A DNA stretch of 64,000 bases from Phosphitispora fastidiosa (GTDB lineage: Bacteria > Bacillota > Thermincolia > Thermincolales > UBA2595), in contig NZ_JAHHUL010000022.1 in assembly GCF_019008365.1 (NCBI RefSeq), positions 1-64,000 of the forward strand, given 5' to 3'. Each line of letters begins with the position of its first letter. Positions within the stretch are counted from its first letter, which is position 1. Below the pieces are notes generated by a model. That model had not been told where the DNA came from and did no database searches. It saw nothing but the letters and a program-made list of their open reading frames with translations. The position numbers and the translations under genes are program-made. Positions 1 through 64,000 of the stretch are shown here, piece by piece.

Positions 1-40
1 AGAACGAAAGGGAACTGGTGTTCGGGGAAAATATTCAGAA

Positions 41-85
41 CGGCGATTCATCTCACCACCTGAAGAGGTGGGAGTCTTCTCGCCG
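41..85. repeat. Imperfect palindrome, possible end of an IS200/IS605-type element
   Basis: An outer stem CGGCGA/TCGCCG (41-46 and 80-85) encloses an inner hairpin CTCACCACCT / AGGTGGGAG around a GAAG loop. Such CCACCT-AGGTGG hairpins are common at the right ends of TnpB-encoding IS200/IS605 elements, and an open frame (NERELVFGENIQ...) runs through it from the window edge to a stop near 93. The rest of the element would lie outside the window, so this is only a suggestion. It could also be the terminator of an upstream gene. Confidence 0.25.
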
Positions 86-187
86 CACAGGATAAAAACT
101 TGATATTACTGGGAAATTAGAGGGTTTCTCCCTCTTAATGGAGAAATTTGATGGATATCAAAAGCAAAATTGAAAAGGATGTGCAAG

Positions 188-1747
188 ATGGCTAAGAGTA
201 ACAAGAACAATAACGAAGAACCAATCGAAAAACAGCTTTGGAAGGCGGCAGACAAACTGAGAAAGAATATTGATGCAGCCGAATACAAACATATTATTTT
301 GGGTCTGATTTTTTTACGATATATATCTGATGCCTTTGAAGAATTATACCGGAAATTAGCAGCAGGTGAAGGGGACTTTGCCGGCGCTGACCCTGAAGAC
401 AAAGACGAATATAAAGCGGAAAATGTCTTTTTTGTCCCGGAAAAGGCACGCTGGTCTTACCTGCAGTCAAGGGCAAAACTGCCGGAAATCGGTAAAGACG
501 TTGATGGAGCAATGGATGCGATTGAAAAAGAAAACCCGTCCCTTAAGGACGTTTTACCGAAAGTTTTTGCAAGAGGTAACCTTGACCCCGCAAATTTGGG
601 CGGGTTGATTGATTTAGTCGGAAACATTGCCCTGGGTCATGCCAAAGCCAGGAGCGCCGACATTCTGGGTCATGTTTTCGAATATTTCCTCGGCGAATTT
701 GCCTTAGCCGAAGGGAAAAAGGGTGGACAGTTTTACACCCCAAGAAGTGTTGTCGAGCTATTGGTAGAAATGCTGGAGCCTTACAAAGGAAGGGTTTTTG
801 ACCCTTGCTGCGGCTCAGGCGGAATGTTTGTGCAATCGGAAAAATTTGTCCAGGACCACCAGGGAAAAGTAAACGACATCTCCATTTACGGACAGGAGAG
901 CAACCAAACAACCTGGCGTTTGGCAAGAATGAACCTGGCCATCAGGGGGATTGACAGTTCACAGGTGAAATGGAACAATGAAGGTTCTTTTTTAAATGAC
1001 AGTCATAAAGACTTAAAGGCCGACTATGTCATTGCCAACCCACCTTTCAATGACAGTGACTGGAGCGGTGATTTACTTAGAAAAGACGGCAGATGGAAGT
1101 ATGGTACGCCGCCCACCGGAAATGCCAACTATGCCTGGATACAGCACTTCATCTATCACCTCAGTCCCAGTGGACAAGCCGGGTTTGTCCTGGCCAAAGG
1201 GGCTTTGACCTCCAAGAGTTCCGGTGAAGGTGATATCAGAAAAGGACTTATTGAAGCCCGGTTGGTTGACTGTATTGTGAATCTTCCGGCAAAACTCTTT
1301 TTGAATACACAGATTCCGGCCAGTTTGTGGTTTGTGAGCAGGAACAAAGCAAACGGTAAATTCCGGAACAGAGTTGATGAAATTCTGTTCATTGATGCCC
1401 GGAATATGGGACATCTGATAAACAGAAGAACACGGGAGTTATCGCAAGAAGATATTAAAACAATAGCGGATACTTACCATAATTGGCGTAATCCTGATGG
1501 CAATTATGAAGACATAAAAGGCTTTTGTAATTCTGTATCTATTGAAAGGGTCAGGGAACTGGATTATGTGCTGACACCGGGCAGATATGTCGGTCTGCCT
1601 GAGGAGGAAGATGATTTTAATTTTGAAGAAAGATTTACAGACCTGAAGAAAGAGTTTATCGAACAGCTTAAAGAAGAAGAAAGGCTGAATGCCTTAATCC
1701 TTGAAAATCTTGCCAGGGTGGTGATTGGTAATGGCAACGATAAATAA
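188..1747 (+). CDS. hsdM: Type I restriction-modification system, DNA methyltransferase subunit HsdM
   Basis: This is the modification subunit of a type I system. It transfers methyl from S-adenosylmethionine to adenine at the site chosen by HsdS. The 519-residue protein has the N-terminal HsdM helical domain ([16 protein letters not shown]), the SAM-binding motif [11 protein letters not shown] near residue 205 and the catalytic NPPF motif near 280. The ATG at 188 is preferred over an upstream in-frame start at 170 because AAAAGGATG sits just before it. The gene overlaps the RhuM-like gene by 17 bases and heads a co-directional operon that also holds hsdS and hsdR. Confidence 0.95.
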
Positions 1748-2741
1748 TATGAATGAAGTGCTGATGTATCAAACCGAAGATGGACAAACCAAAATTGAAG
1801 TGAGAATGGAAGACGAAACTGTCTGGCTTACTCAAGCACAAATGGTAAATTTGTTTCAAACAACAAAACAGAACATCAGCTTACATATTAACAATATTTT
1901 TAAAGAAGGCGAACTAAGTCAAAAGGCAGTTGTCAAGGAATACTTGACAACTGCCTCAGATAAGAAAAAATACAAAACAAAGTTTTATAACCTTGATGTT
2001 ATAATTTCGGTAGGATACCGGGTGAAATCCCATCGGGGTACACAATTCAGGATTTGGGCCACCCAAAGGCTTAAAGAATATATCATCAAAGGGTTTACCA
2101 TGAATGATGACCTGCTGAAGCAGGCAGATGGGGGTAATTACTTCAAGGAATTACTTGCCCGCATCAGGGATATACGGTCTTCGGAAAAGGTTTTCTGGCG
2201 GCAGGTTCTGGATATTTACGCCACCAGTATTGATTATGATTCCAGGGCTAAGGTTACCCAAACTTTTTTTAAAACAGTGCAGAACAAAATGCACTGGGCA
2301 ACTCACGGGCATACTGCGGCAGAAATAATTGCCGGCAGGGCTGATGGGACTAAAGATAACATGGGTATGACCAACTTTACAGGAAGCAGACCCAGCCTTG
2401 AGGAAGCAAAGGTGGCTAAAAATTATCTCAATGAACAGGAACTGGATGTCTTAAACCGCATTGTTTCCATGTACCTGGATTTTGCCGAACTTCAGGCTTT
2501 AAATGGCAGGCCGATGTATATGACTGACTGGGCTAAAAAGCTGGATGATTTCCTGCGGACCAGTGAGCGGGACATACTCACCCACAGCGGCACGGTTTCC
2601 CATGCTGAGGCGCTGGAAAAAGCCCGTCGGGAGTATGATATATACCGGGAGCGGATCAAAGAACTGCCTACTCAGGTAGAAAAGCACTTTCTTGAAGCTG
2701 AGAAAAAACTGAAGAAGCTGGCGAAAAAGGCTGATAAGTAA
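1731..2741 (+). CDS. RhuM-family protein in the restriction operon
   Basis: The 336-residue protein matches the RhuM family, named from a Salmonella pathogenicity-island protein of unknown biochemical role. Visible features are [19 protein letters not shown], a likely DNA-binding head resembling Bro-N/phage antirepressor domains, followed by [20 protein letters not shown], which is typical of the family. A charged helical tail ends in a lysine-rich stretch. The gene overlaps hsdM and is co-transcribed with the restriction genes, where RhuM homologues are often found. A regulatory or accessory defence role is an inference. No enzyme motif is evident. Confidence 0.8.
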
Positions 2742-2789
2742 GGCAGTTGAGAGAGGTTATAGAAAGATGTGCCAGGGTGGTGTGCAAGA

Positions 2790-3614
2790 ATGGCTAAGAT
2801 CAATGTGATGAATAAGGAAATATCATTTTATACCGTCAATGAAGATGATTATATCTGCATTACGGATATTGCAAAGTATAAAAAGGAAGATGGTTCTGAT
2901 GACATTATTAGAAACTGGATTCGAAATCGCAATACAATTGAATTTTTAGGTATATGGGAGCAGCTTAACAACCCGGATTTTAAACCCGTCGAATTCGACG
3001 GGTTTAGAAAGATGGCTGGGCTTAACAGTTTTACCCTTACTCCTAAGCAATGGATAGAAACCACTAACGCTATTGGGATAATCTCTAAATCTGGCCGGTA
3101 CGGCGGGACATATGCTCACAAAGATATTGCTTTTGAATTTGCCTCATGGATATCGGTTGAATTCAAACTGTATCTTATTAAAGAGTTTCAGCGTCTTAAA
3201 GACCAGGAAAGAAAACAGCTCGGCTGGGATATCAGAAGAAACCTGGCCAAAATAAACTACCGTATTCACACAGATGCCATTAAGGAAAACCTTATCCCGG
3301 CTAAGCTGAGTAAAGCGCAGATCAACTATATTTATGCATCTGAGGCGGATATATTAAATATGGCGCTTTTTGGCATAACAGCAGCCCAGTGGAGGGATGA
3401 AAACCCTGACAAGAAGGGGAATATCAGGGACTACGTCAATGTTTCCCAGTTGGTCTGCCTGGCTAATCTGGAAAATCTTAATGCTCTTTTTATCAATGAA
3501 GGACTACCACAAGAAATCCGTTTGGACAGGCTGAATAAAATTGCCATTCAGCAAATGCGAATTTTAGCTGACGGTTCAAGGCTTAAAAGGCTGGAGGGCA
3601 GTAAAGATGAGTGA
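2790..3614 (+). CDS. KilA-N domain protein
   Basis: The 274-residue protein begins with a KilA-N-type DNA-binding domain (DYICITDIAKYK, then IRNWIRNRNTIEFLGIWE and YGGTYAHKDIAFEFASWIS), a fold seen in phage antirepressors and bacterial accessory genes. The C-terminal half is helical with no recognised motif. The ATG at 2790 was chosen because the context GTGCAAG(A)ATGGCTAAG closely repeats the hsdM start context, which hints at a duplicated initiation region. Its stop overlaps the hsdS start (ATGAGTGA), so translation of the two is probably coupled. The function within the system is unknown. Confidence 0.8.
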   Translation: MAKINVMNKEISFYTVNEDDYICITDIAKYKKEDGSDDIIRNWIRNRNTIEFLGIWEQLNNPDFKPVEFDGFRKMAGLNSFTLTPKQWIETTNAIGIISKSGRYGGTYAHKDIAFEFASWISVEFKLYLIKEFQRLKDQERKQLGWDIRRNLAKINYRIHTDAIKENLIPAKLSKAQINYIYASEADILNMALFGITAAQWRDENPDKKGNIRDYVNVSQLVCLANLENLNALFINEGLPQEIRLDRLNKIAIQQMRILADGSRLKRLEGSKDE

Positions 3615-4842
3615 GTGGAAGAAATGTAAGTTGGGGGAAGTGGCAGAAGAACACAAAAAGGCGATTATATCAGGCCCTTTTGGCTCTAATATTAGCAGTA
3701 AATACTTTATTGAATCAGGGATCCCGGTTATTCGAGGAAATAACCTTTCTTTAGATGTAGGGCAAAAATTTATTGATGAAGGTTTTGTATTTATTTCAGA
3801 GAAAAAAGCGGATGAACTAGGAACTTGGGCTGAAAAAGATGACTTGATTTTTACTGCAGCAGGTACGATAGGGCAAGTAGGACTTTTACAGGGGAAGGAG
3901 AGATTTAACCGCTATATTATATCAAACAAACAACTTAGAGTTACATTAAACAAAGATTTAATTGAGCCATTATTTGCATATTATTGGTTTTCAAGTCCAA
4001 AAATGACCGAAACAATAATAAATAGTGACACGGGTTCAACTATACCACTTATTAATTTGTCTGTTCTTAAGGCTTTACCCATCCTTTTGCCGTCCCTCCC
4101 CGAACAAAAGGCCATAGCCTTCGTTCTGGGCAGTCTTGATGATAAAATAGACCTTCTTCACCGTCAGAATAAAAACCTTGAAGCAATGGCGGAAACGCTT
4201 TTTCGGCAGTGGTTTGTGGAGGAAACAGAAGAGGATTGGGAGAACACGACACTTGCAAATATGGTGGAATGTGCTAATACTGGTTTGGATGCGATAAGAA
4301 GGGCACCAATTGTTGAACAAGATACTGGGATTAAGTGTTTAAGAATTCAGGATATTTCTCAACAAAAGAATTTCTCTAAATGGGGTAATGCAAGGGTAAC
4401 CTATAAAGATTTTGAAAAAGCAAGATTAAAAGTTGGAGACATAATTATGGCAAGGACTTGTTCACCAGGCATTATTTACTTTACTCGTGAAGATTTAAAT
4501 GCTGTATTTAATAATGGTTTAGCAAGAATAAGACCAAATAAGGAAAAAACATATTCTATTTTCCTCTATTATTTATTCAAAACCGATGATTTTTTAGAAC
4601 ATATCTATGGAATATCTGACGGAACTTCTGTTCAACTAAACATGAAAATAGGGGATTTACTCAGCTTCAAAGTGAAATTTCCTCCTAAACATATTCAGGC
4701 TGGGTATTATCCTATGTTTAAGAAAATTGATGATAAAATATTATATAATAAATCCCAAATCCACACCCTCGAAAATCTGCGGCATACTTTATTGCCAAAA
4801 ATTATGGGTGGAGAAGTTCAAGTTGAATATGAAATCAAATGA
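3607..4842 (+). CDS. hsdS: Type I restriction-modification specificity subunit HsdS
   Basis: HsdS recognises the bipartite DNA target for both methylation and cleavage. The 411-residue protein has two target-recognition domains (about 1-150 and 210-370), each followed by a conserved helical spacer. The central spacer is LPSLPEQKAIAFVLGSLDDK and the C-terminal one is IHTLENLRHTLLPKIMGG. Both half-domains are complete and no frameshift is seen. Its start is embedded in the KilA-N stop. The second recognition domain (4200-4700) is notably AT-rich, in line with the usual recombination of specificity domains. Confidence 0.95.
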   Translation: MSEWKKCKLGEVAEEHKKAIISGPFGSNISSKYFIESGIPVIRGNNLSLDVGQKFIDEGFVFISEKKADELGTWAEKDDLIFTAAGTIGQVGLLQGKERFNRYIISNKQLRVTLNKDLIEPLFAYYWFSSPKMTETIINSDTGSTIPLINLSVLKALPILLPSLPEQKAIAFVLGSLDDKIDLLHRQNKNLEAMAETLFRQWFVEETEEDWENTTLANMVECANTGLDAIRRAPIVEQDTGIKCLRIQDISQQKNFSKWGNARVTYKDFEKARLKVGDIIMARTCSPGIIYFTREDLNAVFNNGLARIRPNKEKTYSIFLYYLFKTDDFLEHIYGISDGTSVQLNMKIGDLLSFKVKFPPKHIQAGYYPMFKKIDDKILYNKSQIHTLENLRHTLLPKIMGGEVQVEYEIK

Positions 4843-4853
4843 GGTTGTGATTA

Positions 4854-5513
4854 ATGGAGAAACTGAGAAAAATAATTGAGCAATATGGAAGGTGGTCAGA
4901 TTTATCAACCTATATTGATAGAATTGAAGCACATATCACAACCGATTTTAGCCTTTCATTAGAAAATGCAAAAGCTTTATTAGAAACCATTTCTAAAGAA
5001 ATTTGCTGTTCAAAAGATATAGAGATCGGCGTAAATATAAGATTTCACAATATATTAAAAAAAGCTTTTAGTGCTTTTGGTTACAACAACAGTAGCTTGA
5101 CCACTCAAATTTCATCTGCTTTAATAACAATTGGTCAACAAATGGGTGAACTAAGAAATGAGATTGGAGTGACATCCCATGGGAAACCCTTGGAAAAATT
5201 GAAGGAACGTAATTTTCTTGTTGATGAACTAACAAAAGAATTTCTTATAGACTCGACAATGATTGTTGCATGCTTTCTAATCAGAGCTTTTGAAAATGAA
5301 AATCCAAGGATCAAAAATGAAATTGTCGAAACTAAAGTATTGTATATTGAAAATGAAGATTTTAACGAATTCTGGGATGATGTGTATGGCGATTTTGTAA
5401 TGGGTGATTATTCATATACAGCGAGTGAAATTTTATATCATGTTGACCACCCTGCCTACTCAACAGAGCAAAAAGCTTTTATCGAAAGCGAAGAAGGTGA
5501 AGATGGTGAATAA
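4854..5513 (+). CDS. Abortive-infection-like protein (Abi C-terminal domain type)
   Basis: The 219-residue acidic protein resembles abortive infection family proteins. It has a helical N-terminal part (LENAKALLETISKEIC) and a segment containing LRNEIGVTSHGK, where the conserved R-x-x-x-G...HG is typical of the Abi_C domain. It is followed by a helix and a very acidic tail (ESEEGEDGE). It lies between hsdS and hsdR and overlaps the hsdR start by 11 bases, which places it in the defence operon. A backup role if restriction fails is an inference from position. Confidence 0.65.
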   Translation: MEKLRKIIEQYGRWSDLSTYIDRIEAHITTDFSLSLENAKALLETISKEICCSKDIEIGVNIRFHNILKKAFSAFGYNNSSLTTQISSALITIGQQMGELRNEIGVTSHGKPLEKLKERNFLVDELTKEFLIDSTMIVACFLIRAFENENPRIKNEIVETKVLYIENEDFNEFWDDVYGDFVMGDYSYTASEILYHVDHPAYSTEQKAFIESEEGEDGE

Positions 5514-8500
5514 TAAAATAACTGAAAACACCATAGAGCAGTTTGCCATCGAATTATTGGAGAAATTAGGCTATCACTACATCTACGCCCCGGATATCGC
5601 CCCTGACAGCGATACCCCGGAAAGGCAGTCCTTTGAAGATGTGCTGCTGGTGGAACGCCTGCATACAGCTATTGGCAGGATAAACCCCATGATTCCGCCC
5701 GATGTCCGGGAAGAGGCCGTCAAACAAATCCAGCGTCTCAACTCACCGGAACTGATAGCCAATAACGAGGCATTTCACCGGATGTTCACCGAAGGAATAA
5801 AAGTAAGCTGGCAAAAGGACGGAAACAACAGGGGAGACATAGTCTGGCTGATTGATTTTAAATACCCCGATAACAATGATTTTATTGTTGCCAATCAGTT
5901 TTCGGTAATAGAGAACGGAGTAAATAAACGCCCAGATATTATTCTTTTTGTAAACGGACTGCCTTTAGCTGTTATTGAACTCAAAAATCCTGCTGATGAA
6001 AATGCCACCATAAACGCCGCTTACCGCCAGATGCAAACCTACCTGCAAGCTATTCCAAGTCTTTTCACTTACAACGGTCTTATAGTTATATCCGATGGTT
6101 TGGAAGCAAAAGCAGGTTCACTGTCTGCCGCTTTAAGCCGTTTTATGACCTGGAAATCATTTGACGGTAAAACAGAGGCATCGCCATTAATCGGGCAATT
6201 GGAAACGCTGATTAAAGGAATGCTTAATCAGGAAACACTGTTAGATCTGCTTCGCCATTTTATTGTATTTGAAAAATCAAAAAAAGAAGACCAAGAAACC
6301 GGCATTATCACTATCCAGACAGTAAAAAAATTGGCTGCTTATCACCAGTATTACGCGGTAAACAGGGCAGTAGAATCCACCTTAAGAGCTGCAGGATTTT
6401 CACCATCGTCAATCGGAAATATTGCTAAGGAATCACCCGAAAGTTACGGTGTGCCGGGTGTCAAGCTGCAGCCTGCCGGAGACCGTAAGGGCGGCGTGGT
6501 CTGGCATACCCAGGGAAGCGGAAAATCCTTGTCGATGGTGTTTTATACCGGGAAAATCGTACTTGTGATGGAAAATCCGACCGTTGTGGTGATAACGGAC
6601 CGCAATGATTTGGATGACCAGTTGTTTGATACATTCGCTTCTGCAAAACAGCTTCTCAGGCAGGAACCCGTTCAGGCAGAAAACAGGGAACATCTGAAAG
6701 AACTTTTAAGAGTGGCCTCCGGTGGCGTGGTTTTTACAACAATTCAGAAGTTCCAGCCGGATGAAGGCAATGTTTACGAACGGCTTTCAGACAGGAAAAA
6801 TATCATTGTCATTGCCGACGAAGCCCACCGGACACAATACGGTTTTAAAGCCAAAACTGTTGATGATAAGGACGAACAGGGAAATGTAATCGGCCAAAAA
6901 ACTGTTTATGGTTTCGCAAAATATTTGCGTGATGCCCTGCCCCATGCATCTTACCTCGGGTTTACCGGAACTCCTATCGAGAGCACAGATGTAAATACAC
7001 CTGCCGTTTTCGGCAATTATGTTGATGTTTACGACATTTCACAGGCTGTTGACGATGGGGCAACTGTAAGGATTTATTACGAAAGCAGACTAGCTAAGAT
7101 TTATCTTAGCGAAGAAGGTAAAAAGCTGGTTGCCGATTTGGATGATGAACTGCGTGAGGATGATTTGAATGAGGCCCAAAAGGCCAAGACAAAATGGACC
7201 CAATTGGAGGCCCTGATTGGGAGTGAAAACCGGATTAGGCAGGTTGCCCGGGATATTGTTGACCATTTCGAGCAAAGACAGGAAGTGTTTGAAGGTAAGG
7301 GCATGGTTGTTTCCATGTCAAGAAGGATTGCCGCCGACTTATATGATGAAATCATTAAAATCAAACCACATTGGCACAGTGACGATTTGAAAAAAGGCAT
7401 CATCAAAGTGGTGATGACTTCAGCCTCATCCGATGGACCGAAGATATCAAAGCACCACACGACAAAAGAGCAGAGACGGGTATTGGCAGATAGGATGAAA
7501 GACCCGGGAGATGAGTTGAAACTGGTCATTGTGCGGGACATGTGGCTGACAGGTTTTGATGTTCCTTCATTACATACTCTATACATTGATAAACCTATGA
7601 AAGGCCATAACCTAATGCAGGCTATTGCCAGGGTAAACAGGGTTTATAAAGACAAGCCCGGCGGCCTGGTAGTGGATTACCTTGGCATTGCCTCAGACCT
7701 GAAAAAGGCGCTGGCTTTCTATTCTGACAGCGGTGGAAAAGGTGACCCGGCAATTACCCAGGAAAAAGCCGTAAGATTAATGCTGGAAAAACTGGAAGTT
7801 GTTTCTCAAATGTATCATGGATTTTCATATGAGGATTATTTTGATGCAGATACGTCAAAAAAACTGTCCCTTATCCTGGCAGCTGAGGAATATATCCTGG
7901 ATCTGGAAAACGGCAAAAAAAGATATATTGATGAAGTGACAAAATTATCAAGGGCCTTTACAATTGCCATTCCCCATGAACAGGCCCTGGATGTGAAAGA
8001 TGAGGTCTCATTCTTCCAGGCTGTAAAGTCCAGATTATCCAAATTTGATAGCGCCGGAGCAGGCAGAACAAACGAAGAAATTGAGACTGCTATCAAACAG
8101 GTAATTGATAAAGCCTTGGTAACTGAGCGGGTAATCGATGTTTTTGACGCGGCTGGGATTAAAAAACCGGATATTTCCATACTTTCAGAAGAATTTCTTA
8201 TGGAAGTCAAAAATATGGAGCACAAAAATATAGCTCTTGAAGTCCTTAAAAAACTGCTCAATGATGAGATAAAATCAAGGACCAAAAAGAACTTGATACA
8301 AAGCAAGGCTTTAATGGAAATGCTGGAAAACTCAATTAAAAAATATCATAATAAGATAATAACTGCAGCAGAAGTTATTGAAGAATTGATTTCACTGGGC
8401 AAAGATATTCAAAAAATGGACAAAGAGCATCAGGAAATGGGGTTGTCCGAATATGAGTATGCCTTTTACACAGCCATTGCCAACAACAAAAGCGCCAGGG

Positions 8501-8733
8501 AATTAATGCAAAAAGATAAATTGAGAGAATTGGCTGTGGTCCTCTATGAAAAAGTGAAAGGAAATGCATCAATTGACTGGACAATAAAAGAAAGTGTCAA
8601 AGCAAAATTAAAAGTGATCGTCAAACGGACTTTAAGGCAGTATGGTTACCCCCCCGATATGCAGAAACTGGCCACGGAAACGGTATTAAAACAGGCTGAA
8701 CTGATTGCAGAGGATTTAAGCCATACAGGATAA
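5503..8733 (+). CDS. hsdR: Type I restriction-modification endonuclease/translocase subunit HsdR
   Basis: HsdR is the ATP-driven translocase and nuclease of the type I complex. The 1076-residue protein contains the nuclease PD...ExK motif (RPDIILFVNGLPLAVIELK), the Walker A motif HTQGSGKS, the DEAH box (IADEAHRTQ), motif III FTGTP and motif VI QAIARVNRVYKDK, then a long helical C-terminus that docks to HsdM/HsdS. The ATG at 5503 has a GAAGGTGAAG ribosome site. An in-frame extension back to 5404 lies inside the upstream gene and looks unprotein-like. The catalytic motifs are all intact, so the system should be active. Confidence 0.95.
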   Translation: MVNNKITENTIEQFAIELLEKLGYHYIYAPDIAPDSDTPERQSFEDVLLVERLHTAIGRINPMIPPDVREEAVKQIQRLNSPELIANNEAFHRMFTEGIKVSWQKDGNNRGDIVWLIDFKYPDNNDFIVANQFSVIENGVNKRPDIILFVNGLPLAVIELKNPADENATINAAYRQMQTYLQAIPSLFTYNGLIVISDGLEAKAGSLSAALSRFMTWKSFDGKTEASPLIGQLETLIKGMLNQETLLDLLRHFIVFEKSKKEDQETGIITIQTVKKLAAYHQYYAVNRAVESTLRAAGFSPSSIGNIAKESPESYGVPGVKLQPAGDRKGGVVWHTQGSGKSLSMVFYTGKIVLVMENPTVVVITDRNDLDDQLFDTFASAKQLLRQEPVQAENREHLKELLRVASGGVVFTTIQKFQPDEGNVYERLSDRKNIIVIADEAHRTQYGFKAKTVDDKDEQGNVIGQKTVYGFAKYLRDALPHASYLGFTGTPIESTDVNTPAVFGNYVDVYDISQAVDDGATVRIYYESRLAKIYLSEEGKKLVADLDDELREDDLNEAQKAKTKWTQLEALIGSENRIRQVARDIVDHFEQRQEVFEGKGMVVSMSRRIAADLYDEIIKIKPHWHSDDLKKGIIKVVMTSASSDGPKISKHHTTKEQRRVLADRMKDPGDELKLVIVRDMWLTGFDVPSLHTLYIDKPMKGHNLMQAIARVNRVYKDKPGGLVVDYLGIASDLKKALAFYSDSGGKGDPAITQEKAVRLMLEKLEVVSQMYHGFSYEDYFDADTSKKLSLILAAEEYILDLENGKKRYIDEVTKLSRAFTIAIPHEQALDVKDEVSFFQAVKSRLSKFDSAGAGRTNEEIETAIKQVIDKALVTERVIDVFDAAGIKKPDISILSEEFLMEVKNMEHKNIALEVLKKLLNDEIKSRTKKNLIQSKALMEMLENSIKKYHNKIITAAEVIEELISLGKDIQKMDKEHQEMGLSEYEYAFYTAIANNKSARELMQKDKLRELAVVLYEKVKGNASIDWTIKESVKAKLKVIVKRTLRQYGYPPDMQKLATETVLKQAELIAEDLSHTG

Positions 8734-8844
8734 AGACTTTGAGATTTTCGTCTTTTGTAGTTTTTTACTGTTAAACCCGCCATTATTTGTCTATATTATA
8801 ATTGGTCTAATGACAACAAAAAATGACAGGCAAAAGGAGTAATT

Positions 8845-10005
8845 ATGAGATCTGTTATCTTCTTCTTTGTTGTGGCAATAATTATTTTTATTTATGGGGC
8901 ATTTAATTACTATATAGGTTACCGGGGGTGGCATTCCCTGGGGAACAGCATTTCCTTTTTGAACCGCCGGGTATATTGGGTTATTTTCTGGCTTCTGGTG
9001 GCAGCATACCCGGCTGCCCAGATGGGCCAGCGGTTTCTTCCTGCAGGGATAGGCAGAGGGCTGACAATTAGCGGAGCTTACTGGACGGCAGCCATGTTTT
9101 ATTTCCTGCTGATAATACTGGTAATCGATGCTGTCCGGCTGCTTGACAGGTTTTTTTATATCCTGCCGCAGGTAGTCAGGGAAAATCCCCTGGCACCGCC
9201 GGTTACCGGTGGCGTGGTGCTGGCCATAGTAGCAGCCATCCTTATTTATGGTACATTTAATGCCCTTAACCCCGTGATAACCAGGTATGACCTCACTATT
9301 GACAAAACGTCCGGCTCAGTGGAGAAACTGGATATTATCATGGTTTCCGATATTCACCTGGGTTCAATTGTACGTACCGGACGGCTGCAGAAATTGGCTG
9401 AGGAGGTTGGGCGTGTAAAACCTGACCTGATTCTTCTTTCCGGTGACATTGTTGATGAAAGTATGGAGCCCTTGGAAGTTGACAATATGGTAAAGGTCTT
9501 TGAAAAGATGACGGCACGTTACGGCAAGTTCGCTGTTCCGGGGAATCACGAGTATATCAGCGGTCACGTCGATGCTGCCTTCCGCTACCTGGAACAGGGC
9601 GGTTTCCGTGTCCTCAGGGATGAGTATGTAAAAGTTGCCGACAGTTTCTATATAGTAGGCAGGGATAACAGCAGCCACCAGGCACCACGAACGAAACGGC
9701 AGGAATTATCGGCACTGATGGGGGGGGTAGAGCGCACCCTCCCGGTTATTTTGCTAGACCACGAACCTGTTGACCTGGAAAATGCCAGGGAAAACGGTGT
9801 TGACCTGCAGTTATCGGGACATACCCACCGCGGGCAGTTGTTTCCCAATAACCTGATTACAGGAAAAATCTACGAACAGGACTGGGGACTGCTGCAAAAA
9901 GGCGTCCTGAACCTGATTGTGTCATCAGGATATGGGACCTGGGGGCCACCTATCCGTATCGGGAATAAACCGGAGATAGTAGAGATTACAGTAAGGTTTC
10001 CTTAA
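8845..10005 (+). CDS. Membrane-anchored metallophosphoesterase
   Basis: The 386-residue protein has four predicted membrane segments in the first 140 residues, followed by a calcineurin-like phosphoesterase domain. The metal-binding motifs are all present: VSDIHLG, LSGDIVDE, PGNHEY and SGHTHRGQ. It belongs to the YkuE/YaeI-like group, which includes a lipid A-linked UDP-diacylglucosamine hydrolase homologue and enzymes of unknown substrate. A ribosome site (AAAGGAG) precedes the ATG. Its TAA overlaps the stop of the convergent asnB within a shared TTAA. The substrate cannot be told from sequence. Confidence 0.85.
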   Translation: MRSVIFFFVVAIIIFIYGAFNYYIGYRGWHSLGNSISFLNRRVYWVIFWLLVAAYPAAQMGQRFLPAGIGRGLTISGAYWTAAMFYFLLIILVIDAVRLLDRFFYILPQVVRENPLAPPVTGGVVLAIVAAILIYGTFNALNPVITRYDLTIDKTSGSVEKLDIIMVSDIHLGSIVRTGRLQKLAEEVGRVKPDLILLSGDIVDESMEPLEVDNMVKVFEKMTARYGKFAVPGNHEYISGHVDAAFRYLEQGGFRVLRDEYVKVADSFYIVGRDNSSHQAPRTKRQELSALMGGVERTLPVILLDHEPVDLENARENGVDLQLSGHTHRGQLFPNNLITGKIYEQDWGLLQKGVLNLIVSSGYGTWGPPIRIGNKPEIVEITVRFP

Positions 10006-11846
10006 AGGATTCTTACCTTATATTCTCTCAGCCAGATATCTGTCTGGATCAGGTAAGCGAATAGCTGCGGGCCTGTCATTAGCTGACCGAACCAGGGCCT
10101 GTCAAAGACATCTGCTTTTGCTGCAGCCATTTTCCTAATCTGTTTTATATTGATTAGATCAAGCAGGGGTGAAGCAGGGTCACTGATTCTGGTAAGTAAA
10201 GCGTCCCTGACAGCGATCAGGTAACCGGGATTATGGGTTTTCGGATATGGGCTCTTGCGGCGGTACAATACCTCTTGTGGGAGGATACCCTGAAGGGCGC
10301 GCCGCAGCAGGCCCTTTTCAATATTGTTACAGGTTTTCATCTTCCAGGGGACATTCCAGACATACTCAACTATCCTATGGTCACAGAAGGGTACCCGGAC
10401 CTCCAGTCCCGTGGCCATACTCATCCTGTCCTTGCGTTCCAAGAGAGTCTGCATAAACCAGTGAAAATTAAGGTAAAACATCTGACGCCTTTCTGCCTCA
10501 CGGGGGGACTCTCCCGGGAGGGGCGGGGTTGCGGCAGATGTTTCCCGGTAACGCCTTGCCATATATTCTGCGGGTTTTAACTGTGCTGTCAGTTCAGGGG
10601 CGAAAACCTTCATTTTTGTCGCAATTTTTGCCGACCAGGGGAAGGTGTCTGCTTGCAGATCTTGCGGGTTGTGATACCACGGGTAGCCCCCGAATATTTC
10701 ATCAGCACATTCTCCGGAGAGGGCCACTGTGTGCCTTTTTTTTATTTCACGGCAGAACAGGTAAAGGGAGGAATCGATATCGGCCATTCCGGGCAGGTCC
10801 CGTGCCGTTGTGGCCATACTGAGGGAGTCAACCAGATCCGGTGTGTCAAAGTATATAGAATTATGTGATGTATTGAGATGCTCTGAGACATACTGTACCC
10901 AGTCGGAGTCAGAATTGGGCTGGAACCTGCCGGGTTTGAAATGACGGTCGTTGTCGACATAGTCTATTGAATAGGTATTCAGGTTTTCCCTCCCTTCACT
11001 CAGGTACTGTTTCGCTGCCACAGCGGTGATGGCACTGGAATCAACTCCGCCCGACAGAAAGGTACAGACTGGGACATCGGAAACCAGCTGCCTCCTGATG
11101 GCATCAGTGACTAAATGACGGACTTTTGCTGCCGTTGTCTCCAGGTCATCTTCATGTGGTTTGCTCTCCAGTTCCCAGTATTTTTTAATCCAAGTACCTT
11201 TCCTGGCAAATAACAGGGAATGACCAGGTTTGAGTTCTTTGATACCACGGAATACACCATGACCCGGAGTCCGTGCCGGACCAAGGACAAGGACTTCCGC
11301 CAGGCCTTCTGTATCCAGCTCAGGGGAAATTTCGGGGTGAGCCAACAGGGCCTTTAGTTCTGAGCCGAACAGAAAGGAACGTCCTCGTTCCGTGTAAAAG
11401 AGAGGCTTCACACCCAGGCGGTCTCTGGCAAGGAACAGGCTTTGTTCTGCCTCATTCCAGATACCAAAGGCAAATATTCCGTTGAGCCGTTCCACACAGG
11501 CCGGTCCCCATTCAATATATGAGGTCAGCAGCACTTCGGTATCGGAATGTCCCCAAAAGATATGGCCGCGGGATACCAGTTCCCGGCGCAGTTCAGGGGT
11601 ATTATAGAGTTCACCGTTATAGACGATAACATATTCACGGTTTCCGCTCCTGCGGCTCATGGGCTGGCCTCCGCCGGCAGGGTCAATTACAGTCAGCCTG
11701 CGGTGTCCCAGAGCGGCCCTTGGGGACAGCCAATAACCTTCGGCATCGGGGCCGCGGCGGGCCAGGGTTTGTGTCATTGCTGTCAGGATCAGATTTTCTT
11801 TAGTCAGGTCTCTGTCCCAGTCTATCCAGCCGGTAATTCCACACAT
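10002..11846 (-). CDS. asnB: Asparagine synthase (glutamine-hydrolysing)
   Basis: The enzyme makes asparagine from aspartate, ATP and glutamine. The 614-residue protein starts MCGITGWID, so Cys2 becomes the N-terminal nucleophile of the class II glutaminase domain after Met removal. The ATP-pyrophosphatase motif SGGVDSS follows near residue 245. The ATG at 11846 has an AGGAGG site. An in-frame extension upstream would bury the catalytic cysteine and is rejected. It is the last gene on the pyrrolysine/methylamine strand but is separated by an 18-bp hairpin, so it may be expressed independently. Together with amtB and two glnA genes it reinforces the nitrogen theme. Confidence 0.93.
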   Translation of the reverse strand: MCGITGWIDWDRDLTKENLILTAMTQTLARRGPDAEGYWLSPRAALGHRRLTVIDPAGGGQPMSRRSGNREYVIVYNGELYNTPELRRELVSRGHIFWGHSDTEVLLTSYIEWGPACVERLNGIFAFGIWNEAEQSLFLARDRLGVKPLFYTERGRSFLFGSELKALLAHPEISPELDTEGLAEVLVLGPARTPGHGVFRGIKELKPGHSLLFARKGTWIKKYWELESKPHEDDLETTAAKVRHLVTDAIRRQLVSDVPVCTFLSGGVDSSAITAVAAKQYLSEGRENLNTYSIDYVDNDRHFKPGRFQPNSDSDWVQYVSEHLNTSHNSIYFDTPDLVDSLSMATTARDLPGMADIDSSLYLFCREIKKRHTVALSGECADEIFGGYPWYHNPQDLQADTFPWSAKIATKMKVFAPELTAQLKPAEYMARRYRETSAATPPLPGESPREAERRQMFYLNFHWFMQTLLERKDRMSMATGLEVRVPFCDHRIVEYVWNVPWKMKTCNNIEKGLLRRALQGILPQEVLYRRKSPYPKTHNPGYLIAVRDALLTRISDPASPLLDLINIKQIRKMAAAKADVFDRPWFGQLMTGPQLFAYLIQTDIWLREYKVRIL

Positions 11847-12070
11847 AAAATAATCCTCCTGTTTGCATATACTTTGTCCCAAAACAATGAGGCCACAGGG
11901 TATCTCCAATTACCCTGTGGCCTCATTGCCACCAGACCGGCACGGCGCTGTACCGGAGTTTTTGCTTCAGAGGTATTATATGACGTGTGCCGGGGAAAAG
12001 TGTCTGGAACACAATATTCAGGCAGCGTATCAGGGATATCTGCAATCATCTCAGAATTAAGTCTGGTCAT
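11822..12070 (-). pseudogene. pylD: Truncated pylD (pyrroline-carboxylate dehydrogenase-like, last step of pyrrolysine synthesis)
   Basis: PylD oxidises the PylC product to pyrrolysine and is normally about 260-270 residues. Here an ATG at 12070, with an AGGTGATGGCAGG site just after pylC, opens MTRLNSEMIADIPDTLPEY, which resembles a bacterial PylD N-terminus. After about 20 residues the similarity appears to end. The frame then runs through unrelated sequence and the 18-bp hairpin into the asnB start, with no nucleotide-binding domain or PylD C-terminus. The identification rests on position after pylC and this short N-terminus recalled from the family. An assembly deletion cannot be excluded. 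Confidence 0.6.
11885..11928 (-). terminator. Perfect 18-bp hairpin between the pylD stump and asnB
   Basis: CAATGAGGCCACAGGGTA (11885-11902) pairs perfectly with its inverse at 11911-11928 around an 8-base loop. Read on the minus strand it is followed by a short T tract (TTTTGGG). It could terminate pyl transcription before asnB, or be a palindromic scar left by the event that removed pylD. Confidence 0.55.
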
Positions 12071-12081
12071 CCTGCCATCAC

Positions 12082-13248
12082 CTAAATTTCTGCCGGAACC
12101 GGGTCCCGGAATACCTGTAGGTTATGTTCTGCCATCAGGCTTTTGAGAGCCTGGTGGCGCTTGATTTTTGCTTCTGTGAAATTTGGTGCGCTCGAAATTA
12201 AAGTAGCTGCCCATGCTTTCCTTTGGTCCTCGCTAAAATCAGTGATGACCTGGTCAAAACCGTAAAGATCTGGATGACATTCTAATGGTCCCGCTGATGC
12301 CATAATGTGTTCACCGGTCACTTCGAGAAGGTTTCCGGATACCCTGATGTGTTCGTATATTACGGTGCGTTTGGAAATTATATCAATGGCAGGGAGTTTT
12401 CCCTTTACAAGAATCTCTGCCAGTAATTCCACCATGTTGATTCCGGTGGAATGAAGCACTGCGGTTGGGGTTTGACTGGGCAGGCGGGCATCAATCTCAA
12501 TTACTTTGGGAATGTCATTGTCTACCATCACTTCCACATCCATAATCCCGGTCAGGTGCAGGGACTCGGCCAAATTACAGCCGATGCGCCGGAGCTCGGC
12601 AGAGACCTGGGGATCAACCAGTTTTCCGGCCAGGACTCTCTTACAGTCATAATCGGGGTCAAACTCCAGTTCGGTTACCTGAAGCGCCAGGGGCTCCCCG
12701 TTTAACGCGGCGACCTCCAAAGACAGGGAAGGGCCGTGAACAAACTCCTCAACTACCGGGTTGCCCGGTTGTGATCCCAGTTTCATGAGAAGCTTTTTTA
12801 ACTCTCGCTCGGTGTTTATGGTCCTTACACCGGTGCTGCCGCTTCCATTAGAAGGTTTAAGAATTGCCGGGAAACGACAATTTGGCCATTTTGCCGGTAC
12901 CGGGATATTCAATGACTGAAAAAATGCGTTGGAGGTTAGTTTGGAAGAGGAGACGGCATATGCCCTCCGGTCAAAGGCCAGGGGACGGTCAATTTCAAGG
13001 GCCAGCTGGTGTACCTTGGCCAGGGTCAGGATGTCTTCATTGGCGGGAATTATCAGGTCCACAGACCGCAACAGTTCACCGGTACGCCTATAATTGTTTA
13101 TTACATCCAGTACTATAAACTCGTCAGCCAATGATGCTCCGGGGACCTCGGGATTTCTGTCAATGAGCAGGGTTTGGTATCCTGCCTGTTTAGCCAGATA
13201 GGCAGATTCAGTTCCCTGCAGCCGTCCTCCAATAATGCCGACTTTCAT
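12082..13248 (-). CDS. pylC: PylC, 3-methylornithine--L-lysine ligase
   Basis: PylC joins (3R)-3-methyl-D-ornithine to the epsilon amine of lysine, the second step of pyrrolysine synthesis. The 388-residue protein has the N-terminal GIIGGRLQGTESAYLAKQAG nucleotide-binding loop and an ATP-grasp fold (AILKPSNGSGSTGV, then VIEIDARLPSQTP, the metal- and ATP-binding strand). The ATG at 13248 has an AAGGAGGGG site. It overlaps the pylB end by 41 bases. It ends in TAG, but suppression would add only a few residues before a TGA. The gene looks intact although both pylSc and pylD beside it are broken. Confidence 0.93.
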   Translation of the reverse strand: MKVGIIGGRLQGTESAYLAKQAGYQTLLIDRNPEVPGASLADEFIVLDVINNYRRTGELLRSVDLIIPANEDILTLAKVHQLALEIDRPLAFDRRAYAVSSSKLTSNAFFQSLNIPVPAKWPNCRFPAILKPSNGSGSTGVRTINTERELKKLLMKLGSQPGNPVVEEFVHGPSLSLEVAALNGEPLALQVTELEFDPDYDCKRVLAGKLVDPQVSAELRRIGCNLAESLHLTGIMDVEVMVDNDIPKVIEIDARLPSQTPTAVLHSTGINMVELLAEILVKGKLPAIDIISKRTVIYEHIRVSGNLLEVTGEHIMASAGPLECHPDLYGFDQVITDFSEDQRKAWAATLISSAPNFTEAKIKRHQALKSLMAEHNLQVFRDPVPAEI

Positions 13249-14323
13249 TAACAACCCCTCCTTTCTGATGTGGCTCCGGTTTTTGCGCCAACAGCCAGTC
13301 CTGGTATTCCTGTAGGGAAGCTCTCTTTAGGCCTAATTCTGTTAAAACCCTGGTGACTCCGGATGCAGTGCGGAAACCTGCTTCGATATCGAGAGAGCTT
13401 TGTGAAACTCCGGCCAGGCCTGTCCGGGGCGGGATAATCGATGTGACCACATTGGCGCCTGCCTCCAGGCGCTTTTTCAATCCTGTAATCCCTTCAATAT
13501 CCAGGGAAGCCGGAATCAGGACATTTCCCAGGGCGAGACGCATCACCGCTATTGAGAGGAGTTCCTTTAGCTGTGGCGGGGGACTCTGTCCTGCCAGGGG
13601 GGTCCCCCGCTGGGGGACCAGGCTCATGACCCGGGCCTGGTGGACTCCTAAATTCTGCATGGTTAAAATAGATGTGGCAATATCGGTAAAATCTTCACCC
13701 ACACCCAGCAATATGCCTTCCTCAATGAAAAACCCAAGCCTTTTCGCCAGCAGTTTGGCGGACATCCGATGCTCATATTCCTGCTGCAGGCGGAGCTTTT
13801 TGTATAGGTTTTGGTTATGGGTTTCCTGATACAGGGCGTACCAGTCGGCACCCGCCTGTTTCAATTCATAGAGTGACCCGGCAGGGACTAACCCAGGGGA
13901 AACCATTACCGGCAGGTCACTGTTTTCTTTCACCTCCCTGACCAGCCTGGTAAGCTCATTGTACCCATCAGGGTTATGGAAAAGGGGGTCTTCACCCATT
14001 GTCAGGTCAATCAGGTGAACCCCGGATTCAGCCAGTTCACCTGCTATCCGAACCGTTTCGCCAATACTCTTGCGATAACGGGGACTTTCAGAGTTAGTCA
14101 TGCGGTAATAACAAAAACTGCAGTTATTCTTGCAGTAGGTGGAAAAATATATGAATCCATATAGGAAGACCTTGTCCTGGAAGTGTTTTGCCCGGACTTC
14201 GCGTGCCGCCGCAAAGACCCTGGTATAGTCGGCTTCCTTATTCAAAGTCAGCAGGAACATGATTTCATTGTAGGTAAGGGGTTGAGCATTAATGGCTTTT
14301 TGCAGTATCGTGTCAAGGTTCAT
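13208..14323 (-). CDS. pylB: PylB, methylornithine synthase (radical SAM)
   Basis: PylB rearranges L-lysine to 3-methylornithine, the first step of pyrrolysine synthesis. The 371-residue protein carries the radical SAM cluster cysteines at 64, 68 and 71 within STYCKNNCSFCYYR, followed by LTMGEDPLF and the TIM-barrel motifs SLVPQRGTPL and PASLDIEG. The ATG at 14323 is preceded by GGGAGGAAG. A longer frame upstream to 14581 overlaps the pylSc remnant and is not coding. Full length and motif content argue that it is intact. Confidence 0.94.
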   Translation of the reverse strand: MNLDTILQKAINAQPLTYNEIMFLLTLNKEADYTRVFAAAREVRAKHFQDKVFLYGFIYFSTYCKNNCSFCYYRMTNSESPRYRKSIGETVRIAGELAESGVHLIDLTMGEDPLFHNPDGYNELTRLVREVKENSDLPVMVSPGLVPAGSLYELKQAGADWYALYQETHNQNLYKKLRLQQEYEHRMSAKLLAKRLGFFIEEGILLGVGEDFTDIATSILTMQNLGVHQARVMSLVPQRGTPLAGQSPPPQLKELLSIAVMRLALGNVLIPASLDIEGITGLKKRLEAGANVVTSIIPPRTGLAGVSQSSLDIEAGFRTASGVTRVLTELGLKRASLQEYQDWLLAQKPEPHQKGGVVNESRHYWRTAAGN

Positions 14324-14355
14324 TATATCTTCCTCCCGTTTATATGTTTGCCCTG

Positions 14356-14502
14356 TTATATGTTCAGCCTGGCCCCACCAAGGTAAACAAGGCTGCGACC
14401 GGCCCGCCTGATCTGAGAAAATCCTTCTTTGGCCATGACGAGTCGTTCCAGTCCAAAGCCAACTCCAACCCATGGTTCGGTAACTTCCCAATTGTTGTCC
14501 AA
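14356..14502 (-). pseudogene. pylSc: C-terminal remnant of pylSc (pyrrolysyl-tRNA synthetase catalytic subunit)
   Basis: Directly after the pylSn stop codon, in the same frame, 48 codons read LDNNWEVTEPWVGV, GFGLERLVMAKEGF (class II synthetase motif 3) and end in GGARLNI followed by TAA. This matches the last 48 or so residues of pyrrolysyl-tRNA synthetase catalytic domains, whose usual bacterial form is about 280-290 residues. About 230 N-terminal residues, including motifs 1 and 2 and the amino acid pocket, are absent. There is no start codon or ribosome site of its own. The deletion joins the pylSn stop to codon position about -48 of pylSc. Confidence 0.85.
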
Positions 14503-14778
14503 CTATAGAAATTTTGTCTGCGAGTATTTCTCTAACTTCCATTCCGGGACACGGCATTTGGGACATGCTCCGGCATACCACTTGTTCCTCAGCCAGCGGG
14601 CCACCCTGCTGTGGCGGGAGTTCCTGATTTTAATCTGCTGCCCACAGTGAGTAATCAGTTCAATATAGGCTCCTTTTATTTTGACTGATTTAACTCCATG
14701 CAGGATACCGTTCAGGGACGGCCATAGTTTTATTTTTTGAATTATCTCTCCGGGCGGTTGGTGTTTCCTGATACTCAT
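14503..14778 (-). CDS. pylSn: PylSn, tRNA-Pyl-binding N-terminal subunit of pyrrolysyl-tRNA synthetase
   Basis: In bacteria the tRNA-binding N-terminal domain of PylRS is a separate protein, PylSn. The 91-residue product has the conserved IKLWPSLNGILHGVKS, a likely zinc site formed by H27, C45, C72 and C75 (THCG and CPKC), and the basic surface SRVARWLRNKW. The ATG at 14778 has a GGAGGTGAACAG site, and an upstream in-frame start at 14820 lacks one. It ends in TAG after KYSQTKFL, where bacterial PylSn usually ends. If the amber codon were suppressed it would fuse in frame to the pylSc remnant. Confidence 0.9.
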   Translation of the reverse strand: MSIRKHQPPGEIIQKIKLWPSLNGILHGVKSVKIKGAYIELITHCGQQIKIRNSRHSRVARWLRNKWYAGACPKCRVPEWKLEKYSQTKFL

Positions 14779-14886
14779 TATCTGTTCACCTCCAGTGAGT
14801 GAGGGGCATTGGTCAGCCACCTCACCGGCAGGCGCCGGGATACTGACGAAGTCAGATAACTCCCGGCCTGCCGGCCGGTAAACCGG

Positions 14887-16278
14887 CTATTTATTCCGCC
14901 AGTAATCCAGGCCTAAATCAGTGAGGATTTTAACTGCTTCATCGTATACCCTGAGGTACTCGTCAGTCGGGGTAAGTTTCATGACATCATAGCATTCCTC
15001 AAAGGGCTTGCCCTTCGGCGCTGTTTTATAGTCTTTTTCATACAGAGCGACAAGTTTGTCCAGAATCACATTAACCTTTTCAGTTTCCATTCCGGCTACA
15101 GCCCGTGCTGCTTCGGCCATCATTCTGGCTTCCAGTCCGGTGGTATAATTGGTGGCCACTCCTTTTGCAGAGGCTACGCCGGAAACAATTTCACGCCCGC
15201 TGGCGGTATCCGTAATGGCCTGGGCCGCTGTTTCCAGCAGACACATTACGGTACAGGGGCCGGCCATGGTGTAATACTGATTACCCAGCATCAGATGGGT
15301 ATTGGCTTCAATTGCCATGGCGCAGTGGCCTGCCACTGCCAGAGCCTCTCTAGCGGTGGTTATGCCCCAACGCACATGGATGGGACCATCCAAATGCCAG
15401 GTTGCCTGTGTCATCACAAAGGCATTGATAGTGGTGGCCACGTCAACAATGGTAGTCTCTTCGAGACCACCGGCGTAACCGCCGTAAATCGGCATCTGTT
15501 CACACATGATGACATTCCCGGCCAGTATGTAATGAGCACAGAAGGTTAACGCACCTACGTCAATCTTCAACTCATTCAGCTGGGATACCTCATGGCTGTC
15601 AGATGGCCGCATGCCACCCGGGAAATCTGCTGCGATTACCCCGGCGGCTGAAAGTGAGGTTTCGTTCCCCTACAAGGCCATGCCCGGGCGGCCTGCTCTT
15701 AATTGAGCTGCCCGGACCATAATAGCTTCCGATTTAACGGCAGCTATCTCCCATGGGCTATTGGGAACCGGGTCATGCCCATTGATGGTCTGCAGTACAC
15801 CGTCTACAATGGTATCTACCAGTGGTTCCTGGGCATATGACTCGTGAACCTGAATGAAATAGTTTTCGGAAACAGGAGCACCTGTCGGGCCGCCTTGAAT
15901 GACGGGTGGGGTGGCATCGGTGTATTTCCTTCCGGCCAGCTCCACTGCATCTTTACCTTCACCAAGGATAGCCCTGGAGGGAGCGGCATTGATTGAAGCC
16001 AGCACCTCTTCTTCGGTATATTTGATAACCCGGCCGGTATCAATACAGTAAATCCCGCATTCCACCAGCATTTCCAAACCGGCCTTAAAAAGGTTGTTAA
16101 TCAGGGTCTTATCCGTGGGAATGATCATTTTTTTGTCCATTTTGATGCCGTATTTTTCCTTAAGCCGGGTCGCAGTTTGAGGGATTGTTTTATAGTCCCA
16201 TTCTTTCTCTGCGACCTTGGGGCCGGTTTTAGCCCGGTCAAAAACGTCAAAAACGGTTACCTTTTTTGCTAATGCCAT
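14887..16278 (-). CDS. mtmB: MtmB, monomethylamine:corrinoid methyltransferase with in-frame UAG (pyrrolysine)
   Basis: MtmB moves the methyl group of monomethylamine to the corrinoid protein and releases ammonium. The two frames at 16278-15670 and below are one gene. Codon 203 is TAG (15670-15672) and reads GRPGMAL-O-GNETSLSAAG, the active-site context known from archaeal MtmB, where residue 202 is pyrrolysine. With readthrough the protein has 463 residues, close to the usual 458, and retains VIQGGPTGAPVSE, DSHEVSQLNELKID and SGREIVSGVASAKG. Without readthrough a 202-residue fragment results. The ATG at 16278 has a GAGGAGGTAAC site. Function depends on pyrrolysine supply, which the broken pylSc and pylD next door put in doubt. 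Confidence 0.95.
15670..15672 (-). other. In-frame UAG decoded as pyrrolysine in mtmB
   Basis: TAG at codon 203 of mtmB is flanked on both sides by sequence typical of the methyltransferase active site, so this is a recoded codon and not a nonsense mutation. Elsewhere in the window TAG is an ordinary stop codon (amtB, thiL, the desulfoferrodoxin gene, an Rrf2 gene), so no genome-wide avoidance is evident. Confidence 0.92.
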
Positions 16279-16304
16279 GTTCTGTTACCTCCTCTCAAAT
16301 GATA

Positions 16305-16952
16305 TTAACTGACCAGTTTCCTGGCCTGTTTGATGGCCTCGGCTGCATTTTCGGCGTACCCGTCGGCGCCAATCTGGTCTACCCATTCCTGGGTTACCGG
16401 GGCGCCGCCGAAGAGGCATTTAACCCCGGCCCTAATACCTTCTTCGCCCAATGATGCCAAGATGTCCCGCTGGGCAGGCATTGTAGTGGTCATCAGGGCT
16501 GAACCGGCAATAATGTCCACATTAAGCTCTTTGGCCTTAGCCACGACTTCGTCAACCGGGATGTCCCGGCCCAGGTCAATAACTTCAAAGCCGCTGGCGG
16601 CAAGCATGGTTTTGACAATATTCTTGCCAACGTCATGGATATCCCCCTGTACCGTGTGTATGAGAACTTTACCCAGTGAGGCTTTATTTTTTTCTTCCAC
16701 TGAAATGGTGGAAGTCAGTACATTCACTGCGGTTTCAAAGGCTTCAGCAGCAAGCAGAATCTGGGGTACGAAGATTTCACCTTCATCGAATAATTCACTG
16801 ATGGTATTCATTCCCTGGGAAAGACCCTGTTGAATAGCTTCAATGGGATCCAGGCCTGCTGCCAGAGCTTCTTTTGCAGCTGCTTCGGCCTGACCGGCAT
16901 CAAACTCTTCGATGGATTTTTGCAGTTTACTTAAGATGTTGTCTTTACTCAT
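16305..16952 (-). CDS. mtmC: MtmC-type corrinoid protein
   Basis: This protein carries the methyl group on cobalt between MtmB and the second methyltransferase. The 215-residue protein has the B12-binding cap domain (about 1-90) and a Rossmann domain with the cobalt lower-ligand motif GDIHDVGKNI (His106), then GSALMTTTM and FGGAPV. The ATG at 16952 has a GGAGGTG site. A GTG nine bases upstream is less likely. Its start overlaps the end of the MtbA-like gene (ATGAGTAA), suggesting coupled translation. Position next to mtmB suggests specificity for monomethylamine. Confidence 0.9.
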   Translation of the reverse strand: MSKDNILSKLQKSIEEFDAGQAEAAAKEALAAGLDPIEAIQQGLSQGMNTISELFDEGEIFVPQILLAAEAFETAVNVLTSTISVEEKNKASLGKVLIHTVQGDIHDVGKNIVKTMLAASGFEVIDLGRDIPVDEVVAKAKELNVDIIAGSALMTTTMPAQRDILASLGEEGIRAGVKCLFGGAPVTQEWVDQIGADGYAENAAEAIKQARKLVS

Positions 16953-17997
16953 TTGTGTCACCTCCTTTCATTCCCGGCTTGATCTCTCGGGCAGCTGCCA
17001 CCATTGCCAGAAGATTACCGGTGGTAGTGGCGGGGGGGACGGCACAGCCGGGTGAGATTAGAGCTACACCATCCTGATACCCTTTTAGTACTTCCCCGGC
17101 GACAGCTTCCGGGGTCCCCTGAAAGAGGGTCTTTACAGGGTCAATGGCGCCGATAATGGGTACTTTAATGCCTTCCTCCCTGAACTTGCCAAGAGCGCCG
17201 GGAATATCAACGGTATGCTCAACACTGATGGCAGCAGCGCCTGTTTTGGCGATATCCGGCATCAGGGCATCCAGTTTGCCGCAGATGTGTATAATAGTAG
17301 GTGCTTTAATTTGTTCGATTTGCATTTTCTGATAAGGAACCGCCAGTTCCCGAAAAATCTTCGGGCTGATCATATCAAGGGAGGCCATCATGTCTTCCAC
17401 TACAATTACATCGGCCCCGGCCTCGATAAGTGCATTGGCCAGAACTGTGCCGGCTTTTTCGGCGAATTCAATATATGGCCTGACTGCATCAGGTGTTTTA
17501 AAACTTGCCATCAGCAGTTCCGTTATTCCCAACAGACTTGTGGCAATGCTGAAGGGGCCGATGACACCGGCCATTACCACCACCTGATCACCTATATTTT
17601 CCTTAAGCAGTTTAACTGCCTTGATTAGCTCAGGAATTCGGCCGCGCTCCAAAAAATCCGCGGGGAATTGGGGGCGATCGCCGATTTTCAATGGGTGAAC
17701 ATTAATACTGGGTAAGTTCGTCTTGCCACCGTCTTTCAGACCGGATCCAAGGGCTTCGGCCTCAAAGGTTTGGCAGTAGGGAACCCGGACGGCGTCCAGC
17801 CCCAAAATGGAATAGCCGCCGGCTGCCAGGGCTGCCATTTTGATACCGTCATTATGTGCTTCCGGCCACCCGACCCCCAGTTTTTCCATTTGTTCATACG
17901 TAGCATGCTGGTTAACACAGATAACAGGTAAACAATCTGTTTCTTCACCCCGGAGAGCTGCTAAAACCCTTTCCCGGGAAGTCATTTCCAAAGCCAT
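16945..17997 (-). CDS. MtbA/MtaA-like methylcobamide methyltransferase
   Basis: The 350-residue protein belongs to the uroporphyrinogen decarboxylase-like family that takes methyl from a corrinoid protein. The zinc ligands typical of MtbA/MtaA are visible: His237 and Cys239 (HICG) and Cys318 (SPGCAVPP). In methanogens the acceptor is coenzyme M. In a Firmicute it is more likely tetrahydrofolate, as in the related MtgA, but the sequence alone does not decide this. The ATG has a GGAGGTAG site and lies only 35 bases downstream of tRNA-Pyl, so the tRNA is probably cut from the leader of the operon mRNA. Confidence 0.88.
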   Translation of the reverse strand: MALEMTSRERVLAALRGEETDCLPVICVNQHATYEQMEKLGVGWPEAHNDGIKMAALAAGGYSILGLDAVRVPYCQTFEAEALGSGLKDGGKTNLPSINVHPLKIGDRPQFPADFLERGRIPELIKAVKLLKENIGDQVVVMAGVIGPFSIATSLLGITELLMASFKTPDAVRPYIEFAEKAGTVLANALIEAGADVIVVEDMMASLDMISPKIFRELAVPYQKMQIEQIKAPTIIHICGKLDALMPDIAKTGAAAISVEHTVDIPGALGKFREEGIKVPIIGAIDPVKTLFQGTPEAVAGEVLKGYQDGVALISPGCAVPPATTTGNLLAMVAAAREIKPGMKGGDTNE

Positions 17998-18032
17998 TTT
18001 GATCTACCTCCTGTTAAATAAAATTTTTTAAT

Positions 18033-18104
18033 TGGAGGAGAGTCCGGGAGTCCAACCCGGCTGCACAGATTTAGAGTCTGTGTGGTCCTGCCGACCAACC
18101 CTCC
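18033..18104 (-). tRNA. pylT: tRNA-Pyl (anticodon CUA)
   Basis: The 72-base transcript folds with a 7-bp acceptor stem (GGAGGGU/ACUCUCC, one G-U pair), one base before a 4-bp D stem with a 5-base D loop, a 6-bp anticodon stem (CACAGA/UCUGUG), the loop CUCUAAA with CUA at 18072-18074, a 3-base variable loop and a T arm CCGGG-UUGGACU-CCCGG. The short D loop, 6-bp anticodon stem and 3-base variable loop are all tRNA-Pyl signatures. CCA is encoded. The discriminator base is U, where the tRNA-Pyl molecules I know have G. The tRNA heads the mtm-pyl operon. Confidence 0.95.
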
Positions 18105-18156
18105 GTGTTAATAGTATTAATTCCGAATAACTTTTAGTTGGGAATTAAGATAAAAT

Positions 18157-18193
18157 GCCCTAATGATAGAGAATATCTCTCCGTCATTAGGGC
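18157..18193 (-). terminator. Hairpin between the ANTAR leader and tRNA-Pyl
   Basis: GCCCTAATGA (18157-18166) pairs with TCATTAGGGC (18184-18193), with a second short stem GAGA/TCTC inside. On the minus strand it is followed by ATTTTATCTT, a weak T tract. It could be a second attenuator, an RNA processing signal for tRNA-Pyl, or a protein-binding palindrome. Confidence 0.4.
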
Positions 18194-18242
18194 TGCAGCG
18201 CCCGGGGTTATACACCATTGTAACCTGATGTCAGTAAGAAAA

Positions 18243-18303
18243 AAAGCGCTTGCCAGAGATGTTAGTCTCCGGAAAGCGCCATTGCTCGATACGTCTGTGT
18301 ATC
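18243..18303 (-). promoter_or_regulatory. ANTAR-type antitermination leader of the pylT-mtm-pyl operon
   Basis: Read on the minus strand: P1 (18303-18288) is GATAC-ACAGAC-GTATC, a 5-bp stem with a six-base loop having A at position 1 and G at position 4. P2 (18287-18274) is GAGC-AATGGC-GCTT, again A1 and G4. The 3' arm of P2 is also the start of an intrinsic terminator GGCGCTT...AAGCGC followed by seven T (to about 18238). Mutually exclusive P2 and terminator hairpins with paired hexaloops are the known architecture of ANTAR-protein targets. The same P1 and P2 sequences occur in four nitrogen gene leaders in this window. Confidence 0.82.
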
Positions 18304-18324
18304 ATTTGATTTTTGATATTTTAA

Positions 18325-18353
18325 AGTTTAGCACATAGGAATTATTATTGCAA
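18325..18353 (-). promoter_or_regulatory. Candidate sigma-A promoter of the pylT-mtm operon
   Basis: On the minus strand TTGCAA (18353-18348), a 17-base spacer and TAAACT (18330-18325) precede the ANTAR leader by about 20 bases. The -35 element equals that of the ANTAR regulator promoter (TTGCAA-N16-TATAAT). Confidence 0.5.
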
Positions 18354-18480
18354 CACTTTTTTTAACGAAGGTTAAAATAGTTTTTAACCATTGGTTAATC
18401 TTTAGGTTTAAACTTTGGAAGGTGGGGGGAGGTATTTAATGTATGGTTAAAATAACACCCGAAAAAAACGAAAAAATATG

Positions 18481-18509
18481 TTGACTGGTGAAACTAACCA
18501 TGCTAAAAT
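18481..18509 (+). promoter_or_regulatory. Promoter of amtB-glnK
   Basis: TTGACT (18481-18486), a 17-base spacer and TAAAAT (18504-18509) form a near-consensus sigma-A promoter. The ANTAR-type leader begins about 20 bases downstream. Confidence 0.7.
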
Positions 18510-18528
18510 AAATCAAAATTAAATATCT

Positions 18529-18598
18529 GATACGTTGATGTATCTGTTAGCAGTGACGCTTTTTTGGAAGGGATACTTCCTTAAAAGCGTTTTTTATT
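18529..18598 (+). promoter_or_regulatory. ANTAR-type antitermination leader of amtB
   Basis: P1 (18529-18544) is GATAC-GTTGAT-GTATC. P2 (18549-18560) is AGC-AGTGAC-GCT with A1 and G4 in the loop. P2 overlaps the 5' arm of the terminator ACGCTTTT..GGAAG/CTTCC..AAAAGCGT followed by a T run. Binding of the ANTAR protein to P1-P2 would prevent the terminator and allow amtB-glnK transcription. The P1 loop has G instead of A at position 1. Confidence 0.8.
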
Positions 18599-18733
18599 TT
18601 GGATTTTCATACCCCAGGATTCTTTGTAGTATTTTTGGGTTGAGCAAAGATGCTCTCTAGCGGGAATTGGCGCCGATTCCTGAAGGAGAGCATATTTGTT
18701 TGATTGGATAAATTAATGTTAGGGGTGACGCCG

Positions 18734-20474
<1,741 letters not shown>

Positions 20475-20486
20475 ATAAATTTGATG

Positions 20487-20514
20487 TTGCAATCTTGAAA
20501 AACTCTGCTATAAT
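20487..20514 (+). promoter_or_regulatory. Promoter of the ANTAR regulator gene
   Basis: TTGCAA (20487-20492), a 16-base spacer and TATAAT (20509-20514) lie between glnK and the regulator leader. This gives the regulator its own transcription start in addition to readthrough from amtB-glnK. Confidence 0.6.
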
Positions 20515-20556
20515 GATTTATATAGATAGTATGTCATCCAAACACAAAATAATAGT

Positions 20557-20634
20557 GATACAATGAAGTATCAACATGTGGCGAGGAAGCCCTCAGAATT
20601 TTAAGCGAAAGCTTTTAATTCGAGGGCTTTTTTA
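20557..20634 (+). promoter_or_regulatory. ANTAR-type antitermination leader of the regulator gene (autoregulation)
   Basis: P1 (20557-20572) is GATAC-AATGAA-GTATC with A1 and G4. P2 (20580-20591) is GGC-GAGGAA-GCC, the most divergent of the set. P2 overlaps the terminator AAGCCCTC / GAGGGCTT (20587-20629) followed by six T. The regulator therefore probably controls its own synthesis by antitermination. Confidence 0.7.
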
Positions 20635-20661
20635 TATTATAGCGGGAAAGGAGGGATTGCT

Positions 20662-21243
20662 TTGGGGGAAGCAAGGGTGGTCATAGCAGACCCGGACGCC
20701 CAGTCACGAAAAGCGCTTAAAGCGATACTTAACCAGGCGGGACATCTGGTTACCGGAGAGGCGGAAGACGGTTTAACGGCCCTGAAGCTGATAAGAACCA
20801 GACAGCCTGACCTGGTAATTTTAGATGCCAGAATGGCTGTTATGGATGGCTCCGAATTTGCTTATATAGTCGAAGAGGACGGTTTAGCTCCGATAATATT
20901 GTTGACTTCCGGAGATCAGTTTGCCATACAAAAAGAAACTGATGAGCAGCAGCTCTTCGCTTATGCTATCAAGCCGGTTACCGAGCAGAGCCTGCTTCCC
21001 GTTATTGACATCGTGATCAAGAACTACACGAGAATCAGAACTCTTGAACAGGAGGTATCAAGGCTCAAGGACGTTATTGCAACCAGAAAACTGGTCGAAA
21101 AGGCCAAGGGAATTCTGATGGATAGTTATAAGCTGACCGAAAGCGAGGCCTTTAAAAGGATCCAGAAACAGAGCATGAATAAGCGTGTATCGATGAAATC
21201 TGTGGCCAAGGCAATCATTCTGGCTCATGAAATAAACATGTAA
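20662..21243 (+). CDS. Response regulator with ANTAR RNA-binding domain
   Basis: The 193-residue protein has an N-terminal receiver domain with the phosphoacceptor Asp55 (VILDARM), Thr82 and Lys104, a coiled-coil linker (LEQEVSRLKD) and a C-terminal ANTAR domain (LVEKAKGILMDSYKLTESEAFKRIQ..SMNKRVSMKSVAKAII). ANTAR domains bind paired hexaloop RNA hairpins and prevent termination. The first acidic pocket reads ADPD where DD or DE is usual, and no histidine kinase gene is nearby, so the input signal is unclear. It starts with TTG behind AAAGGAGGG. It is the obvious reader of the five leaders described here. Confidence 0.92.
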   Translation: MGEARVVIADPDAQSRKALKAILNQAGHLVTGEAEDGLTALKLIRTRQPDLVILDARMAVMDGSEFAYIVEEDGLAPIILLTSGDQFAIQKETDEQQLFAYAIKPVTEQSLLPVIDIVIKNYTRIRTLEQEVSRLKDVIATRKLVEKAKGILMDSYKLTESEAFKRIQKQSMNKRVSMKSVAKAIILAHEINM

Positions 21244-21255
21244 AAGAATAACCGG

Positions 21256-21337
21256 GGATACAGGGTTGTATCCGCACTATGGCAATGACGCTTGAAATCA
21301 AGGTTTTCAGACCTTTATTTTGGGCGTTTAATTTTTT
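21256..21337 (+). promoter_or_regulatory. ANTAR-type antitermination leader of glnA1
   Basis: P1 (21256-21273) is GGATAC-AGGGTT-GTATCC with a 6-bp stem and A1/G4 in the loop. P2 (21281-21292) is GGC-AATGAC-GCT. P2 overlaps the terminator whose outer stem is ACGC/GCGT and inner stem AAGGT/ACCTT, followed by T-rich sequence. It begins 12 bases after the regulator stop and no clear promoter separates them, so glnA1 may be reached by readthrough from the regulator gene. Confidence 0.78.
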
Positions 21338-21375
21338 CTCCAAAAAATAAAAATTTCTGAAAGGTGTGTGTTTAC

Positions 21376-22698
21376 ATGGATAAGAAACAAGTATTGGAAA
21401 AAGCAAGAGAAATGAATGTAAAGTTCGTCCGCTTGCAGTTTACCGACATTTACGGGGTGATGAAAAACATGGCCATTACTGTTGAACAGCTGGAAAAGGC
21501 CCTTGACGGTGAATTAATGTTTGACGGCTCTTCTATCGAAGGCTTTACCCGGATTGAAGAATCCGACATGTACCTGAGACCTGACCCGGATACCTTCCTG
21601 GTCTTTCCATGGAGGCCTAAAGATGGCTCGGTTGCCAGACTGATCTGTGATGTTTATATGCCGGACGGAACTCCCTTTGAAGGTGACCCCCGTTATGTCC
21701 TCAAAAAGGCCCTTAAGGAAGCGGCTGATATGGGTTACTCCATGTATGTAGGCCCTGAGGCCGAGTTTTTTCTCTTCCTGGTTGATGAACACGGCAGGCC
21801 TACTACGGTTACCCATGACACTGCCGGTTACTTTGACCTGACTCCTGTGGACCTGGGTGAAAACGCCCGCCGCGACATGGTGTTAAATCTGGAGCAGATG
21901 GGATTTGAAATTGAGGCTTCACACCACGAGGTGGCTCAGGGACAGCATGAAATTGATTTCAAATATGCTGATGCCCTTGATGTTGCTGACAAAGTAATGA
22001 CTTTTAAGCTGGTTGTCAGGACAATCGCGCAGCGCCACGGACTGCATGCCACCTTTATGCCAAAGCCGATATTTGGGATTAACGGCTCTGGAATGCATAT
22101 CAACCAGTCACTTTTTAAAAATGGCGCCAACGCCTTTTATGACCCCAATGGCATGAAGAAACTCAGTGAGGAAGCCTATTACTATATTGGCGGTTTATTA
22201 AAACATGCTCGCTCCTTTGCTGCCCTAACTAATCCAACAGTGAACTCCTACAAAAGGCTGGTTCCCGGATATGAAGCTCCTGTTTACCTGGCCTGGTCAG
22301 CAGCTAACAGAAGCGCCCTGGTACGAATCCCTGCCAAGCGCGGCGCCAGTACCCGTGTTGAGCTGAGAAACCCGGACCCGTCCTGCAATCCGTACCTTGC
22401 TATAGCTGCCGCCCTTTCTGCCGGTTTAGACGGTATCAAAAACAAAATCAGTCCTCCCGCAGAAATGGCCGCTAACATATACAATATGACAGCTGCGGAA
22501 AGAGATTCTGCCGGAATTCAGAGCCTGCCGGCCAGCCTGGCAGAAGCGGTGGAGGAACTGAAGCAGAACGAGGTTATGAAAAAAATGCTGGGTGAACATG
22601 TGTTTAACAAGTTTGTAGCAGGCAAACAGATAGAATGGGATAATTACAGGATAAGAGTCAGTCAGTGGGAAATCGACTCTTATTTAAGCACATATTAA
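21376..22698 (+). CDS. glnA: Glutamine synthetase type I
   Basis: The enzyme makes glutamine from glutamate, ammonium and ATP. The 440-residue protein is the short Firmicute GS-I form. It has the start motif [47 protein letters not shown] and [18 protein letters not shown]. The ATG at 21376 follows an AAAGGTGTG site. It is highly similar along its whole length to the second glutamine synthetase at 33.4 kb, so the pair arose by duplication. It is controlled by the ANTAR leader just upstream. Confidence 0.96.
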
Positions 22699-22711
22699 TT
22701 GTAATTTGAAT

Positions 22712-22824
22712 AGGGGCAGATATGTTCCTCCGGCAGGCTACATCTCCGCCGGCAGCAACTCCCGCTTCGCGGGTCGTTGGCCGGACGGACGACAGACTCT
22801 GCCTTCCGGAACACATCTGCCCCT
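22712..22824. repeat. Dispersed palindromic repeat, copy 1
   Basis: The ends AGGGGCAGATATGTTCC and GGAACACATCTGCCCCT are inverted. The inside holds CATCTCCGCCGGCAGC, CTCCCGCTTCGCGGGT and GGCCGGACGGACGACAGACTC, shared with copies at 26.9 and 40.8 kb. Flanking bases outside the core (ACATATTAAT on both sides, inverted) extend the palindrome. No open reading frame is present. Confidence 0.85.
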
Positions 22825-22902
22825 AACTTTATGACTATTAATATATGTTAAATAAGAAGTCTCACGAAAATTGTTCAAGGTCTGGCCTTGGACTTTTTTA
22901 TA

Positions 22903-22931
22903 TTGACGCTAAAGCCTTCCGGTTTTATAAT
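22903..22931 (+). promoter_or_regulatory. Promoter of the tetR-RND pump operon
   Basis: TTGACG (22903-22908), a 17-base spacer and TATAAT (22926-22931) form a strong sigma-A promoter about 90 bases before the TetR gene. Confidence 0.72.
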
Positions 22932-22946
22932 TATTTATAGGTGTAA

Positions 22947-22963
22947 TTTGCACGCTATGCAAA
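22947..22963. promoter_or_regulatory. Candidate TetR-family operator
   Basis: TTTGCA-CGCTA-TGCAAA is a near-perfect palindrome starting 16 bases after the -10 box. A further half site GTGCAAA follows at 22974-22980. It is well placed for autoregulation by the TetR protein encoded next. Confidence 0.55.
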
Positions 22964-23018
22964 AATACATATGGTGCAAAACGGTTAGGATGCAGAGCAG
23001 AAAAAGGGGAGGGTTTGG

Positions 23019-23657
23019 ATGACTGACCAGACAATGCGGGAACGTAAAAAAGAAGCTACCAAAGCCGGAATTTTAAATGCCGCCATAGAACTGATAAACA
23101 CAAATGGTTTTACGGCAACCACCATGCAGCATATAGCCGGGAAAGCGGATGTAGCCCTGAGGACCCTCTACAATTATTTTCCTTCCAAAGAATCCATTGT
23201 AGCAACATATCTGCATATTGTTGTCGAGGACCAGGCCCGAAAAAGATGGGATCAGATTATCAGCCTGGACTCAACTTATAACCGGCTGCTGGCTATGTGC
23301 CGGATATCAGCCCAATGGATGACCGAAAATGCTACTTTAATTGAGGTTTATGCATTAGACCCGCGGCATTACTTTTACGGAGTGGAAACCGATGAAATAC
23401 CAAGGAGTGGTTATGAGGATTTTGTAGAACAAGTGGTTACCCTGGGGCAGAACCAGGGGGATATTTCCCCTATGTTTTCTGCTGCCGTGATTACTCAGCA
23501 TTATATGGGTGTTTATTACTCGAATATTCTTACCTGGCTGGGGAACCCCGAGCAGGACTTGCTGGAGATATTTAAAGAGGGGCTGGATGTTTTTTATCAA
23601 GGGATAAAAGCAGAAAGTGTTGATGCCGGGGTTGTTCTTGCAGGGATGTTTTTTTGA
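23019..23657 (+). CDS. TetR-family transcriptional regulator
   Basis: The 212-residue protein has the TetR helix-turn-helix at its N-terminus (ILNAAIELINTNGFTATTMQHIAGKADVALRTLYNYFPSKESI) and a ligand-binding C-terminal domain of no recognised specificity. It has a GGGGAGGG site. It lies 33 bases before the RND pump gene and probably represses both through the palindrome upstream, in response to a substrate of the pump. This last point is inference from gene order. Confidence 0.9.
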   Translation: MTDQTMRERKKEATKAGILNAAIELINTNGFTATTMQHIAGKADVALRTLYNYFPSKESIVATYLHIVVEDQARKRWDQIISLDSTYNRLLAMCRISAQWMTENATLIEVYALDPRHYFYGVETDEIPRSGYEDFVEQVVTLGQNQGDISPMFSAAVITQHYMGVYYSNILTWLGNPEQDLLEIFKEGLDVFYQGIKAESVDAGVVLAGMFF

Positions 23658-23690
23658 TTCCGGTTAAAGTTTCATGGGAGGGGCTTAAAG

Positions 23691-26600
23691 ATGAAGATAA
23701 CTGAACTTGCGATTAAACGTCCATCGGCAATGTCGATGATTATAATGTTTTTCGTAGTCATGGGTATGTTTGGCTATTCTAAAATTGGTTCTGACCTGTT
23801 TCCGAAGGCTAATATTCCTGTTGTTACCATTATCAGTGTCTACCCCGGCGCGGGGGCGGAGGAAATGGAAAACCAGGTGGTTGATGAGATAGAGGAGGCC
23901 GTCTCCTCACTTAGCGGTCTGAAAGACACCAGGTCGTGGATTGCTGAGGGGATAGCCACAACTGTAATGGAATTCACCATGGCCACAGATGTTGACATAG
24001 CATCAATGGATGCCCAGAAGGCTGTCGACAGGGTGATGATGAAACTGCCCCAAGACATGGAAAAACCCATTGTCCAGAAGGTGGATATGAATGCTGATCC
24101 CGTACTCATCCTGGCGGTTTCCGGAGAACGTCCTTTAAACGAGCTTTATGAGATAGCAAATGATACCGTTAAGGAACGTCTGCAGACAGTACCCGGAGTA
24201 GCTTCGATTAATATTGTTGGAGGCAAAAAACAACAGGTCAGGGTAGAGATTGACCGTGTTAAGCTGGAGTCTTACGGCTTGTCTGTTAATCAGGTGGTCG
24301 GGCTCTTACGGGCAGAGAATCTCAATGTCCCCAGTGGCAACATCAAGGGGGATACAATGCGTTATGACGTGAGGCTGGTGGGGGAATTCCAATGCCTTGC
24401 CGATATTGAAAAACTGCCGGTTCCACTTCCGGCAGGAGCAACTGTCCCGCTTCGGGAAATCGCCTCAGTAAAAAATTCTTTCGCTGAGGTGGAAGAATAC
24501 AGCCGGCTTAACGACAATGAGGCTGTAGGGCTGATTATTCAGAAACAGAGTGATGCCAGTATTGTCGACACCGCTGAGGGTCTCAGGGATGAACTGGACA
24601 GCTTAAAAGCTGTTATGCCGCAGGATATCAATATTGTAGTATCAGACGACAGTTCCACCTTTACTAAAGACTCCCTGGCAGATACACAGCGTACTCTGGT
24701 GGAAGGCGTTATTATGACCGGGTTGGTACTCCTGTTTTTCCTTCGGGAATGGCGGTCACTGGTTATAGTAATGCTGGCAATTCCTACATCGATTATCGCT
24801 ACGTTTATGATGATGTACTTCTTTGGGTATACCTTTAATATGCTGTCACTCATGGGGCTGTCCCTGTGTGTCGGTATCCTGGTTGATGATTCCATTGTGG
24901 TTCTGGAAAATATCCACCGTCATTTGAGGATGGGCAAAGACGCTGACACAGCGGCTATAGAGGGGCGTGGGGAAATTGGCATGGCTGCTATTGCCATCAC
25001 TCTTTCCGATGTGGTGGTCTTTGGACCGATTGCCTTTATGCAGGGTATGGTAGGACAGATGTTTAAACAGTTTGGTCTTACCGTGGTTGTGGCTACCCTG
25101 TTCTCACTTTTTGTGTCATTTACCCTTACTCCGATGATGGCTGCCAAGTTTTATAAATATGTTCCCGATAGCGGGCAGAAGAAGAAAAAAAATCGCCTCT
25201 GGGAATGGATTGGCAGTAAAACCGGAAGTCTGGGTGAGTTTATAACAGCAATTTACCGGAAGACACTTGTCTGGGCGCTGGATAACCGCTTAAAAGTTAT
25301 TGCCGTGGTACTCGCAGGTGTAATCGCTTCCCTTTGTCTGATTCCCGTAATCGGCTTCGAATTTATGACCAAGGCTGACCAGGGTAAGTTTAAAGTAACT
25401 GTGGAAATGCCGCCGGGAACAACTCTGAACGTAACTGACAAGGTTGTCAGGAACCTGGAAGGCAGGCTGGAAAAGATTCCTGAGGTGTCACATACCTTTT
25501 CTACTGTAGGCGGCGGAACCAGTAACACAAGTTTCATCGGTGGCGCCAGTTCACCTCACCTGGCAAGCATCCAGGTAATCCTGAAGCCCAAAAACGAGAG
25601 GGACAAAAGTGTCTGGGAAGTTGCCGACATAGCCCGCGGCTGGGAAGATTACCCAGGAGTTACCATAAAAATTCTGGAGGCCCAGATGGCAGGTCTCAAT
25701 TATATGGAAGCTCCTATTATGGTGGAGATCCGCGGGTCAGATATGAACGTCCTGACAGACCTGGCCGGGAAAGTCCGGGGAATAGTAGAGAAAACACCCG
25801 GAACTGATGATGTCTACATGTCATGGGAGGAAAACGCTCAGCCCGAATTCAAGGTGGTTATAGACCGTGACAAGTCATCAGCCATGGGTCTAACCACCGC
25901 CGAGGTGGCTCAGGCGATGCGGGCTGCCATGGCCGGTGAGGAGGCCTCAACTGTAACCATTGACAACAAGGAAATGGATATTTGGGTTCAGTTAAGCGAT
26001 GTCAACCGGAAAAGCCCGGAAGACATAGGAAATATAACTGTTTCCAACCGTTTTGGACAGACATATTTAGTTAAGCAGCTCGCTGACATAATTCCTGCCA
26101 AGGGTCCTACCGAAATCAGACATAAAAACAGGTCCCGGATGGTAACAGTCCTGGCAAATTACAAGGGTGAATCTCTGTCAACAATTGTAAACAACATTGA
26201 GACCGAAGTTGCCAAACTTGATATACCTAATGGTTATGATATCGGCTATGACGGTGAGATAAAGCAGATGAATGATTCCAATACAGACCTGGCTCAGGCC
26301 CTGGTTTTGTCTCTGGTGCTTGTTTATATGATTCTGGTGGTCCTTTATGAATCATTCTTGACCCCTTTTATCCGAATGCTCTCTCTCCCCTGCGGGATTA
26401 TCGGGGCCATGCTTGCTCTCCTGCTGACGGGCAACACCCTGAACATCCTGTCAATAATAGGCCTAATTATGCTTGAGGGTTTAGCGGCTAAAAACGGTAC
26501 ACTGCTGATTGACTATACCAACACACTGATGGAGAGGGGCGCAAGCCTTAGGGATGCACTGTTGGAGGCAGGGACAACAAGACTCAGGCCTATTTTTATG

Positions 26601-26828
26601 ACTTCAACTACAATGATTTTTGGGATGCTTCCTACTGCCATGGCCCTGGCTGCGGGCTCGGAGATTAGGAGGGGGATGGGTATTGTATTGGTTGGGGGGC
26701 TCTTGACCTCCACCATTCTGACCCCCATTTTAATTCCGGTTGCTTATACCCTTTTGGATGACCTGAAACAGCGGCTGATACGGAAAATAAGAAAAAGAAG
26801 AGAAAACAGGGCTGCAGTGAGCGGCTAA
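23691..26828 (+). CDS. RND-family efflux transporter (AcrB/HAE1-like)
   Basis: The 1045-residue protein has full RND architecture: a first membrane helix (SAMSMIIMFFVVMG), two large extracytoplasmic loops (about 40-330 and 560-860) and two six-helix bundles. The conserved GILVDDSIVVLENIHRH lies in helix 4, where the paired acidic residues drive proton coupling. SLPCGIIGAMLALL and the helix 10-12 region are also complete. No membrane fusion protein or outer membrane factor gene is adjacent, as in other pumps of single-membrane Firmicutes. Substrates are unknown. Confidence 0.92.
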   Translation: MKITELAIKRPSAMSMIIMFFVVMGMFGYSKIGSDLFPKANIPVVTIISVYPGAGAEEMENQVVDEIEEAVSSLSGLKDTRSWIAEGIATTVMEFTMATDVDIASMDAQKAVDRVMMKLPQDMEKPIVQKVDMNADPVLILAVSGERPLNELYEIANDTVKERLQTVPGVASINIVGGKKQQVRVEIDRVKLESYGLSVNQVVGLLRAENLNVPSGNIKGDTMRYDVRLVGEFQCLADIEKLPVPLPAGATVPLREIASVKNSFAEVEEYSRLNDNEAVGLIIQKQSDASIVDTAEGLRDELDSLKAVMPQDINIVVSDDSSTFTKDSLADTQRTLVEGVIMTGLVLLFFLREWRSLVIVMLAIPTSIIATFMMMYFFGYTFNMLSLMGLSLCVGILVDDSIVVLENIHRHLRMGKDADTAAIEGRGEIGMAAIAITLSDVVVFGPIAFMQGMVGQMFKQFGLTVVVATLFSLFVSFTLTPMMAAKFYKYVPDSGQKKKKNRLWEWIGSKTGSLGEFITAIYRKTLVWALDNRLKVIAVVLAGVIASLCLIPVIGFEFMTKADQGKFKVTVEMPPGTTLNVTDKVVRNLEGRLEKIPEVSHTFSTVGGGTSNTSFIGGASSPHLASIQVILKPKNERDKSVWEVADIARGWEDYPGVTIKILEAQMAGLNYMEAPIMVEIRGSDMNVLTDLAGKVRGIVEKTPGTDDVYMSWEENAQPEFKVVIDRDKSSAMGLTTAEVAQAMRAAMAGEEASTVTIDNKEMDIWVQLSDVNRKSPEDIGNITVSNRFGQTYLVKQLADIIPAKGPTEIRHKNRSRMVTVLANYKGESLSTIVNNIETEVAKLDIPNGYDIGYDGEIKQMNDSNTDLAQALVLSLVLVYMILVVLYESFLTPFIRMLSLPCGIIGAMLALLLTGNTLNILSIIGLIMLEGLAAKNGTLLIDYTNTLMERGASLRDALLEAGTTRLRPIFMTSTTMIFGMLPTAMALAAGSEIRRGMGIVLVGGLLTSTILTPILIPVAYTLLDDLKQRLIRKIRKRRENRAAVSG

Positions 26829-26853
26829 TATTATTGACAAGGTCAATAATATT
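26826..26853. repeat. Perfect 12-bp inverted repeat at the pump gene stop
   Basis: AATATTATTGAC-AAG-GTCAATAATATT begins just at the RND stop codon. It has no following T tract, so it is a weak terminator candidate or the outer border of the palindromic repeat copy that follows. Confidence 0.5.
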
Positions 26854-26874
26854 GAACGCTAAAAATGTTATAGG

Positions 26875-27060
26875 ACAGGGGTAGATGTGTTCCGGAGGGC
26901 GGAGTCTGTCGTCCGTCCGGCCCGCGACCGCAAAGCGGGAGCGGCTGCCGGCGGAGATGTCTGGGGGTCCCCCCGATCCGTCGAAGCCCCGGCCTTTCTG
27001 AAAGGCCGGGGTTCGGTAACGGATTGGGGGCCCCGCCCGAGGAATTCATCTACCCCTGTC
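26875..27060. repeat. Dispersed palindromic repeat, copy 2 (inverted, with nested palindrome)
   Basis: GACAGGGGTAGATG and CATCTACCCCTGTC form the ends. The left half is the reverse complement of copies 1 and 3. About 80 extra bases (26961-27043) are present relative to them, containing the hairpin CCCCGGCCTTTC-TGA-AAGGCCGGGG and flanking GATCCGT/ACGGATT, so a second palindrome has been inserted into or grown within the first. It fills most of the gap between the pump and zinc-ribbon genes. Confidence 0.8.
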
Positions 27061-27102
27061 CCTTGGTACATTTTAATATCAAAAATATGGGGTTTGTCAA
27101 TC

Positions 27103-27130
27103 AGTTGAGGGGCTGTCTCAGACAGCCCCT
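27103..27130. repeat. Short hairpin before the zinc-ribbon gene
   Basis: AGGGGCTGTCT-CA-GACAGCCCCT forms a strong hairpin. No T run follows, so a role as terminator is uncertain. Confidence 0.45.
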
Positions 27131-27198
27131 GTAACAATGGTTGACAGTTTCCGGTTTTTGGTGTTTAATTAATTTAAAATAGCTCTGGAGGTGGTTTG

Positions 27199-27633
27199 AT
27201 GAGTTTTTTCAAGAAGCTGACGGATACTGCCAAGAGTACTGCTAATACACTCAGTTCAAAGTCACAGGAACTTTATACTGCAGGGAGATTGAAAATAGAG
27301 CAGACACAAATTGAGGGCAAGATTAAGGACAAGAAAACACAACTGGGAGATCTGGTCTATAAGGCTTTCGCGTCAGGACTGGAACCAGGCAGTGCGGCTG
27401 CTGCGGTTTGTGAGGAAATCAAGGACCTGGAAAGACAGGTTGCTGAGCTTGACCAGAAGATGCAGGAAGAACAGGCACAGGGACAGCAGGCCGGACAGCA
27501 AGCTGCCGGACAGCAGCCGCCGTTGTCGGAGCAGGCTTCACAACAGTCTGCCGCTGCAGCCAACTGCCCCAGATGTGGGGCTGCGGTTGAGCCGGGAGGC
27601 AAATTTTGCCCGGGGTGCGGCGGTCAACTGTAA
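27199..27633 (+). CDS. Small coiled-coil protein with C-terminal zinc ribbon
   Basis: The 144-residue protein has a helical, charged N-terminal half (SFFKKLTDTAKSTANTLSSK, then a coiled coil IKDLERQVAELDQKMQEE), a glutamine-rich linker of about 30 residues, and a C-terminal zinc ribbon CPRCGAAVEPGGKFCPGCG with two CxxC knuckles. Proteins of this layout are common in clostridia and have no assigned role. The ATG at 27199 has a GGAGGTGG site. A hairpin terminator follows. Confidence 0.75.
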   Translation: MSFFKKLTDTAKSTANTLSSKSQELYTAGRLKIEQTQIEGKIKDKKTQLGDLVYKAFASGLEPGSAAAAVCEEIKDLERQVAELDQKMQEEQAQGQQAGQQAAGQQPPLSEQASQQSAAAANCPRCGAAVEPGGKFCPGCGGQL

Positions 27634-27657
27634 TTACATAGTTATTCGTGTGTCGAA

Positions 27658-27696
27658 AAATGTCGCTAATTTATTATGGTTGGCGACGTTTTTTTC
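27658..27696 (+). terminator. Terminator of the zinc-ribbon gene
   Basis: GTCGC (27661-27665) pairs with GCGAC after an AT-rich loop and is followed by GTTTTTTTC. TGTCGAA, a Spo0A-box-like heptamer, overlaps the upstream side, which is probably chance. Confidence 0.6.
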
Positions 27697-27772
27697 AAGA
27701 CAATAGGAGGTATTTTTGTTACAATATCAGTTAACTGTTGTTGCAAAAATCTGAAAAATACAGAGGTATCAT

Positions 27773-28447
27773 ATGGAACAGATTAAGCAAAGCGCTTTAA
27801 CCGATCACTTTAATCCGGTGTTTTTTACCCTGTGCTTTGGCAGCCCTGTTTGTGCCTTTATAGTATCACTCTTTATAATTAGCGCCATAACCGCATCCGG
27901 AGGAGAGACTTCACTTACCGGTCAGTGTCTCACAGAGTTTCTGACGTATTACGACCAATATATGGTGAATGAATTCCTGAAGATATTTTCGAACAATTTT
28001 TTTATTGTTGTGCTGCTGGTATATTTCACACCTCTTGCCCTTCTCCTGCGCAGGGTATGGCAGAAATTGCGCAGCCGGAGTGACGATATTTCGGCATTTG
28101 AGAAGGTGCTGTTGTACCTGTTCCCAGCTATTTTTCTGATTCGCCAGGCAGTGAACATTGCTGTTATTTTAAACGGGACTTCTACAAGTATCAGCAAAAA
28201 TGTGATGCTTATCTTTACGGGAATTATTCTCCCGCATGGACTCCCCGAACTGCTTGCAGTAAGCCTGGCCGGTGCAATTGGCATGGAAGTAACCAGAAGG
28301 GTACTTTTTTCCAATGTTTCCGGCCCCCTTGTAAAAGCCCGGGTATTGGGGCTATTAGGGGTCTTTACTGCCTTATGCGCTTTTGTTGAGGTATATTTTA
28401 CTCCGAAGATCTTTTCAATATTAATGGTGGCCACGGGAATCAATTAA
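27773..28447 (+). CDS. SpoIIM-like (DUF95) membrane protein
   Basis: The 224-residue protein has about five hydrophobic segments. The motif GIILPHGLPELLAVSLAGAIG corresponds to the conserved HGxxELxAIxxAGxxG of the SpoIIM/DUF95 family, which includes the sporulation protein SpoIIM and non-sporulation relatives. It stands alone, away from other sporulation genes, so a general membrane role is as likely as engulfment. The ribosome site is weak. Confidence 0.65.
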   Translation: MEQIKQSALTDHFNPVFFTLCFGSPVCAFIVSLFIISAITASGGETSLTGQCLTEFLTYYDQYMVNEFLKIFSNNFFIVVLLVYFTPLALLLRRVWQKLRSRSDDISAFEKVLLYLFPAIFLIRQAVNIAVILNGTSTSISKNVMLIFTGIILPHGLPELLAVSLAGAIGMEVTRRVLFSNVSGPLVKARVLGLLGVFTALCAFVEVYFTPKIFSILMVATGIN

Positions 28448-28492
28448 ATGGCCGGTAAAACCGTCTGGGCGGATACCGGTCATTTAGTTTTT
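28447..28492 (+). terminator. Terminator of the SpoIIM-like gene
   Basis: ATGGCCGGTA pairs with TACCGGTCAT across a GC-rich loop and is followed by TTAGTTTTTT. Confidence 0.65.
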
Positions 28493-28548
28493 TGCAGTAA
28501 ATGATATAATATAAGGTATGGTATCAAATTAAAAACGGAGCTGATATC

Positions 28549-28998
28549 GTGAATCTTGAGGCAATCAAGGATTTAATAAAACCGGTGCTCAAAAGAATGC
28601 CCGCTTATTTAAAGCTGGCATGGGCATTATCCAGAGAGCCTTCACTGACAACCGGACAAAAGGCGTTATTGGCTATGGGCGCCTTTTATGCCGTTTCACC
28701 GGTTGACCTTGTTCCGGGATTTATCCCGGTTGCAGGACAAATAGATGATATATTGGTTGCTTTAGGAAGTCTTAAAATGGTCCTGAAAGGTCTGCCACCG
28801 GAAATCGCAGCCCGCTATCAGACTGAATATGGGATCACAATAGAAGAAATCGACAGTGACCTGGATGCTGCCAAACGAATTTTGGCAGCATTGCTGGGGA
28901 AGGCAGTCAAATTATCTGCTAAAGGGATATATCTGACCGGCAGGGCAGGTTTGAGATTGTTAGGAAAACTTGTGAAGCAGCGAAAAATGAAAATATAA
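28549..28998 (+). CDS. YkvA-like DUF1232 protein
   Basis: The 149-residue protein contains the DUF1232 signature (AFYAVSPVDLVPGFIPVAGQIDD), a membrane-associated helix-turn-helix hairpin of unknown function. The N-terminal region is amphipathic and the tail is basic. It starts with GTG. A second DUF1232 protein lies at 43.2 kb on the other strand. Confidence 0.75.
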   Translation: MNLEAIKDLIKPVLKRMPAYLKLAWALSREPSLTTGQKALLAMGAFYAVSPVDLVPGFIPVAGQIDDILVALGSLKMVLKGLPPEIAARYQTEYGITIEEIDSDLDAAKRILAALLGKAVKLSAKGIYLTGRAGLRLLGKLVKQRKMKI

Positions 28999-29136
28999 AA
29001 GCATAAAATTTGGTTGACACAGGAGCAGAGGTTTATTATAATAAAACTATACCAAACGGGTAAACAATATTTTTTTATCTGGAATGTGGACAAAAAATGT
29101 ATACAAATTAGTAATTAATAGAAGGGGGTACATAAT

Positions 29137-29865
29137 ATGGAGTCAAATGAATTTAAAAAAGACATCTTGGAGCAGGGTGCTATCGTACAGAGGGACAGGG
29201 AGACCTATGCCATAGCTCCGCATTTACCGGGTGGGATTACTAATACGGCCACCTTGAGAAAACTGGCTGATATCGGTGATAAATACGGATGTAAATTGGT
29301 AAAGGTTACCTCTGCGCAGCGGATAGCTTTGGTGGGTCTGAAGGAAGAAGATTTAGAAAACGTTTGGGCCGAGCTTGACATTGAGAAGGGTGCGGCAATA
29401 GGATTTTGTGTCCGAAGTGTAAAGATTTGCCCTGGGATTGACTTTTGTAAGAGGGCCAAACAGGACTCTGTCGGAGTTGGCTTGGCCATAGACAGGAAAT
29501 ATCATGGTATGCAGCTGCCAAATAAATTTAAAATTGGTGTCAGCGGTTGTCCGAACTGTTGTGCCGAAAGTGCGGTAAAGGATATTGGAATTGTTGGGAC
29601 GTCCAATGGTTTCAAGGTTATGGCCGGCGGAAATGCAGGCGGGCAGCCGAGAATTGCTGATACAATTTGTGAAGGGAAGAGCGCCGAGGAGGTCTTGGAA
29701 ATAGTTGACAGTATCATCACCCTGTATCAAAAGGCGGCCCGTAAAGGGCAGCGCCTTAGCAAATTCATCGACAAGGTTGGTATAGACAGCCTGACCAGGT
29801 TTATTGACATACCTGCCGGGGAGAAAGGAAAAGCTATGGAGGAAATAAGCCAGATGAACTCTTAA
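29137..29865 (+). CDS. Small siroheme-Fe4S4 protein of the nitrite/sulfite reductase family
   Basis: The 242-residue protein is a single-module member of the sulfite/nitrite reductase family. It has the ferredoxin-like half (LPGGITNTATLRKLADIGDKYG) and the cluster and siroheme binding motif C-x5-C (CPGIDFC) with C-x3-C (CPNCC). It is about half the size of assimilatory reductases, like the low-molecular-weight sulfite reductases of anaerobes. It has a GAAGGGGG site and is followed 22 bases later by desulfoferrodoxin, so the pair may act in redox stress or sulfur metabolism. The physiological substrate is uncertain. Confidence 0.8.
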   Translation: MESNEFKKDILEQGAIVQRDRETYAIAPHLPGGITNTATLRKLADIGDKYGCKLVKVTSAQRIALVGLKEEDLENVWAELDIEKGAAIGFCVRSVKICPGIDFCKRAKQDSVGVGLAIDRKYHGMQLPNKFKIGVSGCPNCCAESAVKDIGIVGTSNGFKVMAGGNAGGQPRIADTICEGKSAEEVLEIVDSIITLYQKAARKGQRLSKFIDKVGIDSLTRFIDIPAGEKGKAMEEISQMNS

Positions 29866-29886
29866 ATAAAAAAGGGGGACTTCAAA

Positions 29887-30261
29887 ATGACAGAGCTGCA
29901 TCAGGTTTACAAATGCGGTATATGTGGGAATATAGTTGCGATGGTGCATACCGGAAAAGGGCAGCTAGTGTGTTGTGAGAAGCCGATGGAATTGAAGCAG
30001 CCTAATGTTCAGGATGCCAGTGTAGAAAAACATGTACCGGTAGTTGAAATCGCCGGTAACCGAATAAAGGTCAGTGTTGGCAGTGTACTGCACCCGATGG
30101 TGGATAAACACTATATTGAATGGATTGAAGTTATCGGGGGTGATAGAACCGAGCGGAAGTTTCTAAAACCGGGAGATGAACCGATAGCTGAGTTTTTTCT
30201 GAATTCGGATAATATCGAGGTTAGGGCATACTGCAATTTGCATGGTCTGTGGAAGAAGTAG
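29887..30261 (+). CDS. dfx: Desulfoferrodoxin (superoxide reductase)
   Basis: The enzyme reduces superoxide to hydrogen peroxide without making oxygen, a typical defence of strict anaerobes. The 124-residue protein has the N-terminal rubredoxin-like centre (CGICG then CCEKPM) and the catalytic iron site formed by HVPVVE, HPMVDKHYIEWI and the C-terminal CNLHGLW. All ligands are present. It is co-directional with the siroheme protein gene and followed by a strong terminator. Confidence 0.95.
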   Translation: MTELHQVYKCGICGNIVAMVHTGKGQLVCCEKPMELKQPNVQDASVEKHVPVVEIAGNRIKVSVGSVLHPMVDKHYIEWIEVIGGDRTERKFLKPGDEPIAEFFLNSDNIEVRAYCNLHGLWKK

Positions 30262-30275
30262 TGTCAGCATAAAAA

Positions 30276-30314
30276 ACAGGCAGTTCCCTTTTTAGGAACG
30301 GCCTGTTTTTTTCT
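30276..30314. terminator. Terminator after desulfoferrodoxin
   Basis: ACAGGCAGTTCC and GGAACGGCCTGT pair around CTTTTTA and are followed by seven T. The A run on the other side makes it usable for the convergent small gene as well. Confidence 0.9.
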
Positions 30315-30331
30315 GAAGCTATTTTTACCTT

Positions 30332-30640
30332 TTACTTAAATTTCACAGTTACATCTTTGGGAAGCGCCAGTCCGGTAGATGCCTCGACTGCTCTTAATAT
30401 TCCAATGGGAACCGGGCAGGTGAGATGGGGAAGTGTCTCCTGAGCTGCGGCCAGGACCTGGGATTTACCTTTCTTAAACAATTCATCCATTGCATTGACT
30501 TCATCCAGCTTTTCCGCCAACTTTTGCACGTGTTTGCATTGACTTTGGATATCGAGTTTACACTGGTATTTAGACTGACTCTCTGCCTGCACATTTGTTG
30601 AAAAACCGCAGATTCCTGCATCAATTTCAACTTGGGCCAT
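30332..30640 (-). CDS. Small conserved cysteine-containing protein of unknown function
   Basis: The 102-residue protein begins AQVEIDAGICGFSTNV and contains CKLDIQSQCKHVQKLAEKL and HLTCPVPIGILRAVEAS. Four spaced cysteines and the CPVP motif suggest metal or cluster binding. I recall this pattern from a family of small clostridial proteins without known function. The ATG at 30640 is preceded by GAGGAGATGAG. It is divergent from the ferredoxin gene at 30880 and could share its control region. Confidence 0.7.
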   Translation of the reverse strand: MAQVEIDAGICGFSTNVQAESQSKYQCKLDIQSQCKHVQKLAEKLDEVNAMDELFKKGKSQVLAAAQETLPHLTCPVPIGILRAVEASTGLALPKDVTVKFK

Positions 30641-30800
30641 ATTTCTCATCTCCTCTGCATTATTTTAGAAACATAGGGGGTACGGGTATGTGTTCCCTAG
30701 ATATTATGTTTCTATTTTAAGCATTCACAAACCATATGTCAATCAAAAACAATGGTTTTTAGCTCTCTATGGGTATCCAAAAAATACATCCAAAGAGCTA

Positions 30801-30830
30801 TTGACAAGGCAAAAAGGATGGTGATAAAAT
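30801..30830 (+). promoter_or_regulatory. Promoter of the ferredoxin gene
   Basis: TTGACA (30801-30806), an 18-base spacer and TAAAAT (30825-30830) lie about 50 bases before the ATG and directly before a GGGGTAT palindrome. Confidence 0.62.
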
Positions 30831-30836
30831 ATAGGC

Positions 30837-30853
30837 ATACCCGGTAGGGGTAT
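30837..30853. promoter_or_regulatory. CsoR-like palindromic operator
   Basis: ATACCC-GGTA-GGGGTAT overlaps the expected transcription start. It resembles the ATACCC...GGGTAT operators of CsoR/RcnR-family metal- or persulfide-sensing repressors. No such repressor gene is in the window. Confidence 0.45.
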
Positions 30854-30879
30854 AGGCGATTCGAAAGGGGTGAAGTTAT

Positions 30880-31083
30880 ATGGCCATTGCCAAAATCGAC
30901 CTAAATTTATGTGAGAAGTGTGCAGTATGTGATGCCATGCTGGCATGTCCCATAGATGCTATAACTCATCACTGGGCTGAGGACCTTGTTCACAACGGTC
31001 CTGTGGAAATAGATACTAAAAGGTGTCTCGGCTGCGGCAAGTGTGAAAGGGTATGCCGCGGCAAGGCAATTACAATGAGCTAG
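30880..31083 (+). CDS. Two-cluster 4Fe-4S ferredoxin
   Basis: The 67-residue protein has an N-terminal cluster motif (CEKCAVCDAMLACP, with an enlarged last spacing) and a C-terminal CLGCGKCERVC motif. It would carry low-potential electrons in the cytoplasm. The partner is unknown. A GGGGTGA site precedes the ATG, and it ends in TAG. Confidence 0.85.
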   Translation: MAIAKIDLNLCEKCAVCDAMLACPIDAITHHWAEDLVHNGPVEIDTKRCLGCGKCERVCRGKAITMS

Positions 31084-31148
31084 CTGAACTCACTTAATAT
31101 AGATTCTTGACCCCGGGCCCAGCATCCCGGGATTTCTTTTTCTTAAAA

Positions 31149-31181
31149 CAGAAAATGGGGAAATGTTTCCCCATTTTCTTT
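31149..31181. terminator. Bidirectional terminator between ferredoxin and CAP-protein genes
   Basis: AGAAAATGGGGAAA and TTTCCCCATTTTCT pair around a TG loop, with A and T runs on the two sides. It would stop the convergent transcripts of both neighbours. Confidence 0.75.
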
Positions 31182-31195
31182 AAATAGATTGATGT

Positions 31196-31858
31196 TTAGT
31201 TAGTGAACCACTGGGTCCAGAAGTGGTGGTAGCTGCCGGCGGTTGTGTATGCATAGCCGACACCGATTTTATTGAATTTGGAACTCATTATATTTGCCTT
31301 ATGTCCGGGGCTGTTCATCCAGGCGCGGACAACAGATTCGGGTGATGTCTGGCCTGAGGCAATGTTTTCACCTGCATAGCGGTAACTGATACCAAAGGTC
31401 TTCATCATTGCAAAGGGTGAACCATACGTAGGTGATGTATGACTGAAGTACCTGTTATTAACCATGTCTTGTGATTTTGCCGTAGCGCCTTTCATGAGCA
31501 GAGTGTTGGCAGCCAGAGGATGCAAACCTGCTTTTTGGCGCTCTATGTTAACCAGCTCAACTACTCTTTTCTGGAATGCACTCATTTGGTATCCGGGTGC
31601 AGGAGCAGGAGCCGGTTCTGGAGCAGGAGCCGGTTCTGGAGCAGGAGCCGGAGCAGGTGCCGGTTCAGGTTTTGGAGCAGGTGCAGGAGTTGGAGCCGGA
31701 GCCGGTTGTGGAGTCTGTGAAGCCCTGATTTTGTATATTAGACTCCATACCGATTGAAACGAGGCCGAGTTGTATGTAGCCGCATAGACAGGAGTCACAA
31801 AGGCAGCTGACAGGAACATGGTTACAACGAGAAGGGACAGTATTCTTTTCAATTTCAT
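31196..31858 (-). CDS. Secreted CAP-domain protein with Pro-Ala linker
   Basis: The 220-residue protein has a signal peptide (KRILSLLVVTMFLSAAFVTPVYAA), a short N-terminal region, a linker of about 45 residues made of PAPAP and PEPAP repeats, and a C-terminal CAP/SCP domain (VVELVNIERQKAGLHPL, SHTSPTYGSPFAMMKTFG, AGENIASGQTSPESVVRAWMNSPGHKANIM). YkwD-like CAP proteins are common in spore-formers and their activity is unsettled. It is a tandem paralogue of the gene at 32.2-32.8 kb, nearly identical in the CAP domain but with a different linker. Confidence 0.88.
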   Translation of the reverse strand: MKLKRILSLLVVTMFLSAAFVTPVYAATYNSASFQSVWSLIYKIRASQTPQPAPAPTPAPAPKPEPAPAPAPAPEPAPAPEPAPAPAPGYQMSAFQKRVVELVNIERQKAGLHPLAANTLLMKGATAKSQDMVNNRYFSHTSPTYGSPFAMMKTFGISYRYAGENIASGQTSPESVVRAWMNSPGHKANIMSSKFNKIGVGYAYTTAGSYHHFWTQWFTN

Positions 31859-32151
31859 TGTAGTCTCCTTTCAAATCAAAAAATTTGCGGAATTTTTTTG
31901 GATCATTTGCGGGTACTGCCGATTTTGAAAATATGGTACCACTTATCCGGCGCATCACCTCCTTTACGAAATTAAATATTAGTAAACTAGTGTAATGTTA
32001 ACATAAAAAGCCTTTTTTATATGTTTCAACCATCATTTACTGATTCCCTTTAAGTAAAATTTGCCAGTGTTTACAGAGGAAATACCGATTAACTCCGTGT
32101 TGACATAATATAAGGAGCGCCCCTAGGAGCGCTCCTTATAATGGTCAATGT

Positions 32152-32838
32152 TTAGCTGGTAAACCACTGGGTCCAGAAGTGATGATAGCTGCCACCAGTT
32201 GTATATGCATAGCCGACACCGATTTTATTAAATTTGGAACTCATGATGTTTGCCCTGTGTCCGGGACTGTTCATCCAGGCACGGACAACAGATTCGGGAG
32301 ATGCTTGGCCTGAGGCAATGTTTTCTCCCGCATAACGATAACTGATGCCAAAGGTTTTCATCATGTTAAACGGTGAACCATATTTCGGCGAATTATGGCT
32401 GAAGTATCCATTATCAACCATGTCCTGTGATTTTGCCGTAGCGCCTTTCATCAGGAGCGGGTCTGCAGACAGAGGCTGAAGGCCTTCTTGTTGACGTTCA
32501 ATGTTAACCAGTTCGACCACTCTTTTCTGAAATTGACTGAACTGTTGTCCGGCGACTGGTTTCTGCTGCGGCTCCGGCTGTGGTTCGGGTTTTGGCTGTG
32601 GCTGCGGAACCGGTTGCGGCTCCGGCTGTGGTTCAGGTTTTGGCTGTGGCGCCGGAACATCAGCTGTGGCTGGAGAAGGTGCAGAGTCTTGACCATTAAT
32701 CATGTCCTGAACATGGTTCCAGATAGACTGTACATTAGGGGCCGGCACCTCAATTGAGGCCGCAAAAACCGGAGATACAAAGGTAACTGACAGTAGCAGG
32801 GTAGTTGCTAGTAAAGATAGTAATTTTTTAATAATCAT
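32152..32838 (-). CDS. Secreted CAP-domain protein with Pro-Gln/Glu linker
   Basis: The 228-residue protein has a signal peptide (LLSLLATTLLLSVTFVSPVFAA), a linker of QPKPEPQPEP and QPVPQPQPKP repeats and a CAP domain of the YkwD type (VVELVNIERQQEGLQPL, AGENIASGQASPESVVRAWMNSPGH). The first and last parts closely match the downstream paralogue, while the linkers diverge in composition. An 18-bp tandem repeat lies about 90 bases upstream. Confidence 0.88.
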   Translation of the reverse strand: MIIKKLLSLLATTLLLSVTFVSPVFAASIEVPAPNVQSIWNHVQDMINGQDSAPSPATADVPAPQPKPEPQPEPQPVPQPQPKPEPQPEPQQKPVAGQQFSQFQKRVVELVNIERQQEGLQPLSADPLLMKGATAKSQDMVDNGYFSHNSPKYGSPFNMMKTFGISYRYAGENIASGQASPESVVRAWMNSPGHRANIMSSKFNKIGVGYAYTTGGSYHHFWTQWFTS

Positions 32839-32927
32839 TGATCAGTCTCCTTTCATCTAGTAGGATAATGGTGTACATGGTAACGGCAGGAAAATGAAAG
32901 ATTTCACAATTCCAGTCATATCACTAG

Positions 32928-32981
32928 TCACAACCATACACTAAATCACAACCATACACTAAATCACAGCCATATCAATAA
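32928..32981. repeat. Three tandem 18-bp repeats upstream of a CAP-protein gene
   Basis: TCACAACCATACACTAAA occurs twice exactly (32928-32945, 32946-32963) and a third degenerate copy follows (TCACAGCCATATCAATAA). Such spacing would place a bound protein on nearly the same face of the helix every two turns. It may be an operator for the minus-strand CAP gene. Confidence 0.75.
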
Positions 32982-33166
32982 TAAAGCACCTCTTCTTAAC
33001 TCCGACAGGAATTAATGGCAGCGGTGCGGACTTAATGATAACTTTCTTGATGGTGAAATTCAAGGCTTTTCAGCAAATACCTTCAAGTAAATAATGGATA
33101 CCATATTACGGAGGGGCTTGCCGAATATCACATCAAAGTATACAATAATAAGCAATAAAATAAGTA

Positions 33167-33194
33167 TTGCATTTGACGTGATTTGTGATATAAT
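33167..33194 (+). promoter_or_regulatory. Promoter of glnA2
   Basis: TTGCAT (33167-33172), a 16-base spacer and TATAAT (33189-33194) resemble the promoter of the ANTAR regulator gene. The ANTAR leader follows 45 bases downstream. Confidence 0.6.
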
Positions 33195-33238
33195 TGTTAC
33201 CAGATAAGAGGATGGTTTATCTTAAAATAAATATCCCG

Positions 33239-33325
33239 GATACAATGATGTATCATTTTGGGAATCTGAGCAACGGCGCTCACGAATGACAGGGTGTATA
33301 AACCTGTTTTTGTGGGCGCTTTATT
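33239..33325 (+). promoter_or_regulatory. ANTAR-type antitermination leader of glnA2
   Basis: P1 (33239-33254) is GATAC-AATGAT-GTATC. P2 (33267-33282) is TGAGC-AACGGC-GCTCA, with A1 and G4 in both loops. P2 overlaps the terminator GCGCTCAC / GTGGGCGC (33276-33319), which encloses ACAGG/CCTGT and is followed by TTTATTATT. This is the clearest of the five leaders. Confidence 0.85.
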
Positions 33326-33439
33326 ATTGATCTGAAGCTTATTGTTCATATAAGATTTTTTGGAAGGGAGGGGCAATCTTTTTAAGCTGTTTCTCATGCA
33401 GCAATACTTTTAATACTTATATAGAAAGGTGTGTTAACA

Positions 33440-34768
33440 ATGACGTTAACCAAAGAAGATGTTTTACTAAGGGCAAAAGAAGCTGATGTTAAGTTTATCC
33501 GGCTGCAGTTTACAGATATCTTCGGGGTTTTGAAGAATGTAGCCATTACTATTGAGCAGCTTGAAAAGGCTCTTGACGGGGAAATAATGTTTGACGGCTC
33601 ATCTATAGAAGGTTTTGTGAGGATAGAAGAGTCTGATATGTACCTTATACCTGATCCCAATTCATTTGCAGTTTTCCCGTGGCGGCCCAGGGAGGGCTCG
33701 GTGGCCCGCCTGATCTGTGATGTATACAACTACGATGGGACTCCTTTTGAGGGATGTCCGCGAAATACGCTGAAAAGGGCTCTCGCTGAGGCTGCTGAGA
33801 TGGGCTTCAGTATGAATGTGGGTCCTGAAGCTGAATTTTTCCTCTTCCATACCGATGCTGAGGGTAAACCGACCACAATAACCCATGATAAAGCAGGGTA
33901 TTTTGACCTTACCCCTGTGGACCTCGGTGAAAATGCCCGCCGGGACATGGTTATGACCCTTGAGGAGCTTGGTTTTGAAATTGAGGCCTCACATCATGAG
34001 GTAGCTCCGGGGCAGCATGAGATAGATTTTAAATATGATGATGCCCTGGATATTGCAGACAAAGTTATGACTTTCAAATTCGTGGTGCGTACCGTTGCCC
34101 AGCGTCATGGACTTCATGCAACCTTTATGCCGAAACCCATTTATGGTATTAACGGGTCGGGAATGCACCTCAATATGTCACTGTTTTCGGGAGAAAACAA
34201 TGCGTTTTATGACCCCAACACCCCTGACCAGTTGAGTGATGTGGCTAAATATTATATTGGCGGCCTGATTAAACATGCCAAGGCCATGGCTGCAATTACC
34301 AATCCCACCGTAAATTCATATAAACGTCTGGTTCCGGGATATGAAGCTCCGGTATATATTGCCTGGTCATCCCGGAACAGGAGTCCTTTAATCCGCATCC
34401 CGGCGAAGCGAGGTGTCAGTACCAGGATTGAACTGAGAAATCCTGACCCGGCGTGTAACCCGTATCTGGCAATAGCTGTTGCGCTGAAAGCGGGTCTTGA
34501 CGGAATTAAAAACAAAATACAGCCGCCACCGCCGACAGATAAGAATATTTATGAAATGACTCTTGAAGAGAGACTGGCTGAAGGTATTGAAAATCTGCCG
34601 GCAAGTATATATGAGGCGATTCAGTATCTGTCCAGGGATGAAGTCCTCAAATGCGCTCTTGGCAATCACGCTTATAACCGTTTTATTGAAGCCAAGATGA
34701 TTGAGTGGGATAAGTACAGAGTACAGGTCCATCCCTGGGAACTGGATGAATACCTGGCAGTATACTAA
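33440..34768 (+). CDS. glnA: Glutamine synthetase type I, second copy
   Basis: The 442-residue protein has the same motifs as the first copy ([49 protein letters not shown]) and differs mostly in conservative changes. The ATG at 33440 follows a GAAAGGTG site. It is the first gene of a nitrogen assimilation group, since the split glutamate synthase follows 112 bases downstream and would recycle its glutamine to glutamate. Its own ANTAR leader suggests that both copies respond to the same regulator but have separate promoters. Confidence 0.95.
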
Positions 34769-34880
34769 ACAAACTTTGCTGAATGACGGTGTGCCGGCTG
34801 AGGATGTTGTTTAGCCGGTATTCCTTTGACCTCTGCCAGGAAAAACTTAACATAAATGTTAAAAAAAGTAGGTGGAATAG

Positions 34881-35975
34881 ATGGATAAAGTTTTTCCCAG
34901 AATTCCTTCAGGTTGTGCCATCAGCGGAATCATGAACAAAAAGGGGCAGTGTATTCCGGGGACTGACATAATCAAATCAATAGCCCTGATGCATGACCGT
35001 TCCAACGGCCTGGGCGGAGGATTCTCCGCTTACGGGATTTATCCTGAGTACAAGGAACATTATGCCCTGCATGTGTTTTATGACTGCTTGAATGACAGGG
35101 TGGCCGCAGAGGATTTTATTAATGAACACTTTAATGTTGATACCAGTGAACTGATTCACACCAGGAAGGTGAAGTCGATAACCAATCCACCTCTGATATG
35201 GAGATATTTCGTGCAGCCCAAGAAAAACAGGCTGTCAAACTCAGAACTGACAGAGGACGAATACCTGGTCCGGTGTGTGATGAAGATTAACAGTTCTTAC
35301 AAAGGCGCGTATATATTCTCCAGCGGCAAAAACATGGGAGCTTTCAAGGGGGTGGGATTTCCGGAGGACATCGGCGAATTCTACCGTCTTGAAGAGTACA
35401 AGGGATATATCTGGACTGCTCATGGCCGTTTTCCGACAAATACCCCGGGCTGGTGGGGCGGGGCGCACCCGTTTACCCTGCTGGACTGGTCAATAGTGCA
35501 TAATGGTGAGATTTCTTCATATCATGCAAATGCCCGCTTTTTGGAGATGTTTGGCTACAAGTGTACCCTGCAGACAGACACGGAAGCCATTACCTATATT
35601 TTCGATTACCTGATGAGAAAACAGGGCCTTCCTCTGGAAATGGCTATAGCTGCTGTGGCTGCTCCCTTGTGGAAGGAAATTGACCGCATGGATGCTGAGC
35701 GCAGGGAGCTTTTTCGGGCGCTGAGGACTGTTTATAGCAGCCTCCTGATTAACGGCCCCTTTTCAATTATCCTGGGGACCGCCAATGGGATGGTGGCCTT
35801 AAATGACAGGATAAAACTGCGTTCCCTGGTTGCCGCGACCAAAGGAGATTTTCTATATGTGGCCAGTGAGGAGTCTGCCATCAGGGAGATTTGCCCTGAA
35901 CCGGAAAATATCTGGATACCAAGGGGCGGCGAACCTGTTATCGGGATGTTGGAAGGAGTGAACACTATATTATGA
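34881..35975 (+). CDS. Split glutamate synthase, glutamine amidotransferase subunit
   Basis: The 364-residue protein corresponds to the class II glutaminase domain of glutamate synthase. The nucleophile candidate is Cys12 (PSGCAISG), so eleven residues would need removal to expose it. Other motifs are WTAHGRFPTNTPGW, VHNGEISSYHANARFLE and LQTDTEAITYI. Archaea and clostridia encode glutamate synthase as separate domain proteins in this way. It overlaps the next gene by ATGA, so the two are translationally coupled. Confidence 0.88.
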   Translation: MDKVFPRIPSGCAISGIMNKKGQCIPGTDIIKSIALMHDRSNGLGGGFSAYGIYPEYKEHYALHVFYDCLNDRVAAEDFINEHFNVDTSELIHTRKVKSITNPPLIWRYFVQPKKNRLSNSELTEDEYLVRCVMKINSSYKGAYIFSSGKNMGAFKGVGFPEDIGEFYRLEEYKGYIWTAHGRFPTNTPGWWGGAHPFTLLDWSIVHNGEISSYHANARFLEMFGYKCTLQTDTEAITYIFDYLMRKQGLPLEMAIAAVAAPLWKEIDRMDAERRELFRALRTVYSSLLINGPFSIILGTANGMVALNDRIKLRSLVAATKGDFLYVASEESAIREICPEPENIWIPRGGEPVIGMLEGVNTIL

Positions 35976-37474
35976 GCCTTGACTACACAACTCCGGAATT
36001 TTTAATAGAACGAAACAGGGACAGGTGTATTAATTGTAAGGTATGTGTTAACCAGTGTGCCAATGAAGCCCATATATATGATGAAGAGGAAAACAGGGTT
36101 ATCTCTGATGATGTTAAATGTGTCAACTGCCACAGGTGTGTGGCTCTGTGTCCCACCAGGGCCCTTACTATCAGAAGGTATCCCCTGGAATACCGGCAAA
36201 ACGCCGGATGGACTGCTCATGATATTAACAGTATTTACAAACAGGCTGCTTCAGGAGGAATTCTGCTTACAGGTATGGGTACAGACCGTAATTACCCGAT
36301 TTTCTGGGATCATCTCCTATTGAATGCCAGCCAGGTTACCAACCCTTCCATTGACCCACTTCGTGAGCCTATGGAATTGAAAACATTCCTGGGCCGTAAA
36401 CCTGATTCCCTGAAAATAGAGAACGGTCGGCTGGCAGAAAAGATGCCTCCCCAGTTGGAACTGGAATTACCCATCATGTTTGGCGCTATGTCCTTTGGTT
36501 CAGTCAGTCTCAATGTGCAGAAGTCATTGGCCAGAGCGGCGACAGAATCAGGGACATATTTTAACACCGGTGAGGGCGGCCTGCACAGTGACCTTTACCG
36601 GTACGGCGGGAATGCTATTGTTCAAGTAGCCTCAGGACGTTTTGGCGTATATTCCGAATACCTGAATGCCGGATCTGCCGTGGAAATAAAGATTGGTCAG
36701 GGCGCCAAGCCGGGTATCGGCGGTCATCTGCCGGGTGAAAAGGTAGGCCGGGAGGTATCCCTGACCCGGATGATTCCTGAAGGAAGCGACGCCATCTCAC
36801 CTGCTCCGCATCATGATATTTATTCCATTGAAGATCTGGGCCAGCTGATTTTTTCCCTTAAGGAAGCAACTAATTACCAAAAGCCAGTTTCTGTAAAAAT
36901 TGCCGCTGTTCATAATGTGGCTGCCATTGCGTCAGGGATTGTCCGTGCGGGCGCTGATATTGTTACAATTGACGGTCTGCGCGGCGGTACAGGGGCTGCC
37001 CCTCTGAGGACACGTGACAATGTGGGGATTCCCATAGAGCTGGCTCTGGCGGCTGTGGATACCAGATTGCGCGAGGAAGGGATCAGGAACAGGGTATCTC
37101 TGGTAATAGCAGGCAGTGTCCGGAACAGCGCTGATATTGTGAAGGCTGTGGCTCTTGGAGCAGATGCAGTATATATTGCTTCAGCAGCCCTGATTTCCCT
37201 GGGCTGCCACATGTGCCAGAAGTGCTATACCGGAAAGTGCAACTGGGGTATTGCGACCCAGAATCCCAATTTGGTGAAGCGGCTTAACCCTGACATAGGA
37301 GCACAGCGTGCTGCCAAACTGCTCAGGGCCTGGACGCTTGAAATCAAGGAACTGCTTGGTGGCATGGGCATAAATGCCCTGGAGAGCCTCAGGGGGAACA
37401 GGCTGATGCTGCGGGGTGTGGGCCTTTCTGAAAAGGAACTGCAAATACTTGGCGTCAAAGCAGCCGGAGAGTAG
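35972..37474 (+). CDS. gltB: Split glutamate synthase, ferredoxin-FMN synthase subunit
   Basis: The 500-residue protein starts with two 4Fe-4S motifs (CINCKVCVNQC and CVNCHRCVALCP) and continues with the FMN-binding glutamate synthase barrel (MFGAMSFGSVSLNVQKSLA, GEGGLHSDLYRYG, IKIGQGAKPGIGGHLPGEKV, TIDGLRGGTGAAP, MCQKCYTGKCNWGIATQ). It makes glutamate from 2-oxoglutarate and ammonia delivered by the amidotransferase. It sits in the middle of a five-gene operon that supplies glutaminase, electron transfer and structural subunits. Confidence 0.93.
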   Translation: MSLDYTTPEFLIERNRDRCINCKVCVNQCANEAHIYDEEENRVISDDVKCVNCHRCVALCPTRALTIRRYPLEYRQNAGWTAHDINSIYKQAASGGILLTGMGTDRNYPIFWDHLLLNASQVTNPSIDPLREPMELKTFLGRKPDSLKIENGRLAEKMPPQLELELPIMFGAMSFGSVSLNVQKSLARAATESGTYFNTGEGGLHSDLYRYGGNAIVQVASGRFGVYSEYLNAGSAVEIKIGQGAKPGIGGHLPGEKVGREVSLTRMIPEGSDAISPAPHHDIYSIEDLGQLIFSLKEATNYQKPVSVKIAAVHNVAAIASGIVRAGADIVTIDGLRGGTGAAPLRTRDNVGIPIELALAAVDTRLREEGIRNRVSLVIAGSVRNSADIVKAVALGADAVYIASAALISLGCHMCQKCYTGKCNWGIATQNPNLVKRLNPDIGAQRAAKLLRAWTLEIKELLGGMGINALESLRGNRLMLRGVGLSEKELQILGVKAAGE

Positions 37475-37484
37475 GAGGGGAACT

Positions 37485-37931
37485 ATGAAGAGAGTTTATG
37501 CCAAAGAAGATGTCTGTGCCGGATGCAAACTTTGTGAAGTATACTGTACAGCTGCTCACTCCCAATACCCGAATGATATTGTAAAGGCCTTCAAAAAAGG
37601 AGTTCCGCCATTATCCAGGGTTATTGTAGAAGAGAACCGACCGGTTTCTTTTGCCCTGCAGTGCCGCCACTGTGCTGAGGCCCCCTGTACTAAGGCGTGT
37701 ATCACCGGCGCCATGTATAGGGATCCGGAAACGGGAATCGTCACCAATGACGAAGACCGCTGTGTTGGCTGCTGGACCTGTGTCCTGGCCTGCCCTTTCG
37801 GGGCGATTCGGAGAGACGAATCAGGTAAAAAGGTGGCTTCTAAATGTGATTTGTGCAGCAGGGGTGATGGGGTCCCCGCCTGTGTGGCCAACTGCCCCAA
37901 TGAAGCCCTGGTGTTTGAAGAGAGGGAATAA
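37485..37931 (+). CDS. 4Fe-4S ferredoxin subunit of the glutamate synthase operon
   Basis: The 148-residue protein has sixteen cysteines in HycB/DmsB-like cluster motifs (CAGCKLCEVYC, CRHCAEAPCTKAC, CVGCWTCVLACP, CDLCSRGDGVPACVANCP) and so binds up to four 4Fe-4S clusters. It probably carries electrons from the flavoprotein encoded next to the FMN subunit. The ATG at 37485 has an AGGAGGGG site. An upstream in-frame start lies in gltB. Confidence 0.9.
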   Translation: MKRVYAKEDVCAGCKLCEVYCTAAHSQYPNDIVKAFKKGVPPLSRVIVEENRPVSFALQCRHCAEAPCTKACITGAMYRDPETGIVTNDEDRCVGCWTCVLACPFGAIRRDESGKKVASKCDLCSRGDGVPACVANCPNEALVFEERE

Positions 37932-37959
37932 TGCCTGGTCAAACTAAGGAGGGACGGAA

Positions 37960-39225
37960 ATGGACTATGTTATTATAGGTAACTCCGCTGCTGCCGTCGG
38001 CGCTGTTGAGGGAATCAGGCAGGTTGACCGGGAGGGCCGGATTACCGTGATTTCGGATGAGCCTTACCATACTTATTCCAGGCCTCTGATTTCATATTGG
38101 CTGGCCGGAAAAGTTGCTGAAGATAAAATGATGTTCCGGAAAGAGAATTTCTATGAAATCAACAATGTTAATTCAATGCTGGGCAGCAGGGTCCGCAGGA
38201 TTGATTTTGAGGACCGGAAGGTAGAACTGGAAGACGGGACCGTTGTTCCTTATAAACGCCTGCTTGTAGCTGCAGGCGGGAAGCCGGTTATCCCACCTGT
38301 GGACGGCCTGGACAAAGAGGGAGTTTTTACTTTTATAAAGCTTAATGATGTTAAAGAAATCAAGCATGCGGCTGCTGCCGGTAAGAAGAAAGCCGTGGTT
38401 ATCGGCGCCGGACTGATAGGCCTGAAAGCAGCTGAAGCCTTGAACAGGCTTGGTATTGACGTTACTGTTGTGGAACTTGCCAACCGTATCCTGCCGGCCA
38501 TACTTGATGAGGAGTCAGCACAGATGGTTCAGGGATACCTGGAAGGAACGGGAATCAAATTTATTCTTAATAATAGTGTTTCAAAAGTAATCGGTGATGC
38601 TGAAGTGACCGGAGTCACCCTCAGAGATGAAACCGTCGTCAAGTGTGATATGCTGGTTGTCGCCATTGGGGTAAGGCCTAATACCGGTCTGGTTGAAGGA
38701 CGGGTCAGTGTTAACCGGGGTATCCTGGTCAATGAAAAAATGGAAACCAGCCTGGACGGTGTATATGCTGCCGGTGATGTTTCCGAGGGCTTTGATATCA
38801 GTTCCGGCGCTAACAGGGTACTGCCGCTGCTGCCTAATGCATATCTTCAGGGAGAGGCGGCAGGCCGCAACATGGCTGGGGTTGAAACCATATTTAATGG
38901 CGGGCTGGCAATGAATGCGATTGGTTTTGGGGACCTCCCGATGCTTACTGCTGGAATTGTAAAGCCTGATTCAGAGGAATTTGAGATCCTGGTCAATGCT
39001 GATCCTGAGACTTGTTCTTACCGGAAGATTATTTTGAAGGATAATAAGATTGTAGGCTATATTCTGCTCAATAAAGTAGACCGTGCCGGGATACTTACAG
39101 GTTTAATCAAAGAAAAGACAGATATTACACCATTTAAGGAGCGGCTTATGAGTCCCGGATTCGGATATGTTGATTTTCCCGAGGCGGATAGAAAAGCCAG
39201 GTTGAGCGGGGGGGCGGTACAATGA
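37960..39225 (+). CDS. FAD-dependent NAD(P)H oxidoreductase of the glutamate synthase operon
   Basis: The 421-residue protein is a two-dinucleotide-binding-domain flavoprotein: FAD motif YVIIGNSAAAVGAVEGIR at the N-terminus, NAD(P) motif VVIGAGLIGLKAAEALNRLG near residue 148, and the second FAD motif GVYAAGDVSEG near 267. It resembles NADH-dependent reductases that feed rubredoxin or ferredoxin. In this operon it most likely supplies electrons for glutamate synthesis. It overlaps the next gene by ATGA. Confidence 0.88.
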   Translation: MDYVIIGNSAAAVGAVEGIRQVDREGRITVISDEPYHTYSRPLISYWLAGKVAEDKMMFRKENFYEINNVNSMLGSRVRRIDFEDRKVELEDGTVVPYKRLLVAAGGKPVIPPVDGLDKEGVFTFIKLNDVKEIKHAAAAGKKKAVVIGAGLIGLKAAEALNRLGIDVTVVELANRILPAILDEESAQMVQGYLEGTGIKFILNNSVSKVIGDAEVTGVTLRDETVVKCDMLVVAIGVRPNTGLVEGRVSVNRGILVNEKMETSLDGVYAAGDVSEGFDISSGANRVLPLLPNAYLQGEAAGRNMAGVETIFNGGLAMNAIGFGDLPMLTAGIVKPDSEEFEILVNADPETCSYRKIILKDNKIVGYILLNKVDRAGILTGLIKEKTDITPFKERLMSPGFGYVDFPEADRKARLSGGAVQ

Positions 39226-39965
39226 TAAAAACGATAGATGCAAAAGGGTTATATTACAGGCAGCTTAATGACATGATCCAGGAGGCTGTTGATGAGGGGG
39301 CTGCAAAGATCGTCCTGACTAATGTCAATGGCCAAAGGTATATCGGCACGAGGGTAGGGAGGCCTGTTGAGATAGAGATAAAAGGTGTGCCGGGGAACGA
39401 CCTGGGAGCATTTATGAATGGATCTACCGTCATAGTTCGTGATAACGGGCAGGATGCGATAGGCAATACGATGAATTCGGGTAAAATTGTGGTTCACGGC
39501 CATGCCGGGGATGTCCTGGGATATGCCATGCGGGGCGGGAAACTTTTCATCAGGGGTGATGTGGGTTACCGCGTGGGAATTCACATGAAGGAGTATGAAG
39601 ATAATATTCCTGTTATCGTAGTGGGCGGGACAGCCGGCAGCTTCCTGGGTGAATATATGGCCGGAGGTATTTTGGTTGTGTTGGGACTGGAGCGCAAATC
39701 CGGCAGACCGATTACTGGGAATTATCTGGGTACAGGGATGCACGGAGGGGTAATATATGTGAGAGGTGAAGTTGATTCAACTCTCCTCGGCAGCGAGGTT
39801 GCTGTGTTTGAGCTTGATGAAGCTGATAAAAAACTTCTCGGCAGCTGCCTTAATGAATATTGTAATGATTTAGGTATAGACTATGAAGAGGTAACTAAAG
39901 AAAACTTTGTCAAACTGATACCGGTTTCCCACCGTCCTTACGGAAACCTGTATACTCCGGCATAG
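39222..39965 (+). CDS. Split glutamate synthase, GXGXG domain subunit
   Basis: The 247-residue protein corresponds to the C-terminal beta-helix domain of GltB, with repeats of G-x-x-G-x-x-x-x-G (GNDLGAFMNGSTVIVRDNG, GDVLGYAMRGGKLFIRGDVG, TAGSFLGEYMAGGILVVLG, GTGMHGGVIYVRG). It has a structural role in channelling between the active sites. Last gene of the operon, with no obvious terminator before the mazEF promoter. Confidence 0.92.
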   Translation: MIKTIDAKGLYYRQLNDMIQEAVDEGAAKIVLTNVNGQRYIGTRVGRPVEIEIKGVPGNDLGAFMNGSTVIVRDNGQDAIGNTMNSGKIVVHGHAGDVLGYAMRGGKLFIRGDVGYRVGIHMKEYEDNIPVIVVGGTAGSFLGEYMAGGILVVLGLERKSGRPITGNYLGTGMHGGVIYVRGEVDSTLLGSEVAVFELDEADKKLLGSCLNEYCNDLGIDYEEVTKENFVKLIPVSHRPYGNLYTPA

Positions 39966-40037
39966 ACTTGGTCGTAAGACGCGCACATGGGACCTTAAAT
40001 ACATGCCCAAAAGGATGACGGAATGCCGGCATGTGAG

Positions 40038-40101
40038 TTGACTGCAGTATATACTCTGGTATATAATAGGGTGTATACTTGATGTTATACTTGGTATTAT
40101 A
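40038..40101 (+). promoter_or_regulatory. Promoter and repeat operator of mazEF
   Basis: TTGACT (40038-40043), an 18-base spacer and TATAAT (40062-40067) are followed by GTATAC, GTTATAC and GTATTATAC repeats up to 40101. These AT-rich repeated half sites suit autorepression by the MazE-MazF complex. Confidence 0.55.
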
Positions 40102-40126
40102 CGCTTTACTAAGGAGGTGCCCTTTG

Positions 40127-40402
40127 GTGGCGGAAGTTAAGAGGATAATGATCAGCCTCCCGGACAATCTATTGCGCGAAGTTGACGGAATTGTTGCTGC
40201 GGAAAAACTCAACAGGAGCGAGTTTATCCGTGAGGCAATGAAACTCTACATTCAGGAGAGAAAAAGGAGAACTATAAGGGAACAGATGAAAAAGGGATAT
40301 ATTGAGATGGCTAAAATTAACTTGGCCCTGGCCGGGGAGAACTTTGCCCTGGAACACGAAGTCAGTAAACTATACAGTGGGCGCTTGTCGGGGGATGAAT
40401 AA
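40127..40402 (+). CDS. MazE-type antitoxin (ribbon-helix-helix, EndoAI-like)
   Basis: The 91-residue protein has an N-terminal ribbon-helix-helix domain (KRIMISLPDNLLREVDGIV, NRSEFIREAMKLYI) and a basic helical tail that would wrap the toxin. It matches the size of Bacillus EndoAI. The GTG at 40127 is preceded by AAGGAGGTG and is preferred over the ATG at 40079 that lies in the operator region. Its stop abuts the toxin start. Confidence 0.85.
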   Translation: MAEVKRIMISLPDNLLREVDGIVAAEKLNRSEFIREAMKLYIQERKRRTIREQMKKGYIEMAKINLALAGENFALEHEVSKLYSGRLSGDE

Positions 40403-40753
40403 ATGCAGATTCGACGCGGAGAAATTTATTTTGCCGATCTGAGCCCCGTTGTTGGCTCAGAACAGGGTGGGACAAGACCCGTGCTGGTTTTGCAGAATGA
40501 TATCGGTAACCAGTACAGTCCGACAACCATTGTGGCAGCAATCACCTCACAAATTAGTAAAGCGAAGCTACCGACACATGTGGAGGTTACTGCGAAGAGC
40601 AGCGGCCTGGAAAAGGACTCGGTAATTCTTCTTGAGCAAATTCGCACAATCGATAAGAGCCGATTAAAGGAAAAAGTAACCACACTTAATGAAGAGATAA
40701 TGGAAAAAATTGCCCAGGCGATGGAGATTTCTCTGGGATTAATTGAAATATAA
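40403..40753 (+). CDS. ndoA: MazF-type endoribonuclease toxin (EndoA)
   Basis: The 116-residue protein is a typical PemK/MazF fold: [31 protein letters not shown], then [30 protein letters not shown]. The conserved Arg and Thr of the RNA cleavage site are present. It cuts mRNA at a short sequence and is inactive when bound by the antitoxin encoded directly upstream. It is in the near-universal Bacillus/Clostridium position as a solitary mazEF pair. Confidence 0.95.
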
Positions 40754-40754
40754 G

Positions 40755-41003
40755 CAGGCGGAATCCCGCCTGCTCAGCTTATTGACAAACCCCATATTTT
40801 TTTGAGTATTAAACTTATAGACAGGGGTAGATGAATTCCTTCGGCGGGCTACATCTCCGCCGGCAAACAGCTCCCGCTTCGCGGATCGCTGGCCGGGCGG
40901 ACGATAGACTCCGCCATCCGGAACACATCTACCCCAGTCTTATAACATTTTTAGCTCAAAATTACTGGCTTTGTCAGCAGCCTGAGCAGGCGGATTCCGC
41001 CTG
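40755..41003. repeat. Dispersed palindromic repeat, copy 3, with long terminal inverted repeats
   Basis: The core 40820-40939 matches copies 1 and 2 (GACAGGGGTAGATG ... CATCTACCCCAGTC). Outside it TTGACAAACCCCATATTTTTTTGAG on the left is the inverse of the right flank, and both ends carry CAGGCGGAATCCCGCCTG-type hairpins. The whole 249 bases is one imperfect palindrome with no coding potential, the layout expected of a miniature inverted-repeat element. Confidence 0.8.
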
Positions 41004-41031
41004 TAACTATGCCTGAAAAGCCCTGAAAGGA

Positions 41032-41061
41032 CGAAACCCCGAGAGGGGTTTTTTCGTCTTA
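41032..41061. terminator. Hairpin with T run upstream of the lipoprotein gene
   Basis: GACGAAACCCC-GAGA-GGGGTTTTTTCGTC forms a stable hairpin with an internal T run. It probably ends transcripts from the mazEF side. Confidence 0.6.
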
Positions 41062-41102
41062 CATAATGTAAGAAGCATCATAACATATGGAGGGGATTTA
41101 TC

Positions 41103-41756
41103 ATGAGGTATCTGCTAATTATTGCTGCAATTATGTTAAGCATTATGGTGTCCGGATGCCAGGGAACTAAACCTGCCAGTGACACCGGTCCCGGTTCCGG
41201 CCCCAATGTGTCCGGTACAAATGCACCTGAAAAAGATGTGCCACAGCAGAAGGAAAGCGGTGATTCTGAGGGGCAAGCCCGGGACCCTCTTGAAGCAGCC
41301 CTGGAAAAGGTTGCTGCTCCTGAGCCTCTTACCGCAGAAAAACTGCAGGAGTCTTCTGACGGGGTCTTTGACTGGTTTCTCCGAGTGGAGAATTGGACCA
41401 ATCAGGTAGTAGCGGTTGTGGCCGGCCAAACCCCCCCGGTGATAGGTTTGGAGCAAAAGGACCTGATTATAAATACCCTTGCCAAACATTACACCGATTC
41501 CGAAGCGGAAGACATCTTCAGTTACTTTTTTATTAAAACGACAGTAGAAGAAAAAGAGGTATATGAAGTTCAGGGTACGGAGTATTTTGATGCCCTGAGT
41601 TCTATTGAAAAGAATCTTAATATTGAAGTTACTCCATCAACAGTGGTTATCAAAGGAAACGGCAACCCTGATTTGCGCTGGCCGGAAGTGAACCGGATCA
41701 CAACTTTACGGGATGACGGTGACCGTTTGAGGATTTCGGACATAACATATCAATAA
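41103..41756 (+). CDS. Predicted lipoprotein of unknown function
   Basis: The 217-residue protein has a lipoprotein signal with lipobox VSGC (Cys19), a low-complexity linker rich in Gly, Ser and Pro to about residue 60, and a C-terminal domain of about 130 residues (FDWFLRVENWTNQVV, YTDSEAEDIFSYFFIK, ITPSTVVIKGNGNPDLRW-like) with no recognised family. It would sit on the outer face of the membrane. It has a GGAGGGG site and a palindromic terminator after it. Confidence 0.7.
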   Translation: MRYLLIIAAIMLSIMVSGCQGTKPASDTGPGSGPNVSGTNAPEKDVPQQKESGDSEGQARDPLEAALEKVAAPEPLTAEKLQESSDGVFDWFLRVENWTNQVVAVVAGQTPPVIGLEQKDLIINTLAKHYTDSEAEDIFSYFFIKTTVEEKEVYEVQGTEYFDALSSIEKNLNIEVTPSTVVIKGNGNPDLRWPEVNRITTLRDDGDRLRISDITYQ

Positions 41757-41779
41757 AACAAATCTGAACCGGCAAAGGA

Positions 41780-41803
41780 TAAGCAGGCGGAATTCCGCCT
41801 GCT
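41780..41803. terminator. Palindromic terminator after the lipoprotein gene
   Basis: AAGCAGGCGGAATTCCGCCTGCTT is a perfect 12-bp inverted repeat followed by TGGTGTTTTTC. The same CAGGCGGAATNCCGCCTG hairpin occurs twice at the ends of the palindromic element at 40.8 kb. Confidence 0.7.
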
Positions 41804-41836
41804 TTGGTGTTTTTCAGGTATATACATTTGTATGGC

Positions 41837-42268
41837 CTACCCGATTCTGACCCTGCATTTGGCTCCGTGCCACAGGGTTTCTTCAACAATGAAGTCATAA
41901 CCGGAGTCAAGGCCTTTTAGCATGCCCTCCATTGGATTCAGGCAATAAATGTGGCATGGGCAGCCTGTGGCCAGATTTTTGGCAAAGGCACACAGCCGGC
42001 AGCTGCCGGTTTCCATCACAATCCCTTCCGGACCTTCGGTCGTTTCCCAGCGGGCACAATTGGTTATTTCGGCAAGCAGGGTAAAACCCTCTTCAGGTTT
42101 TTGGATATTCAATGACTTCGCTATCTGGGCCCCCTGCACCAACTGTTCATTGCGTTTTTCTTCAGTCACTTTGTCTAGAATGCCTGCAGCGGTATACCTG
42201 CGCACAGAATCAACCAAAACTCCCACATAAAGGTTTTGCAGCACCTTGAGCCTGTTTTCCACGTTCAT
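41837..42268 (-). CDS. Conserved protein with cysteine cluster, function unknown
   Basis: The 143-residue protein has a helical N-terminal half (VLQNLYVGVLVDSVRRYTAAG) and a C-terminal region with METGSCRLCAFAKN, GCPCHIYCLNPMEG and a final C. The pattern resembles V4R-like or ATC-hydrolase-like small metal-binding domains, but I cannot place it with confidence. A strong GGGGAGGGGA site precedes the ATG. Confidence 0.6.
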   Translation of the reverse strand: MNVENRLKVLQNLYVGVLVDSVRRYTAAGILDKVTEEKRNEQLVQGAQIAKSLNIQKPEEGFTLLAEITNCARWETTEGPEGIVMETGSCRLCAFAKNLATGCPCHIYCLNPMEGMLKGLDSGYDFIVEETLWHGAKCRVRIG

Positions 42269-42392
42269 ATAAATCCCCTCCCCAATTATTTGGCTGGCAG
42301 ATTTTTAACTGCCTTTATTAGTTTAGTGGGGGGGAATTATAAAATTGTGACAGCCTGGCGGTGATTATTTTTGTTATTCTGGATAAAAATTA

Positions 42393-43094
42393 TTAATGGT
42401 GCTCATCCGTCGACAGAAACGTTTCCCAGTAGTTTTTGGCAGGCAGAATTTTTTCTGATTCCAGGAAGAGGTTGACCCTTCCTACAAGTCTCCTTAATTT
42501 TTCATACTCTCCTGCCAGGTTAACATCTGCCACCAGGTTTTTCATGCGGCACCTGCACTTACCTGAGGGATTAAATAACATGCACTCATAGTTTAAAAAA
42601 TTTCGCAATTTCTTCCGGCACCGGGAAACAGTCTGCCTGACAGCGCTTTTATCCTGGGAGAAAATCGCGGCAATATCGTCATATGATAACCTGGCAACAT
42701 CCCGGAAGAGAAAAATTAATCTTGATTCATTGTCGAGACAATGCAAAACTCCTGTGAGACATTTGTCACACATTTCCTTAATCCAGAGTCTTTTATCATA
42801 CTCCTCGTAAAAAGGGGCTTCAACATCTCCCTGGTGAAAATAATCTCTCAAAAAGCGGATTGAGTAAATTCTTTCATTATGGGCATGCTTAGAAACCACA
42901 CGGCGGGCAATGGTATAAATCCATGTTGATACCCCGGACTCGGCTCGAAAGCCGGGCAGGCTTTTGATTACCTGCAGCCAGACCTCCTGGGCCGCATCCT
43001 TTGCCAGTTCCTCATCCCGAAGCATTCTCCGGCTGATAGAAGAAACCATCGGTCCATATTCCTGAATCAGTTCATTAAGAACAATCACTGACAT
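42393..43094 (-). CDS. ECF-type RNA polymerase sigma factor
   Basis: The 233-residue protein has sigma region 2 (YGPMVSSISRRMLRDEELAKDAAQEVWLQVIKSL and STWIYTIARRVV) and region 4 (LSYDDIAAIFSQDKSAVRQTVSRCRKKLRNFL). A C-terminal extension of about 60 residues carries a CMLFNPSGKCRC cysteine motif that could bind zinc or a cluster and act as an internal sensor. No anti-sigma factor gene is adjacent. The target genes are unknown. Confidence 0.88.
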   Translation of the reverse strand: MSVIVLNELIQEYGPMVSSISRRMLRDEELAKDAAQEVWLQVIKSLPGFRAESGVSTWIYTIARRVVSKHAHNERIYSIRFLRDYFHQGDVEAPFYEEYDKRLWIKEMCDKCLTGVLHCLDNESRLIFLFRDVARLSYDDIAAIFSQDKSAVRQTVSRCRKKLRNFLNYECMLFNPSGKCRCRMKNLVADVNLAGEYEKLRRLVGRVNLFLESEKILPAKNYWETFLSTDEHH

Positions 43095-43168
43095 AATAAA
43101 TCTCCCGGATCATCTATGGTATAATGTGTTTATGGTTGAGTTTGTGAATTATATTTATGGATTGCATC

Positions 43169-43636
43169 CTAGATATACAATCTTTCATCTTTTCCCTTAA
43201 TGGCAAGGTAATTCTGGATCTCGGAACCGGCTTTTTCACATACCAGCCTGATTATATAGGCATCATCCAGATAACCCAGACCGGGAATATCATCTGCCAG
43301 AAGATCTTTTTGGGAAACAAAATAAAGTAATCCTGCAGCCACCGTTTTCCTGGCTGTTTTGGTCAATTTAATTTCCTCGTCAAATAACATCTCATAGAGC
43401 AGCTTGACTCTTTCCCGCATCTTTTTTACAAACAGTTTCCGGCTGCGGATTTTCTTAAGTTTATGGTATGTCAGTCTTTCGATGGTTTTGATATCCTGTT
43501 CGGAAACATATCTGGTCTTTTCCTCAAGTTTGTCCTGGAGTACTTGTTTATGTTTTCCGCTCAGTATTGCTGTTTCTTCGCCGTCTTCTATTTTCCGGAT
43601 ATTCCGGTTATTGGGAAATGGAATGATAATGCCCAT
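43169..43636 (-). CDS. DUF1232 protein
   Basis: The 155-residue protein has a charged helical N-terminal region and the DUF1232 signature near the C-terminus (AAGLLYFVSQKDLLADDIPGLGYLDDAYIIRLV), where the usual SPxDLIPDFIP is altered. It has an AAGGAGATGAGG site. The sequence 43637-43871 upstream holds a GCCC-TAGG-GGGC hairpin with a T run on the plus strand and no other feature that I can support. Confidence 0.72.
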   Translation of the reverse strand: MGIIIPFPNNRNIRKIEDGEETAILSGKHKQVLQDKLEEKTRYVSEQDIKTIERLTYHKLKKIRSRKLFVKKMRERVKLLYEMLFDEEIKLTKTARKTVAAGLLYFVSQKDLLADDIPGLGYLDDAYIIRLVCEKAGSEIQNYLAIKGKDERLYI

Positions 43637-43871
43637 GTCCTCATCTCCTTAAAAGGGATATGTTAAATTGTTCGCCCTAGGGGGCGTTTTTTCCTGCTGG
43701 GAAATCACTTCCTGATTTTTCAAATTGGTTTCGTTCTGACTTTTTCCCAACATCAAGGCTCTGGAAATGACCTGGATGACATAATGAGACATCCCAGCAA
43801 CATTTTCCACGAAGCTAAATAATATGATACAAGTAAAGCATATTCAATATAATTTGTTGGGAGGGTAAGGG

Positions 43872-44597
43872 ATGAAGCCTTTAATCGGGATTTCGTGTTC
43901 GTATAACCATATGGACGGGCGTTTTTTCCTGCCCGAGGCTTATGTGGAGGCCGTTATTAAAGCCCAGGGTATCCCCTTGATTCTGCCGGGTTCAGGCAGT
44001 ATCAAAGCTGTGGCGCCATTTTTCAGGGCGGTCAGAGGTCTTGTGTTGACCGGAGGTGGGGATGTAGATCCCGGTTTCTTTGATGAAGAGCCGCTTCCCG
44101 GACTGGGTGAGGTCACTCCTGAAAGGGACAGGTTTGAAATCATGCTGGTAAGGGCTGCTATGCAGAGGCGGATACCAATTCTGGGCATCTGCCGGGGAAT
44201 TCAGATACTTAATGTGGCCTGTGGAGGTTCTGTTATCCAGCATATTCCCGCAGAAATCGGCAAACCCCTGAAGCATTCCCAATCAGCTCCCAGGTGGCAC
44301 TCCACACATAAGGTCAGCATTGCCAAAGGCAGCCGCCTGGCAGAGATTCTCAAATGTAACAGCACCAGGGTCAACAGCTTTCACCACCAGGCAGTCCGCA
44401 GCCCGGCCCCGGGATTTGAGGTCACTGCCAGGAGCAGTGACGGTGTTATTGAGGCAATTGAGCACCGGGAAAGCCCTTTTGTCATCGGGGTCCAATGGCA
44501 TCCTGAGTGCATGGCGCCCAAGGACCGGCATGCGAGGCTGCTGATCGGGGCTTTTACAGAAGCGGCATCACGGACTGACCAATCCCGAAAAAATTAA
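43872..44597 (+). CDS. Gamma-glutamyl-gamma-aminobutyrate hydrolase-like peptidase (C26)
   Basis: The 241-residue protein is a class I glutamine amidotransferase-like hydrolase. It has the nucleophile elbow GICRGIQILNVACGG and the catalytic His-Glu pair in GVQWHPE, plus LTGGGDVDP. PuuD-like enzymes release gamma-aminobutyrate or other amines from gamma-glutamyl conjugates. The natural substrate here is not evident. A GGGAGGGTAAGG site precedes the ATG. Confidence 0.9.
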   Translation: MKPLIGISCSYNHMDGRFFLPEAYVEAVIKAQGIPLILPGSGSIKAVAPFFRAVRGLVLTGGGDVDPGFFDEEPLPGLGEVTPERDRFEIMLVRAAMQRRIPILGICRGIQILNVACGGSVIQHIPAEIGKPLKHSQSAPRWHSTHKVSIAKGSRLAEILKCNSTRVNSFHHQAVRSPAPGFEVTARSSDGVIEAIEHRESPFVIGVQWHPECMAPKDRHARLLIGAFTEAASRTDQSRKN

Positions 44598-44692
44598 TTA
44601 CCGGAGGCAGGATTTGCAGCGCTCATGGAATAATAATGTTCAAGGTATAATACCTAAGATAAGATATTCCTAATAACAGGACGGAGGATAAA

Positions 44693-45877
44693 ATGGTACA
44701 GGTATCGGTATCCAGGTGTGCTGATTATGACCAGGACCGGGTAAACAGTGCGGTACGTACAGCAATAATGCTAATTGGAGGTATGGAACGGTTTGTCCGG
44801 CCCGGTCTGATGGTCTTGTTGAAGGTTAATGCACTTACAATGAAGCTTCCGGAAGAAGCGGTAACCACCCATCCTGCTGTTATCAAGGCTGTGGCTGCTG
44901 AAGTTAAAAAAGCCGGCGGTATTCCCCTGGTGGGTGACAGTTCCGGGGGCATGGTAGCCGGACAGGCCCCCACAAAGAGTACCTTTGAGGTTGCCGGGAT
45001 CGCCAGGGCGGCTGAAGAAGCGGGAGCCGAACTGGTCAATTTTGATTCTGCAGGTGTTGCCGCTGTTGCTGCTGAGGGGCCTATACGGACACTGCATCTG
45101 GCCAAGCCGGTTCTGGAGGCGGATGTAGTGATCTCCCTGCCAAAGCTGAAAACCCACTCAGTGACCATTCTGACGGGAGCAGTTAAAAACATGTTTGGAT
45201 GTGTGCCCGGACACAGGAAGTCTGAATACCACCGGATGGCGCCGCGGCTGAAGGATTTTGCCAGGGTGCTGGCAGATATCTATGGTCTGACAAGACCGGC
45301 CCTGACTATAATGGATGGCATAGTAGGCATGGAAGGTAACGGGCCGTCAGCAGGAAGCCCAAGGAATATGGGGCTGGTTCTGGCCTCCGGGGACGGTGTG
45401 GCCCTGGATGCAGTTGTGGCCTACATAGCAGGGGTGGCCCCATTTAAGATTCATACAACCCGGATTGCCCACCAGCGAGGTCTGGGTATGGGAGACCTGT
45501 CTAAAATCGAGGTACTGGGAGAAAAGCTGGAAACTTTGAAGCTTCGGGATTTTGACCTTCCCTCCAATTTAATGTTTGAACTATTGCCCGGTTTTCTGGT
45601 CAGCGGAATTCTGGGAATGCTCAGAGCCCGGCCTGTAATTGCTGAAGATGCCTGTGCCGGGTGCAGCTTTTGTGTGGATAGCTGTCCTGTACAGGCAATG
45701 GAGTTGTCGGGAAAGATTCCCGTAATAGATTACAACAGGTGTATCTCATGTCTCTGCTGTCAGGAGCTGTGTCCCAACAAAGCCGTGCAAATGAAGCAGG
45801 TAAATCCTTTAGGCAGGGTTTTGGCCGGCCTTGTCAGACATGGTAAGCAGAAAAAGCGGCAGCGCTACTTGAAATAA
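44693..45877 (+). CDS. DUF362 protein with C-terminal 4Fe-4S ferredoxin domain
   Basis: The 394-residue protein has an N-terminal DUF362 domain (VLLKVNALTMKLPEEAVTTHPAV, DVVISLPKLKTHSVTILTGAVKNMFGCVPG) and a C-terminal two-cluster ferredoxin domain (CAGCSFCVDSCPV and CISCLCCQELCP). This fusion is widespread in anaerobes and is of unknown function, probably in electron transfer. The ATG follows a GGAGGATAAA site. Confidence 0.88.
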   Translation: MVQVSVSRCADYDQDRVNSAVRTAIMLIGGMERFVRPGLMVLLKVNALTMKLPEEAVTTHPAVIKAVAAEVKKAGGIPLVGDSSGGMVAGQAPTKSTFEVAGIARAAEEAGAELVNFDSAGVAAVAAEGPIRTLHLAKPVLEADVVISLPKLKTHSVTILTGAVKNMFGCVPGHRKSEYHRMAPRLKDFARVLADIYGLTRPALTIMDGIVGMEGNGPSAGSPRNMGLVLASGDGVALDAVVAYIAGVAPFKIHTTRIAHQRGLGMGDLSKIEVLGEKLETLKLRDFDLPSNLMFELLPGFLVSGILGMLRARPVIAEDACAGCSFCVDSCPVQAMELSGKIPVIDYNRCISCLCCQELCPNKAVQMKQVNPLGRVLAGLVRHGKQKKRQRYLK

Positions 45878-45941
45878 TTTATCTAAAACAATTATCTTAA
45901 ATAAACTGTCCAAAACAATTTTATAGTTATGAGGAGAGTAG

Positions 45942-48131
45942 ATGATGGAAACAAAAAATAAGACATCACAGGCGGAACAGCATGTAAAAACGATTGCTGC
46001 GGAACTGGGGCTCAGGGAGCCTCAGGTTCTGGGGACTGTCAGGCTTTTGGATGACGGCAACACGGTCCCTTTCATTGCCCGGTATCGTAAAGAAGCCACC
46101 GGTGAACTGGATGAAAACATGATCCGGGATGTTGAAGAAAGAGTCAGCTACCTCCGTAACCTGGAGTCAAGGAAAGAGGAAGTTATCAGGTTAATTGAAG
46201 AACAGGGCAAGCTGACCGGTGAACTGAGGGATGCTATAGTTAAATCTCACAAACTGCAGGAGGTGGAAGATCTTTATCGGCCTTACCGGCAAAAACGGCG
46301 CACCCGGGCCACAATTGCCCGGGAACGCGGCCTGGAGCCGCTGGCTCTGAGAATAATGGGTCAGCAGGATATGGACGGGACCCCTGAAAATTTGGCGGAG
46401 TGTTATGTCAACCCCGAAATGGAAGTACATACTGCCAGAGATGCGGTTAATGGAGCTATGGATATAATCGCCGAAAATATTTCTGATGATGCCGACATGC
46501 GTAAGCTGGCGCGCAGGCTGACATTCAACGAAGGTATTATGATGACCCTGGCCGCAGATAAAGCAAAGTGCACCCCGTATGAAATGTACTACGACTACCA
46601 CGAGCCGTTGAGGAACATTCCTCCCCACAGGATCCTGGCCATCAACAGGGGCGAAAAAGATGAAATACTCTCGGTAAAGGTGGAGGCCCCTGCAGAAAAA
46701 CTGGTTTCCCTGATTTGTCAACGGTTGATCTTGAATGAAAAAACCATCTGGAGAACAGTCCTGGAGGAAACGGCTCAGGATGCTTATAAGCGTCTTCTGG
46801 CCCCTTCAATAGACCGGGAGGTCAGAAATGAATTAACCGGAAAGGCTGAGGAACAGGCGATAAAAATTTTCTCCGCAAATCTGCGCAGTCTTTTGCTGCA
46901 GCCCCCGGTCAGAGGGCAGACTGTTCTTGGCATTGATCCCGGCTTCAGAACAGGCTGCAAACTGGCAGTTGTTGACGAAACAGGTAAAGTGCTTGAGGTG
47001 GGTGTGATGTATCCACACCAGCCGCAGAACAAGACTGCAGAGGCCAGGGAAATTATGCAGCGGATGATCAGGGAGAATGCCGCAGGGCTTATCGCCATCG
47101 GTAATGGCACGGCATCAAGGGAAACGGAGACCGTGGTTGCCGGGATGATAAAGGAGGAAGGGCTCACTGTAAGTTATACCATAGTCAGTGAGGCCGGTGC
47201 TTCTGTTTATTCTGCCTCGAAAATTGCCGGGGAGGAGTTTCCCCAATATGACCTCTCCCTAAGAAGCGCAGTTTCCATTGCCAGGCGCCTGCAGGACCCG
47301 CTGGCCGAACTGGTAAAAATTGATCCTAAGTCAATCGGTGTCGGCCAGTACCAGCACGATGTGTCTTCCAAAAGGCTGGAGGAATCCCTGGGAGGTGTTG
47401 TGGAATCCAGTGTAAATGCAGTAGGGGTTGACCTGAACACTGCTTCACCGTCACTTCTGAAGTATGTTGCCGGGATTAAACCTGCGGTGGCCAAAAGTAT
47501 TGTTAGCTTCCGGGAAAAGCATGGCAGATTCAGCAGCCGGAAACAGCTCCTGGAGATTCCGCGGCTGGGCGGCCAGACCTTTGTGCAGTGTGCTGGGTTT
47601 ATCAGGCTGCCGGATGGAGATAACCCTCTGGAAAACACCCCGGTTCACCCGGAGTCATATGATATTGCGGAAAAGATTTTGCAGAGGGTTGGCGCTGCTC
47701 CCAATGACCTCTGCACAGCCGGTCTGAAGGATATCCGTCATAAGCTGGCTTCCCTCGATGCTGAAACAGTAGCTGCAGAGCTGGGAGCAGGAGTGCCTAC
47801 CGTCAGGGATATTATTGAGGCCCTGCAGAGGCCGGGGCGGGATCCCAGAGATGAAATGCCCAAGCCTGTTTTCCGTACTGATGTAACCTCAATGGAAAAC
47901 CTGAAACCCGGGATGGTGCTGGAGGGAATAGTTAGAAATGTCGTTGATTTCGGCGCTTTTGTTGACATTGGGGTGAAGCATGACGGACTTGTCCATATCT
48001 CGGAGTTGGCTGATAAATTTGTCAAACACCCTATGGAAGTTGTTTCAGTGGGAGATAATGTAAAGGTAAGGGTTCTCGGTGTGGATATGGCCAGAGAGCG
48101 GGTGAGCCTTAGCATGAAGGGGACCCGCTGA
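45942..48131 (+). CDS. tex: Tex, RNA-binding transcription accessory protein
   Basis: The 729-residue protein has the full Tex order: an N-terminal helical region, a YqgF-like RNase H fold (VLGIDPGFRTGCKLAVVD), helix-hairpin-helix repeats (VGVDLNTASPSLLKYVAGI) and a C-terminal S1 domain (GMVLEGIVRNVVDFGAFVDIGVKHDGLVHIS). It binds nucleic acid and influences transcription and gene expression generally. The stop codon lies inside a 25-bp tandem repeat, so the repeat array has grown from the gene end. Confidence 0.95.
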   Translation: MMETKNKTSQAEQHVKTIAAELGLREPQVLGTVRLLDDGNTVPFIARYRKEATGELDENMIRDVEERVSYLRNLESRKEEVIRLIEEQGKLTGELRDAIVKSHKLQEVEDLYRPYRQKRRTRATIARERGLEPLALRIMGQQDMDGTPENLAECYVNPEMEVHTARDAVNGAMDIIAENISDDADMRKLARRLTFNEGIMMTLAADKAKCTPYEMYYDYHEPLRNIPPHRILAINRGEKDEILSVKVEAPAEKLVSLICQRLILNEKTIWRTVLEETAQDAYKRLLAPSIDREVRNELTGKAEEQAIKIFSANLRSLLLQPPVRGQTVLGIDPGFRTGCKLAVVDETGKVLEVGVMYPHQPQNKTAEAREIMQRMIRENAAGLIAIGNGTASRETETVVAGMIKEEGLTVSYTIVSEAGASVYSASKIAGEEFPQYDLSLRSAVSIARRLQDPLAELVKIDPKSIGVGQYQHDVSSKRLEESLGGVVESSVNAVGVDLNTASPSLLKYVAGIKPAVAKSIVSFREKHGRFSSRKQLLEIPRLGGQTFVQCAGFIRLPDGDNPLENTPVHPESYDIAEKILQRVGAAPNDLCTAGLKDIRHKLASLDAETVAAELGAGVPTVRDIIEALQRPGRDPRDEMPKPVFRTDVTSMENLKPGMVLEGIVRNVVDFGAFVDIGVKHDGLVHISELADKFVKHPMEVVSVGDNVKVRVLGVDMARERVSLSMKGTR

Positions 48132-48187
48132 CCCTTATTGGGAGGGGATCCGCTGACCCTTATTGGGAAGGGACCCGCTGACCCCTG
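48121..48187. repeat. 25-bp tandem repeat across the tex stop codon
   Basis: GGACCCGCTGACCCTTATTGGGAGG starts at 48121, with further copies at 48146 and 48171 (the last partial). The first copy contains the last two codons and the TGA stop of tex. Confidence 0.85.
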
Positions 48188-48235
48188 ATTCAGTGGGGGC
48201 AGATTGATCCCGGGAAAAAATGGAGGTGTGATTTT

Positions 48236-49063
48236 TTGAATACTCAGGATATTTTAAATACGGCTCTGAAGCTTGCAGGGCTGGAGGAGACCCCGGCTGA
48301 TTCGGGGGTGGTAGTGGCAGGAGATAATATTACCAAGGTCGCTTTCGGAGTTGATATTGAGGTTGCCGAACTGCTGCTGGCACGGGAACTGGGCGCTGAT
48401 GCGGTGATAACGCATCATCCCAGGGGCGGGCTGCCCATGGTTGAGTTCCATAATGTGATGTCTAACCAGATTGACCGGATGGTTAAGGCCGGGGTTCCTG
48501 TAAATAAGGCCCAGAAGGCTTTGAAAGAACGTATGGAAGAGGTGAGCCGGGCTCACCACGTAGGCAACTATGACCGGGTAATGTCTGCAGCCAGGCTTAT
48601 GGGAATGCCTTTTATCGTTATCCATACCCCTGCCGATATATTGGCGGAAAACCTGATTCAGGGACATCTGGATAGGACGCTCGGGCAGTCCGGAAAAGCT
48701 ACGGTTAAGGATGTGATAGGGGCTTTAGGACAGCTTCCCGAGTACCGCAATACCCTGGCCAAGCCGGTTGTCCGGGTGGGCCGGGAGTCTGATTACGCCG
48801 GTCGGGTATTTGTGACTATGGCTGGGGGGACCAGTGGCGGTGAAGATGTTACCAAAGCTTACTTTGAAGCGGGTGTAGGCACCCTTGTTGTCATGCACAT
48901 GCCTGATAGTACGATTAAGGCGGTTAAACAACAGAATATCGGCAATGTTGTCGTGGCTGGGCATATGGCCAGTGACTCTGTCGGCATTAATCAGGTTATC
49001 AGTGAATTTGAGAAAAAAGGCCTGCAGGTACTTCGGATGAGTGGAGTCATTGAACCTGAGTAA
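48236..49063 (+). CDS. NIF3-like dinuclear metal-centre protein
   Basis: The 275-residue protein belongs to the NIF3/DUF34 family, sometimes annotated GTP cyclohydrolase type 2. The metal ligands can be seen in VITHHPRGGLP, AHHVGNYDR and IHTPAD. The exact function of the family is unresolved. It probably starts with TTG at 48236 behind GGAGGTGTG. Confidence 0.8.
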   Translation: MNTQDILNTALKLAGLEETPADSGVVVAGDNITKVAFGVDIEVAELLLARELGADAVITHHPRGGLPMVEFHNVMSNQIDRMVKAGVPVNKAQKALKERMEEVSRAHHVGNYDRVMSAARLMGMPFIVIHTPADILAENLIQGHLDRTLGQSGKATVKDVIGALGQLPEYRNTLAKPVVRVGRESDYAGRVFVTMAGGTSGGEDVTKAYFEAGVGTLVVMHMPDSTIKAVKQQNIGNVVVAGHMASDSVGINQVISEFEKKGLQVLRMSGVIEPE

Positions 49064-49129
49064 TGAGTAATATTATAATGGAATTGAAATTCCGGGAGAA
49101 TTAATAATATGTACAGATTGGGGAGAAAA

Positions 49130-50290
49130 ATGATGCTGGCTGTAATTAACGGCAGAATTATAACCATGGCGGGTGCTGATATCGATAAAGGGACTGTCCT
49201 GATCGAAGATGGCAAGATAAAGGAAGTGGGAAAAGATGTAGAGATTCCCGAGGCCGCCGACATTCTGGATGCCACGGGGAAGATTGTCATGCCGGGCTTT
49301 ATTGATGCCCACTGTCATGTGGGCATTCTGGAAGAAACTTACCGCATTGAAGGTGATGATGTTAATGAGATGACAGATCCGGTAACACCTCACCTCAGGG
49401 CTATTGATGCCATAAACCCTGAAGACCAGGGGTTTACCGATGCCCTGGAGGGTGGGGTGACAACTGTAGTGACCGGGCCGGGCAGCGGAAATGTCATTGG
49501 GGGCGAGAATCTCGCCATGAAAACCGCCGGCAGCATTATTGACCACATGGTGCTGAAAAGTCCTGTTGGAGTTAAGGTTGCCTTTGGCGAAAACCCGAAG
49601 CGTGTATACGGCGGCGGCAAAAAAAGCCCTATGACCAGGATGGCTACTGCTGCGCTGTTGCGGGAAAGCCTGGTTAAGGCACAGAATTATCTCAGGAAAC
49701 TGGAACTGGGTGTCCAAGACCCCGATAAGCTGCCGGACAGGGATCTTAGGATGGAGACATTGGTTCGGGTCCTTCAGGGGCACCTGCCGCTAAGAGCTCA
49801 TGCTCACAGGGCTGATGACATCATGACTGCCATCAGGGTGGCTGATGAATTCGGGGTAAAAATTATCATAGAGCACTGCACAGAGGGTTTTAAGATAGCT
49901 GATGAACTGGCCCGCAGGGGCATTCCTGCGATAACCGGACCGGCGCTCACAGGCAGGGCTAAAGTTGAATTAAAAGACCGCACCAATGCAAATGCAGGCA
50001 TACTCAGCAGGGCAGGAGTCAAGGTAGCTATCATGACAGATCACCCTGTTATCCCCATTAATTATCTGAGCTTGAGCGCGGCTCTTGCTGTAAAGGCCGG
50101 AATGGAGGAAGCTGAGGCCTTAAAGGCGATTACTATTAATGCTGCTGAAATAATCGGGCTTGCTGACAGAATAGGCAGTATTGAAAAAGGCAAAGATGCT
50201 GACCTGATTATTATGAATGGACACCCTCTGGAAATAAAGACTAGAATTGAACATGTCATAATAGGCGGAAAAACCGCGTATTTGGGCTGA
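49130..50290 (+). CDS. Amidohydrolase (imidazolonepropionase/dihydroorotase-like)
   Basis: The 386-residue protein has the amidohydrolase metal motif GFIDAHCHVG, then HAHRADDI and IMTDHPVIP and the C-terminal GSIEKGKDADLIIMNGHPL. The enzymes hydrolyse cyclic amides or related bonds. The substrate cannot be predicted. ATG codons at 49109, 49130 and 49133 are possible. GGGGAG lies best before 49130. Confidence 0.85.
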   Translation: MMLAVINGRIITMAGADIDKGTVLIEDGKIKEVGKDVEIPEAADILDATGKIVMPGFIDAHCHVGILEETYRIEGDDVNEMTDPVTPHLRAIDAINPEDQGFTDALEGGVTTVVTGPGSGNVIGGENLAMKTAGSIIDHMVLKSPVGVKVAFGENPKRVYGGGKKSPMTRMATAALLRESLVKAQNYLRKLELGVQDPDKLPDRDLRMETLVRVLQGHLPLRAHAHRADDIMTAIRVADEFGVKIIIEHCTEGFKIADELARRGIPAITGPALTGRAKVELKDRTNANAGILSRAGVKVAIMTDHPVIPINYLSLSAALAVKAGMEEAEALKAITINAAEIIGLADRIGSIEKGKDADLIIMNGHPLEIKTRIEHVIIGGKTAYLG

Positions 50291-50451
50291 ATTGCCTGAA
50301 TATTTTAAATTTCTCCCTTATTATCGATAATGCTCGTTATTTGTCGGAAAAAGACTATAAGTTTTTAGAGGGATTAGCCTGTGAGCGTCGAAGGATAATT
50401 AAAATGGAAAATACAAGTCGAATGGGGCAATTTATGTCAGGGGGTGTCATT

Positions 50452-50847
50452 ATGGAATCTCAATGCCTCGATGTTTTAATAGTAGATGACCAGGCAGGGG
50501 TGCGTTATTTGCTTGATGCCATTATCAGGGAAGAGGGACATAGGCCTTTTTTGGCAGTTAACGGCCAGGAAGCAGTTGAACAGGCTGTTAAGATAAACCC
50601 CGATTTAGTTTTTATGGATATCCGCATGCCTGTTATGGATGGCACCAAGGCTCTGGAAAAGATGAAAGAGACGGGATGTAGTTGTCAGGTAGTTATTATG
50701 ACTGCTTTCACTGAGAAGGATGTCATTGATAAGGCACGTACCAATGGAGCTTTTAAGTGTATCATCAAACCCTTTGATGTTGATGAGATTCGCCAGATAA
50801 TTCATGAAGTATCCCGAAAGATATTCCCCAGGGCATCTGCATTGTAA
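50452..50847 (+). CDS. Spo0F-like single-domain response regulator
   Basis: The 131-residue protein is a lone receiver domain with VLIVDDQAGVRYLL, phosphoacceptor VFMDIRMPVMDG, VVIMTAF and CIIKPFD. It resembles Spo0F, the phosphorelay intermediate that leads to sporulation in Bacillus, though stand-alone receivers have other uses too. The ATG at 50452 follows AGGGGGTG. In-frame codons upstream to 50341 are probably untranslated. Confidence 0.82.
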   Translation: MESQCLDVLIVDDQAGVRYLLDAIIREEGHRPFLAVNGQEAVEQAVKINPDLVFMDIRMPVMDGTKALEKMKETGCSCQVVIMTAFTEKDVIDKARTNGAFKCIIKPFDVDEIRQIIHEVSRKIFPRASAL

Positions 50848-50866
50848 CAGCAAGAGCAATTAGAGC

Positions 50867-50900
50867 TGGGCCGGTCGCTGAACCGGTCTTTTGTGTTTTT
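50867..50900 (+). terminator. Terminator of the Spo0F-like gene
   Basis: GGCCGGTCGCTGAACCGGTC forms a hairpin (GCCGGT/ACCGGT) followed by TTTTGTGTTTTT. Confidence 0.7.
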
Positions 50901-50912
50901 ATGCTGTGTCTA

Positions 50913-50942
50913 TTTACAACAAGTTATCTGAAATGCTATAAT
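50913..50942 (+). promoter_or_regulatory. Promoter of the thiDEC operon
   Basis: TTTACA (50913-50918), an 18-base spacer and TATAAT (50937-50942) lie just before the TPP riboswitch. Confidence 0.6.
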
Positions 50943-50958
50943 TAGTAAACTCATACAG

Positions 50959-51089
50959 ACCACTGGGGGTGCTGCGGCGGCGGCTGAGAGACTTTAGGGT
51001 CAACCCTTGGAACCTGACGAATGCATATCTGTCCCGGCTTTTGGGGCGGTGCTGCACACAACCGGATAATACCGGCGGAGGGAAGTGGG
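50959..51089 (+). promoter_or_regulatory. TPP (thiamine pyrophosphate) riboswitch
   Basis: The conserved elements appear in order: P1 CCACT/AGTGG, GGGGGTGC, GGCTGAGAG, ACCCTTGGAACCTGA, then GGATAATACCGGCGGAGGGAAGTGG. Between CTGA and GGATAATACC is a longer than usual arm of about 40 bases. Binding of TPP would favour the terminator that follows and turn off thiD-thiE-thiC. Confidence 0.95.
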
Positions 51090-51111
51090 CATAAGTTAGG
51101 ACATACTTGTA

Positions 51112-51139
51112 CCCACCTCAGGAAGGTGGGGTTTGTTTT
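51112..51139 (+). terminator. Riboswitch-controlled terminator
   Basis: CCCACCT and AGGTGGG pair around CAGGA and are followed by GTTTGTTTTTATTT. This is the expression platform of the TPP riboswitch. Confidence 0.8.
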
Positions 51140-51192
51140 TATTTAGGAATTAACTTTTTTGCAAGACTGTTGATAATGAAGGGAGAAGGGCT

Positions 51193-52017
51193 ATGACTCT
51201 GAAAAAGGTATTGACTGTCGCCGGTTCCGATTCCGGGGCGGGGGCGGGAATTCAGGCGGATCTGAAGACCTTTGCCGCTATGGGTGTTTATGGATTAAGT
51301 GCGCTGACTGCCATTACCGCTCAGAATACAGTGGGAGTTTCCGGGGTTCATGCCATTCCCCCGGAATTTGTGGCCAAACAGATCTCGGCTTTGTTTGAGG
51401 ATATGGAAATTGCTGCCATTAAAACAGGAATGCTGGCAAATACCGGTATTATTGAAGCTGTCTGTGATCAGTTTATCAGGTCTAATGCAGAGAATATTGT
51501 GGTAGACCCGGTAATCATCGCTACCAGTGGAGATCTGCTGATGGATGATCGGGTTGAGAATTTTATCTGGGCATTAAGAAACAGGCTGATTCCATTGGCA
51601 CATATTGTGACCCCCAACATACCTGAAGCAGAAATCCTGACAGGCAGGGAAATTACCGGACTGGAGGATATGAAAGCAGCTGCCATAGACCTGCAGAGCC
51701 TTGGTGCGCCCAATGTTGTTATTAAGGGCGGACATTTGGAAAATGGAGATACAGTTGTTGACTTGTTGTTTGACGGGAGCGGCTTCTATGTATATACCGG
51801 CAAACGGGTGCTTACCAGAAATACCCATGGGACCGGCTGTACCTTTGCGGCAGCGGTTGCTGCCGGACTGGCCCTTGGCAGAAATACCAGGGAAGCGGTC
51901 GAAGAAGCCAAAAAGTATGTCAGTTACGCACTGGAACACAGTTATTCCGTGGGGCGTGGCGGTGGCCCGCCCAATCACTTTGCCGGGTTTGGCCGTTTGG
52001 GAGGTGACGGGGTATAA
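51193..52017 (+). CDS. thiD: Hydroxymethylpyrimidine/phosphomethylpyrimidine kinase ThiD
   Basis: ThiD phosphorylates the pyrimidine precursor of thiamine twice. The 274-residue protein has TVAGSDSGAGAGIQADLKTF at the N-terminus, VVDPVIIATSG, and the catalytic anion hole and Asp/Cys motif NTHGTGCTFAAAVAAGLA. It is first in the riboswitch-controlled operon. The ATG follows GAAGGGAGAAGG. Confidence 0.95.
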   Translation: MTLKKVLTVAGSDSGAGAGIQADLKTFAAMGVYGLSALTAITAQNTVGVSGVHAIPPEFVAKQISALFEDMEIAAIKTGMLANTGIIEAVCDQFIRSNAENIVVDPVIIATSGDLLMDDRVENFIWALRNRLIPLAHIVTPNIPEAEILTGREITGLEDMKAAAIDLQSLGAPNVVIKGGHLENGDTVVDLLFDGSGFYVYTGKRVLTRNTHGTGCTFAAAVAAGLALGRNTREAVEEAKKYVSYALEHSYSVGRGGGPPNHFAGFGRLGGDGV

Positions 52018-52022
52018 TTTTG

Positions 52023-52697
52023 ATGAAATATGCAGAAAAGACTGCCAGGGGAGGCCTTTACGTAGTAACCGGAATGGAATTTTCCGGGGGGAGGGCTTAC
52101 CGGGATGTGATTAATGCATGTATTGAAGGTGGCGCGGGTATTATTCAGCTGCGCGAAAAAAATTGGCCTGTCTCCCGGGTTTTCGAGATTGGCCGCGAAG
52201 TCCGCGAGATTACTCGTAAAAGAGGAGCGCTGTTTATTGTTAATGACCGTGTCGACCTGGCGTTGGCCCTGGAGGCTGATGGCGTGCATGTAGGACAGGA
52301 AGACCTGCCGCTGCAGGCTGTAAGAAGGCTTGTTGGCAGTAAACTGATAGTCGGTGTCTCAGCAGGGACTCCCGAACAGGCGCTGGAGGCGGAGAGAAAC
52401 GGGGCTGATTACATCGGTGTCGGGCCTGTTTTCCCCACCGAGACCAAAAAGGATGCCAGGCCCCCCAGGGGACTGGAAATACTGGGACAGGTAAGACAGG
52501 CGGTTTCCCTGCCGATATATGGCATTGGAGGAATTAAGCTGCATAATGTGGCCTCGGTAATCCGGGCCGGGGCAGATGGCGCTGCGGTTGTCAGCGCTGT
52601 TGTCGGGGCAGCCGATATTGCCGGGGCAGCCCGGGACTTGGTTACAGAAATTGACAGGGTAAAGAAAAGTAATCACCAGACTGCAAATCATACTTAG
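52023..52697 (+). CDS. thiE: Thiamine phosphate synthase ThiE
   Basis: ThiE joins the pyrimidine and thiazole phosphates to give thiamine phosphate. The 224-residue TIM barrel has [61 protein letters not shown] and IYGIGGI. The ATG at 52023 is preferred over a TTG three bases upstream. It starts five bases after thiD. Confidence 0.95.
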
Positions 52698-52708
52698 GAG
52701 GACAGCAA

Positions 52709-54007
52709 ATGACTCAGATATTAAAAGCCAGAGCAGGGGAACTAACACCTGCTATGAAGGAAGTTGCTGAAAAGGAGGGTGTTGCCCAGGATATCATTTT
52801 GGAAAGGGTGGCCGCGGGGAAGATAGCGATTCCAGCCAATATTCACCATAGTAATCTAAAACCCTGTGGTATTGGACAAGGACTGAAAACAAAAGTGAAT
52901 GCCAATATAGGGACATCTCCCCAATATCCTGACATCGAAAAAGAAATGTCTAAACTCCGGACGGCCCTTGACGCAGGGGCAGATGCTGTGATGGACCTCA
53001 GTATGGGAGGCGAAATCAATACATGCCGGAAACAAATAATCGAAAACTGTCCCGTTTGTGTCGGAACCGTACCTATCTACCAGGCAATTGTGGAATCTAA
53101 GGAAAGGTACGACAACTTGATGCAGCTAACTGCTGATGATCTCTTTGGGGTGATTGAGAAACAGGCTGAGGATGGTGTGGATTTTATTACCGTTCACTGT
53201 GGCGTCACCCTTGAAGTGATCGAAAGGCTGCGCCGGGAAGGCAGGATTACCGATATTGTCAGCAGGGGGGGAGCATTTCTTGCGGGGTGGATGCTGCACC
53301 ATGAAACGGAAAACCCTCTCTTTGTACAATATGACCGCCTCCTGGAAATCGCTCTGAAACACGATGTCACTCTAAGTCTCGGGGACGGTCTGCGGCCGGG
53401 GTGCCTGGCTGACGCTACAGACAAGGCCCAGGTCCAGGAACTGATCATCCTGGGTGAACTCGTGGAGAGGGCATGGGAACAGGGGGTCCAGGTCATGGTT
53501 GAAGGACCGGGGCATGTACCCATGGATCAGATTGCCGCAAATATGGTGATTCAGAAACGGTTGTGCAAAGAGGCGCCTTTTTATGTGCTAGGCCCTATTG
53601 TTACAGATGTGGCGCCTGGTTATGACCATATCACATCAGCCATCGGGGGAGCAATTGCAGCCTGGAGCGGCGCTGATTTCTTGTGTTATGTCACTCCCGC
53701 GGAGCATTTGGGGCTGCCCACTGACCAGGATGTCCATGAAGGTGTTATCGCAGCCCGGATAGCCGGACATGCTGCCGATATAGTCAAGGGTGTACCGGGA
53801 GCGAGGAAATGGGATGATACTATGGCCAAGGCCCGGAAGAACCTGGACTGGGAAGCCCAGCTCAACCTGGCAATTGACCCGGTGAAGGCCAGGGCTTTGA
53901 GAAAGAACAAAAACCCGGAAGGCATGAAGGAATGTACTATGTGTGGCGAGTTTTGTGCCATGAAGGTGATTGGTGAATACCTGGGGACACAGTTTCCCAA
54001 GTGCTGA
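52709..54007 (+). CDS. thiC: Phosphomethylpyrimidine synthase ThiC
   Basis: ThiC is a radical SAM enzyme that converts aminoimidazole ribotide to the hydroxymethylpyrimidine phosphate of thiamine. The 432-residue protein is the short form typical of anaerobes. It has [41 protein letters not shown] and the C-terminal cluster motif [11 protein letters not shown] (C-x2-C-x4-C). It is the third gene of the operon. No thiG, thiH or thiF is seen, so the thiazole half must be made elsewhere. Confidence 0.96.
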
Positions 54008-54038
54008 TATAATTGATATAAGTGCTGATATGGGAAAA

Positions 54039-54082
54039 AATGCATTGGTTGCATTGACAACCGGTGCATTTTTGTTTATAAT
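54039..54082 (+). promoter_or_regulatory. Promoter and palindromic operator of the Rrf2 gene
   Basis: TTGACA (54054-54059), 17 bases and TATAAT (54077-54082) form a consensus promoter. An inverted repeat AATGCATTGGTT...AACCGGTGCATT (54039-54070) straddles the -35 box, a position suited to autorepression by the Rrf2 protein. Confidence 0.7.
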
Positions 54083-54123
54083 CGAACTACACTTGAAAGG
54101 TATACTTTAAGGCGGTAGATATA

Positions 54124-54531
54124 ATGAACATTAATCAGGCTACTGATTATGCATTCAGAGCAGTTTTATACCTTGCCAGACAGACCAAGGGAAAGGTTGT
54201 GGATGCCCAGACAATTTCCAAAGCTGAGGTCATTCCAATGCGGTTTCTGCTGAAGATAATGCCCTCACTGATAAAGAAAGGTATAGCAGGCTCTCAGAGG
54301 GGAGCCAAAGGGGGTTATTTTCTGGCGGAAGCCCCGGAAAACATTACTTTTCTTGATGTCGTTGAGGCCATTGAAGGGCCGATTACAATCAATAGGTGTT
54401 TTATTGATCCTTCCTACTGTAGTAAGAAGGGCGCGCCTGAATGTTTGGTACACCGGACATTGGCAGGTATTCAGGAAAAGTTGATCGGCGAATTAGCGGG
54501 ACATAATTTTGGAGAACTGGTCGGGAAATAG
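54124..54531 (+). CDS. Rrf2-family transcriptional regulator
   Basis: The 135-residue protein has the Rrf2 winged helix (TDYAFRAVLYLARQTKGKVVDAQTISKAEVIPMRFLLKIMPSLIKKGIAGSQRGAKGGYFLA, here in parts) and three cysteines (C98, C104 and C112 region: RCFIDPSYCSKKGAPEC) that could hold a 2Fe-2S or 4Fe-4S cluster as in IscR, NsrR and CymR-like members. It is monocistronic with its own operator. No iron-sulfur assembly genes are adjacent, so the signal is unknown. Confidence 0.9.
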   Translation: MNINQATDYAFRAVLYLARQTKGKVVDAQTISKAEVIPMRFLLKIMPSLIKKGIAGSQRGAKGGYFLAEAPENITFLDVVEAIEGPITINRCFIDPSYCSKKGAPECLVHRTLAGIQEKLIGELAGHNFGELVGK

Positions 54532-54571
54532 TCCGGTTCTTCAGCATTTCAGGGGGAAACAAGTTGTGTTT

Positions 54572-55393
54572 TCAGGGGAGGTGACTAATGCGGGAACAGT
54601 GTTTACGGCTTTTAAAAACGCTGATAAACTCAATAAGGCCTTCTACTGCTGCCGCCAGGAGCTGCCTGCCCTTTTCTTTTGTGGCAGTGGTCGGGTCACC
54701 TAGAGTTCCGGTTTCAGAAATACTGCTCCAGTAGGGAATCATGATGACGGGACGGCCTTCGCCCTGCCCAACCAGATCCAGCCAGAAGTATTTTGAAGCA
54801 GTAAACTTATCGAGGTCTCTTACTGCCTTGTCCATCTGAACCAGTTCTTCTTTGATGGCCAAGTACATCGAAGTTTCCAGCTCACAGGCGTGATTCATTC
54901 CACCCGGGTTTTCTGATTCACGTATCCGGGCTGCGGTATCAATAACAGGCTGAAGGTCCCAGTAAGAGATTGCGGCACACATCACATCCGGGTATTCCAG
55001 AATTGTTGCCCTGGCTGCGATTTGCAGAAACGATATATTACTTCCGTGGCCATTAACCAGGAGAATCTTTTGGAATCCCTGGCGGGCCAGGCTCATACAA
55101 ACATCAGTTACATATCGGGTAAAGGTTTCGCCACTGATAGAGATGACTCCGGGAAAATCCATCTGATGTGGAGCGTAACCATGGTTAACGGGTGGAATCA
55201 CGACAATTTCTCCGGGGATTTTCCGGCCTGTTTTGGCACATACTTCGGAGACCAGGACAAGGTCAGTGTCAACCGGGAGATGGTAACCGTGTTCTTCAAT
55301 GATTGCCACTGGAACAACAGCTATTCTTTCTTCTTTAATCACTTCCTTTACTTCGGGCCATGTCATTTCAGCAAACAGGTATTTAGGGGACAT
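54572..55393 (-). CDS. Creatininase-family amidohydrolase
   Basis: The 273-residue protein has the creatininase metal site EEHGYHLPVDTD, then NHGYAPHQMDFPG, VNGHGSNISFL and CELETSMYLA. The family includes creatininase, riboflavin-pathway amidases and MftE-like peptidases. Its natural substrate is not known here. The ATG at 55393 has a GAGGTGA site located at the stop of the decayed reductase upstream, so the two were probably one operon. Confidence 0.85.
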   Translation of the reverse strand: MSPKYLFAEMTWPEVKEVIKEERIAVVPVAIIEEHGYHLPVDTDLVLVSEVCAKTGRKIPGEIVVIPPVNHGYAPHQMDFPGVISISGETFTRYVTDVCMSLARQGFQKILLVNGHGSNISFLQIAARATILEYPDVMCAAISYWDLQPVIDTAARIRESENPGGMNHACELETSMYLAIKEELVQMDKAVRDLDKFTASKYFWLDLVGQGEGRPVIMIPYWSSISETGTLGDPTTATKEKGRQLLAAAVEGLIEFISVFKSRKHCSRISHLP

Positions 55394-55407
55394 GATGTTA
55401 AATCACC

Positions 55408-55938
55408 TCATTTCATCTGTTTCCCATGGGGACATATATACACACAAAGGCCGCAGGTAAGACTTCCTGTTGCCTTTTCTTTTTCTGTGCGGTGCCGACC
55501 GCACTTTTGGGCATCAAAGCGTATTTCGGGGTTATCAGGAAGCAGCTCTTGCCGATCCAGCCCAGGCCGGCAAGGTTGGCCGCCAGTTTATGGGTGAACA
55601 TGCCCTTCAAATTCTTCTCATCAGTTGTCAGGGAATCCGCCACTGGCAATGCCTGGAATCCTTTTGCTTCCAAAGCCGCGGCAATGTTCAGGGCGGTATA
55701 GTCCAACCTTGGATTAATAACCTGGTAGACATGGTGGTGATAACTCTTCATATAAGTGGGGTTATCCTGGCGTGTTATGATGTCAACCATATGCCCTGAC
55801 AGGGGCATTCCGATTTGGTTGATTAAGTGCAGACAAAAACAAAGAGGCGTCTTTGATGCCCCTTTGGTCAAAACTATCATCCTTGAATTCGCTGAAATAC
55901 TCATCTATTACCACGTAATGAATAATAAGCAAATCAGC
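55408..55938 (-). pseudogene. Frameshifted QueG-like 4Fe-4S reductase remnant
   Basis: The central frame (55904-55413) encodes LDYTALNIAAALEAKGFQALP and FTHKLAANLAGLGWIGKSC, typical of epoxyqueuosine reductase-like Fe-S proteins, but its ends are out of frame. The better N-terminus (VVIDEYFSEFKDD, SFDQRGIKDASLFLSALNQ) lies in another frame at about 55914-55816. The 4Fe-4S tail LTCGLCVYICPHGKQMK lies in a third register ending with TGA at 55408. At least two frameshifts, and a missing middle, mark it as a pseudogene unless there are sequence errors. Confidence 0.6.
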
Positions 55939-55957
55939 TACTGCTAAATAACGGTGA

Positions 55958-56128
55958 CTAATATTTTGACAACTCCTTTAAAACATCTTTGTATTTCTCT
56001 GCAGTTTTGACCACTTTATGAATAAATTCTGGGGATACTTTTTTTTGCCAATCTTTCTCCAAACCAAGTTCTCGTAAAATGTGGGGCGGCAATTGGATTT
56101 TATCGAGCTTTTGTGCAAATTCAGTCAC
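55958..56128 (-). CDS. Small protein of unknown function
   Basis: The 56-residue product starts with GTG behind AGGGAGGGG and reads TEFAQKLDKIQLPPHILRELG, then a helical lysine-rich end. Longer in-frame starts (56155, 56245) lie on the promoter side. A promoter TTGTGT-N17-TATAAT is flanked by two TTGCAAGC repeats. It could be an antitoxin-like or regulatory protein, but no family is recognised. Confidence 0.5.
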   Translation of the reverse strand: MTEFAQKLDKIQLPPHILRELGLEKDWQKKVSPEFIHKVVKTAEKYKDVLKELSKY

Positions 56129-56182
56129 AAGTCGCCCCTCCCTTCTTTTTAACATGTTTTGCTTGCAAACTACCTTGTTTTT

Positions 56183-56211
56183 ATTATATCTAACTCGCTT
56201 GCAAGACACAA
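56183..56211 (-). promoter_or_regulatory. Promoter flanked by TTGCAAGC repeats
   Basis: On the minus strand TTGTGT (56211-56206), 17 bases and TATAAT (56188-56183) precede the small gene. TTGCAAGC occurs inside the spacer and again about 38 bases downstream. These may be operator half sites. Confidence 0.5.
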
Positions 56212-56245
56212 TAGGAAAACGAGTCGTTTTAATCTTAATTTTCAA

Positions 56246-56490
56246 AAAAATTCCTCTCGCTTTCTTACATAAATTATCGTTCTACTCGTAAAAAATTTAT
56301 AGCCTTCATTCTTAAATATTCCCATCATGTATTAATTGTTAACCAAATATTAAAAAAATCTTAAGAGAACCATGCAGTTCATAGTGAGGCCGTACTTCTG
56401 AAGCATGTTCAGCCCCGTCAATATTATTTTTCAATTTCTTTTGCATTAATGACCACGGCATATGGTGAGGCGTTGTACAAGATTTTCCTT
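56246..56490. other. Intergenic stretch without a recognised gene
   Basis: Apart from AT-rich sequence (two A-rich runs near 56350 and 56425) nothing coding is seen between the small gene promoter and the large palindrome at 56491. Confidence 0.5.
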
Positions 56491-56645
56491 GCACTGCCGC
56501 CGTGAGAAATATTACCGCAGTTCCGCTAAGCGAAGTTCAGGACGCGGGCCACGGATGGCCCGCGCCGCCACTGAGGCAGGACGCCGAATTGGCGGTGTTC
56601 CTGAACTTCGCAAGGAACAAGGTTAGATTTCTCCGGCGGCAGTGC
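56491..56645. repeat. Large three-hairpin palindrome upstream of thiL
   Basis: GCACTGCCGCC (56491) and GGCGGCAGTGC (ending 56645) are the outer arms. Inside, GCGAAGTTCAGGA (56530-56542) pairs with TCCTGAACTTCGC (56599-56611), enclosing the hairpins CGCGGGCC/GGCCCGCG (56543-56564) and CGCC/GGCG (56582-56594). The structure would form a three-way junction in RNA or single-stranded DNA. No coding potential is convincing. Confidence 0.85.
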
Positions 56646-56738
56646 GGAAAAACGGTACAACACCTTACCATGGTTGCAACCGCAAAGGTTAACAGGTATA
56701 ATAATTCTAGTATTTTATTACAGGAAGGCCGAATAAAC

Positions 56739-57767
56739 ATGAGAATCAGGGAAGTGGGAGAATTTGGGCTGATTAATATCCTTGTCAAAAAAATACTGCC
56801 GCACTCCGGCAGGGTGGTAAAGGGAATCGGTGATGATACTGCCGTGATGAGACAGGAACCCGGCAGGTTTTTGCTGATGACAACAGATATGCTGGTAGAG
56901 GATATTCATTTCAGCTTGAAATACTTTTCCCTGAAGGCGGTGGGCTGGAAGGCTATGGCTGTTAATGTCAGTGATATTGCGGCTATGGGCGGGGTGCCCG
57001 GCTTTGCGGCTGTATCTGTCAGTATTCCTCCAGATTGGGAGGTTGAACAGGTCGAAGAACTGTACTCCGGCTTGATTGACTGTTCCAGAGAATACGGAAT
57101 CGACATTGTTGGCGGTGATACTGTAAGTTCAACCAAAGGACTGACCGTTAACGTGGCCCTCACCGGTTATGTTGAACCTGACCGGGTGGTCTACCGTTCC
57201 GGCGCTTCTCCGGGAGATATAATTATGGTTACCGGCCCTCTGGGCAGCTCGGCAGCCGGCTTGTATGTCCTTAACAAACCTCTGCCTGAGGATATGCCGG
57301 GGATGAAACCAGGGATGAACCGCGAAAGCGAAGTCATCAGCGCCCACCTTTATCCCAGGGCACGTCTCCGGGAAGGCCGGATTTTGGGCGGCTCGGGGTG
57401 CATAAGTGCCATGAATGACATCAGTGACGGGCTGGCCAGTGAAGTTCTGGAAATATGCCTGGCCAGCAGTACCGGCTGCGAGCTGTATGAAGCATCCCTC
57501 CCTATTACGGAAGCGGTATCTGCGGTGGCTGAAGGAGCAGGGGTATCCCCCTCCCAGTGGGCGTTATACGGAGGGGAGGATTTTGAGCTGGTTTTTACTG
57601 TGAAGCCGGACCGCCTGGACTCAGTAACCTCTGCGCTTAAGGAGGCCGGCGCTTTTCCCTGTGAGGTTGGCCGGATTGCCGAGCCGGGGCGGGGCTGCCT
57701 GCTGGTTGATACCGGAGGCCGGCGCAGAGAGATGAAACCCCGGGGATATAACCATTTCGGAGAATAG
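56739..57767 (+). CDS. thiL: Thiamine-monophosphate kinase ThiL
   Basis: ThiL phosphorylates thiamine phosphate to the active cofactor. The 342-residue protein begins RIREVGEFGLINILVKK and has GDDTAVM, MTTDMLVEDIHF, GWKAMAVNVSDIAAMGGVPG, VGGDTVSS and the C-terminal GGEDFELVFT. The ATG at 56739 follows AGGAAGG. In-frame codons upstream pass through the palindrome and are unlikely to be translated. It is close to the tsaE operon and separate from the thiDEC operon. Confidence 0.94.
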   Translation: MRIREVGEFGLINILVKKILPHSGRVVKGIGDDTAVMRQEPGRFLLMTTDMLVEDIHFSLKYFSLKAVGWKAMAVNVSDIAAMGGVPGFAAVSVSIPPDWEVEQVEELYSGLIDCSREYGIDIVGGDTVSSTKGLTVNVALTGYVEPDRVVYRSGASPGDIIMVTGPLGSSAAGLYVLNKPLPEDMPGMKPGMNRESEVISAHLYPRARLREGRILGGSGCISAMNDISDGLASEVLEICLASSTGCELYEASLPITEAVSAVAEGAGVSPSQWALYGGEDFELVFTVKPDRLDSVTSALKEAGAFPCEVGRIAEPGRGCLLVDTGGRRREMKPRGYNHFGE

Positions 57768-57846
57768 CAGAATCACCGGGTGTTATAATATAACGGGTGT
57801 CATAATAACCACAGGCGAAGCATGTTTTGCCGGAGGAGATTACCGG

Positions 57847-58335
57847 ATGAGGGTGTTTAGTGATTCAACGGAAAAAACAATTACCATAGGTCAGAGCCTG
57901 GGCAGGATGCTCGGGGCAGGGAGCGTAGTCTGCCTGGAAGGTGACCTGGGTGCGGGAAAGACTCATTTTGCCAAGGGCATTGCCCTTGGCCTTGATATCA
58001 GTGAGCATGTTACCAGCCCGACATTTACCATAATTAACGAATATGAAGGGCGGCTGCCTCTATACCATGTCGATGCTTACAGGCTGGAAGAGGAAGAGGA
58101 GGCATATGAGCTGGGGCTGGAAGAATACCTTTTCGGCAGCGGGGTTACTCTGATTGAATGGCCGGAGCGTGTCACCGGTCTTCTTCCGGATGAATACCTA
58201 ACGGTAAGTATCATCAGGGCTGACAAGGGTGATAATTCCAGGGAACTGGAGTTCCTGCCCTGTGGTCAAAGCTATGTCGATCTGACTGCCGGTCTGTTTG
58301 AGGAGTTGAAAAAAATTGTACATATTGGGGATTGA
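57847..58335 (+). CDS. tsaE: TsaE, ATPase for tRNA t6A synthesis
   Basis: TsaE is the ATPase that recycles the TsaB-TsaD complex in making N6-threonylcarbamoyl-adenosine on tRNAs. The 162-residue protein has the P-loop GDLGAGKTHFAKGIA, SPTFTIINEYEG, HVDAYRLE and EWPER. It starts the tsaE-tsaB-rimI-tsaD group and overlaps tsaB by 20 bases. Confidence 0.95.
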   Translation: MRVFSDSTEKTITIGQSLGRMLGAGSVVCLEGDLGAGKTHFAKGIALGLDISEHVTSPTFTIINEYEGRLPLYHVDAYRLEEEEEAYELGLEEYLFGSGVTLIEWPERVTGLLPDEYLTVSIIRADKGDNSRELEFLPCGQSYVDLTAGLFEELKKIVHIGD

Positions 58336-59020
58336 CACAGCCACAAGAGTGGCCGGGGCAGCTGTGGCCGGAGATGACAGGCTGGTTTCGGAACGGTTTA
58401 TTCACAACCTGAAAACACATTCCCAGAACATTATTCCCATGATTCAGCAGGTGCTGGATGATGCCGGCATTAAACCGGCAGAACTGGATGGTATTGCTGT
58501 TACCAGCGGCCCGGGGTCATTCACCGGGCTGAGGATTGGGATGGCTGTTGCTAAGACCATGGGCCAGGCGTTGGATATACCTGTTGTGGGAGTTTCTACC
58601 CTGAGGGTTTTGGCTTGGAATTACTACCGGGCATCGGGGCTGATTTGCCCTGTTCTTGACGCCAGAAGAAATGAGGTTTACGCAGGAATCTACGGGTCAG
58701 GTCCAGAAGGTTTGGAGGAACTGGTAAGACCGGCGGCCATGCCTGTGGAACAGCTTTTGGACGAATTATCGCGATACCGCGAAAATGTTATCTTTTTGGG
58801 TGACGGAGTTCCGGTTTACCGGGATACTATCATCACCCGGCTTGGCTCCCGGGCTTTATTCGGGACTATGATTAACAGTTTTCCCAGGGCCGGGGCTGCT
58901 GCCGAACTTGGGATGGTTCAGCTGCAGCAGGGCCAGACAGAGGATTATACTTTTATGCAGCCGGTATATCTCCGGAAGTCGGAGGCTGAAACTACCTGGG
59001 AGAAAAAACACGGGCAATGA
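58316..59020 (+). CDS. tsaB: TsaB, partner of TsaD in t6A synthesis
   Basis: The 234-residue ASKHA-fold protein has LGIDTATRVAGAAV, SQNIIPMIQQVLDDAG, VTSGPGSFTGLRIGMAVAK and LDARRNEVYAGIYG, all typical of TsaB. It scaffolds TsaD and TsaE. A TTG at 58316 with GAGGAG upstream is the likely start inside the end of tsaE. Confidence 0.94.
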   Translation: MYILGIDTATRVAGAAVAGDDRLVSERFIHNLKTHSQNIIPMIQQVLDDAGIKPAELDGIAVTSGPGSFTGLRIGMAVAKTMGQALDIPVVGVSTLRVLAWNYYRASGLICPVLDARRNEVYAGIYGSGPEGLEELVRPAAMPVEQLLDELSRYRENVIFLGDGVPVYRDTIITRLGSRALFGTMINSFPRAGAAAELGMVQLQQGQTEDYTFMQPVYLRKSEAETTWEKKHGQ

Positions 59021-59035
59021 TGTGAGGCGAATCAG

Positions 59036-59506
59036 ATGGATAATACGAAAACACCCGTCCGGATTAAGCGGATGTGTAAGGCATACCTTGACGAGGTCGT
59101 GGCCATAGAGAATACATCTTTTCCTACGCCATGGTCACGAATGGCATTTTCTCATGAAATTGACAATAATGATTTTGCTTATTATATTGCTGCACTTGCA
59201 GGGGATAGGGTCATCGGGTATGCCGGGATGTGGATAATCCTTGATGAAGGGCATGTGACAACACTCGCGGTCCACCCTTCTTACAGGAGGAAGCAGGTCG
59301 GGGGAACGCTGCTTTGCGAGCTTTTTAAAGAAGCCCTCTGCAGGGGCTGCCAAAAAATGACTCTTGAAGTCAGGCCATCCAATTTTGCAGCCCTGAGGCT
59401 TTATGAAAATACGGGATTTATTTCCCATGGGGTCAGGCACGGTTACTATTCTGATACCGGTGAAGATGCAGTTATCATGTGGAAGAACCTTCGCAAAGAT
59501 ACCTGA
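59036..59506 (+). CDS. rimI: RimI-like N-acetyltransferase
   Basis: The 156-residue GNAT protein has [32 protein letters not shown] (acetyl-CoA binding) and [19 protein letters not shown]. RimI acetylates the N-terminal alanine of ribosomal protein S18. Lying between tsaB and tsaD is the usual order in Firmicutes. Confidence 0.9.
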
Positions 59507-59519
59507 AAGGTGTGGTCAA

Positions 59520-60545
59520 GTGTCGGCAGAGACAATCATACTTGGAATAGAAACATCTTGTGATGAAACATCGGCTGCTGTAATTGCAGATGGCAGCAGA
59601 ATTATGTCAAGTGTTATTTCATCACAGGTCCCGGTGCATCAGAGATTCGGGGGCGTGGTTCCCGAAATAGCGTCCCGGAAGCATGTGGAACTGATAAACT
59701 CGGTAATTCGCCAGAGCTTAGACGAAGCCGGGGTTACTTTTAAGGATCTTACCGCTGTTGCGGTAACTTACGGTCCTGGACTGGTGGGGGCGCTCCTGGT
59801 CGGTGTTTCCGCTGCCAAGGCCTTGGCGTACACTCTTGACCTGCCCCTTATCGGGCTGAATCATGTGGAATGCCATATCTATGCTAATTTCCTCACCAGG
59901 CCTCCGGAGCTTCCGGTAGTCTGCCTGGTGGTTTCCGGTGGGCACACGGACCTGATCTTTATCCAAGCTCACGGAAGTTATGAACTCATCGGGAGAACCC
60001 GGGATGATGCTGCCGGAGAAGCCTTTGACAAGGTGGCCAGGGTCATGGGACTGGGATACCCTGGCGGTCCTCTGATAGACAGGCTGGCAGCCGGGGGAAA
60101 TCCCGCAGCTATTGATTTCCCCAGGGCTTACCTGGAGAATAACAGTTTTGATTTCAGCTTCAGCGGGCTTAAGTCATCTGTTCTCAATTACCTCAACAAG
60201 GCAAAAATGAGAGGTGAAGAGATAGAACAGACTGATCTGGCGGCCAGCTTTCAGGGAGCGGTGGTCGATGTACTTAGCGATAAAACCGTGGCGGCTGCCG
60301 TGAAATATGGGGTAAGTACCGTTCTGCTGGCCGGCGGGGTTGCAGCCAATACCGGACTGAGACGGGAATTGACACGAAGGGCCCAATCTTTTGGTATCAG
60401 TGTCAGGTATCCGGAACCGGTCTTTTGTACCGACAATGCCGCTATGGTAGCCTGTGCCGGTTATTACAGGTATCTGCGGCGCGAGTTTGCCCCTCTTACT
60501 CTCAATGCTGTACCGGGTCTGAAGCTTGGTAAAGATGCCTATTGA
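59520..60545 (+). CDS. tsaD: TsaD, tRNA N6-adenosine threonylcarbamoyltransferase
   Basis: TsaD transfers threonylcarbamoyl to A37 of tRNAs that read ANN codons. The 341-residue protein has [14 protein letters not shown], the metal-binding [13 protein letters not shown] and [19 protein letters not shown] and [18 protein letters not shown]. The GTG at 59520 behind AAAGGTG is taken as the start. A longer frame to 59403 overlaps rimI. Confidence 0.96.
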
Positions 60546-60587
60546 ACTCAAAAATATATTTTTCAGGGAATCCGGGAACACCTGTTT

Positions 60588-60634
60588 TGTGGATGAAAAG
60601 TACCTGTGGATAATGTGGATAAGTCTGTTGATAA
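60588..60634. promoter_or_regulatory. Cluster of four DnaA-box-like sequences
   Basis: TGTGGATGA (60588), TGTGGATAA (60605), TGTGGATAA (60614) and TGTTGATAA (60626) lie in one orientation in 47 bases. Two match the consensus box TTATCCACA exactly (on the minus strand) and directly abut. Further partial boxes (GTCCACAG, GTGTGGATT) follow to about 60710. Confidence 0.75.
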
Positions 60635-60769
60635 CTTGAAAAACGGGGAGTTTTACATGTGTAAAACACTTTCGTCCACAGAGCAGCAGGCCGGTGTGGA
60701 TTTTGTGGAAAAGTGCCATCAGAATGTATTCTGTAAGGAACAGGAGATGTGGAAAAGGAGGGAATTTAT

Positions 60770-61543
60770 TTGCTGCCGGTGCTTTTTGAATATGGGGCTT
60801 TTACTGTCTATGCCTGGGGATTTACCCTGAGCCTGGCAATTCTGCTGGGGACGATGGTTGCTGTAAGACTCGCCCGGGGCATTGGAATGGAACCTGACCG
60901 GATACTGGATCTTGTCATTGTTCTTGTTGTGGGCGGAGTGGTTGGCGCCAGACTGTTTTACGTTTTCGTGTATGAGCCTGGAAGATATCTGCAGGAACCC
61001 CTCCAGATATTTGCTATCTGGAAGGGCGGACTCGTTTATTATGGGGCTTTGATAGGTGGTTTCATAACCGGAACCTGGTATGTAATCAGAAAAAAGCTTC
61101 CTTTCTGGTCCCTGGCTGACCTGGTGTCGCCCCCCCTGGCCCTGGGCTATGGGATAGTACGGCTGGGATGCTTTATGAATGGCTGCTGTTACGGAAAAGA
61201 AACCGAGTCGTTTCTGGGGGTCGTCTTCCCGTATATTGAAGGTGCGCCCTGTCCTGACCTGATTGCCCGTTACCCTACTCAGCTTTTTTCTTCAGCTATC
61301 GGGTTTTTGCTTTTCGGGGTCTTGATGTTTGTCTGGAAGCGTAAAAAATTTGATGGGCAGGTATTTTTATTATTCCTGATACTTTATGGGATTGGCAGAT
61401 CAATTGTGGAATCCTTCCGGGAGAACCTGCTGGTATTTGGAAATGTTACGGTATCCCAGTTGGTAAGTGCCATTATTGTTCTGGCTGCAATTGTTTTCTA
61501 CCGCTTGCGAAGCCAACAGAAACATCATGGAGGGGGAGAATGA
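60770..61543 (+). CDS. lgt: Prolipoprotein diacylglyceryl transferase Lgt
   Basis: Lgt transfers diacylglycerol to the lipobox cysteine of prelipoproteins. The 257-residue membrane protein has seven hydrophobic segments, VGGVVGARLFYVF, the signature GCFMNGCCYGKET and GIGRSIVESFR. A TTG at 60770 has an ideal AAAGGAGGG site and gives LPVLFEYGAFTVYAWGF, the usual N-terminus. A GTG at 60749 is the alternative. Confidence 0.93.
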   Translation: MLPVLFEYGAFTVYAWGFTLSLAILLGTMVAVRLARGIGMEPDRILDLVIVLVVGGVVGARLFYVFVYEPGRYLQEPLQIFAIWKGGLVYYGALIGGFITGTWYVIRKKLPFWSLADLVSPPLALGYGIVRLGCFMNGCCYGKETESFLGVVFPYIEGAPCPDLIARYPTQLFSSAIGFLLFGVLMFVWKRKKFDGQVFLLFLILYGIGRSIVESFRENLLVFGNVTVSQLVSAIIVLAAIVFYRLRSQQKHHGGGE

Positions 61544-62871
61544 TAAAACCTCCCGACTACCTGATATATGAATCTGCTTTCAGGGGGAATATTTTGCCGG
61601 TAACATCTTTATGTAATGTAAGCTGCATGTTCTGCAGTCACCGACATAACCCCCCGGGCATACAAATATATAAAACAGGACCGCGGTCTCTGGAAGAAGT
61701 GGCCCAAACCCTGCAGTTTATCTCACCTGAAGATAAAATAGTTATTGGAGAGTCTGTAACCAGGATTGTGGAAGGCGAACCGTTTACCCATCCGTTGATC
61801 CGGCAGATACTCCTGATGATAAGGGAACATTTCCCCGGAACACGTATTCAGATTACTACCAATGGAACTCTCATAGATGCGGAGACAGCCGATTTTCTGG
61901 CCGGGCTGGGGGATGTGGAGCTTTATTTATCCCTGAACAGTTCTAACCCGGCGGTGAGAAGACGCCTGATGAATGACTCCATGGCTGAACAGGCCGTGGG
62001 TTCAGCGCGCTGCCTGGCCGATGCAGGGGTGCCTTTTCACGGCAGCATTGTGGCCATGCCGCATATAATCGGGTGGGAGGATCTGGGGGAAACAGTATGC
62101 TGCCTCGCGGAATATGGCAGTGAGACTATCCGGGTTTTTTTGCCCGGATTCACTAAGAATACCCCGGAAAATCTGAAATTCAAGCCTGAAATGCATGAGG
62201 AGCTGGCAGCATATATTGCCTCGGTCAGAGCCCGGGCAGCGGTACCGGTTACCGTGGAGCCGCCTGTAATCAAAAATCTTGAAGCAGTAGTTACAGGGAT
62301 TATCTCTGGTTCTCCGGCTGACAAAGCAGGCCTTTTGAGAGATGATATCCTCCTTTCTGTTGACGGAACCCGTTGTTTTTCCAGAGTACATGCCTTTAAC
62401 AGGATTAGAGAGGGAGGACCTGTGAAGGTAGAAATCCAAAGAAACGGCCATACCTTTGGGGCTGATATTAAGAAGAAACAGGGCCAGGCCTCTGGAATTG
62501 TAATGGATTATGATATTGCTCCGGAAACGGCTGCTGCCGTAGAATCTATGGCAGCCAGGCATAAGCGTCTAAAACTTATGTGTTCTGTTTTGGGTGAAGC
62601 AGTTCTTGGGATGGCATTGGAGAAATCGCCCCAGAGGGGTGTTATTGATATAATTCCGGTGGATAACCTTTTTTTTGGAGGTTCGATTGCAGCCGCCGGG
62701 CTGCTAACGGTCGCAGACTTTGTCGCAGCTGCCCAGAGTGTAAGAATTGACTCCGGCAGAGATGTACTGATTGTTCCGGCTGTTGCTTTTGATGTCAGGG
62801 GTAAGGATTTGACAGGGAGAAGCTGCCTGGAATTAGAGGAAAAAATCGGCGCTAAAGTTGAAATTCTCTGA
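61540..62871 (+). CDS. Radical SAM protein with PDZ and DUF512-like domains
   Basis: The 443-residue protein has the radical SAM motif CNVSCMFC (C25, C29 and C32 region), a TIM-barrel half to about 240, a PDZ-like segment (VVTGIISGSPADKAGLLRDDILLSVDG) and a C-terminal part (AVLGMALEKS, DNLFFGGSIAAAGLLTVADFV) resembling DUF512. DUF512 radical SAM proteins usually carry the PDZ part first. It overlaps lgt by ATGA. The reaction is unknown. Confidence 0.82.
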   Translation: MIKPPDYLIYESAFRGNILPVTSLCNVSCMFCSHRHNPPGIQIYKTGPRSLEEVAQTLQFISPEDKIVIGESVTRIVEGEPFTHPLIRQILLMIREHFPGTRIQITTNGTLIDAETADFLAGLGDVELYLSLNSSNPAVRRRLMNDSMAEQAVGSARCLADAGVPFHGSIVAMPHIIGWEDLGETVCCLAEYGSETIRVFLPGFTKNTPENLKFKPEMHEELAAYIASVRARAAVPVTVEPPVIKNLEAVVTGIISGSPADKAGLLRDDILLSVDGTRCFSRVHAFNRIREGGPVKVEIQRNGHTFGADIKKKQGQASGIVMDYDIAPETAAAVESMAARHKRLKLMCSVLGEAVLGMALEKSPQRGVIDIIPVDNLFFGGSIAAAGLLTVADFVAAAQSVRIDSGRDVLIVPAVAFDVRGKDLTGRSCLELEEKIGAKVEIL

Positions 62872-62984
62872 AATTTTTCTAATAAAGCAGGAATTTAGTA
62901 GGTTTTTGTGGAAATAATTAAAAATTTTTCAGAAATCCAAAGCGGGAATGTGACCATAAAAGTTCAAATAAAGGAGAGGGCATT

Positions 62985-64000
62985 ATGTATAATCCTGAGA
63001 ATGAAGCTATGCCCCGGGAACAGCTCAGGCAGCTGCAGCTGGAACGTTTGCAGAAAACTGTGCGCCGGGTATATGACAATGTACCGTTTTACAAGGAAAA
63101 ATTCAAAGATAAGGGAATCGAGCCGGGAGATATTAAAACTCTGGAGGATCTGAAGCTGCTGCCTTTTACTGTTAAGCAGGATCTCAGAGATAATTATCCC
63201 TTTGGGCTGTTTGCTGAGCCAATGTCAGAAGTGGTGAGGATTCATGCCTCTTCCGGGACAACCGGTAAACCAACAGTTGTCGGTTATACCCAAAACGATA
63301 TTAACACATGGTCTGAACTCATTGCCCGCTGTGTGGCCATGGTTGGCGGCAGCAAAGGAGATGTGGTTCAGGTCGCCTATGGTTACGGGTTGTTTACCGG
63401 GGGACTGGGCCTGCACTATGGAGCGGAACGGCTGGGCGCGTCCGTTATTCCGATTTCCGGAGGCAATACCAAACGCCAGCTGATGCTGATGGAGGATTTC
63501 GGTACCACCATTCTTTGTTGTACCCCGTCATATGCCCTTTTCCTTGGTGAAGAAGCAGGGGATTTTGGGGTAGATCTGGTTAACGGCAAGCTTAAGGCCG
63601 GTATTTTCGGCGCTGAGCCATGGTCAGAGAAAATGCGGGATCAACTCGAAAAGAATCTGGGAATCAAGGCATACAACATTTATGGTCTGAGTGAGATTAT
63701 GGGGCCGGGTGTTTCCATGGAATGTGAATGCCAGTGCGGGATGCATGTTATGGAAGACTATTTTATCCCTGAAGTTATCGATCCACAGACAGGAGAATCC
63801 CTGCCTTATGGCTCCAAAGGGGAGATTGTTTTTACCACCATTACTAAGGAGGCATTCCCTCTCCTGAGATACAGAACCAGGGACATATCTGTTCTGACTG
63901 AGGAAAAATGCGAATGTGGCCGTACTTTTGTGAGAATGGACCGGGTGATGGGACGTACCGATGACATGTTGATTATACGCGGTGTGAATGTATTTCCCTC
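62985..64000 (+). CDS. paaK: Phenylacetate-CoA ligase, 5' part
   Basis: The gene runs off the window end. The 338 codons present read [13 protein letters not shown], the AMP-binding motif [43 protein letters not shown] and LRYRTRDIS, characteristic of PaaK-type ligases, which activate phenylacetate or indoleacetate-like acids. The ATG at 62985 has an AAAGGAGAGG site. In anaerobic Firmicutes such ligases often work with indolepyruvate ferredoxin oxidoreductase. Confidence 0.92.

Follow-up and report, generated by a model that had tools for sequence, protein, structure and literature searches.

An ANTAR-type dual hexaloop leader upstream of a pyrrolysine/monomethylamine operon in Phosphitispora fastidiosa and its probable place in the nitrogen regulon

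The stretch of Phosphitispora fastidiosa DNA analysed, termed the window, is 64,000 nucleotides long and carries on its minus strand an operon with the order pylT-mtbA-mtmC-mtmB-pylSn-pylB-pylC, which is followed by asnB behind a leader of its own (Table 1). The operon is divergent from amtB, glnK, the gene for a response regulator-ANTAR protein and glnA1. The mtmB gene contains a PYLIS_1 match (15672-15573), and the window pylT is the second copy in the genome with nine differences from the copy on contig C3. No pylD, corrinoid activase gene (ramA) or intact pylSc is present in the operon, and the region 14359-14817 (-) represents either a decayed pylSc or, if its TAG is read, a PylSn-Pyl-PylSc tail fusion. 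A complete set is located on contig C3, comprising its own pylT, pylSn, pylSc, pylB, pylC and pylD, two mtmC-mtmB pairs and RamA, and no ANTAR leader was found at this C3 cluster. The window mtmB lies outside the Thermincolaceae clade formed by the C3, G005 and UBA2595 copies, and in G005 and G006, two genomes of the same genus, the amtB and glnA leaders are present with no pyl operon at that place, indicating that the window operon is a separate and probably acquired cassette. An ethanolamine-permease/APC-type permease encoded between the two mtmCB pairs of C3 (L038 7405-8796, +) is a candidate methylamine transporter.

Table 1. Features of the pylT operon, its leader and the other leaders and regulon genes of the window (loop letters in brackets)
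Feature	Position	Strand	Remarks
asnB, asparagine synthase (glutamine-hydrolysing)	10002-11846	-	
asnB ANTAR-like dual hexaloop leader	11885-11956	-	R1 16.6 bits
pylC	12082-13254	-	
pylB	13208-14581	-	ORF taken from its first start; homology from about 14350 on
PylSc remnant	14359-14505	-	last 49 residues, in frame behind TAG
pylSn, tRNA-Pyl ligase small subunit	14500-14817	-	
mtmB, monomethylamine methyltransferase	14887-16278	-	in-frame amber codon 15672-15670
mtmC, corrinoid protein	16305-16961	-	
mtbA-like corrinoid methyltransferase	16945-17997	-	
pylT, tRNA-Pyl (CUA)	18033-18104	-	
pylT leader, probable second tandem unit	18157-18222	-	profile 19.9 bits; R1 11.7 bits, E 0.11
pylT leader, intrinsic terminator 1	18239-18280	-	overlaps P2, with T7; fold
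pylT leader unit 1, P2 hairpin (putative antiterminator)	18274-18287	-	GAGC[AATGGC]GCTT; abuts P1
pylT leader unit 1, P1 hairpin	18288-18303	-	GATAC[ACAGAC]GTATC; sequence, fold, profile
amtB leader unit 1	18529-18590	+	P1 18529-18544, P2 18549-18560, terminator
amtB leader, probable unit 2	18618-18700	+	profile 20.6 bits; R1 17.8 bits, E 0.005
amtB	18704-20122	+	
glnK (P-II)	20136-20474	+	
ANTAR-gene leader (P1, P2, terminator)	20557-20632	+	P1/P2 part 20557-20591
Response regulator-ANTAR protein gene	20662-21243	+	
glnA1 leader	21257-21330	+	P1/P2 part 21257-21292
glnA1	21364-22698	+	
glnA2 leader	33239-33326	+	P1/P2 part 33239-33281
glnA2	33431-34768	+	

The first unit of the pylT leader is composed of two hairpins, each with a stem of 3 bp or more and a loop of six nucleotides, and both loops have adenine at position 1 and guanine at position 4 (A1 and G4). 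The arms of terminator 1, GGCGCTTTCCGGAGA..TCTCTGGCAAGCGC, extend from 18280 to 18246 on the minus strand and run into the T7 tract, with the 5′ arm formed by the 3′ half of P2. Folding of the leader RNA without the terminator sequence gives both P1 and P2, and folding with it retains P1 and replaces P2 by the terminator (-27.9 kcal/mol, z -5.6); P2 and the intrinsic terminator are mutually exclusive in the fold. The hairpins, their A1/G4 loops and the terminator overlap are thus as the initial annotation described them. A simple terminator scan missed this terminator, probably because of an internal mismatch, and it is the folding that shows it. None of the Rfam 15 families matches the pylT leader, and therefore no curated family could be used for it.

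The linker between P1 and P2 of this unit is 0 nt, or 1 nt if P2 is taken as 3 bp, and falls outside the range of roughly 2-25 nt in curated ANTAR RNAs (PMC8164766), with the other leaders in the window having about 4-14 nt. In the Enterococcus faecalis eut leaders the linker is 5-12 nt, and 3 nt already impaired induction (PMC3369931). Because the 2012 definition of the ANTAR RNA gives merely a "variable linker" (PMC3369931), linker length is regarded here as a usual range rather than a property that defines the RNA, and confidence is still lowered by it. In the probable second tandem unit the P1′ core TAC[AATGGT]GTA (18222-18211) and P2′ GGGC[GCTGCA]GCCC (18203-18190) are accompanied by a terminator-like hairpin, termed terminator 2 (18193-18157), and ATTTTA.

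The same element precedes the nitrogen assimilation genes amtB-glnK, glnA1 and glnA2 as well as the ANTAR gene, and a weaker one precedes asnB. The leaders previously listed before amtB, both glnA genes and the ANTAR gene all exist, with the P1 loop of the amtB leader (GTTGAT) and the P2 loop of the ANTAR-gene leader (GAGGAA) having G1 rather than A1. The second pylT and amtB units and the asnB leader had been missed, and these are weaker than pylT unit 1 (11.7-17.8 bits with the covariance model R1). The second amtB unit has a P2 GAGC[AAAGAT]GCTC (18642-18655) with a terminator and an imperfect P1, and the asnB leader has A1/G4 in both loops (AGCGCC in P1 and AATGAG in P2) and a long, strong terminator hairpin with a weak U tract. 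The ANTAR protein of the window has an intact receiver with the phospho-acceptor aspartate and its partner residues, together with the LTS and KP motifs, and from its proximity is presumed to be the cognate protein of the pylT leader. It is one of three ANTAR proteins in the genome and the one encoded inside the window. The genes of the further two are placed near a third glnA on contig C17 (L039 8196-8759, 13091-13648 (-)), where no strong leader of the window type was found in their vicinity. Genomes of the same genus and the same family (L132, L133, L134) have a second amtB (34-38% identical) behind glnK, and in L133 and L134, whose contigs reach far enough, another glnK precedes the ANTAR gene; this second amtB/glnK pair is absent from the window (20136-20662).

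The stem/loop scan alone, with neither terminator nor profile, is at chance level with about three matches per shuffled window, and the case for the leader is therefore built on the profile common to the leaders, on the overlap with the terminator and on the relatives. A leave-one-out profile, for which only the four remaining leaders were used, gives the pylT leader 31.2 bits. The sites outside the leaders that rank next in the window (20.6 and 19.9 bits) are the second units behind the amtB and pylT leaders, and the maximum over 10 shuffled 64-kb windows is 23.8. A search of the whole 4.1-Mb genome with R1 returns exactly five leaders of at least 38.8 bits, which all lie in the window and are the training set of the model, and the next match has 17.8 bits. 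In a set of 11 leaders 97% of the pair cells are standard and 16 double changes occur compared with 4.0 in shuffles, the hairpins of this set having been chosen for pairing so that the terminator overlap and the loop letters carry additional weight. The stems are conserved and covary as expected of an ANTAR target (one of the two alignments was fitted to the model), and G4 and the closing C-G pair are invariant in both loops across the leaders compared, with G1 present in some sister leaders. A1 and G4 occur together in 24 of 31 hexaloop hairpins overlapping terminators upstream of mtmC, mtmB, mtbA, amtB or glnA compared with 7 of 101 terminator-overlapping hexaloop hairpins of shuffled sequence, the former count coming from a scan with no loop condition and overstating the number of events since related genomes are not independent.

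Strong leader matches are found in 10 of 10 genomes of the class Thermincolia, where they precede amtB and the ANTAR gene in those genomes examined in detail, and at least one ANTAR protein is present in all nine relatives tested. Pyl-MtmB operons of three other lineages lie behind ANTAR-type leaders with different, compensated stems, located with a structural scan that has a chance rate of 0.4 per 64 kb. In Formimonas warabiya three tandem terminators precede an Fe-S protein-mtbA-activase-mtrH-...-mtmC-mtmB operon with units at 2234, about 2335 and 2676 (L011), of which the first and third have a clear P1 and P2 and the middle one a clear P2 only. This mtm leader is the third-best R1 match in the 6.4-Mb Formimonas genome, the best being before amtB. 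The second-best (L211 5249-5212, -) lies upstream of a proline-racemase-like gene whose operon also encodes an amino-acid ABC transporter of the branched-chain type. The mtbA-mtmC-mtmB leader of Peptococcaceae nzgw226 (L018) has P1 CAACTC[GAGGAA]GAGTTG, P2 GGGC[GCAGAC]GCTC and a terminator, and another full unit precedes a divergent mtmC-like operon. In the Desulfitobacteriia genome G102 (L135) the leader is followed by amtB, an mtbA-like gene, mtmC and mtmB in a single operon. The leaders of G102 and of the Peptococcaceae mtbA operon have different P1 stems, for which reason R1 does not detect them, and both were found by the structural scan. The initial annotation had held that a lack of conservation or covariation in relatives with pyl-mtm operons would count against an ANTAR leader; the covariation and the relatives give the opposite result. 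Its reading as an ANTAR leader is well supported by this conservation, by the layout of the leader and the profile common to it and the other leaders, and by the ANTAR gene located within the cluster.

A leader common to all mtm/pyl clusters was considered and rejected, as those of C3, G005, UBA2595 and the Desulfitobacteriia type (L136-L144) are without one; about ten clusters of the last type were searched and no ANTAR leader was found. Tandem terminators with GAGC[AACGGC]GCTC or GAGC[AATGRC]GCTC and no P1 occur at L139 13697-13810 (+) and 16098-16020 (-) and at L142 498 (-), the L139 (+) pair being upstream of an ORF that resembles a GntR-type regulator by eye.

Among the Negativicutes, 17 of the 21 genomes with Pyl-MtmB carry amtB next to the cluster, with three of the other four clusters on truncated contigs, and amtB is divergent in Sporomusaceae and upstream on the same strand in Selenomonadales. 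The mtmC-mtmB-pyl clusters of these two groups (L180-L199) are similar to the window in the adjoining amtB and in keeping a terminator-overlapping hairpin with an A1/G4 loop. They differ in the absence of a recognisable P1, as a canonical P1 was sought in the Negativicutes leaders and not found, and in its place a conserved element, CAAATAAATAANTNCCGTTAT, occurs at the start of the mtm and amtB leaders just upstream of the P2 hairpin (L181, L182, L189, L190, L192, L195, L197, L198 and others). A reverse-complement-like form, ATAACGG, occupies this position in other Negativicutes leaders. CAAATAAATAANTNCCGTTAT is confined to methylamine/amtB clusters in six of nine genomes tested and is absent from the P. 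fastidiosa genome, Formimonas and G017. The element may be an RNA element or a DNA operator, and its cluster-specific occurrence suggests a methylamine signal in the Negativicutes.

The leader as a whole is explained best, and quite probably correctly, by ANTAR antitermination that places monomethylamine demethylation in the nitrogen regulon. Transcription of the operon would begin shortly before P1 and, unless antiterminated, end ahead of pylT at one terminator or two, both of the intrinsic type. Under nitrogen limitation the response regulator-ANTAR protein of the adjoining amtB-glnK-ANTAR-glnA cluster would be active, presumably as a phosphorylated dimer, and would bind the P1/P2 hexaloops and keep P2 as the antiterminator, a putative stabilisation of P2 against the terminator that is modelled on EutV (PMC3369931, PMC8934654). 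Polymerase would then read through and both the tRNA and the methyltransferase mRNA would be made, with PylD, PylSc and the corrinoid activase having to come from the complete, non-ANTAR C3 cluster. Demethylation of monomethylamine releases ammonium, and the operon would thereby join amtB-glnK, the two glnA genes and probably asnB in one regulon. Nitrogen limitation as the signal is argued from these shared targets, from the amtB-mtmCB operon of G102 and from the Negativicutes clusters adjoining amtB(-glnK). A nitrogen role is also consistent with Formimonas, which produces methylamine but is unable to grow on it (PMC9768040), and the similar switches before methylamine genes in unrelated bacteria suggest that methylamine is often a nitrogen source. 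A broader view, that in many anaerobic Bacillota Pyl-dependent monomethylamine demethylation is chiefly nitrogen scavenging under ANTAR-type antitermination and coupled to AmtB, the Negativicutes having an undescribed leader type with P1 replaced by CAAATAAATAANTNCCGTTAT only at these clusters, can be put forward tentatively as a possibility. The complete pyl set on C3 without an ANTAR leader means that the switch governs an auxiliary cassette and not all amber decoding, and it would therefore control how much additional tRNA-Pyl and MtmB is made, not amber decoding itself. The earlier statement that amber decoding is switched on was overstated for an operon with a second pylT, pylSn, pylB and pylC, no pylD and only the end of PylSc.

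Counting against ANTAR antitermination within the nitrogen regulon are the very short linker, the amtB and glnA leaders of G005 and G006 with no pyl operon beside them, the leaderless mtm clusters of C3 and of the Desulfitobacteriia type, the presence of three ANTAR proteins in the genome and the cluster-specific element in place of P1 in the Negativicutes. The leader could be a true ANTAR target responding to methylamine, or to methylammonium via AmtB, with amtB linked as the methylammonium importer. Methylammonium is a classic Amt substrate analogue, and amtB either adjoins mtmCB or lies in one operon with it in Selenomonadales, Sporomusaceae and G102. In the Negativicutes the specific CAAATAAATAANTNCCGTTAT element is found only at these clusters. 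Other ANTAR systems (EutV, AmiR and NasR) respond to substrate, and trimethylamine switches the pyl genes in Acetohalobium (PMC11467909). A methylamine response would hardly explain, however, why the window has such leaders before both glnA genes and the ANTAR gene and probably before asnB, and the Formimonas regulon holds a separate amtB and the amino-acid ABC transporter operon, leaving methylamine an unlikely signal.

The P1 stem of the pylT leader is identical to that of amtB, and this, together with the 0-1 nt linker and the missing operon in the amtB neighbourhood of same-genus genomes, would fit a leader copied or captured from the adjoining amtB and persisting as a fixed attenuator with no present ANTAR control of the pyl operon. 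Such an origin is highly improbable, given that P2, linker and terminator differ from those of amtB, on which ground a simple copy was rejected, yet pairing and overlap are kept, that a likely second unit follows and that homologous operons elsewhere have independent leaders whose stems differ. Chance hairpins beside an ordinary terminator are suggested by the frequency with which shuffled windows satisfy the stem/loop criteria, but the score in the profile, the specificity across the whole genome, the overlap with the terminator and the conservation reduce this to a very unlikely, nearly negligible explanation.

The proposed ANTAR antitermination is a known mechanism with a new target class, the pyrrolysine/monomethylamine operon. 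ANTAR leaders are known on Firmicutes P-II, ammonium transporter and glutamine/glutamate synthase genes, for example in Desulfotomaculum acetoxidans (Ramesh et al. 2012, PMC3369931), and share with the window dual hexaloops with G4 and mostly A1, the P2/terminator overlap, several copies per genome and the association with nitrogen genes. The pylT leader differs from these in its tRNA-Pyl/monomethylamine methyltransferase target, its very short linker and its likely tandem units. The EutV-eutP system of E. faecalis (PMC3369931, PMC8934654) likewise has a response regulator-ANTAR protein with a P1 recruitment hairpin and a P2 antiterminator hairpin, and it differs in its ethanolamine signal and in the EutW kinase, no kinase gene having been recognised beside the ANTAR gene of the window. 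Expression of pylTSBCD in Acetohalobium arabaticum is also condition-dependent, with trimethylamine as the signal and no RNA-level mechanism stated in the available text (cited in PMC11467909). The literature search found no report joining ANTAR with pyrrolysine/monomethylamine operons; it covered sources other than the supplementary tables of Ramesh et al. 2012, in which an uncommented earlier listing is possible. The leader would provide a concrete RNA-level mechanism by which a bacterium times the production of a stop-codon-reassigning tRNA, and would shift the emphasis in the bacterial use of pyrrolysine away from carbon metabolism and towards the acquisition of nitrogen. It may also explain why Formimonas has a Pyl methyltransferase without growth on methylamine, as the operon would serve for nitrogen and be off in ammonium medium.

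Elsewhere on the plus strand of the window two further RNA motifs score below threshold, a TPP riboswitch at 50955-51100 (43.7 bits, cut-off 54.3) and a TwoAYGGAY RNA at 56489-56647 (41.1 bits, cut-off 43).
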